Positions 1 to 36,177 of a DNA stretch of 36,177 nucleotides are shown here, piece by piece; position 1 is the stretch's first letter; each line of letters starts with the position of its first letter. Source of the DNA: an uncultured Clostridia bacterium (GTDB taxonomy: Bacteria > Bacillota > Clostridia > UBA1212 > UBA1255); contig CANQOI010000021.1 in the NCBI GenBank assembly GCA_947625435.1, positions 1 to 36,177 on the forward strand, written 5' to 3'. Made by a program: the position numbers and the translations under genes. A model generated the notes under the pieces. That model was given only the letters and a program-made list of their open reading frames with translations, was not told the origin of the DNA and did no database searches.

Positions 1-14
1 TTCTCCTTAAGAAT

Positions 15-47
15 GCGAAAAACCCCGATAAAATCGAGGTTTTTCGC
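15..47 (-). terminator. Intrinsic terminator of tRNA-Leu
   Basis: Read on the minus strand this is a 15-bp stem with a three-base loop. An A5 run enters the stem and a T5 run leaves it, so the GC core is followed by uridines. One pair is G-U on the minus strand but a mismatch on the plus strand, which points to the minus-strand transcript. It lies 26 bases past the tRNA-Leu CCA end. Confidence 0.7.
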
Positions 48-73
48 TGGGCATCTTTTTTGTTGCCCTCTTA

Positions 74-160
74 TGGTGCGACCGACGAGACTTGAACTCG
101 TACGAGGGTTGCTCACACGCCCCTCAAACGTGCGCGTCTGCCAATTCCGCCACGGTCGCA
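74..160 (-). tRNA. tRNA-Leu(GAG)
   Basis: The minus strand folds as a class II tRNA. The 7-bp acceptor stem TGCGACC/GGTCGCA is followed by an encoded CCA (74-76). It has a D arm with GGCGGAATTGGCAG, an anticodon stem CACGT/GCGTG with loop TTGAGGG, a long variable arm, and a T arm with GTTCAAGTC. The anticodon GAG reads leucine codons CUU and CUC. The long variable arm agrees with leucine. Confidence 0.95.
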
Positions 161-190
161 TGCAATGCTTCAAACGAAACAGCATGTGCT

Positions 191-219
191 ATTATAGAGT
201 CAAGACCTGCGCTTGTCAA
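191..219 (-). promoter_or_regulatory. Sigma-A promoter of tRNA-Leu
   Basis: On the minus strand a perfect -35 TTGACA (214-219) and a perfect -10 TATAAT (191-196) are separated by 17 bases. Transcription would start about 20-25 bases upstream of the mature tRNA 5' end. The full consensus match suits a strong constitutive tRNA gene. Confidence 0.9.
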
Positions 220-263
220 TAGCAAAAATCAAAAAATTGCAGCAGGTTGCAGCCGCCAAAATC

Positions 264-289
264 AAAAAATCGCGATCGCGACAGCGATT
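264..289 (-). terminator. Possible terminator after the TIGR04086 gene
   Basis: Downstream of the minus-strand membrane protein gene, AATCGC and GCGATT arms enclose a 10-base loop and run into six T residues. The loop contains further self-complementary GCGATC sequence. The stem is short, so the call is tentative. Confidence 0.4.
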
Positions 290-308
290 CGGGTCATGGC
301 GCAGGCAG

Positions 309-722
309 TCATCCCCGCCTTTCACTGCGATTTTCCGTGCGCCTTTCACCGCGCCTTTTTCTCGCGCTCCTTCGCGCGCGATCGCCCAGATTAAGGCCCG
401 CCATCCCGAAAACGGAACCGATGAGGAGCCCCGAGAGCAGCATAGTGAGAATGTCCTTATTGAAAGAGACCCCGCCCTCCGCATACCAGCGAATGATAAC
501 GAGTATTAACATGTAGACAAGACCCACCAGAGAGCCGTTGAACCATCCTCCCGAACCGGCAGCCGCGGTCGAATAAAATGAGGCCGCTATGATGCCCGCC
601 AGAACAGTCGTGAGCACCGACGGCGGCATATATTCCTCGGGAAAATCCGTCACGCGCACTGCAAGAGCTATCAAAAAAAACAAAGGCACGGATATCATAA
701 AAGAAATGAGTATCCCTCTCAT
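309..722 (-). CDS. TIGR04086-type membrane protein
   Basis: Small integral membrane protein resembling the TIGR04086 (YrzE-like) family of Firmicutes, whose function is unknown. Four hydrophobic segments are visible (starting MRGILISF, then MPPSVLTTVLAG, GSLVGLVYMLILVII and ILTMLLSGLLIGSVFG), with glycines where helices turn. A strongly basic tail follows (GDRARRSARKRRGE). I chose the ATG at 722 because GGGAGA lies about 12 bases upstream and the first helix then starts the protein, as is usual in the family (about 115-140 residues). In-frame ATGs at 788 and 809 would add 22 or 29 charged residues but lack a Shine-Dalgarno site. The basic tail is longer than I expect for the family. Family assignment rests on overall architecture, not a unique motif. 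Confidence 0.65.
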   Translation of the reverse strand: MRGILISFMISVPLFFLIALAVRVTDFPEEYMPPSVLTTVLAGIIAASFYSTAAAGSGGWFNGSLVGLVYMLILVIIRWYAEGGVSFNKDILTMLLSGLLIGSVFGMAGLNLGDRARRSARKRRGERRTENRSERRG

Positions 723-881
723 AATATAAAAATATCTCCCGTGCTCCGCTCTTTCGTACTTTTTCCTTATTTTCACGTATTTCTTCATAACACAAAAGTC
801 CGTATACATTCATTCGGTAAAATGTATGAACGTGAAATGCGATATATGCGCATATGACCCGGCAAGAGCGCAAAAAATCAA

Positions 882-910
882 TTGCGCGCGGAAGCGGAAA
901 CTGCTAAAAT
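882..910 (+). promoter_or_regulatory. Probable promoter of the flavoprotein gene
   Basis: TTGCGC (882-887), a 17-base spacer and TAAAAT (905-910) precede the ribosome site GGAGGT at 930-935. The -10 differs from consensus at one base; the -35 is weaker. An ATG-TAA start-stop pair at 939-944 sits between the ribosome site and the gene's ATG at 946. Confidence 0.5.
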
Positions 911-945
911 AAAACAAAACAACACCTCCGGAGGTCATATGTAAA

Positions 946-1563
946 ATGAAAGTGCTTATTTTAAACGGCAGTCCGAGAAAAGACGGAAATACGCGCATAG
1001 CGCTGAGCGAGATGGAGAAGATATTTCACAAGAACGGAATAGAGACAGAGTACATACATGTGGGAGGAATGGACATAAGAGGGTGCCTCGCCTGCGGCGG
1101 GTGCTATGATACGGGAAAATGCGTGATAGACGACATAGTGAACAAAATAGCTCCTGTATTTGAGGAAAGCGACGGGCTCGTGGCAGGCAGCCCGGTATAC
1201 TACGCGTCGGCGAACGCCACGCTCATAGCGCTCCTTACGAGACTGTTTTACAGCACGCATTTTGACAAGACTATGAAGGTGGGCGCCGGCGTTGCCGTGG
1301 CAAGGCGGGGAGGAACGTCCGCGGCATTTGACGAGCTCAATAAATTTTTCACCATATCGGGTATGCCAGTGGCTTCGAGTCAGTACTGGAACAGCGTACA
1401 CGGCATGAATAAGGGAGAGGCAGCGCAGGATGCGGAGGGACTTCAGACGATGCGCACACTGGCGGAAAATATGTCATTTCTGATAAAAAGCATAGCGCTG
1501 GGCAGGGAGGCTTACGGACTGCCCGTGCGCGAGCCTAAACAGTCCACGAATTTTATAAGATGA
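946..1563 (+). CDS. Iron-sulfur flavoprotein (NADPH-dependent FMN reductase family)
   Basis: Cytosolic flavodoxin-fold protein, 205 residues, that binds FMN and probably a 4Fe-4S cluster for electron transfer. The N-terminus MKVLILNGSPRKDGNT is the phosphate-binding loop of the NADPH-dependent FMN reductase family. At residues 47-58 a cysteine cluster, CLACGGCYDTGKC, matches the compact CX2CX2CX4-7C motif of archaeal and clostridial iron-sulfur flavoproteins. AGSPVYYASA near residue 80 is the second flavin-contacting loop. GGAGGT at 930-935 is well placed for the ATG. The gene has its own probable promoter and stands alone. The physiological partner cannot be told from sequence; a role in oxygen detoxification or general redox balance is inference. 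Confidence 0.88.
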   Translation: MKVLILNGSPRKDGNTRIALSEMEKIFHKNGIETEYIHVGGMDIRGCLACGGCYDTGKCVIDDIVNKIAPVFEESDGLVAGSPVYYASANATLIALLTRLFYSTHFDKTMKVGAGVAVARRGGTSAAFDELNKFFTISGMPVASSQYWNSVHGMNKGEAAQDAEGLQTMRTLAENMSFLIKSIALGREAYGLPVREPKQSTNFIR

Positions 1564-1575
1564 ACATAAAATCTG

Positions 1576-1604
1576 TTGACAGCAAAAATAATAAACTGTA
1601 TACT
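1576..1604 (+). promoter_or_regulatory. Sigma-A promoter of the DUF6273-like lipoprotein gene
   Basis: A perfect TTGACA (1576-1581), a 17-base spacer and TATACT (1599-1604) are followed by AGGAGG at 1635-1640, ten bases before the ATG. Expected leader length is about 40 bases. Confidence 0.85.
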
Positions 1605-1650
1605 TTTCAGGTATTATTAGGGTCAAACAGTTGTAGGAGGAATTTTTACT

Positions 1651-2673
1651 ATGACACGCAAAGGGCTATTATCTGCGATATTGTTGGCTGTCACACTCGC
1701 TTTTGTGCTGATCATGACAGGCTGCGGCACTGTTGAAGAAGGCGAGTCCACATGGGCAGCTCAGGGAAAGGATCCTGCTTTTACCGTGCAGCAGGAGCTT
1801 GCCGCGGACAGGCTTGTGCAGTTCGGCGTATATCCGCAGAAAAGAGCAGAAAGTGCCGTTCAGAACGAGATAAAGACAAATGTCACGATAGATCCCGAGA
1901 CCGGTCTGTGGAATGAGTGCGATAACGAAACGATGTACGCACGGTACGACCTGGAGACGGGCTACTTCGTGTATGCGGCCAAGAAGGACGGCGTGAGACA
2001 GGAAGAACAATATTATATGGAGTGCGACGACGCGCTCTACCTTGTGGAACCTCTTCAGTGGATAGTGTTGGAAACACAGGGATCCGACAGCATAATAATC
2101 TCAAATAAAATAATCGACGGCGGAAGAAAATATGTCGATCAGTACGGTGAGTGCACATGGGCGGATTCGTCCCTTCGCGACTGGCTGAACGGAACGGGAG
2201 ATTACGATGCCGCGATGGGCGATCTGTACAAGACGGAGCTCAATTTCATAAACAGAGCATTTACCGCTTCCGAGATAAACAAAATAGAGACAGTGTCTCT
2301 TCCTTCGACCGACAATGAGATATACGGAACGGACGGCGGAGACGACACTGATGATAAAATATATTGTCTGTCCGAGAGCGAATTTGAAGAATATTTCAAG
2401 ACAGAAGGCAGCGAGTTCAATGCAACGGCATATGCCACGGATTACGCAAAGGCAAGGGGCGCCGAGGCATCCGGCAATTCACTTGCCGCGTGGTGGCTCA
2501 GAGATCCGGGAGCCAAGACGTTCATGCTCGGCGTAGGAAGGAGCGGAGACGTATCGGACGGCGGATACAGTGTCAAGGATACAGGCATGGGAATACGCCC
2601 CGTACTCAAAGTGCCTACTTCCGCACTTGAGAAAGTACCCGTTCAGGACAGTGCGGACAACGCGGGCAATTGA
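1651..2673 (+). CDS. Lipoprotein with a DUF6273-like domain
   Basis: Surface lipoprotein, 340 residues. A signal peptide with the hydrophobic run ILLAVTLAFVLIM ends at the lipobox MTGC, placing the lipid on Cys25. The mature part resembles DUF6273-type domains of Clostridia: a central WIVLETQGSDSIIISNKIID strand pair, the block SLRDWLNGTG, and near the C-terminus WWLRDPGAKTFMLGVG leading to GIRPVLKV. These blocks recall the formylglycine-generating-enzyme/C-type-lectin-like fold, but no catalytic residues are evident. It is monocistronic between its own promoter and the tRNA-Lys promoter. A binding or structural role at the cell surface is inference. Confidence 0.75.
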   Translation: MTRKGLLSAILLAVTLAFVLIMTGCGTVEEGESTWAAQGKDPAFTVQQELAADRLVQFGVYPQKRAESAVQNEIKTNVTIDPETGLWNECDNETMYARYDLETGYFVYAAKKDGVRQEEQYYMECDDALYLVEPLQWIVLETQGSDSIIISNKIIDGGRKYVDQYGECTWADSSLRDWLNGTGDYDAAMGDLYKTELNFINRAFTASEINKIETVSLPSTDNEIYGTDGGDDTDDKIYCLSESEFEEYFKTEGSEFNATAYATDYAKARGAEASGNSLAAWWLRDPGAKTFMLGVGRSGDVSDGGYSVKDTGMGIRPVLKVPTSALEKVPVQDSADNAGN

Positions 2674-2691
2674 TGAGCAGATAAATAGTTA

Positions 2692-2720
2692 TTGACAATG
2701 CGGCACTTGTGTTGTATTAT
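2692..2720 (+). promoter_or_regulatory. Sigma-A promoter of tRNA-Lys
   Basis: TTGACA (2692-2697), a 17-base spacer and TATTAT (2715-2720) lie just after the lipoprotein gene. The expected start site near 2727 falls inside the first arm of a hairpin (arms 2725-2734 and 2742-2751). Confidence 0.85.
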
Positions 2721-2724
2721 TACC

Positions 2725-2751
2725 AAGCGCTCTGTGGTCTGCAGGGCGCTT
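2725..2751 (+). other. Hairpin at the 5' end of the tRNA-Lys precursor
   Basis: Arms AAGCGCTCTG and CAGGGCGCTT pair over ten positions, with one G-U, around a seven-base loop. The hairpin starts about where transcription should start and ends six bases before the mature tRNA. No T run follows, so it is not a terminator. It may protect the precursor 5' end or guide processing; that is inference. Confidence 0.55.
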
Positions 2752-2757
2752 GAATAT

Positions 2758-2833
2758 GATCTATTAGCTCAGTCGGTAGAGCACCTGGCTTTTAATCAGG
2801 GTGTCCGGAGTTCGAGCCTCCGATAGATCACCA
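2758..2833 (+). tRNA. tRNA-Lys(TTT)
   Basis: A 76-base cloverleaf with acceptor stem GATCTAT/ATAGATC, D arm GCTCAGTCGGTAGAGC, anticodon stem CCTGG/TCAGG around loop CTTTTAA (anticodon TTT, lysine), T arm with GTTCGAGCC, and an encoded CCA at 2831-2833. Confidence 0.97.
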
Positions 2834-2840
2834 GACTTGT

Positions 2841-2877
2841 CCGAATCTGCCGATGCAGATTCGGCTTTTTAATTTTT
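2841..2877 (+). terminator. Intrinsic terminator of tRNA-Lys
   Basis: A perfect 10-bp stem, CCGAATCTGC with GCAGATTCGG, around a four-base loop, followed by a T5 and a second T5 run. It lies seven bases past the tRNA CCA and separates the tRNA from hisS. Confidence 0.93.
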
Positions 2878-2911
2878 ATGTTAAAAGAGTACTATCAAGG
2901 AGAACTGTCTT

Positions 2912-4270
2912 ATGAGTGAGAATCCCGAAAGCACACAGAGGAATATAACGGAGCCTTCCATAATGTCGGGCTTTGTTGAACTGCTTCCAAAAGAGCAGAT
3001 GATAATGACGCGCATGACCGACATTATAAAGAATACATTTGAAAGCTACGGATTTATACCGCTTGACACGCCTGTGCTCGAGAAGGCCGATGTGCTTCTT
3101 GCCAAAAGCGGCGGAGAGACGGCAAAGCAGGTATACAGATTTCAGAAGGGAGACAGCGACATCGCGATGCGCTTCGATCTCACTGTTCCTCTTGCAAGAT
3201 ATGTCGCGCAGCACTACGGAGAGCTCACATTCCCCTTCAGAAGATATCATATAGGTAAGGTGTACAGGGGAGAGAAGCCTCAGAAGGGGCGCTTCAGGGA
3301 ATTTTACCAGTGCGATATAGACATAATAGGAAACGGCAGGCTCGGCATAGTAAACGACGCGGAAATAGTCAGCGTCATATATTCCGCCTTCAGCGCCCTC
3401 GGACAGTCCGGCATAGTGAACATGGGCGATTTCGTGATAATGATAAACAACAGGCGGCTCATGAACGGATATTTCGAATATCTGGGTATAGACAATACCG
3501 TTGAAGTCCTGAGGAGCATCGATAAGATAGACAAGACGGGAAGGGAAAGCGTGAGAAAAGAGCTCACGGGGCCCGTCGGGATACCGGAAGACAAGGCGGA
3601 CAGTATACTCGATCTTATAGAGATAAGCGGCAGCCCTAAGGAGACCGTGCAGCGCCTGAAGGAAATGAACATAGAAAACGATACGTTCAGGCAGGGACTT
3701 TCGGAGTTGGAAACGGTATGCGGCAACATAGAATTCCTCGGCGTAGACAGCGATCATTTTGCCGTAAATCTTAAGATAGCGCGCGGACTTGATTATTATA
3801 CCGGTACTGTGTACGAGACAGTCCTTAAAGATCACCCTCAGCTCGGGAGCATATGCTCGGGAGGACGCTATGACGAGCTGGCTTCAAACTATACAAAGCA
3901 GAGCCTCCCGGGGGTAGGTATATCGATAGGGCTTTCCAGGCTGTTCTACCAGTTGAACGAGATAGGGGCGCTTGACTTCGGCGGCGTTTCCACTCCCACG
4001 AAGATACTTTTCATACCCATGGCGGACACCGTGTCGTACACGCTCGGCAAAGCGGCGGAGTTCAGAAGGGCGGGTATCGCGTCCGAGGTATATCTCAATG
4101 ACGGTAAAATGTCGAAGAAAATGTCCTATGCGGACAAGCTCGGCATACCGTATGTTGCGGTGATCGGCAGCGATGAGACGCAGAGCGGACGCTTCAGGCT
4201 GAAAAATATGGCCACGGGCGAGCAGGTCGAGATTTCGTGCCCGGATGAGGCCAAAAAATATTTGACATAA
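2912..4270 (+). CDS. hisS: Histidyl-tRNA synthetase
   Basis: Class II aminoacyl-tRNA synthetase charging tRNA-His in the cytosol, 452 residues. Motif 2 is FRRYHIGKVYRGEKPQKGRF (about residues 109-128), leading to REFYQCDIDIIG. The histidine-specific loop RGLDYYTGTVYE lies near residue 293, and CSGGRYD follows. Motif 3 is GVGISIGLSRL. The last ~100 residues form the HGTP anticodon-binding domain (KILFIPMAD through YVAVIGSDE). That domain and the intact histidine loops favour HisS over the ATP-phosphoribosyltransferase regulatory paralogue HisZ. The KGRFREFYQCDID form resembles the eukaryote/archaea-like HisS subgroup, a judgement by eye. AAGGAG at 2897-2902 supports the ATG. No his biosynthesis genes are nearby. 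Confidence 0.93.
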   Translation: MSENPESTQRNITEPSIMSGFVELLPKEQMIMTRMTDIIKNTFESYGFIPLDTPVLEKADVLLAKSGGETAKQVYRFQKGDSDIAMRFDLTVPLARYVAQHYGELTFPFRRYHIGKVYRGEKPQKGRFREFYQCDIDIIGNGRLGIVNDAEIVSVIYSAFSALGQSGIVNMGDFVIMINNRRLMNGYFEYLGIDNTVEVLRSIDKIDKTGRESVRKELTGPVGIPEDKADSILDLIEISGSPKETVQRLKEMNIENDTFRQGLSELETVCGNIEFLGVDSDHFAVNLKIARGLDYYTGTVYETVLKDHPQLGSICSGGRYDELASNYTKQSLPGVGISIGLSRLFYQLNEIGALDFGGVSTPTKILFIPMADTVSYTLGKAAEFRRAGIASEVYLNDGKMSKKMSYADKLGIPYVAVIGSDETQSGRFRLKNMATGEQVEISCPDEAKKYLT

Positions 4271-4324
4271 ATAGGTTTTGTATGTAGAATGTTACGGAAT
4301 TCAAGTTAAAAGGAGCCGCGTGAT

Positions 4325-4822
4325 ATGAGAAAGAGAACGCTTCTTACCAATATATTCATAGTCATACTCATGGTCGCCATAGTATTTGTTCTGATGGCAT
4401 TTTTCGAGGTATTTCCCGAGGCATACCAGACAAAGATACTCTTCGTATCCATGTCAGTGGCGCTCGTGTCAGTGGCGCTCGTGGATATAGTCTTCCCGCT
4501 TGTGGACAATATAGGCAGATTCAGGCGTGAGACGCCATATAAGGTAAAGACATTCGTAAAGATCGTGCTCTTCATAGTGGCTATAATATTCCTCGTATGC
4601 ACCGTAAAGGGCGTTTCCTTCTTTGCAAATCCTCAATTTGTGGGAATAGCGCTCTTCTGTGTGGCATATCTCGCACAGTTCTTCATCGATCTCGACAAGA
4701 ACAAGAATGCCGAAGCTGAAGAAGACGAGGAAGAAGAGTATGACGGGAATGAGGATTACGACGAGGAGTTCGTGGATGACGACGACACATTTGATGTGTC
4801 CGATGAAGATGACAGCAAATAA
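4325..4822 (+). CDS. Four-helix membrane protein with an acidic tail
   Basis: I do not recognise this 165-residue protein. It has four hydrophobic segments (about residues 7-26, 37-58, 79-94 and 105-121), and a short basic stretch (RFRRETPYKVK) between helices 2 and 3. The last ~40 residues are almost entirely Asp, Glu and Ser (AEAEEDEEEEYDGNEDYDEE and beyond), probably cytosolic. AAGGAG at 4310-4315 precedes the ATG. The final 67 bases overlap the 3' end of the convergent mtaB gene. It follows hisS by 54 bases with no terminator between, so co-transcription is likely. Function is unknown; the acidic tail could bind cations or basic proteins. Confidence 0.75.
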   Translation: MRKRTLLTNIFIVILMVAIVFVLMAFFEVFPEAYQTKILFVSMSVALVSVALVDIVFPLVDNIGRFRRETPYKVKTFVKIVLFIVAIIFLVCTVKGVSFFANPQFVGIALFCVAYLAQFFIDLDKNKNAEAEEDEEEEYDGNEDYDEEFVDDDDTFDVSDEDDSK

Positions 4823-6213
4823 CCCGTGATCGATTCGCCGTCGGAGCTTACCGGTATCACAGTGCCGAATCTGCCGCGCATATTGTGATCCGAGGCGCAT
4901 GTAAATTCAATAAAATCATCGGAATGTCCTTTGAGAATACCGCCTTTGTAGGTTTCGAAAAGGACATTTGCTTTTGCTCCCGACCTGACGCGTTCGTCGA
5001 GGAGCTCTTTTTTTATATCCGCCTGAATGCCCGCGAGCCTCGCCGCCCTTTCCTTTTTAACATCTGACGGCACCTGATCCTTCATATCAAAGGCTGCGGT
5101 GCCCTCGCGCTTTGAGTAGGGGAAAATGTGCAGATGCAGGAAGCGCACATTATTTATAAAATCGACGGTGTCGTTGAAATCGGATTCCGTTTCACCGGGG
5201 AAACCCACTATCACATCGGCAAAAAGACAGCAGCCGGGGAACGAGTCTTTAAGATACATTATATTGCGCATAGCCGTATCGGCATTATATTTCCGTTTCA
5301 TGGCGGCGAGCACTCTGCTGCTCCCGCTCTGAAGCGAAATGTGAAAGTGAGGGCACAGCTTTTTGCAGCTCTTAAGTCCGTCCGTGACATCACGGCTTAT
5401 GTAAAACGGGTCGAGAGAGCCGAGCCTTATGCGGCTTATGCCGTCCGTATCGTCAATTTCCTTAAGAAGCGATATAAGGTCATAGCTGTATGACGATATC
5501 TCGATGCCGGTCACGACTACCTCGCGGCAGCCGCCCTGCGCAAGAGCGCGCACCTCGCGCATCACATCGTCTATGGGCCTGGAGCGCACCGGCCCTCTTG
5601 CCTTCGGAATGATGCAGTATGCGCAGTGCGAAGAACAACCGTCCTCTATTTTAATGTAAGCGCGCGTCCTTCCGAAGCGGCACACGGACGGACCGGCCAG
5701 ACGCTCCGTAAAGGGCATAATGTCGATCTCCGCGGCACGGCTCCCGCTGCCGCCGCTCCCGCTCTCGCTGCTCCCGCTCTCGCCGCTCCCGCTGCTTTTG
5801 TGCTCCGAAGCATATTTTAAGATCCTGTCCGCGACAGAGATCTTGTCCTCGTTGCCGGTTATGAGAGATACGCCTCCGATACCTGCGATGAGCTCCGGCT
5901 TCCTCTGAGCAAGACATCCCGTCACCGCTATAAAAGCATCCGGATTCAGCCTGTGCGCCCTCCTTATGAACTTGAGGGCCTTACGGTCGCTGTCGGCCGT
6001 TACCGTGCACGTGTTTATTATATAAATATCGCACACATCGTCAAAAGAGCGTATGCGCACGCCCTTAGACGCAAGAGCCTCCGAAATGGCTTCACTTTCA
6101 TAAAAATTCACCTTGCAGCCGAGAGTATAAACGGCAGCAGAATAATTGACACTCTCTATGATAACACGCCCCGTCCGCAGTAAAATGTATGTAAAATACA
6201 CGTAAAAATACAT
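4756..6213 (-). CDS. mtaB: tRNA-t6A37 methylthiotransferase MtaB
   Basis: Radical-SAM methylthiotransferase that converts t6A to ms2t6A at position 37 of ANN-decoding tRNAs. The N-terminal UPF0004 domain carries the three cluster cysteines in YTLGCKVN, NTCTVTADSDRK and VTGCLAQRKPE. The radical-SAM motif is CSSHCAYC, and a TRAM domain ends at about GESITGYL. TLGCKVN followed by YESEA is typical of MtaB rather than MiaB. Between the domains lies a Gly/Ser/Glu-rich insert (about residues 140-158). The last ~18 residues are a serine-rich tail encoded opposite the acidic tail of the convergent gene. The start is uncertain: the first ATG (6213) lies only ~13 bases from the predicted transcription start, has no Shine-Dalgarno site, and leaves ~25 residues before the conserved domain; a TTG at 6225 is also in frame. 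Confidence 0.9.
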   Translation of the reverse strand: MYFYVYFTYILLRTGRVIIESVNYSAAVYTLGCKVNFYESEAISEALASKGVRIRSFDDVCDIYIINTCTVTADSDRKALKFIRRAHRLNPDAFIAVTGCLAQRKPELIAGIGGVSLITGNEDKISVADRILKYASEHKSSGSGESGSSESGSGGSGSRAAEIDIMPFTERLAGPSVCRFGRTRAYIKIEDGCSSHCAYCIIPKARGPVRSRPIDDVMREVRALAQGGCREVVVTGIEISSYSYDLISLLKEIDDTDGISRIRLGSLDPFYISRDVTDGLKSCKKLCPHFHISLQSGSSRVLAAMKRKYNADTAMRNIMYLKDSFPGCCLFADVIVGFPGETESDFNDTVDFINNVRFLHLHIFPYSKREGTAAFDMKDQVPSDVKKERAARLAGIQADIKKELLDERVRSGAKANVLFETYKGGILKGHSDDFIEFTCASDHNMRGRFGTVIPVSSDGESITGYLLSSSSDTSNVSSSSTNSSS

Positions 6214-6232
6214 GTAAGATATCAACAGTAAA

Positions 6233-6260
6233 ATTATATATCTAAAAGCACCGATGTCAA
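6233..6260 (-). promoter_or_regulatory. Promoter of mtaB
   Basis: On the minus strand TTGACA (6255-6260), a 16-base spacer and TATAAT (6233-6238). Its -35 box directly abuts the -35 of the divergent promoter, making the palindrome TGTCAATTGACA at 6255-6266. Confidence 0.8.
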
Positions 6261-6289
6261 TTGACAGAAAAAATAAAACTTATTATACT
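6261..6289 (+). promoter_or_regulatory. Promoter of the DUF881 operon
   Basis: TTGACA (6261-6266), a 17-base spacer and TATACT (6284-6289). GGGGGA at 6309-6314 then precedes the ATG at 6322. It is divergent from, and contiguous with, the mtaB promoter. Confidence 0.85.
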
Positions 6290-6321
6290 TAAGAGAGCAG
6301 CATACTTAACGGGGGATTGCT

Positions 6322-7047
6322 ATGTACAGAAAGAACACAGTATGTATAATGCTTGTTTTTCTATTACTCGGATTTGTCATATCCACGCAGATAAAATCGG
6401 TGGCTGCGGACAGGTACGGTCTTTCCGCCGCCGAGGTATCGGAAATAGACGAGTGCGAGAAGCGCATACAGGAGCTCACCCGTGAAATAGAAGACACAAA
6501 AGCGGAGTGCGCGGAGCTGAAGGATACATACAATGCGCACCTTAAAGAACTGTACGAGAACGATCAGCAATTTTACAACCTGTATAAAAAATACGAAACG
6601 GATATAAACGAATACAAGCTTTACGCCGGGCTTACGACCGTAACGGGACCGGGCATAGACATAGGCCTCGACGACGCCCACAGGAGCTCGGAATCACTGC
6701 CCGCCTTTATAGTGCACGACATATACATAAACGAGCTCCTCAATGTGCTCAAGGCCGCGGGCGCTCAGGCGATATCCGTGAACGGCCAGAGGATAATACC
6801 CATGTCCGAATTCCTGTGCCTCGGCCCCAGCATAAGGATAAACAACACGAGGCTTTTCCCGCCGTATCACATATATGCGGTAGGCGATCCGGACAAGCTC
6901 CTTGCGGCAGTAAGAGACAGCGTCATATATAAGAACATGGTGAGCGAGAATCTGATAGTGGATCCCGTCATTTCACAGGAGATAACGGTAAACGCATATA
7001 ACAGAACGTATACGGGATACATAAACATGCTCGAACAGTACGAATGA
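6322..7047 (+). CDS. DUF881 family protein, first copy
   Basis: Membrane-anchored extracytoplasmic protein of the DUF881 (YlxW/YlxX-like) family, 241 residues. An N-terminal anchor (VCIMLVFLLLGFVISTQIKS) is followed by a coiled-coil-like stretch (about residues 38-95, heptad-like Glu/Lys/Leu) and the conserved domain: LTTVTGPGIDIGLDD, then LLNVLKAAGAQAISVNGQRI, INNTRLFPPYHIYAVGDP and a C-terminal beta region. In Bacillus, members sit near division genes and their role is poorly defined. Here it heads an operon with a second DUF881 gene and is close to spore-envelope genes, so an envelope role at division or sporulation is inference. The sequence is complete. Confidence 0.88.
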   Translation: MYRKNTVCIMLVFLLLGFVISTQIKSVAADRYGLSAAEVSEIDECEKRIQELTREIEDTKAECAELKDTYNAHLKELYENDQQFYNLYKKYETDINEYKLYAGLTTVTGPGIDIGLDDAHRSSESLPAFIVHDIYINELLNVLKAAGAQAISVNGQRIIPMSEFLCLGPSIRINNTRLFPPYHIYAVGDPDKLLAAVRDSVIYKNMVSENLIVDPVISQEITVNAYNRTYTGYINMLEQYE

Positions 7048-7065
7048 GGAAAACGGTGGTAGAAA

Positions 7066-7773
7066 ATGACAGGTAATTCAAGCAAAACAGTCAGGAACAT
7101 AGCGATAACGGCCGTGTGCGTCCTTCTCGGCATATTTATATCGATACAGTATAAGAGTCTGAGCGCGAACAACGCGGCGCCCTCCTCGAATGAAGACAGA
7201 CTCGCATCGCTCCAGGCGCAGCAGCTGAGACTGATACAGGAAAACGAGAATATGCGAAGCGAGAAGGAAGACCTGGAGAAAAAAATAAGCGAGCTGGAAA
7301 ATGCCACGAATGACGAACAGATAGACAGCCTCAGGAGAGAGCTTGACAACATAAAGAAATTTGCCGGCACCACAACGGTGGCGGGACGCGGCATATACCT
7401 GTCGATAACAATAAACGAACAGATGCGCGAGGCCACGCTCCAGAGGCACCTGCTCAAGATAGTGAACGAGCTCAAGGCCTCTACGGCGCAGGCGATATCG
7501 TTCAACGGAGAAAGACTTACCGCCATGACCGAGATACGCGCCGCGGGAGAATATGTCGTGATAAACGGAAGGCAGCATTCGCAGCCGTTTGAGATATATG
7601 CCATAGGAAATCCCCAGGCCATGATAAGCGGACTGTATTTAAGCGGCAACGGACCGCTGGCGGATCTTGAGAGCGAAGGCAATTGCGACATAGTATGCGA
7701 AGCGAGAGACACCGTGACAGTGAACGCGTGCCAGAGCGGAGATATAAACACGGATCTCATTTCAAACAAATAA
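7066..7773 (+). CDS. DUF881 family protein, second copy
   Basis: Second DUF881 protein, 235 residues, 18 bases after the first. The layout is the same: an N-terminal membrane anchor (NIAITAVCVLLGIFISIQYKS), a coiled coil (about residues 44-92; RLASLQAQQLRLIQENENM), then FAGTTTVAGRGIYLSI, HLLKIVNELKASTAQAISFN, INGRQHSQPFEIYAIGNP and the final beta region. Similarity to its neighbour is clear but moderate, so the duplication is old. It keeps QYKSLSA after the anchor, close to the family's usual QFKS motif. The Shine-Dalgarno site is weak (GGTGG at 7055-7059). The pair probably works together, perhaps as a heteromer. Confidence 0.87.
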   Translation: MTGNSSKTVRNIAITAVCVLLGIFISIQYKSLSANNAAPSSNEDRLASLQAQQLRLIQENENMRSEKEDLEKKISELENATNDEQIDSLRRELDNIKKFAGTTTVAGRGIYLSITINEQMREATLQRHLLKIVNELKASTAQAISFNGERLTAMTEIRAAGEYVVINGRQHSQPFEIYAIGNPQAMISGLYLSGNGPLADLESEGNCDIVCEARDTVTVNACQSGDINTDLISNK

Positions 7774-7813
7774 CAGACAAATAACAGACCTTTCCGTAAA
7801 TAACATACATATG

Positions 7814-7861
7814 ACAGCCCCTGCATAATATTAAACGGTACAGTATTATGACAGGGGTGTC
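7814..7861 (+). other. Long hairpin covering the ribosome site of the deacetylase gene
   Basis: Paired arms GACA, CCCCTG and CATAATA (7814-7830) match TATTATG, CAGGGG and TGTC (7844-7861). That gives 17 base pairs with two single-base bulges around a 13-base loop. The right arm contains the likely Shine-Dalgarno AGGGGTG (7853-7859) of the gene starting at 7865. If the hairpin forms in the RNA it would hide the ribosome site. It could also act as a weak terminator for the DUF881 operon, though only TGTCTTT follows. Confidence 0.6.
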
Positions 7862-7864
7862 TTT

Positions 7865-8719
7865 ATGCGGACAGTTAAGATATCAAAGATATCAAAAATA
7901 TCGAAATTGTATGTGATAATGCCCGTGATACTTCTCATGGCGCTCATCGCATATCCGGTGGCGCATGTATTTCACGGCGGGGATGACAGATATGCCTCCG
8001 AGATAACGGAAGAATACGAGGTGAGCACATCCGGCTCCGTATGCAGCTGGGGACTGAAGCGCGGCAGGAACGGCTCCGTGCCCGAGGTGTCGAAAAGGGA
8101 CGCCGAAATACTCCTATCCGGCGGGGGACTGTACATAGGGGACATAAACGAGAACAAAATGTATCTCACATTTGACGAAGGCTATGAAAACGGGCTCACA
8201 GAACAGATACTGGACGTACTCAAGGAGGAGAACGTCAGAGCGATATTCTTCATAACGGGAGATTATCTCAAAAGGAACGGCGATATAGTGCGCAGGATGC
8301 TCGAAGAGGGGCACGAGGTGGGAAATCACACCATGAACCACTTCTCAATGCCCGGGCTCGATCCCGTAAAATGCGAGAGTGAGATACTTGAGCTTGACAG
8401 TCTGTTCTTTGAAGAATTCGGAGAGCACATGCGCATGCTGCGCCCGCCGAAGGGCGAATATAACGCACAGGTGCTCGGTATCGCGAAAAAACTCAATTAC
8501 AAATGCATAATGTGGAGCTTTGCGTATAAAGACTGGCTCACAAACGAGCAAAAGGGCGCGGAATACGCATATAAGACTATAACGGAAAATTTTCACAACG
8601 GAGCAGTGCTCCTGCTTCACGCAGTGTCGGAGGACAATGCAGGCGCGCTCTCGTCGGTTATAAAAGAGGCGAGGAAGCAGGGCTACGAATTCGGCTCTCC
8701 GGAGGATCTTTCAAGATGA
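7865..8719 (+). CDS. PdaA-like polysaccharide (peptidoglycan) deacetylase
   Basis: Exported NodB-domain deacetylase, 284 residues, probably acting on MurNAc of spore cortex peptidoglycan in the muramic-delta-lactam pathway. An N-terminal signal anchor (residues 15-34) is followed by WGLKRGRNGSVPEVS, typical of the PdaA subgroup. The catalytic motifs are TFDEGYENG (102-110; catalytic Asp then metal-site Glu in place of the usual Asp/Asn), NHTMNH (154-159; metal histidines), RPPKGEY (193-199) and LLLHAVS near 250. Known PdaA proteins have TFDNGYENG. The N-terminus has a repeat (ISKISKISK). It overlaps yqfC by four bases (ATGA), linking it to sporulation. The ribosome site lies in a strong hairpin, suggesting controlled translation. 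Confidence 0.85.
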   Translation: MRTVKISKISKISKLYVIMPVILLMALIAYPVAHVFHGGDDRYASEITEEYEVSTSGSVCSWGLKRGRNGSVPEVSKRDAEILLSGGGLYIGDINENKMYLTFDEGYENGLTEQILDVLKEENVRAIFFITGDYLKRNGDIVRRMLEEGHEVGNHTMNHFSMPGLDPVKCESEILELDSLFFEEFGEHMRMLRPPKGEYNAQVLGIAKKLNYKCIMWSFAYKDWLTNEQKGAEYAYKTITENFHNGAVLLLHAVSEDNAGALSSVIKEARKQGYEFGSPEDLSR

Positions 8720-8925
8720 GCATGCCTTCTGTCAGGATATACGGGAACCGCCTGGTGCAGATACTCGCGCACAGAGGACTCTGCGGGTGCACCGAAAGCG
8801 AGATCGATATAAACAGCGGCGCGGGCGTCATATGCATAAAAGGAAAGGATCTCGCCATAGCCGAGATAAATGACGAATATATATCGGTAAAGGGCGACGT
8901 AAACAGCATAACATACGGAAATTGA
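8716..8925 (+). CDS. yqfC: Sporulation protein YqfC
   Basis: Small protein (69 residues) of the YabP/YqfC family, made in the mother cell during sporulation in Bacillus. The family's features are visible: VRIYGNRLVQILAHRGLCGCTESEIDINSG is close to the usual phrase about a function at the cell surface being encoded by beta strands, and IKGKDLAIAEINDEYISVKGDV closes the domain. It starts within the stop of the deacetylase gene (ATGA) and is followed after 27 bases by yqfD, its normal partner. The molecular role is not established; pairing with YqfD in sporulation is known from Bacillus. It is shorter than the ~90-residue Bacillus protein but the core domain looks complete. Confidence 0.85.
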   Translation: MSMPSVRIYGNRLVQILAHRGLCGCTESEIDINSGAGVICIKGKDLAIAEINDEYISVKGDVNSITYGN

Positions 8926-8952
8926 CACGGGAATCGACACGGAGAAGCGCAT

Positions 8953-10134
8953 ATGTACAGATTCGTAAATTACATGCAGAACTATGTGGGCATAAAAATA
9001 TCGGGACAGAGGCCGTATAAATTCATAAACATATGCCTCAAAAGGCGCATCGCCCTGTGGAACATAGAACGCATATCGGAAAATGAATTCAGCCTCTGCA
9101 TGTTCGCGGGAGATTTCAGAAAGAACGTGCGCGCCGTAGCCTTGAAATCTCATGTGAGAGTACATATAACGTATAAAAAGGGAGTAAAATATTCACTTAA
9201 AAAAATGATCGCGCGAAGATCCTTCATAGCCGCGCTGATAATGACAACATGTCTTTTCTGCCTTCTCAGCTCCGTTGTATGGCGCATAGACATAGAAGGC
9301 GCCGACGCGGCTCTCAGAGTGAGCACAAGGGCGCTGCTGGGTGAAATGGGCATAAAAAGAGGCATGTTCATGTCCGATGTGAATGTAAAAGCCGTTTCAA
9401 GTGAAATACTCGGGAAGGACAAACGCCTCTCATGGGTCGGCGTCAGGAAACACGGCACTACGCTCACCGTAGAGCTTGACAAGGCGTCATTTTACAAAGA
9501 AAAAGAATCGGAGGACATAAAGGACGGAGAGCCCCGCGATATAGCCGTTTCGAAGGACTGTCAGCTTTACAAAATAACCGTTGTGAACGGCGCCAAGCTC
9601 CAAAACGAGGGCAGCGCCGTGCTGTCCGGTGAGACCGTTATAAGCGGAGAGGGCGGATGCGCCGAGGGAACGGTGCAGGGGATCGTGCGGTACAAGGCTG
9701 AAGCGAAAGTTTCGGAAAGCGCGGAAATGCTGAGATTCACGGGCAGGAGCAGCGAAAGAACGTCACTTTTGTTGTTCGGCCTTAAGATAGATCTGCCGGC
9801 ATGGGGAAGGAATAAAGGAGATTTTACGTCATACGACAGCTTTTACACAGAAAAATATCTCATAAACGACAGTGTACCCATAGGTACGGGGCACCTTGTC
9901 ATGAAGGAGACGGCATACGAAAAAGCGGAGCTGAGCCGCGAAGAGGCGGAAATGAAGGCGAAAACGGACACGGAGACCATGCTGGACGCGGTCATACCCG
10001 ACGACGCCGAAATACTCGCCACATACGGATGCTTTACGGAAAAGGACGGAGCGCTGTACTACACCGCGGAGGCGGAGGTGCTCGAAAACGTGGGCGTATA
10101 CGTAAAATCCCCGCCCGAAAAGGCCGAAGGATGA
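8953..10134 (+). CDS. yqfD: Sporulation protein YqfD
   Basis: Membrane protein of the YqfD family, 393 residues, needed for efficient sporulation in Bacillus relatives. The soluble N-terminal part (MYRFVNYMQNYVGIKISGQR to about residue 90) is followed by one hydrophobic segment (AALIMTTCLFCLLSSVVWRI, about 96-115) and a large extracytoplasmic region that starts with IDIEGAD. The signature LSWVGVRKHGTTLTVEL lies near 157-173, and VVNGAKLQNEGSAVLSGETVISG near 213-235. GGAG about 10 bases before the ATG supports the start. Unlike Bacillus, phoH does not follow; the next gene is a LysR regulator with its own promoter, so the sporulation operon ends here. Confidence 0.92.
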   Translation: MYRFVNYMQNYVGIKISGQRPYKFINICLKRRIALWNIERISENEFSLCMFAGDFRKNVRAVALKSHVRVHITYKKGVKYSLKKMIARRSFIAALIMTTCLFCLLSSVVWRIDIEGADAALRVSTRALLGEMGIKRGMFMSDVNVKAVSSEILGKDKRLSWVGVRKHGTTLTVELDKASFYKEKESEDIKDGEPRDIAVSKDCQLYKITVVNGAKLQNEGSAVLSGETVISGEGGCAEGTVQGIVRYKAEAKVSESAEMLRFTGRSSERTSLLLFGLKIDLPAWGRNKGDFTSYDSFYTEKYLINDSVPIGTGHLVMKETAYEKAELSREEAEMKAKTDTETMLDAVIPDDAEILATYGCFTEKDGALYYTAEAEVLENVGVYVKSPPEKAEG

Positions 10135-10159
10135 CATTTTAAAAATTAAAGTGTATAAT
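10131..10159 (+). promoter_or_regulatory. Promoter of the LysR gene
   Basis: ATGACA (10131-10136), a 17-base spacer and a perfect TATAAT (10154-10159). The -35 box overlaps the stop codon of yqfD (10132-10134). AGGAGG at 10185-10190 follows, eight bases before the ATG. Confidence 0.75.
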
Positions 10160-10198
10160 CGGCAGCGTAAAACTTCTCGTAAACAGGAGGATCGCGCC

Positions 10199-11134
10199 AT
10201 GACGCTCCAACAGCTCCACTATGTGATAACAGTTTCCGAAACGGGATCATTAAACAAAGCGGCGGAGATACTTTACATTTCACAGCCGTCGCTCACAGGC
10301 TCGGTGCAGGCACTGGAAAATGAACTGGGAATAACGATATTCCACAGGAGCGGGCGCGGCATGACGCTCACGAACGACGGACTTGAGTTCATAACGCACG
10401 CAAGACAGGTGTACCATCAGTATGAGCTCCTGTTGGACAAATACGGAAATTCGGAGCATATCAAAAAGAAATTCGGCATATCGACGCAGCATTATTCCTT
10501 CGCGGTAAAAACGTTCGTTGAAATGGTAAAGAATTTCAACATAGCCGAATACGAGTTCGCCATAAGAGAGACAAAGACGCGCGAGGTCATAGACGATGTG
10601 AGCACGCTCAGGAGCGAGATAGGCATAATATATCTCAGCGATTTCAACAGGAAGATAATAACGAACCTCCTGAGGGCGAACGAGCTGGAATTTCACAGGC
10701 TGATAGAATGCAAGGCGTACGTTTATATATGGAGAGGACATCCCCTCGCCGGGTGCAGCTCGATACGCTTCGAGCAGCTGTCGGACTACCCGTGCCTTTC
10801 CTTCGAGCAGGGAAGCGACAGCTCATTTTACTTTGCGGAGGAGATACTGAGCACGAACGAATATCCGCGGACGATAAAGACGAACGACAGAGCCACTATG
10901 CTCAATCTCATGGTGGGTCTCAACGGATACACGCTCTGCTCGGGTATAATATGCGAGGAGCTGAACGGCCCGGAATATATAGCCGTGCCCTTCGATTATG
11001 AGGGCGACACGTCCGACGGGCTCATGGAGATAGGATATATCGTAAAGAAAAACGTTATTTTGAGTAAAATGGGAACTATTTATATCGACGAGATGAAAAA
11101 ATATCTTGAATCGTACGCCAAAAGAAAGGTATAG
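10199..11134 (+). CDS. LysR family transcriptional regulator
   Basis: LysR-type regulator, 311 residues. The N-terminal winged helix-turn-helix is textbook: MTLQQLHYVITVSETGSLNK, AAEILYISQPSLTGSVQALE, then the wing GITIFHRSGRGMTLTNDG. The rest is the two-lobed effector domain. The ATG at 10199 is chosen because AGGAGG lies eight bases upstream and the family normally begins MTLxQL; an in-frame ATG at 10151 would lie within the -10 region. It precedes a same-strand operon for 2-oxoacid oxidation, and a palindrome at 11130-11146 and a promoter lie between. It probably controls that operon in response to an amino- or oxo-acid, which is inference. LysR proteins are more often divergent from their targets, so the tandem layout is mildly unusual. 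Confidence 0.92.
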   Translation: MTLQQLHYVITVSETGSLNKAAEILYISQPSLTGSVQALENELGITIFHRSGRGMTLTNDGLEFITHARQVYHQYELLLDKYGNSEHIKKKFGISTQHYSFAVKTFVEMVKNFNIAEYEFAIRETKTREVIDDVSTLRSEIGIIYLSDFNRKIITNLLRANELEFHRLIECKAYVYIWRGHPLAGCSSIRFEQLSDYPCLSFEQGSDSSFYFAEEILSTNEYPRTIKTNDRATMLNLMVGLNGYTLCSGIICEELNGPEYIAVPFDYEGDTSDGLMEIGYIVKKNVILSKMGTIYIDEMKKYLESYAKRKV

Positions 11135-11146
11135 GTATAACCTATA
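11130..11146. promoter_or_regulatory. Palindrome, candidate LysR operator
   Basis: A perfect dyad TATAGGT-ATA-ACCTATA, containing the T-N11-A spacing of LysR boxes, overlaps the lysR stop codon and lies about 23 bases upstream of the operon's -35 box. It is well placed for activation of the downstream operon. Confidence 0.5.
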
Positions 11147-11168
11147 GTTCGCTATATAAACTGAGTAT

Positions 11169-11196
11169 TAGACAAATAACCGGCCGGGTGTAAAAT
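11169..11196 (+). promoter_or_regulatory. Promoter of the oxidoreductase operon
   Basis: TAGACA (11169-11174), a 16-base spacer and TAAAAT (11191-11196), one mismatch each. A small hairpin with GTGC/GCAC arms follows in the leader, then AGGAG at 11225-11229 ten bases before the TTG start. Confidence 0.6.
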
Positions 11197-11239
11197 ATGC
11201 GGGTGCTTCGGGCACACAGCATTTAGGAGTTGATACGGT

Positions 11240-11800
11240 TTGACTGAGATACTTTGGCACGGTCGGGGAGGACAGGGCGCATTCACAGCCGCCAGATTGG
11301 CGGGGTGCGCATATGCCATGAAAAGTGAAGATTGCTACGCGCTCGCATTCCCGTCCTTCGGGCCGGAGAGAAGGGGAGCGCCCATACGGGCTTTCACAAA
11401 GCTCGGAAACAGCGGGATAGGCGACAGAAGTGAGATAGAAAAGGCCGATTTCAGTATATTTCTTGACGATACGCTGTACACGGAGTCCGCATTTTCGGAG
11501 CTCAAAGAAGGCGGCATTATAATCTTAAACACAAAACATGATATTTCACGCCCGGGACTGTACTGCATAGACGCCGACGCCATTGCGGTGGAGACTCTCG
11601 GCATACATATAACGAACACCGTGATGCTGGGTGTGCTCGCCGCCGTTATGAGCGGACGGGACAGCGAGGTCATTACAATGGGGGATATAGAAAAAGCAGT
11701 GCGCCTTTGTCTTCCCGCTAAGATACAGGATAAGAACACGGCGGCCGCCGCAAGGGCTTTTGAGGAAGCTGTGAGCATGAAAGCGAGGCGCGTGCAATGA
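11240..11800 (+). CDS. 2-oxoacid:ferredoxin oxidoreductase, gamma subunit
   Basis: Gamma subunit (186 residues) of a four-subunit 2-oxoacid:ferredoxin oxidoreductase, which oxidatively decarboxylates a 2-oxoacid to an acyl-CoA and reduces ferredoxin. The signature WHGRGGQGAFTAARLAG is at the N-terminus, and GPERRGAPIRAFTKL (about residues 43-57) matches the family's second block. The start is TTG (11240), ten bases after AGGAG; no ATG or GTG fits. It overlaps the delta gene by four bases. The gamma-delta-alpha-beta order is standard for PorCDAB/VorCDAB-type enzymes. Substrate cannot be assigned from this subunit; the downstream ligase and aminotransferase favour an amino-acid-derived oxoacid over pyruvate. 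Confidence 0.9.
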   Translation: MTEILWHGRGGQGAFTAARLAGCAYAMKSEDCYALAFPSFGPERRGAPIRAFTKLGNSGIGDRSEIEKADFSIFLDDTLYTESAFSELKEGGIIILNTKHDISRPGLYCIDADAIAVETLGIHITNTVMLGVLAAVMSGRDSEVITMGDIEKAVRLCLPAKIQDKNTAAAARAFEEAVSMKARRVQ

Positions 11801-12087
11801 AGCCGTATTTAAGAGACCACACACCCGTACTTTTGAGCGAGATACCGGACGCGCCTTCATATGAGGCGGGATTCCTTGTGAGCAAAAACGCAGGCTGGAG
11901 GAGCACGAGACCCGTTATAGACACCGAAAAATGCACCGGATGCCTCATGTGCTATCTGCATTGCCCCGAGGGCGTTATATACAAAGCCGGCGGCAAGGTC
12001 GCCGTTGATTACGATTTCTGCAAGGGCTGCGGCATATGCGTCAGGATATGCAGGGCCGGCGCGATAGAAACGGAGGCTGAGAGATAA
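11797..12087 (+). CDS. 2-oxoacid:ferredoxin oxidoreductase, delta (ferredoxin) subunit
   Basis: Ferredoxin-like delta subunit, 96 residues, carrying electrons from the catalytic subunits to external ferredoxin. Two complete 4Fe-4S motifs are visible: CTGCLMCYLHCPEG (about residues 48-61) and CKGCGICVRICRAGAI (about 74-89). The N-terminal ~40 residues, including WRSTRPVID, are typical of PorD/VorD. Its ATG overlaps the gamma gene stop (ATGA) and its own stop is one base from the alpha gene ATG, so the subunits are translationally coupled. No cluster cysteine is missing. Confidence 0.93.
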   Translation: MKPYLRDHTPVLLSEIPDAPSYEAGFLVSKNAGWRSTRPVIDTEKCTGCLMCYLHCPEGVIYKAGGKVAVDYDFCKGCGICVRICRAGAIETEAER

Positions 12088-12088
12088 T

Positions 12089-13273
12089 ATGGCAAGACAG
12101 TTCATTTCCGGGAACGAAGCGTTTGCCTCGGGAATAAGGCTCGCAAAGCCCCACGTGATATCCGCGTACCCCATAACGCCTCAGACCGTGGTGGTGGAGA
12201 GGCTTTCAGAAATGGTTGAGGACGGGAGCCTCAGGAGCGAATTCATACACGTGGAATCGGAGCATTCCGCTCTCTCGTGCGCCATAGGCGCCTCGTCCGT
12301 GGGGGCAAGGGCCTTTACGGCCACATCTTCGCAGGGGCTTCTGTACATGGCGGAATGCCTCGTATATGCTTCGGGCGGGCGTTTTCCGATAGTCATGATG
12401 AACGCGAACCGGTCAACGGCGCTGCCGTGGAACATATACGGAGATCAGAGAGACTCCCTCGCACTTCTTGACTGCGGCTGGATACAGGCTTATGTGAAGG
12501 ACGCGCAGGAGGCTCTCGACATAGCCCTCATGAGCTACTACATTGCGGAAAACGAGCGCGTTTCAACGCCCTTCATGGCGAACCTCGACGGATTCGTGCT
12601 GACTCACACTTATGAAGTGGTGGACGTGCCGGAGAGCGACAGGGCGGATCTGTTCCTTCCTCCGTATGAGACGGACAACAGGCTCGATCTTGAAAATCCG
12701 CGCAACCTCGCATTCTCCGCGGGGCCGGAGTACAACGCCGCATTCAAGTACAAAGAGCACGCAGGCATGATGAATGCCAAACAGGTGATAACAGAGGCCG
12801 AGGCGCGCTTTGAAAGGATATTCGGAAGAAAATATACGGGACTCATTGAAGAGTACAGGACAGAGGACGCGGAGTATATCCTTATAACTCTCGGCAGCAT
12901 ATATCCTCTCGCCTGTGAAACGGCGGACGCCCTGAGGACGGAGGGCGTAAAGGCGGGTATCATAAGGATAAGATATATGAGACCCTTCCCGGCAGTTGAA
13001 ATAGCCGAAGCAGTCTCCGGGGCAAAGGCGGCGGCCGTACTCGAAAAGGACATATCCTTCGGAAATGAAGGCACCGTATATACAAATGTAAACTCCGCGC
13101 TCCACACTGCGGGCGTGCGCACGGTCACATCGGACTACATAGGCGGACTCGGAGGCAAGAGCATATCGGGAAACGACATAAGACACATATATGACAGGAT
13201 GATGAGCGGAGTATCCGAGGTGCGTTTTATAGGGATAGACGACAGGAGCGGGGAAGGCGGTGACGCATCGTGA
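12089..13273 (+). CDS. 2-oxoacid:ferredoxin oxidoreductase, alpha subunit
   Basis: Alpha subunit, 394 residues, providing the pyrimidine-side domain for thiamine diphosphate. The N-terminal block GNEAFASGIRLAKPHVISAY, followed by PITPQTVVVERL, is the conserved start of PorA/VorA/KorA; EFIHVESEHSALSCAIGASS supplies the family's Glu-containing loop. ANRSTALPWNIYGDQRDSLA (about residues 110-129) and TLGSIYPLACETADALR (about 271-287) mark the later domains. Length agrees with the PorA family. The GTG of the beta gene overlaps its stop (GTGA). Sequence alone does not separate pyruvate, branched-chain or aryl substrates. Confidence 0.93.
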   Translation: MARQFISGNEAFASGIRLAKPHVISAYPITPQTVVVERLSEMVEDGSLRSEFIHVESEHSALSCAIGASSVGARAFTATSSQGLLYMAECLVYASGGRFPIVMMNANRSTALPWNIYGDQRDSLALLDCGWIQAYVKDAQEALDIALMSYYIAENERVSTPFMANLDGFVLTHTYEVVDVPESDRADLFLPPYETDNRLDLENPRNLAFSAGPEYNAAFKYKEHAGMMNAKQVITEAEARFERIFGRKYTGLIEEYRTEDAEYILITLGSIYPLACETADALRTEGVKAGIIRIRYMRPFPAVEIAEAVSGAKAAAVLEKDISFGNEGTVYTNVNSALHTAGVRTVTSDYIGGLGGKSISGNDIRHIYDRMMSGVSEVRFIGIDDRSGEGGDAS

Positions 13274-14163
13274 GCATAAATGTCAGGGATCTGAACGAAA
13301 GTGAATTCTTCTACGGACACAAGGCGTGCGCGGGATGCGGCGGAAGCCTGGCGGTGAGGATAGCGCTCAAGGTGCTGGGAGAGCGTTCCGTGGCGGTGCT
13401 CCCGGCGGGCTGCATGTCGGCTGTAGGATTTAATTTTCCGCAGCTGTGTTTTGCGAACAACGCCATAATATCAACATTCGCGGGCACGGCATCGATGCTC
13501 ACGGGCATAGAGGCGGGGCTCCGCGCAAAGGGCGTCAGCGATTTTCACGCGGTGGGATTTGCCGGGGACGGAGGCACTGCCGACATAGGACTGCAGGCTC
13601 TTTCGGGAGCGATAGACAGGAACGACAATATCATATATATATGCTATGACAATGAGGCGTATATGAACACGGGCATACAGAAGAGCTCTCTCACGCCCTT
13701 CGGAGCCAGAACGACCACGACTCCCGCCGGCAAGAATATACGGGGAAATGTGAAGGACAAGAAAAACATGTTTGAGATAGTGGCGGCTCACGGCATACCG
13801 TACGCGGCCACGGCGAGCATAGGATATATGAACGACTTCATGAACAAGGTGGATAAGGCGTCGCGCATACACGGTACGAAGTACATACATGTCATGGCGC
13901 CGTGTCCTACAGGCTGGGGTCATGAGCCGTGTGAAACGGTCGAGATAGCAAAGGAGGCCGTGGACTGCGGGCTGTGGTATCTTGCGGAATATGAGGATTC
14001 CGAATATATACTGAACAGGAACGTAAAGGATTTCACGGACATTTCACAGTATCTGAGGAAACAGAGCCGCTTCAGACATCTTCGGGACGAGGATATAGAA
14101 TATATAACGAAGTCACGCGATGCGAAGTGGAATGAGATAAGGACAAAATACAAAACGGTCTGA
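13270..14163 (+). CDS. 2-oxoacid:ferredoxin oxidoreductase, beta subunit
   Basis: Beta subunit, 297 residues, binding the diphosphate of thiamine diphosphate and one 4Fe-4S cluster. HKACAGCGG (residues 18-25) and PAGCMSAVGF (about 46-54) give three cluster cysteines; the fourth is probably CPTGWGHEPCE near residue 213. The thiamine-diphosphate motif runs from GDGGTADIG (99-107) to YDNEAYMNTG (126-135). TPFGARTTTTPAGK is the family's following block. Start is GTG, overlapping the alpha stop. All catalytic motifs are intact, so the complex should be functional. The ligase gene follows after 26 bases. Confidence 0.93.
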   Translation: MSINVRDLNESEFFYGHKACAGCGGSLAVRIALKVLGERSVAVLPAGCMSAVGFNFPQLCFANNAIISTFAGTASMLTGIEAGLRAKGVSDFHAVGFAGDGGTADIGLQALSGAIDRNDNIIYICYDNEAYMNTGIQKSSLTPFGARTTTTPAGKNIRGNVKDKKNMFEIVAAHGIPYAATASIGYMNDFMNKVDKASRIHGTKYIHVMAPCPTGWGHEPCETVEIAKEAVDCGLWYLAEYEDSEYILNRNVKDFTDISQYLRKQSRFRHLRDEDIEYITKSRDAKWNEIRTKYKTV

Positions 14164-14189
14164 ACAGACCACATCAGGAGGAATATAAA

Positions 14190-15515
14190 ATGCCTAACGG
14201 AAAATATTGGGACGAAAAGCTTGAAACGATGCCGAGAGAGGAGCTTGAAGCAAGGCAGCTCGAGGATCTTAAGGAAATAGTTAAATTTGCGTACGACCAC
14301 GCGCCGTACTATAAGCGGTCATTTGACGAAGCGGGAGTAAAGCCGGAGGATATAAAGACGCTCTCGGACATACAGAAATTCCCCTTCATAGACAAGAAGA
14401 CACAGAGAGATACGCAGGGCGTAGGCTCTTTTCTCGGCGAGCTCTGCGCCGTTCCCGAGGAGGACGTGGTGTTCATATCAACATCGTCCGGCTCTACCGG
14501 CGTGCCTACAATGAGCCCTTTTACAAAGAAGGATTTCGATGAGTTCCAGGAAACAGAAAGCAGATGGTTCTGGCAGGTAGGGATGCGCCCCAATGACAGG
14601 TACGTGCACGCCCTTAACTTCTCGCTCTACGTGGGCGGCCCCGACGTTATAGGCGCTCAGAATCTGGGAGCGCTCTGCATATGGGGCGGCACTCTTCCCA
14701 GCGAGAGACTGCTTTTCGTGCTCAAAACGTATCAGCCCACTATAATATGGACGAGTCCGTCGTACGCATGGCAGCTGGGCGAGAAGGCTCTCAAGAGCGG
14801 CATCGATCCCAAAAAGGATCTCAATATAAAGAAGATAATAGTTGCCGGCGAGCTGGGCGGATCCATTGAGGCCACGAGAAAGGCAATAGAGGATCTGTGG
14901 GGAGCCGAGGTGTATGACTTCTACGGGCTTTCGGATATATTCGGAGCATGCGCCGCCATGTGCGAGGTCAAGGACGGCCTGCATATCGCCGAGAATCATA
15001 TACTTGTCGAGACGGTGGACATAAATACGGGAGAGGTTCTGAAGCCCGGAGAGGTGGGAGAGCTTGTATTTACGACTCTCCGCAAGCACGCAAGACCCCT
15101 CATACGTTTCCGCACAGGCGATGTGGGACGCATAGATTACACTCCGTGTCCGTGCGGACGCACTCACGGCAGGATCCATATAAACGGCAGGAAGGACGAC
15201 ATGTTCATAGTTTCCGCGGTGAACGTTTTCCCCAGCGATATAGAAGCCGTTGTGAGAGAGCTGGAGGGTATAACGGGAGAATATCTCATACGCATATTCG
15301 AAAAGGATTATACGTGCAAGTATTCTGTTGAAATAGAAAAGAATTCCGACAATTCGCTTCCGGACGATGTGGTCGCGGACAGAGTCTCTTCGGCGCTCAA
15401 GGCCAGGATAGGCGTAAAGCCGTACAGCGTGAAGGTGCATAAGGACGGAGAACTCGGCACGCGTTCCGAACACAAGGCCAAGAGAGTCATAGACGAGCGG
15501 GTCCATACCGCATGA
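14190..15515 (+). CDS. Phenylacetate-CoA-ligase-like adenylate-forming enzyme
   Basis: AMP-forming acyl- or aryl-CoA ligase of the PaaK family, 441 residues, converting a carboxylic acid, ATP and CoA to an acyl-CoA, or the reverse. Visible motifs are WDEKLETMPREELEARQLE at the start, the P-loop STSSGSTGVPT (about residues 97-107; PaaK usually has SSGTTGKP), YGLSDIFG (about 248-255), RTGDVGRID (about 308-316), CPCGRTHGRIHINGRKDDM and VNVFPSDIE. The adenylation and CoA domains are both complete. An AGGAGG site precedes the ATG. In this operon it could hydrolyse the oxidoreductase's acyl-CoA product to the acid, or supply acyl-CoA for reductive carboxylation. The substrate may be phenylacetate, indoleacetate or a branched acid; the sequence does not decide. 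Confidence 0.88.
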   Translation: MPNGKYWDEKLETMPREELEARQLEDLKEIVKFAYDHAPYYKRSFDEAGVKPEDIKTLSDIQKFPFIDKKTQRDTQGVGSFLGELCAVPEEDVVFISTSSGSTGVPTMSPFTKKDFDEFQETESRWFWQVGMRPNDRYVHALNFSLYVGGPDVIGAQNLGALCIWGGTLPSERLLFVLKTYQPTIIWTSPSYAWQLGEKALKSGIDPKKDLNIKKIIVAGELGGSIEATRKAIEDLWGAEVYDFYGLSDIFGACAAMCEVKDGLHIAENHILVETVDINTGEVLKPGEVGELVFTTLRKHARPLIRFRTGDVGRIDYTPCPCGRTHGRIHINGRKDDMFIVSAVNVFPSDIEAVVRELEGITGEYLIRIFEKDYTCKYSVEIEKNSDNSLPDDVVADRVSSALKARIGVKPYSVKVHKDGELGTRSEHKAKRVIDERVHTA

Positions 15516-15550
15516 CCCGGCGATCACGCGCAGGTATACGGAGGTAAAAT

Positions 15551-16720
15551 ATGCCGCAGCTTTCAAAAAGAACAGAAAATTTCACGGATTCGGTCATACG
15601 GCGCATGACGAGGATATCGCTCAGATACGGAGCGGTGAATCTGTCGCAGGGTTTTCCGGATTTTGAACCGCCCAAGGAGATACTCGAAAGACTGGCAGAG
15701 GTGACGAACGAAGATTACCACCAGTATTCGGTGACATGGGGAGCTCAGAATTTCAGAGAGGCGCTCGCCGCAAAACAGACGCGCTTCATGGGAAGGAAGA
15801 TAGACCCCGATTCTGAAATTACTGTGACATGCGGGAGTACGGAGGCCATGATGGCCGCCATGATGAGCGTCGTGAACCCGGGGGATAAGGTCATAGTATT
15901 TTCGCCATTCTATGAAAATTACGGAGCGGACACCGTGCTCTCGGGAGCCGATCCCATATATGTTCCCCTGCATCCTCCTGAGTTTGATTTCGATCCCGAG
16001 GAGCTGGAAGCGGCATTTAAGCAGAGGCCTAAGGCTCTGGTGCTCTGCAATCCCTCCAATCCGTGCGGAAAGGTCTTTACGCGTGAAGAGCTCATGTTCA
16101 TAGCCGGCCTTGCCGAAAAGTACGATTCTTTCGTGATAACGGACGAGGTGTATGAGCACATAGTATACGAGCCCTTTGAGCATGTGTATTTTGCGTCTCT
16201 GCCGGGAATGTGGGACAGGACGATATCCTGCTCGTCTCTTTCCAAGACATATTCCATTACCGGTTGGAGGCTCGGGTATGTGATAGCTCCTTCCTATATC
16301 ACCGAGACTGTAAAGAAGGTGCATGATTTTCTGACCGTGGGAGCCGCAGCGCCGCTTCAGGAGGCGGCCGTTGTGGGACTTAAATTCGGCGATGAATATT
16401 ATAAATGGCTCAGAGACAAGTATACGGATAAGAGGAATATTTTTCTCGGCGGGCTTGACCGCATAGGCCTCAGGCACACTGTGCCGGGAGGCGCGTATTA
16501 CGTGCTCATTGTTATATCTGAGTTCGGATTTGAATCGGATACGGAGTTCTGCGAGGTGCTCGCAAGAGATGTGGGCGTGGGCGCCGTACCGGGTTCGAGC
16601 TTTTTCAGGGAAAATGTAAACAACCTCATAAGACTCCATTTTGCAAAGAAAACGGACACTCTGAATGAAGCGCTGTCGCGCCTTGAATGCATAAGAAATA
16701 AGATACCCGCACGCATATGA
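15551..16720 (+). CDS. PLP-dependent aminotransferase, class I/II
   Basis: Fold type I aminotransferase of the aspartate aminotransferase superfamily, 389 residues, moving an amino group between an amino acid and a 2-oxoacid. Seen are NLSQGFPDFEPP near the N-terminus, substrate-loop Y-x-x-Y and GSTEAM (95-100), NPSNPCGK (167-174), TDEVYEH (197-203), the Schiff-base lysine K232 in SSLSKTYSITGWRLGY, and LIRLHFAKK near the C-terminus with the carboxylate-binding Arg. QYSVTWGAQNFREAL is usual in the kynurenine/glutamine-transaminase-like subgroup, suggesting aromatic or sulfur amino acids. GGAGG at 15540-15544 supports the ATG. It ends the operon; its stop lies in the terminator loop. It probably makes the oxoacid used by the oxidoreductase. 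Confidence 0.92.
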   Translation: MPQLSKRTENFTDSVIRRMTRISLRYGAVNLSQGFPDFEPPKEILERLAEVTNEDYHQYSVTWGAQNFREALAAKQTRFMGRKIDPDSEITVTCGSTEAMMAAMMSVVNPGDKVIVFSPFYENYGADTVLSGADPIYVPLHPPEFDFDPEELEAAFKQRPKALVLCNPSNPCGKVFTREELMFIAGLAEKYDSFVITDEVYEHIVYEPFEHVYFASLPGMWDRTISCSSLSKTYSITGWRLGYVIAPSYITETVKKVHDFLTVGAAAPLQEAAVVGLKFGDEYYKWLRDKYTDKRNIFLGGLDRIGLRHTVPGGAYYVLIVISEFGFESDTEFCEVLARDVGVGAVPGSSFFRENVNNLIRLHFAKKTDTLNEALSRLECIRNKIPARI

Positions 16721-16732
16721 TGCGGGTATCTT
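16700..16732. terminator. Bidirectional terminator between aminotransferase and padR
   Basis: A perfect 12-bp stem, AAGATACCCGCA with TGCGGGTATCTT, and a nine-base loop that includes the aminotransferase stop codon. The following plus-strand sequence is T-rich but broken; on the minus strand ATTTCTTATG follows. It can serve both convergent genes. Confidence 0.75.
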
Positions 16733-16741
16733 CATACTTAC

Positions 16742-17131
16742 TTATTTGTCTTCGCTGTCTTCTTTACCGCCGCCGGGTGTGTAACATATTATGTCTTTTA
16801 CCGTATTTACGGCATTTATCACGGTGCGGTCCATTTCCAACAGGTAATCGAGATATTTATATCCGTCTGGCTCTATATGGTAATAGCTCAGAACACGCCT
16901 CTTGCCGCTTATGACCTTCTTCTCTGACACATAGCCGTTGTCTATGAGTCTGTATATAGGGGCATAGAGGGAGCCCTGCTTTATATCAAACACGCCGCCG
17001 CTCAATTTCTTCAACTCACTGTTCAATTGGAACCCGTACATGTCCTCTTTTGTGAGAAGGAGCAGGAAAAGCAGTTCGATATAGGTACGTCTGTAATTTT
17101 CGTGGATATTCTTTTCGGTCGCCTGATCCAT
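16742..17131 (-). CDS. PadR family transcriptional regulator
   Basis: PadR-type winged helix-turn-helix repressor, 129 residues. The family core runs from YIELLFLLLLTKEDMYGFQL, through SGGVFDIKQGSLYAPIYRLI, to DNGYVSEKKVISGKRRVLSY with YHIEPDGYKYLD. A short C-terminal helix gives the small subfamily-2 type. AAGGGA lies upstream. It is the last gene of a minus-strand run: two HAAS-like proteins, a DUF6147-like protein, then padR. PadR next to HAAS/DUF1700-like membrane proteins is a common module in Firmicutes, usually tied to envelope stress or peptides. It is the best local candidate for the shared AAAATGYA promoter motif, though PadR repressors usually bind ATGT/ACAT dyads; that link is inference. 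Confidence 0.9.
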   Translation of the reverse strand: MDQATEKNIHENYRRTYIELLFLLLLTKEDMYGFQLNSELKKLSGGVFDIKQGSLYAPIYRLIDNGYVSEKKVISGKRRVLSYYHIEPDGYKYLDYLLEMDRTVINAVNTVKDIICYTPGGGKEDSEDK

Positions 17132-17191
17132 TCAAGCACAATCCCTTCATTAAATTAACTGCCAAATGATATCACAATCTGCATAAAAAAT

Positions 17192-17698
17192 CTATGATAA
17201 ATTGCCGTATATGTCACATTTTATATTTAGTTCAACATTGCATGTTTTTGTTGTTACAAATAAAACCTTTTTGACAAAAACCGCACTTGCTTTCGCAGAA
17301 TCATTATCCGGCCATGTTTTGTTGCTCTTCAAGCTCCAACTGCTGTCAGCAATATTATTCGACGATGTAGAGGAAGTACACACAGAAGATTTGCCGTAAA
17401 CATAGCTGAACTTACCGTACAGTACATATGTCCAAAGTAAATCACCGTTATCACTGTAATGATTTACAGTTTTTTTACCGCTTTTGCTTACGGAAGACAC
17501 AGTCTCGGTATCAGAAATCTGAGACAGATCATCGGAAAGCTCTAACAAGGTCACTACCATGTAGCTGCCGTCATCAAACGTTTTAACCGTCTGAGATATT
17601 TCGCTCCAATCATCTTCTGCGGGAGCGTCCGCAAAAACCGGTACAGAATTAACAGCGATGACGCCTATCATAAGGCAAAGAACCAAAAGCTTTTTCAT
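17192..17698 (-). CDS. Secreted DUF6147-like protein
   Basis: Exported protein, 168 residues. The signal peptide (KKLLVLCLMIGVIAVNSVPVFA, cleavage around FADA) is followed by a beta-rich domain. The pattern TVNHYSDNGDLLWTYVLYGKF, then SYVYGKSSVCTSSTSSNNIADSSW and LNIKCDIYGNLS, agrees with DUF6147-type secreted proteins of Clostridia, where an internal Cys pair (here CTSS and IKC) and the final CxxxGxLS recur. Function is unknown. It lies between the HAAS-like genes and padR on the same strand, 34 bases after the second HAAS-like gene. Family assignment is from recalled pattern. Confidence 0.65.
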   Translation of the reverse strand: MKKLLVLCLMIGVIAVNSVPVFADAPAEDDWSEISQTVKTFDDGSYMVVTLLELSDDLSQISDTETVSSVSKSGKKTVNHYSDNGDLLWTYVLYGKFSYVYGKSSVCTSSTSSNNIADSSWSLKSNKTWPDNDSAKASAVFVKKVLFVTTKTCNVELNIKCDIYGNLS

Positions 17699-17732
17699 AT
17701 AAAACCCTCCCTTAAATTATTTATACTCAATA

Positions 17733-18104
17733 TCAGTCAACTGAGAGATCCACAGTATAATAACCGGGTCCCTCCGATATGTCGATAATGATTTCGGTCG
17801 CAACATAAATGACAGCTACCAAAATGATGATTGAAGCGGCGATTATAATTGATTTTTTAATAATTCTGCGGGTCCTTCGCAGCGACGTAACATCCTTGCC
17901 CTGATAATCGGAAGCAATATCATCGGGAAAACCGAAAATATCTGTCACATCATTCATGGATCTAACAGCTCCCTCATCGATCTTAGCATCTATATCAGAC
18001 TTGAGATCCGAGAGTATCTTATCCTTCTCCTCCTTATCGCAGATCAAAAGTGATCTAATGTTCCTGTAGTATTTTCTGAGCTTCTTAGATAGTTTTTCTT
18101 CCAT
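17733..18104 (-). CDS. HAAS/DUF6120-like membrane protein, second copy
   Basis: Small membrane protein, 123 residues. The N-terminal ~70 residues are a helical domain of the HAAS/DUF1700/DUF6120 type: LSKKLRKYYRNIRSLLICDK, then EKDKILSDLKSDIDAKIDEG and MNDVTDIFGFPDDIASDYQG, whose last part matches the family's G-x-P-x-x-I-A pattern. One transmembrane segment (about 84-108) and a short outer tail follow. It is a tandem duplicate of the upstream gene: the cytosolic domain is nearly identical, while the membrane segment and tail have diverged. A signalling or regulator-binding role with PadR is inferred from the usual pairing. Confidence 0.75.
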   Translation of the reverse strand: MEEKLSKKLRKYYRNIRSLLICDKEEKDKILSDLKSDIDAKIDEGAVRSMNDVTDIFGFPDDIASDYQGKDVTSLRRTRRIIKKSIIIAASIIILVAVIYVATEIIIDISEGPGYYTVDLSVD

Positions 18105-18139
18105 AATTCTGCGCCCTCCCTGTCTTATTATACGGAATA

Positions 18140-18511
18140 TCAGTCAACTGTGAAATCTATTTTCATATAATACGTTCCCTTGGCTATATTGATGATCAGA
18201 ATGATCACAACATATAAAACGGCAATTAAGATCAAAATTAAAACGACTGCTATGATCGATTTTATGATGATCCTGCGTATGTTTCGCAGTGATGTGACAT
18301 CCTTGCCCTGATAATCGGAGGCAATATCATCGGGAAAGCCGAAAATATCTGTCACATCCTTCATGGATTTAACAGCGCCCTCATCGATCTTAGCGTCGAT
18401 ATCCGACTTCAGATCTGAGAGTATCTTATCCTTCTCTGTCTTATCGCAGATCAACAGCGATCTAATGGTTCTGTAGTATTTTCTCAGCTTCTTAGATAAC
18501 TTTCGTTCCAT
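18140..18511 (-). CDS. HAAS/DUF6120-like membrane protein, first copy
   Basis: First gene of the PadR operon, 123 residues, a near copy of the gene downstream. The domain from MERKLSKKLRKYYRTIRSLL to FGFPDDIASDYQGKDVTSLR differs at only a few positions from its partner. The transmembrane part (about 83-110) and tail TYYMKIDFTVD differ more. The ATG at 18511 follows AAGGAGA by a good distance; an upstream in-frame start at 18535 has no ribosome site. Divergence concentrated in the membrane and outer part suggests the two copies sense different partners with the same inner domain. That is inference. Confidence 0.75.
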   Translation of the reverse strand: MERKLSKKLRKYYRTIRSLLICDKTEKDKILSDLKSDIDAKIDEGAVKSMKDVTDIFGFPDDIASDYQGKDVTSLRNIRRIIIKSIIAVVLILILIAVLYVVIILIINIAKGTYYMKIDFTVD

Positions 18512-18558
18512 ACAGGTTGCTCTCCTTATACTCAATTATTACCGATCTTGCTATGGGC

Positions 18559-18595
18559 ATTTTAGCACATGTTTTTATATAAAACAATACATTTT
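18559..18595 (-). promoter_or_regulatory. Promoter of the PadR operon with AAAATGTA half-site
   Basis: On the minus strand AAAATGTA (18588-18595) directly abuts the -35 TTGTTT (18582-18587); a 17-base spacer leads to TAAAAT (18559-18564). The same half-site abuts the -35 of the divergent surface-protein promoter. Confidence 0.55.
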
Positions 18596-18636
18596 CGATA
18601 TATATGAATGGCAATTGCATAAAAATTTTCATTATT

Positions 18637-18685
18637 TACATTTTCAGAAAATGTACTTGACAAAAAAATAAATGTGTGATATTTA
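18637..18685 (+). promoter_or_regulatory. Promoter of the surface-protein operon with palindromic operator
   Basis: A perfect dyad TACATTTT-CAG-AAAATGTA (18637-18655) ends one base before the -35 TTGACA (18657-18662). A 17-base spacer leads to TATTTA (18680-18685). Position and symmetry fit a dimeric repressor or activator. The region 18648-18689 aligns without gaps to 25061-25102 with 35 of 42 identities by my count. Confidence 0.6.
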
Positions 18686-18758
18686 TATGCCGTATCCTGA
18701 TTAGGAAAAAATTTATATTTTGAACAACGCTTTTAGTTTTATTAAGGTGGTGATGAAT

Positions 18759-19478
18759 ATGAAAAGAGTGTTGTTTTGCTGCTTTTTGTTGATCGTGTTA
18801 TCGGTTTTTCCGGTATGCGCCTATGCTTCGGAGGAGACGCCTGCTTCGCCTACCAAGTATTATGCGGCAGGCCCGCGAGAAGGAGAAGTAACAAATATCG
18901 GCGTTGCCGTATATCCGGACAACTCATTTGAGATAACCGTATCTACAACAGAGAGGAATTTCGGAGCATTACGGTATCTGGTAGTATATGCGGAAAATGA
19001 TGAACCGGTTATTGATGACCCTGTTCTGTTTTTAGGTGGCGTACCTGACAGACAAATGTGGAGTTACAGATTTTATGGTGGGGACGCGCTGTTCCCGACA
19101 GAGAATACGTATGCGCATCTGGATGAGAATGAGATGCTTAAGCCGGGCAGATACTATGCGATCATGGAGGACGAATGGGGAGGTATCGAGACTGAGAAAG
19201 CATACTTTACAATTCCGGATATTAACCTGTGGTGGACGCCGCAGCCTGTACCTACAGCAGAGCCTACGCCTACCGAGGAACCGGTAGTACGCACACAGAA
19301 CCCAATATTGCCCACTATTTCCGTACAGACGAAGGCCTCGCCTTTGCATACGGCGGTAAACACTGATGCCAATGCATCTGACAGAAGCTCCGTACCGCTC
19401 ATACTGTGCATTATTTTCGGTATAATTATACTCGCGGAAACTGTGTACATAGTGTTTGTACACATCAAAGATAAATAA
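18759..19478 (+). CDS. Surface protein with Pro/Thr linker and C-terminal anchor, copy 1
   Basis: Unrecognised exported protein, 240 residues. A signal peptide (KRVLFCCFLLIVLSVFPVCAYA) leads to a beta-rich domain (GEVTNIGVAVYPDNSFEITV to about residue 165, ending AYFTIPDINLWWTPQP). A Pro/Thr/Glu-rich linker (VPTAEPTPTEEPVV) and a C-terminal transmembrane anchor (VPLILCIIFGIIILAETVYI) follow. The ATG at 18759 is eight bases after AAGGTGG; starts at 18720 and 18753 are less suitable. No sortase motif is seen. A second, nearly identical gene follows. The layout suggests a binding domain held away from the membrane. It is the first gene of an operon ending in an NlpC/P60-like protein. Confidence 0.8.
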   Translation: MKRVLFCCFLLIVLSVFPVCAYASEETPASPTKYYAAGPREGEVTNIGVAVYPDNSFEITVSTTERNFGALRYLVVYAENDEPVIDDPVLFLGGVPDRQMWSYRFYGGDALFPTENTYAHLDENEMLKPGRYYAIMEDEWGGIETEKAYFTIPDINLWWTPQPVPTAEPTPTEEPVVRTQNPILPTISVQTKASPLHTAVNTDANASDRSSVPLILCIIFGIIILAETVYIVFVHIKDK

Positions 19479-19507
19479 AAATATATATAAGGGAGGAGAT
19501 ATCGGAC

Positions 19508-20236
19508 ATGAAAAAAGTGTTGTTTAGCTGTTTTTTGTTGATCGTGTTATCGGTTTTTCCGGTATGCGCCTATGCTTCGGAGGAGACGCCTGCATCGCAT
19601 ACTCCGTATGCGGGGGGGCTGCGTGAAGGAGAAATAACAAATATCGGCGTTGCCGTATATCCGGACAACTCATTTGAGATAACCGTATCTACAACAGAGA
19701 GTGATTTCGGAGCATTACGGTATCTGGTAGTATATGCGGAAAATGATGAACCGGTTATTGATGACCATGTTCTGTTTTTAGGTTGTGTCCCGGACATGCA
19801 AATGTGGAGCTACAGATTTTATGGTGGGGACGCGCTGTTCCCGACAGAGAATACGTATGCGCATCTGGATGAGAATGAGATGCTTAAGCCGGGCAGATAC
19901 TATGCGATCATGGAGGACGAATGGGGAGGTATCGAGACTGAGAAAGCGTACTTTACAATTCCCGATAAAAACCTGTGGTGGACGCCGGAGCCCGTACCTA
20001 CAGCCGAGCCTACGCCTACCGAGGAACCGGTAGTACGCACACAGAACCCAATATTGCCCACTATTTCCGTACAGACAAAGGCCTCGCCTGTGCATACGAC
20101 GGTAAGCACTGATGCCAATGCATCTGACAGAAGCTCCGTGCCGCTCATACTGTGCATTATTTTCGGTATAATTATACTCGCGGAAACTGTGTACATAGTG
20201 TTTGTACACATCAAAATCAATTCAAAATCAGAATAA
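19508..20236 (+). CDS. Surface protein with Pro/Thr linker and C-terminal anchor, copy 2
   Basis: Tandem duplicate of the preceding gene, 242 residues, offset by 749 bases. Signal peptide, domain, linker and anchor are nearly identical at DNA and protein level. Differences cluster just after the signal peptide (TPASHTPYAGGLREGEI), in one loop (LFLGCVPDMQMW) and at the C-terminus (HIKINSKSE). GGGAGGAGAT before the ATG is a good ribosome site. The close identity means a recent duplication or ongoing gene conversion. Function is unknown. Confidence 0.8.
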   Translation: MKKVLFSCFLLIVLSVFPVCAYASEETPASHTPYAGGLREGEITNIGVAVYPDNSFEITVSTTESDFGALRYLVVYAENDEPVIDDHVLFLGCVPDMQMWSYRFYGGDALFPTENTYAHLDENEMLKPGRYYAIMEDEWGGIETEKAYFTIPDKNLWWTPEPVPTAEPTPTEEPVVRTQNPILPTISVQTKASPVHTTVSTDANASDRSSVPLILCIIFGIIILAETVYIVFVHIKINSKSE

Positions 20237-20259
20237 AAAACAGGAAAGGAATGAAAAAT

Positions 20260-22005
20260 ATGAAAATATTGAAGAAAATAAGAATATTTGCATTGATCGT
20301 CACAGCAACTGTTACTTTAAGTTTCTTGTCTCCTTTGGTATCACTTGCCGGTTTATATACCGCTGCCGATTTTCAAACAGTTCGCATGAATAACAAGGAA
20401 GCTGTAGAAAAATTAATTGAGCTTGCCACGGTTTACAATACGAAATACGTAAACGGGACTGTCGGCCAGAAGCTTACTGATGGTTTGATTGATAGTACTT
20501 CAAATAATTCGGGCGGCAACGAATCTCGTGCTGACAAAAATAAAAAAAGAGTTCCGTATAATTATTACGCTTTTGATTGCTGCGGAATGGTTAAAGCTTT
20601 ATTCCTCTGGGGTTGGGACAGCGGTAAATATCAATATAATGGAAATGAGGATGTAGATCAGTCAGCTCTCTGGGAAATGTGTGATAACCAAAGCTATTCA
20701 TTTACATCTAAAGAAAGTATAAAGCCGGGTGAGTTTTTGTATAGAAGTGGTCACTGCGGTATTTATATAGGTGACGGTTATGCGGTCGAATGTACTCCGG
20801 ATTGGAACAGCGGCGTCCAGATCAGCAGAGTTATAATGAATGGGGATCCGTCAACAGATAAATCAGACCGTGCAAAAAAATGGACAGGCCACGGTGAACT
20901 GCCGTTCATTAAGTATACATACAATAACTTGTACAAAACATCATCCAAAGGTATGCTTCAGTTAAATAAAAGCTCTTATTCTCCGGGAGAACAGATAAGA
21001 ATTACAGTTAAAGGTCTCGGAAACAGTTCTTATGATAACGCATTTATATCCATGTATTCAACGAGATTTCCAACTGAGACTTATAATAGCCTGAATAATT
21101 GGTGCTACATTTAAAACGGAAAACAAGAAAAGCCCGGCGGAACGCCTTCATCTACCGAGGTTCTGTATTTGGATGCTAATTCATACTTAAATGAAAAAAA
21201 GACAGCATTGTCTCCCGGTACCTATACGATTATGCTGTACCCTGACGGCGGCAGCGGATCAATTGACAAGATCACATTTGAAGTTAAGTATCCTACAATA
21301 AACAAGGCTTGTTATTCGGAGGGTTCGGTTGATGTGAGCATTAACGGGTATGTAAATGAATCCGCATGGGTTGGTCTATACTACAATAGTACGACAGACT
21401 TTCAATCTATTAAGTCACTTGCATGGCATTATGCTAACATTGAAGTAACAAACAGACTGGATTACGGTGGTTTTCATATAACACATGTACGCTTTAATGT
21501 AAGTAAGGTCAGCATTTCGAATGTTTCCAGTTACAAAATAACATTATTTACTGATGAAAATTACAATAATTTAGCCGATCAAAAGCAGCTGCAAGAAACA
21601 TATCGTCATGATGATATTCTGACAAAATATTCCGGTACTACATATACGAACAAGCTGCATATAAGCTCAAAGTCATATGAGATCGGAGATGTAATGAAAA
21701 TCGATTTTTCGAAAATAAGCAACAAGAATGCATGGGTCGGTCTGTATCCGGCAAATACAACTGATTACAAAAATCATCCCACAGGTATGTGGGTATACAC
21801 ATCTACAGGAACACAGTGGCAAATGAATGCAGGTTATTCAGATTTCTTCCCGGCGAACGGAACTGTTTACCTGCACGCCAACAAATCTGACATTGACACC
21901 GGTACAGAGTTGAATACTCCCACAGGCGAATACAAGCTTGTTCTGTTTGGTAATGAAGGATATACAAATATTTTAGATACGGTGACAATAACAATAAAAT
22001 ACTGA
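20260..22005 (+). pseudogene. NlpC/P60-like cell-wall protein with three repeats, interrupted by TAA
   Basis: Read through one in-frame TAA (21112-21114), this frame gives a ~581-residue exported protein. The signal peptide ends near SPLVSLAG. An NlpC/P60-like domain has the probable catalytic Cys in YAFDCCGMVKALF and His in GHCGIYIGDGYAVECTP. Three beta-sandwich repeats follow: the first begins KGMLQLNKSSYSPGEQIRIT, the second has AWVGLYYNSTTDF, the third AWVGLYPANTTDY. The stop lies inside repeat 1, in NNWCYI-stop-NGKQEKPGG, and coding continues in the same frame on both sides, so this is a single-codon change (for example AAA to TAA) or a read-through site. Without read-through the product would keep signal peptide and peptidase domain but lose most repeats. 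AAAGGA precedes the ATG at 20260. Confidence 0.75.
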
Positions 22006-22026
22006 CTAAAATGATCGACTGAGAAG

Positions 22027-22070
22027 GCAGCCGTGTCCGACTGAGTGCGGGCATGGCTGCTATTATTTTT
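22027..22070 (+). terminator. Intrinsic terminator of the surface-protein operon
   Basis: Arms GCAGCCGTG (22027-22035) and CATGGCTGC (22052-22060) pair over nine positions, with one G-U, followed by TATTATTTTT. It lies just after the NlpC/P60-like gene. Confidence 0.8.
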
Positions 22071-22093
22071 GCTCTGATATATGTCAACACCGA

Positions 22094-22178
22094 TCGTCGC
22101 AATGATTTTTCACCGGACACTTTGCTGTTTCGCATTTTTGAAAAAACTTGATTTTGCGAAATAGATTGTGGCATAATG
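22094..22178 (+). repeat. 85-bp repeat, copy A, upstream of the AlbA_2 gene
   Basis: Nearly identical to 23703-23788. It contains inverted TTTCGCA/TGCGAAA arms flanking TTGATT and ends GATTGTGGCATAAT, which looks like a promoter (-35 TTGATT, -10 CATAAT). The interval 22005-22320 otherwise holds the operon terminator, this repeat, and a block of repeated GGGACA motifs forming the promoter of the next gene. Confidence 0.75.
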
Positions 22179-22235
22179 CAGCACTTGTGTCCCAAGTAAT
22201 AGAAAAAAAGACATATACGGGGACATATTCAGGGA

Positions 22236-22284
22236 CACATTCAGGGACATCATCCTTGATAAATGTCCTTGAATGTGTTATACT
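22236..22284 (+). promoter_or_regulatory. Promoter and inverted repeat upstream of the AlbA_2 gene
   Basis: TTGATA (22256-22261), a 17-base spacer and TATACT (22279-22284) form a good promoter. Inverted arms CACATTCA-g-GGACAT and ATGTCC-t-TGAATGTG enclose the -35 box, pairing at 14 of 15 positions. The left arm belongs to direct repeats of GGGACAYATTCA starting near 22220. Confidence 0.6.
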
Positions 22285-22319
22285 TTTTTCAAGCAGAGAA
22301 ACGTTCGGAGGAAAGCAAT

Positions 22320-23666
22320 ATGATTAACTTTGGTCATGAAACGGAAATATTGGAATTCAAAAAAACAACCGGGGAATTGCATGATGCAGTAATTGACGTG
22401 GCGGCAATCCTCAATAAGCACGAAGCCGGTACGGTGTATTTTGGTGTTCTGCCTAATGGTGATGTTAAAGGGTTTCAGATTGTTGAATCTACTCTCAGAG
22501 ACATTTCAAGAATCGTTTATGAAAGCATTAAACCGCAGATCTATCCGCAGATCGAAAAAATAACAATTGACGGCAGAGATATCATCGAAGTGAAATTCGA
22601 CGGTAAAGACAGACCATATTCTGCTTACGGAAAATATTATATCCGTGTAGCGGATGAAAGCCGAGAAATGACTCCTTCCGAATTAAAAAACATGATGCCG
22701 GAAAGCGAATTTTCCGTACAGTGGGAAAAGCGTGAAACCGAATTTTCTCTTGAAGATATTGATGAGGAAGCCTTAAGATCCTTTTATGAACGAGCGACCG
22801 CTTGCGGAAGGCTTCCGCAGGATGTATTTGATCCTAAAACTTTGCTTGAGAAATTGGGGCTGATTCAAAATGGAAATCTGAATAATGCCGGTCATGTTCT
22901 TTTTGGGAAAACCGGGCCGGTTGTTTTGAAATTAGCCGTTTTTGCAAGCGATGAAAAGCTTACATTCCTTGATATTAACCGAATAGAGAACAATATATTC
23001 CGCCTTATTGATGAAGCGGAGAACTATATCAAAAGGAATATCCGGTGGAGGGCGGAGATAAAAGGCCTTCGCAGAGAGGAAATCCCCGAAATACCGCTTA
23101 GTGCTTTGCGTGAGATTGTCATAAACAGTTTTGCACATGCACAATACGGAACCTGCTCGCAACATGAAATTGATATACATCCGGGGAAAATTGTGATTTA
23201 CAACCCGGGCGAATTTCCTTCAAGATTTTCTCCGGAAGACTTTGCTACGCAGAATCTCTCTTCCATACTGCGAAATGAATTGATTGCCAAAACATTATAT
23301 CTGTGCCACGATATCGAGTCGTTTGGCAGTGGATTCAAGCGTGTATATACTTCCTGTGCAGAAGCGGGCGTTAAATGCAGCTACGACAAGATGCCATATG
23401 GGTTTTCTTTTGTCTTTTTCCGAAATGATCTGAACGGGCAAACCCAATCTGTTGCGGATCATATATCTGAGGTTGGCATGCTGACAGCGAGCGAGGCCAA
23501 GGTATATGAACTTTTAAAGGTTCAGCCGAATTTGACCAAAGAGGAACTGGCTGTAAACATCAATAAAACGACCAAAACCGTGCAGCGTGCGCTTAACGGA
23601 TTAAAGGAAAAGCAGAAAATTATCCGTATTGGAACAAACCAAAAAGGATATTGGCAGGTTCAGTGA
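22320..23666 (+). CDS. AlbA_2 / HATPase_c_4 / winged-helix regulator (COG2865-like)
   Basis: Protein of 448 residues with three parts. The N-terminal AlbA_2 (Schlafen-like) domain reads ETEILEFKKTTGELHDAVID, AAILNKHEAGTVYFGV, and ISRIVYESIKPQIYPQIE. A HATPase_c_4-type region has LREIVINSFAHAQYGTC (N-box-like), EIDIHPGKIVIYNPGEFP and IESFGSGFKRVY. A C-terminal winged helix-turn-helix is seen in LTKEELAVNINKTTKTVQRA. Such proteins are common, poorly understood regulators, often in defence or mobile regions. The ATG at 22320 follows GGAGG; an in-frame ATG at 22263 lies within the promoter spacer. It has its own promoter and stands alone. Nucleic-acid binding is inferred. Confidence 0.85.
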   Translation: MINFGHETEILEFKKTTGELHDAVIDVAAILNKHEAGTVYFGVLPNGDVKGFQIVESTLRDISRIVYESIKPQIYPQIEKITIDGRDIIEVKFDGKDRPYSAYGKYYIRVADESREMTPSELKNMMPESEFSVQWEKRETEFSLEDIDEEALRSFYERATACGRLPQDVFDPKTLLEKLGLIQNGNLNNAGHVLFGKTGPVVLKLAVFASDEKLTFLDINRIENNIFRLIDEAENYIKRNIRWRAEIKGLRREEIPEIPLSALREIVINSFAHAQYGTCSQHEIDIHPGKIVIYNPGEFPSRFSPEDFATQNLSSILRNELIAKTLYLCHDIESFGSGFKRVYTSCAEAGVKCSYDKMPYGFSFVFFRNDLNGQTQSVADHISEVGMLTASEAKVYELLKVQPNLTKEELAVNINKTTKTVQRALNGLKEKQKIIRIGTNQKGYWQVQ

Positions 23667-23702
23667 TAAATGCTGATTAACGAAAATCCTTTGGCCGCAC
23701 TG

Positions 23703-23788
23703 TCGCTCGCAATGATTTTTCACCGGATACTTTACTGTTTCGCATTTTTGAAAAAAACTTGATTTTGCGAAATAGATTGTGGCATAAT
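23703..23788 (+). repeat. 85-bp repeat, copy B, upstream of the DUF4143 ATPase gene
   Basis: A second copy of the 22094-22178 repeat with a few substitutions and one extra A. It again ends GATTGTGGCATAAT, just before the GTG-start ATPase gene, so it probably serves as that gene's promoter. The TTTCGCA/TGCGAAA inverted arms are conserved. A short related fragment (CCGATCGTCGGAATGA) lies after the ATPase gene at 25026-25041. Confidence 0.75.
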
Positions 23789-23807
23789 ACGAACGAGGTG
23801 ATTTGCT

Positions 23808-25001
23808 GTGCGATTGATCAAGCGTGACTTCTATCTGAATAAGCTGAAGGATGTAATGGGCACCCCGGACATCAAAGTCATTACCGGCGTCCGACGCAGC
23901 GGAAAGTCTAAGCTGCTTGAGGCTTTTATGGCCTATGTTTCGGAAACCGATCCGAGCGCGAGCATCATTCACATCAATTTTAATCTGAATGCGTATGAAC
24001 ATCTGACGGAGTACCACGCGTTGAACGACTATATTGAAAATGCGTATGTCCCCGTGAAAAACAATTATATCTTCATTGACGAAGTCCAGATGTGCAGCGG
24101 TTTTGAGAAGGCGATCAACAGCCTTCACGCCTCCGAAAAATACGATATTTACATCACGGGCTCCAATGCTTTCCTGCTGAGCAGTGATCTGGCAACGCTC
24201 TTTACAGGACGTACATTTGAAATTGAGGTCTTTCCATTTTCCTTTGCGGAGTTCATACAGTACTTTGAGCTGACGGACCGGTATTCCGCCCTTAACCGCT
24301 ATATCCGGGAGGGAGGGATGGCCGGCTCCTATCTTTATAAAACGCCGGAATCGAAATACAGCTACATCTCTGATGTTTTCAACACATTGATCGTCCGGGA
24401 CATACGGCGCAAGTATCGGATACGCAACATGCCGCTGTTGGAGCGCCTCTGCGATTTTCTGATCGATAATATATCCAATCAGATATCCACCCGCAGCGTG
24501 GCCGCGAGCTTTATAAGAGAACACGACAAAACAAATGACCGCACTGTCAGCGCCTATATCAAATATCTCTGTAACGCTTTTGCGTTCTACAAGGTAAGGC
24601 GGTATGACATTCAGGGCAAACGATACCTGGCGTCTAATGATAAATACTATCTCAGCGACCACTCTTTCAAATATGCCAAGTTGGGCACAAAAAACGCAGA
24701 TCACGGCAGAATGATTGAGAACATAGTCGCCGTCGAGCTCCTTCGGCGGGGATATGAGCTGTATGCCGGGGTGCTGTACAGGAAAGAGATAGACTTTGTC
24801 GCCATAAAGCGCGATGAAAAGGTCTATATTCAGGTTTCCGACAGCATAGACGATCCCGACACCTTCAAGCGTGAGGTCGATCCGCTGCTGAGGATCAGGG
24901 ACGCTTATCCGAAGCTGCTCCTCACTCGTACCCGCCAGGAGGCGTACCAATACGAGGGTGTGCAGATCATCGATGTGGCGGATTGGCTTCTGTATGATTG
25001 A
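23808..25001 (+). CDS. AAA ATPase with DUF4143 domain
   Basis: ATPase of 397 residues of the AAA_14/DUF4143 family, common in gut Firmicutes and Bacteroidetes and of unknown function. Walker A is GVRRSGKS (27-34), Walker B is IFIDEVQM, and the sensor-like block is ITGSNAFLLSSDLATLFTGR followed by EIEVFPFSFAEF. The C-terminal DUF4143 part holds KYYLSDHSFKYAKLG, then IENIVAVELLRRGYELYAG and EIDFVAIKRDEKVYIQV, which resembles a restriction-endonuclease-like core (E-x-D plus a later Lys). Start is GTG (23808) with GAGGTG seven bases upstream. It follows a copy of the repeat also found before the AlbA_2 gene, so both arrived or are controlled alike. A second member lies at the right edge of the window. 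Confidence 0.9.
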   Translation: MRLIKRDFYLNKLKDVMGTPDIKVITGVRRSGKSKLLEAFMAYVSETDPSASIIHINFNLNAYEHLTEYHALNDYIENAYVPVKNNYIFIDEVQMCSGFEKAINSLHASEKYDIYITGSNAFLLSSDLATLFTGRTFEIEVFPFSFAEFIQYFELTDRYSALNRYIREGGMAGSYLYKTPESKYSYISDVFNTLIVRDIRRKYRIRNMPLLERLCDFLIDNISNQISTRSVAASFIREHDKTNDRTVSAYIKYLCNAFAFYKVRRYDIQGKRYLASNDKYYLSDHSFKYAKLGTKNADHGRMIENIVAVELLRRGYELYAGVLYRKEIDFVAIKRDEKVYIQVSDSIDDPDTFKREVDPLLRIRDAYPKLLLTRTRQEAYQYEGVQIIDVADWLLYD

Positions 25002-25049
25002 AGGCAAATACGCTCTATTTTTTCGCCGATCGTCGGAATGAGATTTAAG

Positions 25050-25098
25050 TACATTGCTGCAAAATGCACTTGACAAAAATTCAAATGAGTGGTATCTA
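25050..25098 (+). promoter_or_regulatory. Promoter of the lipoprotein-ABC operon, with shared half-site
   Basis: TACATT-N5-AAAATGCA (25050-25068) ends one base before the -35 TTGACA (25070-25075). A 17-base spacer leads to TATCTA (25093-25098). The layout is the same as at 18637-18685, with the operator dyad less perfect. Confidence 0.6.
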
Positions 25099-25150
25099 TA
25101 TGTTCAAGATAATGCTTTTATAGTGTTTTCACGGATAAGGACGGGTATAT

Positions 25151-25930
25151 ATGAATAGATTTAAGTCCATAGGTTTATTATTGCTGCTGCTCGCAGCGTT
25201 GTTCATTTTAAGTGCATGTAATGAAAATGCTCAACCGGAAATACCGGACAATGATCACGTCGGTCATACAGAACTGGGTGACGACGCCTCGCCGAGCAAG
25301 GATATCGCTGCCTCGCCGAGCAAGGATAACAGCTCTTCGCATGTGAGCGAGCAATTGTATGTGTATGTGCCTGAAAATGCAGTAAGACTCAATGACAACG
25401 AGTTGGATTATTTTAATTCTTCGTTTTTTGTATCCGGAAGCGACATATATGATGAACATTCATTGCCGTTACGGTTTTTGACAAGCTTTTATAACATACC
25501 TGAAGATATTGATATGTACGAACTGTGTTATAACGGTTTTTCGCATGACAGTACGATCATATCTCCGGAGGAAGCGTCTCTGCTGGCAGAGAAAGGGATA
25601 GATGCAAATCTTGATGTACGCAAGATCACAGCTGGGGAAATAGATGACATTTTACGGGAATACACCGGCATTTCACTGAAAGATTCAAAAGGTAAGGGAC
25701 TGGAAAGGTTTATATATCTGCCTGAATATAACGCGTACTATATAAGTACAGGCGACGTAAATCAAGCAATAAAATACACTGTCACGGCGGGATATCGTAC
25801 CGACGACGGTGAATATGTATTGTGGTACGATCTGAATGAAAATAAATCTACGGATGAAAATCAATATGCTAAAGTCACATTGAAAAAAGAAGATGACAGA
25901 TATATTTTTGTTTCAAATAAGAAAATTTAG
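25151..25930 (+). CDS. Putative lipoprotein of the ABC transporter operon
   Basis: Lipoprotein of 259 residues, not recognised beyond that. The signal peptide (LLLLLLAALFILS) ends at lipobox LSAC, lipid on Cys22. A low-complexity linker (about residues 24-66) contains ASPSKD twice, also repeated in the DNA, then a beta-rich domain follows (YVYVPENAVRLNDNELDYFN to GYRTDDGEYVLWYDLNEN). AAGGA about eight bases before the ATG supports the start. It is the first gene of an operon with two FtsX/MacB-like permeases and an ATPase, so it may be the substrate-capturing or sensing partner; that is inference. Confidence 0.75.
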   Translation: MNRFKSIGLLLLLLAALFILSACNENAQPEIPDNDHVGHTELGDDASPSKDIAASPSKDNSSSHVSEQLYVYVPENAVRLNDNELDYFNSSFFVSGSDIYDEHSLPLRFLTSFYNIPEDIDMYELCYNGFSHDSTIISPEEASLLAEKGIDANLDVRKITAGEIDDILREYTGISLKDSKGKGLERFIYLPEYNAYYISTGDVNQAIKYTVTAGYRTDDGEYVLWYDLNENKSTDENQYAKVTLKKEDDRYIFVSNKKI

Positions 25931-25969
25931 GCTTGCTGAAGCGTTGCAGTACGATCTGTGAGGATTGAA

Positions 25970-27316
25970 ATGGAAACATATTTTTTGATCGGCAGGATAT
26001 TATTATCAAAAAAGCAGATTGTCAGATCCGTACTCTCTTTTACGGCGGCTCTGCTCATCACATTATTCATAGCGGTATCATTTACGGATATGTATGCCGA
26101 TTATTCATATTTTGTATTGCCGTTCAGAAAAGCCGAATATGACGCAGAGCTTCAGTCCACAACCAAAAAGGATTTTTCCGAACAGTTTACGATGAGCAAT
26201 ATAAAGAAATGCGCAGCTCTTAACGGTTCAATAATACAGCCTCAGTTTCGTAACGGAGATATTACATATTTTTCTCATATTGACCCGTATTAGGTACGTG
26301 TCACGGGCACGCCCGATAAACTCAGCGATATAACCGATATAGTGCTGAACGGAAATATGACTGCATACGACGAGGATATATTAACAAGAGATGATGCAAT
26401 ATTGGTTACAGATGAAATAGCGTCTCATATAAATGCAAAAGTCGGAGATACGATATATCTTAAGTGCTGGACGTCTGTATCTGAAACTGATCAAGAGGAA
26501 GATTTTCAATATCATTTTGATACAGACAAAGAGTATCCGTTCGTAATAGGCGCGATATATAAGAACAATCAGATGGTAACATATGCGGCGATCATACAAA
26601 ACGATGTCCTTCGCAGGATAATATCGGATAATTACAGTGATCGGTATAAAGATGAACAGCGGGAAGTATGGTTAAATAATGAACTCGGTACGGTCTATGT
26701 AAAATTTGCCGACAGGGAGCAGGGCTTCAAAGAACTGGACAGCTATGTACCGACCGAAATGATACTGTACGAAGAATACGGCGATGAATGGAAAACACAT
26801 ATATCCGAACTTCATTATGAATCGTATGATGCATATGAGTCGGAACAGCTCGATATGCATTCAAAGTATTGCAGAACAAGACAGTCTCAGATCGTCGCTA
26901 CTGAAAAGATGATGATTCTGAACACAAAAGCTATTGTTTTTTATACGATTTTGATCACGGTCGCAGTGTCGCTCATAGGTATCGGAAACAATTACAAAAG
27001 ACTTAAGTTGAACAGAAAAAGCATAGGAGTGCTTGTCTCGGCGGGAATGCATCCGCGAAAGGTATTTGTATATGTAAGCGTCATATCATTTCTCGAACAG
27101 ATGCTGATCCTGTTGATCACTTATCTGATATTTACTGCGGAATCTCTGTTATTTGGTACTCCGTCTGCTGCCGAAACAGTTACATGGGAGGTTACCAAAG
27201 GAACATACACGCCTCTCGTTATAGCCGCGATAGTTTCATCGGTCGTTGCCGGTATTTTCTCCGTGATCATGATAAGCAAGAAAAAACTGCTTGAGGCACT
27301 GTCCGCGGAGGCGTAA
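25970..27316 (+). pseudogene. MacB/FtsX-type ABC permease, interrupted by in-frame TAG
   Basis: Read through one TAG (26291-26293), the frame gives a ~448-residue permease. There is one N-terminal membrane helix (about 23-42, VLSFTAALLITLFIAVSF), a large extracytoplasmic domain, and three C-terminal helices (starting VFYTILITVAVSLIGIG, VYVSVISFLEQMLILL and PLVIAAIVSSVVAGIF), the usual MacB/FtsX topology. RKSIGVLVSAGMHPRKVFV is the conserved FtsX-domain coupling region. The stop lies in the outer domain (SHIDPY-stop-VRVTGTPDKL); reading frame and homology continue on both sides without a shift. The ATG at 25970 follows GAGGATT. The partner permease and ATPase are intact. It is either a recent nonsense mutation or a recoded stop. 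Confidence 0.72.
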
Positions 27317-27317
27317 A

Positions 27318-28496
27318 ATGATCTCGGTAAAATACATACTCGCATTATGGAAAAGAAAAACACTCGGTCAGATAATCGGTTTCGCGTATATGGTACCGCT
27401 TCTCCTGTTTGTACTCTGCCTTCTTATGACGCTTCTCCTGCCTTTGACATCCGATATGATATTTTACGGCAATGCGTCATACGAATACTGCTATAAAATG
27501 CCGTGCAATATATTCTCAGTATATGACAGGAAGACCGTGCCAAATGAGACGGCATATTCATTATTGCACGATAAAGACAGAAACGCTCTGCTGTACTCCG
27601 ATTCGGCGGTGGTTTATACCGTTAACGATAAGGCTATGCCGGATACATCTGAGCTCAGGCTGTATGTGGCAAGGAAAGACGCCGACCTCAGCGGTACGAT
27701 CTTTACGGAAGAAAATTTTACGGGGAAAGGAACGCCGTACAGCAATAAATATGACGGAACGTCGCAGCTTTATGTGACGCATAACACATTGAAGCACTTA
27801 AATGCCGATGTAGGCGATACCGTGATCACGGAATATGACAGCTTCGCCCACATAAGCGAGGACCATGCGATACGCAGTGTGATAGCCGGCACTCTGAAGC
27901 CGGAATATGACGGAAGCAATAACAGATCGCTTGCGGAGTACGATAAATATTCCGATTTCTCAGCGCTCCTGACAGTAGACGAAGAATTGTTCTTTGAAAT
28001 AGCCGGGAATGATCTTTCGGAAATAATGACCGTTGTGTTTTCCGATGAAAAATCGGATTTTACGGACGGTGAAGCACAGAACATTACAGAAGAGATCCGA
28101 ACGGATAAAATGGAAACGCTCGAAAATACGCTCAGGGAAAGAAGATTCGTCACGAAGGTCGTGCTGCGGTTCGCATTTTCTATACTTGTGATGGCAGCTG
28201 CGCTCGAAATGGAATACGGCTTTACCCGCAGACGCTGCGAACATGATATGACTGTTTTCTCAATGTTGGGGATGAGGAGGAGCAGTGTGAGGCGCACGAT
28301 CGCGGTGCAGGTGCTGATCAGATTTCTGATATCGGTTGCCGCCGCAGTGCTGCTGTGCAGATACGTATATTTCAGATTTATATCGGATATGTACTGTGAG
28401 CCGCTTTTGTTACTGTTCATTGCGGCGAGCTTCGTCATCGCCGGCACGGCATACACGGTCATAAGGAGTCTGATAAAGAGCTTGAAAGGAGTCTGA
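27318..28496 (+). CDS. ABC transporter permease, MacB/FtsX-like
   Basis: Second permease, 392 residues, starting one base after the first gene's stop. One N-terminal helix (about 22-43, GFAYMVPLLLFVLCLLMTLL), an extracytoplasmic domain, and C-terminal helices (starting LRFAFSILVMAAALEM, VQVLIRFLISVAAAVLL and LLLFIAASFVIAGTAY). RCEHDMTVFSMLGMRRSSVR is the FtsX-domain loop that contacts the ATPase. GGAGG precedes the ATG at 27318. The gene is complete. Such transporters move lipoproteins, peptides or toxins, or act as mechanotransmitters; the substrate is unknown. Confidence 0.85.
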   Translation: MISVKYILALWKRKTLGQIIGFAYMVPLLLFVLCLLMTLLLPLTSDMIFYGNASYEYCYKMPCNIFSVYDRKTVPNETAYSLLHDKDRNALLYSDSAVVYTVNDKAMPDTSELRLYVARKDADLSGTIFTEENFTGKGTPYSNKYDGTSQLYVTHNTLKHLNADVGDTVITEYDSFAHISEDHAIRSVIAGTLKPEYDGSNNRSLAEYDKYSDFSALLTVDEELFFEIAGNDLSEIMTVVFSDEKSDFTDGEAQNITEEIRTDKMETLENTLRERRFVTKVVLRFAFSILVMAAALEMEYGFTRRRCEHDMTVFSMLGMRRSSVRRTIAVQVLIRFLISVAAAVLLCRYVYFRFISDMYCEPLLLLFIAASFVIAGTAYTVIRSLIKSLKGV

Positions 28497-28498
28497 AT

Positions 28499-29182
28499 AT
28501 GAGCTTTATAAATTTTGAAAACATTTCACTTACTTACAGAACGAAAACGCAGACGATACCCATATTTGACGATCTGAACCTCAGCATAGACAAAGGGGAA
28601 TTTGTTACGGTGTACGGCCCTTCAGGCAAGGGTAAATCTACGCTGCTGAATCTCGTTTCCGGATTCCTTCGCCCCGACAGCGGTAAAATATTTGTCGACG
28701 GCTCTGACCTGTGCGCGCTTTCTGAAAATGAAGTGTGTGCGTACAGAAATAAGCGTATAGGATATATTTTCCAACAGTTTAACCTGATATATCAGTTTAA
28801 TGTGCGCGACAATGTGGCGGTCCCTCTGCTGCTCTCGGGTATGAAGAAGTACGATATTGAACGCAGGGTCGATGAGCTTCTGGATATGATAGGGCTTTCA
28901 AACAGAAAAAACGAGTACCCGCGCACGCTTTCGGGCGGTGAGCAGCAGCGTGTCGCTTTTGCGAGAGCCGTGGCAAATGATCCGGATATAATACTTGCCG
29001 ACGAACCCACGGGAAACCTCGATTCGGCAAACGGAAGAAAGCTTATTAAGCTTATTAAAGATCTCAATACCGATAAAAATATAACTGTTCTTTGTGTCAC
29101 GCATGACGCACGCATATTGGAACAAAGCGGATCGGGCGGCAGCCGTATGATAGACATTGAAACGATAACGATGCAGTCATGA
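28499..29182 (+). CDS. ABC transporter ATP-binding protein, MacB/LolD type
   Basis: Cytosolic ATPase of 227 residues that powers the two permeases. Walker A is GPSGKGKST, the Q-loop FQQFNL, the signature LSGGEQQR, Walker B DIILADEPTGNLD, and the H-loop VTHD. The DEPTGNLD continuation and the VRDNVAVPLLLSG block are characteristic of the MacB/LolD/FtsE group. It starts two bases after the permease stop with AAGGAG inside the preceding gene, so it is translationally coupled. All catalytic residues are present, which suggests the operon was functional recently despite the stop in the first permease. Confidence 0.93.
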   Translation: MSFINFENISLTYRTKTQTIPIFDDLNLSIDKGEFVTVYGPSGKGKSTLLNLVSGFLRPDSGKIFVDGSDLCALSENEVCAYRNKRIGYIFQQFNLIYQFNVRDNVAVPLLLSGMKKYDIERRVDELLDMIGLSNRKNEYPRTLSGGEQQRVAFARAVANDPDIILADEPTGNLDSANGRKLIKLIKDLNTDKNITVLCVTHDARILEQSGSGGSRMIDIETITMQS

Positions 29183-29184
29183 AA

Positions 29185-29221
29185 AAACCGGTCCTTACCG
29201 CACATGCTGCGGCAAGGACCG
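29185..29221 (-). terminator. Intrinsic terminator of the DUF1858 gene
   Basis: Arms CCGGTCCTT-x-CCGCA and TGCGG-x-AAGGACCGG pair at 14 positions with one mismatch; on the minus strand six T residues follow. It also lies three bases past the ABC ATPase gene and may stop that transcript. Confidence 0.8.
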
Positions 29222-29241
29222 GCTATGATCGAAAGCTGCGA

Positions 29242-29442
29242 TCATTTTGAATCCAGATAATCGTTAATGGACCTGAGTACTTCGTCTGCGTCAAGTCCGT
29301 GTACTTCACAGGCCTGCTCGAGAGATTCATTTACGGAAGAAGGACAGCCTACGCAGTGCATTCCGCATTGCATGAGTACATATGCTATCCCGGTGTCATA
29401 CTCAAGCATTTCACCCATAGTCGTTTGTTTTGTTATTTCCAT
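29242..29442 (-). CDS. DUF1858 redox-disulfide protein
   Basis: Small cytosolic protein of 66 residues of the DUF1858/TIGR03980 family (hybrid-cluster-protein-associated redox disulfide domain). ITKQTTMGEMLEYDTGIAYV is the conserved N-terminus, followed by the cysteine motif QCGMHCVGCPSS and ESLEQACEVHGLDADEVLRS. The paired cysteines suggest a redox or metal role, which is not proven for the family. GGGGGT is 11 bases from the ATG. It has its own promoter and terminator and is flanked by accessory genes, so it is a conserved single gene in the accessory stretch. Confidence 0.88.
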   Translation of the reverse strand: MEITKQTTMGEMLEYDTGIAYVLMQCGMHCVGCPSSVNESLEQACEVHGLDADEVLRSINDYLDSK

Positions 29443-29469
29443 GTTCAGTCACACCCCCTTGCTCCGTTT

Positions 29470-29498
29470 ATTATAGCATCTGTTTTACGATTTGTCTA
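29470..29498 (-). promoter_or_regulatory. Promoter of the DUF1858 gene
   Basis: On the minus strand TAGACA (29493-29498), a 17-base spacer and a perfect TATAAT (29470-29475). Confidence 0.8.
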
Positions 29499-29591
29499 AA
29501 ATAAAAGCATATTAAAAGAATATAATAATCCTATGTCAAACACATGAACAGATTAAAATTTTGCAAATATACATTGATTTCATGAACGACA

Positions 29592-29615
29592 ATTATAAAT
29601 TTGCAAATTTATAAT
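29592..29615. promoter_or_regulatory. Perfect 24-bp palindrome, candidate operator
   Basis: The 12-base arm ATTATAAATTTG is followed directly by its exact complement CAAATTTATAAT. A related half (TTTTGCAAATAT) lies about 35 bases upstream. It sits 17 bases before the -35 box of the next gene. The A+T-rich setting makes chance symmetry easier, but a perfect 24-mer remains notable. Confidence 0.5.
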
Positions 29616-29624
29616 GAACTTTTT

Positions 29625-29685
29625 AATTTGTATTGACTTCTATATAAGTGCATGGTACACTATAACAAAATGTATTGTTGTGTAC
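29625..29685 (+). promoter_or_regulatory. Promoter of the secreted protein / cysteine peptidase pair
   Basis: AATTTGTA (29625-29632) abuts the -35 TTGACT (29633-29638); a 17-base spacer leads to TACACT (29656-29661). Inverted GTACAC (29655-29660) and GTGTAC (29680-29685) span the start site, and an exact AAAATGTA lies between them at 29667-29674. Confidence 0.5.
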
Positions 29686-29706
29686 AAATTATAGGAGATA
29701 AGTTAT

Positions 29707-30648
29707 ATGCGTGTCTACAGAACAAGAAGAACTATAATTATCTTTATGAGCCTGCTGCTTGTATTGATATTATGCTTGGGTTATGTGAATATTCTTAAGC
29801 CATCCTACGCTGCGTATGCCGATATAGGCGCTGATGTTAAGGAGACGATCAAAGGATTTCCGTACTATAATAAAACGGTTGAGCTTTCGGATGAGGAGTC
29901 GGAGAAACGCATTGAAAGATTGGATTCTCTTGACCCTTGGTTTGCAGTACCTTCCGGATACAGCAGCGTTAATACTTATATATCCGATATAAACCCATAT
30001 GAAACAAGGGAAGAGTGGTTGTCTGTCAGTGTACAGAAAAGAGTTGAATTGTCTCAGATACCGGAAGATATGCTCAAGACAATGTCAACGGATGAACTGA
30101 TTGTCTCATGCTTGAATTATAATCTGCTCATAGATCTGGTGCTATACGATACGATCCGCGACGGCTTTGAGATATTAAAGAAACAGTTCAATGGTTTCGA
30201 AGAGCTGCTTGCAAGACCGGATGCCGGGCACAGGTTAGTTGAACTGTATAAGGCTGTCGATTATGACGAGTTGTACGAAAATGACAGAGGCGCATACCTT
30301 CACATGTTATTGCTTCATACTCTTCTCTGCGAGGACAGCGTATTGGATTCATTAAATGAGACGGAAGTCAGTTCATTGATAAATGCTTCCCATGACAAGT
30401 ACATGAAATTATTAAACGAAGGCTCGCCTTTGTTTAATTATGAAAATGATGTGCGGGTATGTCTTAAATGTTTATATGTTCACGATCCGTCTGTAAAGGA
30501 CGTAATTGATAATTCCGATGCTCTTAAATGCTTTATAAGTGACGAAAACGTTATTATACCGATTGATGATATTGATGACGGATCGGTCGGGAAAATTGCA
30601 TCTGTTATGGATGAATATTATATTGCGGAGAAAGGCAGGAGTGATTGA
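29707..30648 (+). CDS. Secreted helical protein of unknown function
   Basis: Exported protein of 313 residues, not assigned to a named family. The N-terminal signal (TIIIFMSLLLVLILCLGYVN) is followed by a mostly helical domain. PEDMLKTMSTDELIVSCLNY with NLLIDLVLYDTIRDGFEIL and FNGFEELLARPDAGHRLVEL recall a set of uncharacterised clostridial secreted proteins with a T-x-x-L-(IV)-x-x-(VC)-L-x-Y pattern. AGGAG at 29693-29697 supports the ATG. It is followed after one base by a small putative cysteine peptidase, so the two products probably act together outside the cell, for example as inhibitor or substrate and enzyme. That is inference. Confidence 0.75.
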   Translation: MRVYRTRRTIIIFMSLLLVLILCLGYVNILKPSYAAYADIGADVKETIKGFPYYNKTVELSDEESEKRIERLDSLDPWFAVPSGYSSVNTYISDINPYETREEWLSVSVQKRVELSQIPEDMLKTMSTDELIVSCLNYNLLIDLVLYDTIRDGFEILKKQFNGFEELLARPDAGHRLVELYKAVDYDELYENDRGAYLHMLLLHTLLCEDSVLDSLNETEVSSLINASHDKYMKLLNEGSPLFNYENDVRVCLKCLYVHDPSVKDVIDNSDALKCFISDENVIIPIDDIDDGSVGKIASVMDEYYIAEKGRSD

Positions 30649-30649
30649 A

Positions 30650-31240
30650 ATGAAAAATGGTAGAAAAATTTTTTCTGTTTTGTTAGTTGCTTTTGCATTG
30701 CTTGTTTCGATTATTAATGTGTACGCTGTCCGTATTATATCACAAGATAGTACATATGGTTTTACTATAGTACAAGAACTTGAAACTTTAGACAATGGTA
30801 CAGTTGCACGCAAATGGATATCTGGCGATTATAATGATGCGCAGAAAAAAGAGTTGACGAAGTATGTTATGGATAACTACGATATAATTCAGGAGTTATA
30901 CGCCGGACAACCTACAGTTAAGTATAATTGCCACTCATATGCATGGTTTTCTCAAGAGATAAATAATCTGTATTGGATTGATGATCCTCAAAAATTCAGG
31001 GAAGGTAATTGGCTCAAATCTACAGGTTGGACGGATACAATGCCATCCGGTATAAAAATCGGGGATGTTGTTGATTATTATATTTCTGAAAACAACAGAC
31101 CACATTCGGCTCTTGTATCGTCTGTATTGCTTAATTGGGTTTCTTCAAAATGGGGTTCGTTAGGTCTTTATATGCATACGCTTACAGAAGTACCTGCAGG
31201 GTATAAATGTGATCAATTCGGATACTACAGAATGAAATGA
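30650..31240 (+). CDS. Small secreted NCHSYAW protein, putative cysteine peptidase
   Basis: Exported protein of 196 residues. A signal peptide (ILVAFALLVSIINVYA-like; the run VLLVAFALLVSIINVYA) precedes a domain with YNCHSYAWFSQEINNLYWID (Cys near residue 88) and IKIGDVVDYYISENNRPHSA (His near 161). Cys at a helix start and a later His on a strand after a GD turn is the NlpC/P60-CHAP arrangement, so I suggest a papain-like peptidase or amidase. AGGAG (30638-30642) lies seven bases before the ATG, inside the upstream gene. The function is unproven; the NCHSYAW family has no role that I know. Confidence 0.7.
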   Translation: MKNGRKIFSVLLVAFALLVSIINVYAVRIISQDSTYGFTIVQELETLDNGTVARKWISGDYNDAQKKELTKYVMDNYDIIQELYAGQPTVKYNCHSYAWFSQEINNLYWIDDPQKFREGNWLKSTGWTDTMPSGIKIGDVVDYYISENNRPHSALVSSVLLNWVSSKWGSLGLYMHTLTEVPAGYKCDQFGYYRMK

Positions 31241-31288
31241 CTTGTTATTTTTAATATTTATCTACACTATTGCGATTGCGGTTAAATG

Positions 31289-31326
31289 CGGAGAATTGCT
31301 TTTAATAAGTTAGTTCTCCGTATTTT
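31289..31326 (+). terminator. Probable terminator after the NCHSYAW gene
   Basis: Arms CGGAGAA (31289-31295) and TTCTCCG (31314-31320), an 18-base loop, then TATTTTC. The long loop and short T run make it a moderate terminator. Confidence 0.55.
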
Positions 31327-31434
31327 CAAAATCAGTTAAACGCAAACTTATCCCGGAAGTGTGTGACTTTGCAGAACTGTTTTCGGAAAGTCATATTTAC
31401 TCAATACCCTGTTTTGGATTATAAAATAATCAAA

Positions 31435-31472
31435 TTGAACCGAAGCGGCTTTTATGCTATCATAAGCATAAA
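31435..31472 (+). promoter_or_regulatory. Promoter and palindromic operator of the oxidoreductase gene
   Basis: TTGAAC (31435-31440), a 17-base spacer and TATCAT (31458-31463). A perfect dyad TTTATGCT-N6-AGCATAAA (31451-31472) covers the -10 box, the expected place for a repressor. Confidence 0.65.
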
Positions 31473-31498
31473 TAAAAAAAACGGGAGGAACGATCTGA

Positions 31499-32626
31499 AT
31501 GGTTAAAATAGGAATAGTCGGAGCCAGAGGGTTTTCGATAGTGAGCGCGGTAAAAGCGATGCCGGAGGATGCTCGCATCACCGCCATGTGCGATCTTGAT
31601 ACGGAGTGCCTCGAAAAGGCGAAAAAGGAGATAGGGCTGGATGACAGCATGTGCTTCCGCGTCTATGAGGATATGCTCGAGAAGGCAGACATAGACGCCG
31701 TTGTCATTTCAACACCGATGCAGTGCCACGTGCCCCAGGCGATACTCGCGCTGCAGGCAGGCAAGCACGTTATGTGCGAGGTCACTGCCGCGGTCACGAT
31801 GGACGAACTCTGGTGGCTCATTGAGAACGTGGAGAAATCCGGTAAAATATACATGTATGCCGAAAATTACTGCTATATGCCGTCGGTTCAGCTCGTGCGC
31901 ACCATGGTAAAGCAGGGTCTTTTCGGTGAAATATACTACGGCGAGGGCGAATATACGCACAACTGTACCGAGCTTCGCAATTGGCACGGTAAAACGGGAT
32001 GGCGTTCGTACTGGCAGATGGGAACGAGAGGGTCATTTTACCCGACGCACAGCCTCGGGCCGGTTATGCAGTGCTTTGACGATGACAGGATCGTCGAGAT
32101 AGCCAGCTTCAGCCCCGGCAACCACAATCCGTACGGACTGAGGAACGACGACCTGACTCAGACGCTCTGCATGCTGGAGAGCGGCAAGCTCGTTAAGATA
32201 CGCGTTGACACAATCTCACCGCGTCCCCATGCTATGACATATTATCAGATACAGGGCACAAAGGGCTGCTACGAGGCCGCCCGCGGTCTCGGCGACGTAG
32301 ACAAGATCGCGATATCCACGGACGAGGATCCCGACGGCTGCAACAGCTGGAAGCCGCTCAGCGATTTCAATCATCTGCTCCCGGACAGATACAAGGAAGG
32401 CAAGGGCGAGGGCGCAGGCCACGGCGGCGGAGATTATTATATCGTGGCCGATTTCATAGACGCGATCAAGACCGGAGTGCAGCCGGAGCTGAACGTATAC
32501 AAAGCGGCGGAATGGACGTCCGTTGCTCTGCTCTCACAGCTTTCAGTCACGAACAACGGCCGCATTTTCCAGGTGCCGAATTTCAGGGCGGGAATGCCTT
32601 GGAGTGAGAAACGCATTAAGATCTGA
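31499..32626 (+). CDS. Gfo/Idh/MocA oxidoreductase, GH109-like
   Basis: NAD-dependent oxidoreductase-fold protein of 375 residues. The Rossmann motif is IGIVGARGFS (4-13), the cofactor loop VVISTPMQCHVPQAILALQA and the EK-P-like segment GKHVMCEVTAAVT. NWHGKTGWRSYWQMGTRG, then YPTHSLGPVMQ, matches the catalytic region of GH109 glycosidases (alpha-N-acetylgalactosaminidase type), which use NAD in a redox-elimination mechanism. The His in PTHSLG fits the catalytic position. GGAGG precedes the ATG. It has no signal peptide, so acts in the cytosol on imported sugars. A plain dehydrogenase remains possible. Confidence 0.85.
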   Translation: MVKIGIVGARGFSIVSAVKAMPEDARITAMCDLDTECLEKAKKEIGLDDSMCFRVYEDMLEKADIDAVVISTPMQCHVPQAILALQAGKHVMCEVTAAVTMDELWWLIENVEKSGKIYMYAENYCYMPSVQLVRTMVKQGLFGEIYYGEGEYTHNCTELRNWHGKTGWRSYWQMGTRGSFYPTHSLGPVMQCFDDDRIVEIASFSPGNHNPYGLRNDDLTQTLCMLESGKLVKIRVDTISPRPHAMTYYQIQGTKGCYEAARGLGDVDKIAISTDEDPDGCNSWKPLSDFNHLLPDRYKEGKGEGAGHGGGDYYIVADFIDAIKTGVQPELNVYKAAEWTSVALLSQLSVTNNGRIFQVPNFRAGMPWSEKRIKI

Positions 32627-32642
32627 ACCGAGGAATGATAAC

Positions 32643-32921
32643 ATGCTGACGGAACTTAGCGACGATATGAAAAAGATCATATTTGCGGGCATAGGCGCTG
32701 TGGCCGCGGCGGGGGAGAAGACCGGCGAGGTCGCGGATAAGCTCGTCAAAAAAGGCGAGGAGACAGTCCGCAAGGGCAGGCTTGCCAACGAGGAGCTGAA
32801 GCATTCGTGCGGCGATCCCGCTTCTGTGGATGCGCTCAAGGAAGAAGCCTCAAAGCTCACCCCCGAGCAGCGACGCGCGCTTATTGAATATCTTAATAAA
32901 ACAGACGAGGTAGCGCGTTGA
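32643..32921 (+). CDS. Small phasin-like helical protein
   Basis: Cytosolic protein of 92 residues, mostly helical. IIFAGIGAVAAAGEKTGEVA, then DKLVKKGEETVRKG and LTPEQRRALIEYL, resembles the small phasin-like/PhaF-type coiled-coil proteins of Clostridia, which frequently precede an ABC1/UbiB kinase gene. The ATG at 32643 follows GAGGA. Its stop overlaps the next gene's TTG by four bases (TTGA), so the two are translationally coupled. It may bind or regulate the kinase; that is inference from repeated pairing. No catalytic residues are expected. Confidence 0.7.
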   Translation: MLTELSDDMKKIIFAGIGAVAAAGEKTGEVADKLVKKGEETVRKGRLANEELKHSCGDPASVDALKEEASKLTPEQRRALIEYLNKTDEVAR

Positions 32922-34525
32922 GCATACGCGGCGCCAAGCGCGGCGCCGGGCGTCTGTGGGAGATAGTCAGGATACTGCGTAAATACTGCGGATTTTCCGT
33001 TCCCGATCCTGTACAGCTTCGTAAAATGCTCGAGGAACTCGGCCCCACTTTTGTTAAAATAGGGCAGATACTTTCGTCGCGCCCGGATATTTTACCTGCG
33101 GCGTACTGTGACGAGCTCGCCAAGCTTCGCGAGGAGAGCGAGCCTATGACGATTTCACAGGCGAGGTCGGTGATCGAGGAGGAATTCGGCGTTCCCGCGC
33201 AGGAGATATTCCTGTCTTTTGATGAAAAACCGCTCGGCTCCGCGTCTATCGCTCAGGTACATGCGGCGGTGCTCCGCCCCGAAAAGGGAGGCGGCTCCGG
33301 GCAGCCCGTGGCGGTAAAGATCCAGCGCCCCGGCATTTATGATATCATGTCGCGCGATGTCGATCTGCTCAGGCGCGCGGCCAAGATTGCAAAACCCATT
33401 CCCATAGGGAAAGTGATGGATTTCAACATGATAATCGATGAAATATGGGCCGTCACACAGGAGGAGATGGATTTTACGGTCGAAGCGCGCAATGCGGAGC
33501 GCTTTGAGAAGAACTGCCGGGATATCGCATGGGCGGGGTGCCCGCGTATCGAGCGATCGCTTTCGACTTCGCGCGTTCTTGTCATGGAGCGGGTCAAGGG
33601 CATTCCCGTAAATGACATCGAGGCTCTTGACGCTGCCGGCTACGACCGCAATGAGATAGGCGAGAAGCTGGCGGATCAATATGTGCGTCAGGTGCTGGAC
33701 GACGGATTTTTCCACGCGGATCCTCATTCGGGCAATCTGCTCATTTCCGGCGGTAAGATCGTATGGCTTGATTTCGGCATGATGGGGCGTCTGTCTGAAA
33801 ATGACCGCAGTCTCATGAAGGATGCGGTGCGCTCTGTTGCATTTCACGATGTGGACGGTCTGGTGTCCGCCATACTTGCCATAGGCGATGTGCGCGCGGA
33901 GGTGGATCATGCGAGCCTTTACCGCGACACTGAGGCGTTTTTGGATAAATACGGGGATATGGAGTTGGGAGACATGAATCTCGCCGATGTTTTCGGGGAT
34001 ATGACGGATCTTGCCATGTCTCACAGCATCGCGCTTCCTAGGGGCGTTTCTCTGCTCGGGCGCGGCATCATCACGCTTGAAGGCGTGCTTGCGCGGCTTT
34101 CGCCGGATATCAGCTTTCTGAGGGTCGTTGTGAACCGATTGTATTCTGAGAATCTGTTTTCGGACGGCCTGTTCGGCCCGAAAGGGAAGGAGCTTCGCGA
34201 AAATTTGCGCGTTTTATACGATGCCGCCAAAAGCGTTGCTCTGCTGCCCTCGCAGCTTTCTGAGCTTCTCGGCAAAATGGAGCGCGGGCAGTTTAAGACT
34301 GTGAGGGAGATAACGGAGTCCGCCGAAAAGCGGAGGGCCGGCGCAAGGAGAGTGAGGATATTGTCCTTCTCTTTGCTTTCTGCGGGTCTGCTCGTTGCGG
34401 CCGGGCTGTTTTCCGGCTTGAATGTGCCGGCTGTCGCCGGGCTGCCGTGGCCGTCGTTCGTATGCGGCCTGCTCGGCCTGTGCGCCTGCGCTGCCGCAGT
34501 CATTGCGGCGCTTCGCAAAATGTGA
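32918..34525 (+). CDS. ABC1/UbiB/AarF family atypical kinase
   Basis: Membrane-associated atypical kinase or ATPase of 535 residues, family of UbiB/AarF/ADCK. The family's N-terminal KxGQ motif is in LGPTFVKIGQILSSRPDILP; the Ala-rich loop is in PLGSASIAQVHAAVL; the ATP-binding Lys is in PVAVKIQRPG. The catalytic blocks are MDFTVEARNAERF, DGFFHADPHSGNLLI and IVWLDFGMMGR. Two C-terminal membrane helices (about residues 485-505 and 512-531) anchor it. Start is TTG (32918) with GAGG seven bases upstream. In an anaerobe without visible ubiquinone genes, a role in quinone or isoprenoid-lipid handling is uncertain. The last seven codons lie in a 24-bp direct repeat. Confidence 0.93.
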   Translation: MSIRGAKRGAGRLWEIVRILRKYCGFSVPDPVQLRKMLEELGPTFVKIGQILSSRPDILPAAYCDELAKLREESEPMTISQARSVIEEEFGVPAQEIFLSFDEKPLGSASIAQVHAAVLRPEKGGGSGQPVAVKIQRPGIYDIMSRDVDLLRRAAKIAKPIPIGKVMDFNMIIDEIWAVTQEEMDFTVEARNAERFEKNCRDIAWAGCPRIERSLSTSRVLVMERVKGIPVNDIEALDAAGYDRNEIGEKLADQYVRQVLDDGFFHADPHSGNLLISGGKIVWLDFGMMGRLSENDRSLMKDAVRSVAFHDVDGLVSAILAIGDVRAEVDHASLYRDTEAFLDKYGDMELGDMNLADVFGDMTDLAMSHSIALPRGVSLLGRGIITLEGVLARLSPDISFLRVVVNRLYSENLFSDGLFGPKGKELRENLRVLYDAAKSVALLPSQLSELLGKMERGQFKTVREITESAEKRRAGARRVRILSFSLLSAGLLVAAGLFSGLNVPAVAGLPWPSFVCGLLGLCACAAAVIAALRKM

Positions 34526-34554
34526 AAAGCCGGCGCTTCGCAAAATGTGAAAAG
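34506..34554 (+). repeat. Tandem 24-bp direct repeat at the 3' end of the UbiB-like gene
   Basis: Two perfect copies of a 24-base unit beginning CGGCGCTTCGCAAAATGTGA, at 34506-34529 and 34531-34554, one base apart. The first copy holds the gene's last codons and its TGA (34523-34525); the second is non-coding and ends five bases before the tRNA-Arg -35 box. Confidence 0.9.
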
Positions 34555-34558
34555 ATGA

Positions 34559-34587
34559 TTGACAGATCGGCGATTTGCGGGTACAAT
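34559..34587 (+). promoter_or_regulatory. Sigma-A promoter of tRNA-Arg
   Basis: TTGACA (34559-34564), a 17-base spacer and TACAAT (34582-34587), about 20 bases before the mature tRNA. Confidence 0.85.
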
Positions 34588-34606
34588 CTAAAGGATTTTT
34601 TGAGAT

Positions 34607-34683
34607 GTCTGCGTAGCTCAGTTGGATAGAGCGTTCGCCTCCTAAGCGAAAGGTCGGGTGTTCGAGTCACCTCGCGGACGCCA
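34607..34683 (+). tRNA. tRNA-Arg(CCT)
   Basis: A 77-base cloverleaf: acceptor GTCTGCG/CGCGGAC with one T-G pair, D arm GCTCAGTTGGATAGAGC, anticodon stem TTCGC/GCGAA around loop CTCCTAA (anticodon CCT, arginine AGG), T arm with GTTCGAGTC, and an encoded CCA. The AGG codon it reads is well used in the neighbouring genes. Confidence 0.96.
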
Positions 34684-34689
34684 ACGAAG

Positions 34690-34729
34690 GCGCTGCAAGC
34701 CTGTTTTTTGTAGGTTTGCGGCGCTTTTT
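34690..34729 (+). terminator. Intrinsic terminator of tRNA-Arg
   Basis: Arms GCGCTGCAAGCCT (34690-34702) and AGGTTTGCGGCGC (34712-34724) pair throughout with two wobble pairs, followed by T5. The remaining interval to 34930 shows no gene that I can support. Confidence 0.88.
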
Positions 34730-34929
34730 CGTACGACGGGCATGCCGTCTTTTCCTCGTCCGGGTGAAAAGTTTTCATGAAGCGTTTCAGGAGAAACACA
34801 CAGAAGTACGGAAAGGTATAAATCCCATTCTTATGTCCGATGTTATTACCGGATAACTTAAAGCCGTAGCGAACATCTGCATATTTTTCGGAACCGATCA
34901 GGTTTCGCTCAAGGGACAAAACATTCAAT

Positions 34930-36177
34930 TCAGAAAACGGATCCATCCAGAAGAAAATCGATCATACCGATGTTCAGGATCCCGTTTTCATCATACCAAC
35001 GCTTGCGTATATCCTGTCGGATGACCATCTTCGGAAAGAAATCTCCGGTCAGGGCAAAGGGTCTGTTTTCCGCTTCTGATTTTTCGGCGTCGGGAATGGC
35101 ATAGGCGGATTGAATATATACTTTTTTTCCACCCTTTGCCGCAATAAAATCAATTTCCCTTGCCTGCCTGACAGAACGATTCGACCTGTCCTTTCCGACA
35201 GCGTAGACGATTCCGATGTCAACCGCATATTCCCGGATCCGCAGTTCGTTATAGATGATATTTTCCATAATATGAGTCATCTCCTGCTGACGGAATCCGA
35301 TCCTGGCGTTCCGAAGACCAAGATCCTCGCAGTAGTATTTGTTCGGATAGTCAAAATAGGATTTGCCCTTTACGTCGAACCGTTTGCATTCGCTGAACAG
35401 ATAGGCATCCGCCAGATGATCCATATAGGCCTTGACGGTGTTGATAGCCACCTTATTTTCTCCGGCCCGGCTTTGCTTGTAGTTCAAAGCGTTCGTGACG
35501 CTCGTAGGATTTGTCAGCGATCCCACCGAAGAACAGAGCAGATCGAGGATCGATGAAAGGACGTCTTCCCGCCGGACATTTTTACGTTCTACGATGTCTT
35601 TCAAGTAGACCTCGGAAAACAGCGATTGAAGATAGAGCGCCTTTGCTTCTTCTGCCTTGCGGGAAAGGATCAGAGGCATTCCGCCGTAAAAGGCATAGTT
35701 TTCAAAAGCATCATAGGGATCGCCCCCGACCTCCGAGTAATATTCGGCAAAGGACAGGGGATGAACACGGATTTCGTCGCTTCGCCCACGAAATTCGGTA
35801 AGAATGTCGCCGGACAGCATTTTGGAGTTGCTGCCGGTTACATAGATGTCGAGATTTTGCAGCGAGCGCAGATCATTGAGCGCATCGTAAAAGCTGATCG
35901 TTTTCCCGTCCGGGTTGTAGGGATTCGGAACCTCGTCGGACATTTGAATTTCATCGACAAAAAGGTAGAATCTTTCATCCCTGCCTTCGACCTTCTCCCG
36001 AACCGCCTTTGCCAGTTCCAAGGGATGGCGGTACTTTATATCTTTGGCCAGATCCAGTTCGAAGGAAAGAATATGCTCTCGGTCGGTTTGATTCTCCAAA
36101 AGATAATTTTGAAAGAGAACCCGAAGCAGATAGGACTTTCCACATCTGCGAATGCCGGTGATCACCTTCACCTGTCC
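34930..36177 (-). CDS. AAA ATPase with DUF4143 domain, partial at the window edge
   Basis: Second member of the AAA_14/DUF4143 family in this window; at least 415 residues are visible and the N-terminus lies beyond the right edge. The frame is open to the last base: GQVKVITGIRRCGKS gives Walker A (GIRRCGKS), followed by Walker B (LFVDEIQM), VTGSNSKMLSGDILTEFRGR and HPLSFAEY. The C-terminal part has KYYCEDLGLRNARIGFRQQE, MENIIYNELRIREY and the endonuclease-like REIDFIAAKGGKKVYIQSAY. A Met-like GTG at 36171 is not the true start because family members have ~20 more residues before the P-loop. It shares domain order with the ATPase at 23808 but is clearly divergent. Confidence 0.92.
   Translation of the reverse strand, partial: GQVKVITGIRRCGKSYLLRVLFQNYLLENQTDREHILSFELDLAKDIKYRHPLELAKAVREKVEGRDERFYLFVDEIQMSDEVPNPYNPDGKTISFYDALNDLRSLQNLDIYVTGSNSKMLSGDILTEFRGRSDEIRVHPLSFAEYYSEVGGDPYDAFENYAFYGGMPLILSRKAEEAKALYLQSLFSEVYLKDIVERKNVRREDVLSSILDLLCSSVGSLTNPTSVTNALNYKQSRAGENKVAINTVKAYMDHLADAYLFSECKRFDVKGKSYFDYPNKYYCEDLGLRNARIGFRQQEMTHIMENIIYNELRIREYAVDIGIVYAVGKDRSNRSVRQAREIDFIAAKGGKKVYIQSAYAIPDAEKSEAENRPFALTGDFFPKMVIRQDIRKRWYDENGILNIGMIDFLLDGSVF

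Follow-up and report, generated by a model that had tools for sequence, protein, structure and literature searches.

Gene pair and upstream region

The window, by which we mean the whole 36,177-nucleotide stretch of DNA that was analysed, lies on contig C21 of the 2.03-Mb, 86-contig genome (G000) of an uncultured Clostridia bacterium. It carries two adjacent genes on the forward strand, here termed A and B, whose coordinates are collected in Table 1 together with those of the surrounding features. The two genes are separated by one base, and the ribosome-binding site of B sits inside A, so that the two-gene unit of the original prediction is borne out. Both products begin with a basic and hydrophobic leader (judged by eye) and therefore look exported, in keeping with the export that had been claimed for both. 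The genes are AT-richer than their neighbours, with a GC content of 39.9% for A and 35.4% for B as compared with 45.6% for the ABC transporter ATPase gene before the pair and 54.9% for the oxidoreductase gene after it; in the 264-nt stretch before gene A, the value is 26%. Other low-GC genes among those measured in the window include 20251-21114 and 25151-25930. The strong hairpin that follows gene B has a weak T run, and the terminator scan did not report it.

Table 1. Features of the A/B locus (positions within the window).
Feature	Position	Strand	Description	Basis
Perfect 24-bp palindrome	29592-29615		ATTATAAATTTGCAAATTTATAAT; candidate operator	sequence and shuffles; function inferred
Candidate promoter	29633-29661	+	TTGACT-17-TACACT, 9/12 matches; tentative	promoter-site scan
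Imperfect inverted repeat	29655-29685		GTACAC (29655) / GTGTAC (29680); near presumed transcription start	
Gene A	29707-30648	+	313 aa; probably exported helical protein	ORF
Ribosome-binding site of gene B	30637-30641	+	AGGAG; inside end of gene A	sequence
Gene B	30650-31240	+	196 aa; probably exported papain-like domain	ORF, HMM, model
RNA hairpin after gene B	31280-31333	+	possible terminator; -20.5 kcal/mol, z -5.5	

The perfect palindrome upstream of gene A is present as originally described. It is the sole perfect palindrome of at least 16 bp within the window, its length was equalled in 0 of 5000 dinucleotide shuffles of the 267-nt upstream stretch and in 0 of 60 shuffles of the whole window, and its sequence has a single place in its own genome with up to 3 mismatches allowed. 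In another genome of the genus that carries the pair (G003), visual inspection of the 400 nt before it showed no such palindrome. A dedicated regulator probably binds at the palindrome. The inverted repeat that had been reported across the start site does exist, but it is unremarkable and may be of chance origin: a perfect 9-bp repeat is also present (29624-29632 and 29683-29691), and 450 of 2000 shuffles contained one or more perfect repeats of that length with loops of up to 60. The candidate promoter was rejected as an assignment, promoter-like sites in 29180-31500 occurring at the rate expected by chance (12 found against 9.7 +/- 3.2 in shuffles).

Elsewhere in the window (20152-22005, forward strand) lies a gene whose probably secreted product matches NlpC/P60 weakly (E 0.0045, short of the cut-off); a stop at 21112-21114 is followed by an ORF in the same frame (21169-22005) that resembles a continuation, and the stretch is a pair of genes or else a single broken one. 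Also on the forward strand, 18720-19478 and 19508-20236 are adjacent and, by eye, nearly identical surface-protein genes, probably the outcome of a recent tandem duplication. On the reverse strand, 17733-18104 and 18140-18535 are adjacent near-copies (by eye) of a small membrane-protein gene, situated upstream of a secreted-protein gene of the same strand; a gene downstream of these copies, again on the reverse strand, we take to be PadR-like. Between the ABC transporter and gene A, a small reverse-strand ORF (29242-29442, by eye) is presumably of the DUF1858 type.

A two-domain family and its split forms

In Pfam and NCBIfam, neither A nor B had a match that reached the curated cut-offs, comparisons with PHROGs (best E 0.03) and with PDB sequences stayed at chance level, and PADLOC matched no family to either protein; none of the libraries searched has a name for the pair, which had been put forward as possibly undescribed. 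A set of 55 fused relatives reached at best E 0.0054 in Pfam and 0.0081 in NCBIfam, the former being a weak match to DUF7689 (PF24738) seen in 3 of the 55; B itself has no match to this family at E <= 1. Neither the NCHSYAW motif nor DUF7689 was mentioned in the open-licence literature searched. Viral contigs, scanned with a few peptide patterns, yielded no confirmed relative, and no phage record with B was found. The fused protein does have a relative (30.7%, E 3e-29) in one metagenomic record labelled 'Bacteriophage sp.' (MT835658.1, 2202-3152).

The relatives that place A and B in context are single proteins in which a leader is followed by an all-helical domain of about 190 residues and then by a papain-like domain, the latter recognizable by a Cys in YNCHSYAW, a His in HSGIV or HSALV, and a conserved SKWG...H block. 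Proteins with an A-like start and an NCHSYAW...HSGI...SKWG...H end are encoded by G264 (R. papyrosolvens), by G223 (two proteins) and by a Flavonifractor plasmid. The G264 protein (locus L006), identical to that of Ruminiclostridium papyrosolvens locus L013, aligns by blastp with A through its residues 50-184 (36% over 135 aa, E 7e-22) and with B through its residues 264-354 (38% over 100 aa, E 3e-14), the database size behind these E-values being set by us. Residues 14-236 of A match the N-terminal helical domain of the family; an HMM of this domain from which A was left out recovered A at E 4.9e-36, and an HMM of the C-terminal domain that included B recovered B at E 5.8e-34. Within its own genome, the fused-family profile detected only A (2.6e-30) and B (3.8e-31), the next match being at 0.2. 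Adjacent and in this order, A and B together supply what defines the fused family, namely a helical domain and an NCHSYAW domain behind it.

A genome-contig scan found 178 YNCHSYAW stretches, 172 of them confirmed relatives, and the best 80 of these 172 correspond to 79 distinct loci. The two domains, as called with an N-domain HMM built from 30 of the scored sequences and a C-domain HMM built from all of them, lie in one ORF in 67 of the 79, helical domain first and NCHSYAW second, a share that is probably overstated because loci were ranked by likeness to a fused query. At 8 of the 79 loci (best of 172) the domains occupy separate frames; a further locus, L064, in which the domains share one frame with masked N letters between them, was excluded from the split count. 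No helical domain is detectable at 3 of the 79 (L087, L088 and L090), L088 beginning 80 bases from a contig end. Of the eight, L068 and L080 show two clean genes, each with a leader (by eye), and L091 resembles a clean pair except that its second gene is broken and its start open. L069, L073, L077, L082 and L085 are ambiguous: the frames of their two domains differ, and the genes could be broken ones. Genome G218 has two clean genes, and the closed Parabacteroides distasonis plasmid NZ_OY725812 a clean pair whose annotated genes overlap by 4 bp. The hosts of clean pairs are another Clostridia genome, a Patescibacteria MAG, a Prevotellaceae MAG and the P. distasonis plasmid, and the helical gene comes first in every case. 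The recurrent linkage of NCHSYAW and helical families, which the original prediction had named as a check, is thus found both in the fused genes and in clean pairs elsewhere.

ORFs with the helical domain only accompany fused genes at 12 of the 79 loci (HMM; best of 172), that of L040 being just an 83-aa fragment overlapping the fused gene. At L059 (5902-10003), a fused gene is followed by three consecutive ORFs with weak helical-domain matches. In one Oscillospiraceae MAG, locus L016 (3-8442) has an array of six family genes, all in one orientation and the first truncated at the locus edge, which suggests diversification through duplication.

YNCHSYAW is invariant across the 79 loci because the scan selected on it. 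In scans of the class and phylum in which the motif was not imposed, relatives carry NCHSYAW or close variants, and the Cys and His are kept at 6 of 7 loci that were read among those found without the motif pattern (L095-L100, with variants NCHAYAW and NCHAFSW; L098 is the same sequence as L064 of the motif scan), the seventh, L102, matching the domain end only.

The family is sparsely distributed across Bacillota, Bacteroidota, Chloroflexota, Elusimicrobiota, Actinomycetota and other phyla. B was detected in 2 of 97 genomes and in 5 of 391 from its class, and A in the same 2 of the 97; at the level of the phylum, the family was seen in 7 of 398 genomes, the genome of the window being included in each count. 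In G003, A-like (41% over 310 aa) and B-like (74% over a 110-aa piece) genes are adjacent, the B-like frame being interrupted. The gene content within about 1.5 kb on either side of the pair in G003 is unlike that in the window, which suggests that the pair moves as one unit. In a C-domain tree of 85 rows, the window pair and that of G003 form a group (100/99) whose long branch lies among fused proteins of Bacillota, and G218, L068 and L080 are placed elsewhere, also among fused rows; on a tree with many open forks, this visible scatter makes several independent splits or fusions likely.

Fold and putative active site of B

YNCHSYAW occupies residues 92-99 of B. The original prediction had drawn attention to a cysteine, which lies in this motif, but had put it near residue 88, and its position is 94. 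Later conserved His residues stand at 152 and 176; in 86 aligned sequences, His152 is kept in 82, Ser166 in 83 and His176 in 83, and Lys167 is also conserved. In the structural model of B (48 sequences; mean pLDDT 81.8, pTM 0.75, with residues 1-4 and 11-25 under 50), a helix opens at Cys94 and a strand at His152, and the next strand ends at Ser166-Lys167. Residues ~80-196 of the model resemble NlpC/P60 enzymes, namely B. cereus 3h41 (Z 8.1, 97 residues, rmsd 3.0) and MepS (Z 7.7), a best Z of 7 to 8 being, as the fold-search tool remarks, typical of models without a clear match. Foldseek alone returned no match at E <= 0.001 for the model of B or for that of the fused protein, and its best E for B was 0.097. 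The fused R. papyrosolvens protein was modelled, at high confidence, as one body (pLDDT 91.9, pTM 0.86); the folds nearest to its C domain are the type VI amidase effectors Tae1/Tse1 (Z 7.7, rmsd 3.2, 100 residues), MepS (7.6) and the LysK CHAP domain (6.1), and its helical domain resembles only helical-repeat proteins (CRM1, Z 6.4), which is weak for an all-helical domain.

Against 11 CHAP domains, hhalign aligned 30 columns around the catalytic His (E 2.9e-4, probability 41%), with GD...HxxIV in register and His152 of B opposite the CHAP His; against 10 NlpC/P60 domains it gave nothing (E 0.13), a weak test because the related CHAP and NlpC/P60 profiles themselves reached only E 0.047. B has no match at E <= 1 to either NlpC/P60 (PF00877) or CHAP (PF05257), a listing of 20 families hit by the 55 fused relatives (E <= 0.1) does not contain PF00877, and PF05257 matches one of the 55, at E 0.04. 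As modelled, the family resembles NlpC/P60 enzymes in the C-domain fold (Z 7-8) and in the order of Cys-helix and His-strand, and its export is likewise probable; it differs from them in its dedicated helical domain and in having the SKWG block where the usual third His would be expected. With CHAP amidases it has in common the local GD...HxxIV profile and a Cys that opens a helix, and it differs from them in having SKW in place of the SE.NW of CHAP. From Tae1/Tse1 it differs in its plain leaders (by eye) and in its occurrence mostly in Bacillota. The GD motif, which PMC10318531 assigns to strand 1 of the NlpC/P60-CHAP cluster, is Gly138-Asp139 in B, both letters being kept in only 10 of the 86 aligned sequences. 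According to the same paper (PMC10318531), papain-like families vary in their third catalytic residue, which can be His, Ser or Cys, and Ser166 and His176 are therefore fair candidates for this role.

Fold matches and secondary-structure positions thus agree with the Cys-then-His layout of NlpC/P60 or CHAP type that had been claimed for B. On the model, B very likely has a papain-like fold, and we consider it probable that B is an active enzyme; by analogy with the nearest folds, a cell-wall peptide is, by a small margin, the favoured substrate.

Neighbouring genes, alternative readings and proposed role

The neighbourhood of family genes is enriched in lipoprotein genes. Among co-directional genes within 300 bp of a family gene at the 79 loci (best of 172), 22 of 78 were called as lipoproteins, as compared with 11 of 424 other operon-like genes (odds ratio 14.8, p 5e-12), ORFs having been called mechanically and lipoproteins by a crude, home-made lipobox rule. 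When the set was thinned to 65 loci with identities under 60%, the counts were 18 of 67 against 10 of 337 (p 4e-9), and with near-copies removed 17 of 65 loci have an adjacent lipoprotein gene. One lipoprotein group recurs at six loci, on either side of the family gene, and the remaining lipoproteins do not cluster at E 1e-5; at L099 and L100, a lipoprotein-like gene overlaps the end of the family gene (by eye). The window pair has no adjacent lipoprotein gene, the nearest lipoprotein-like gene seen being 25151-25930, beyond the ABC transporter. Genes for a BlaI-type repressor and an M56 sensor, assigned from Pfam matches of their own or of genes with which they cluster, lie directly upstream at 3 of the 79 loci (L049, L066 and L083). 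At L037 (4908-7113), an ECF-type sigma gene (Pfam) is followed by the gene for a predicted membrane protein with an outer helical domain and then by the enzyme gene, and L073 (5200-7405) has the same layout, its sigma gene being assigned by clustering only. The membrane protein of these two loci is a possible sensor that uses the helical domain of the enzyme.

The dedicated partner or inhibitor of the original prediction is not supported in the sense of a separate antagonist. A reading in which B acts as an enzyme or toxin, with A as a distinct protein that inhibits it or confers immunity, would accord with two adjacent, probably exported products in one unit and with the helical-only ORFs beside fused genes. 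Yet at most of the 79 loci (best of 172) the helical domain belongs to the same polypeptide as the enzyme, an arrangement unsuited to a removable immunity protein, and its presence on the outside of the membrane protein of L037 and L073 suits recognition better; we regard a separate antagonist as very improbable and have rejected it as the main reading. Because the helical domain is fused N-terminally in so many relatives, A looks instead like the structural or targeting half of the enzyme. A helical domain that precedes a papain-like domain is often a propeptide, and the helical part comes first in clean pairs and fused proteins alike, which would also fit a propeptide-like latch, the fused forms being zymogens and the split form placing the latch on its own chain. 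The invariance of Arg119 of the helical domain (55 of 55 rows) goes beyond what a simple plug would apparently require, and we hold the latch to be quite unlikely. A somewhat better prospect, though still an unlikely one, is that a single helical recognition domain serves both the enzyme and its own regulator, whether fused, as a free subunit or within a membrane protein as at L037 and L073; if this is true, the regulator would detect the enzyme's own substrate, with the adjacent lipoproteins giving the producer protection.

With respect to the C domain, the lipoprotein neighbours raise the question of an interbacterial weapon, in which an exported papain-like toxin is accompanied by an adjacent lipoprotein immunity gene and the window version is without one. 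The enrichment itself, the largely unclustered nature of the lipoproteins (the group in six loci excepted) and their occurrence on either side, the patchy distribution of the family, and the presence of Tae1 and of a papain-like toxin/immunity pair among the fold matches would all be in keeping with such a role. Set against this are the lack of an adjacent lipoprotein gene in the window, leaders that seem to be plain, and ECF sigma and BlaI/M56 neighbours that would equally fit envelope stress; moreover, secreted proteins could have lipoprotein neighbours for other reasons. We consider the weapon doubtful, yet the least unlikely of these alternatives. It is decidedly unlikely that the C domain retains the fold as a binding protein and is no enzyme: its third catalytic residue is not obvious, as this would allow, but the Cys and His persist at 6 of the 7 loci read among relatives found without the motif pattern.

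We therefore return to A and B as split halves of one enzyme, a reading that we hold highly probable. The family is real and nameless in the libraries searched, and the pair would be a case of a split enzyme, of a known general kind; our favoured account, which we hold to be likely, is that it constitutes a new family of exported papain-like hydrolases, here divided into two re-associating chains. One transcript with closely coupled translation would yield A and B, each of which would be exported via its own leader, and the two would re-associate outside the cell. B would provide the active site, with Cys94 as nucleophile and His152 as base; the third residue would be Ser166, situated on the next strand, or else His176. 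A would contribute binding or positioning. The reaction, judged by the nearest folds, would most likely be the cutting of an amide bond in a cell-wall peptide, belonging either to the cell itself or to a competitor, and a regulator would act at the upstream palindrome.

For proteins that have gone without a name in several phyla, including relatives in Ruminiclostridium papyrosolvens, Paenibacillus polymyxa and Parabacteroides distasonis, we accordingly propose a function class and a two-domain definition, and we point out their lipoprotein and sigma-factor partners. We further suggest that the free helical protein, where it occurs, may be a subunit of the enzyme.
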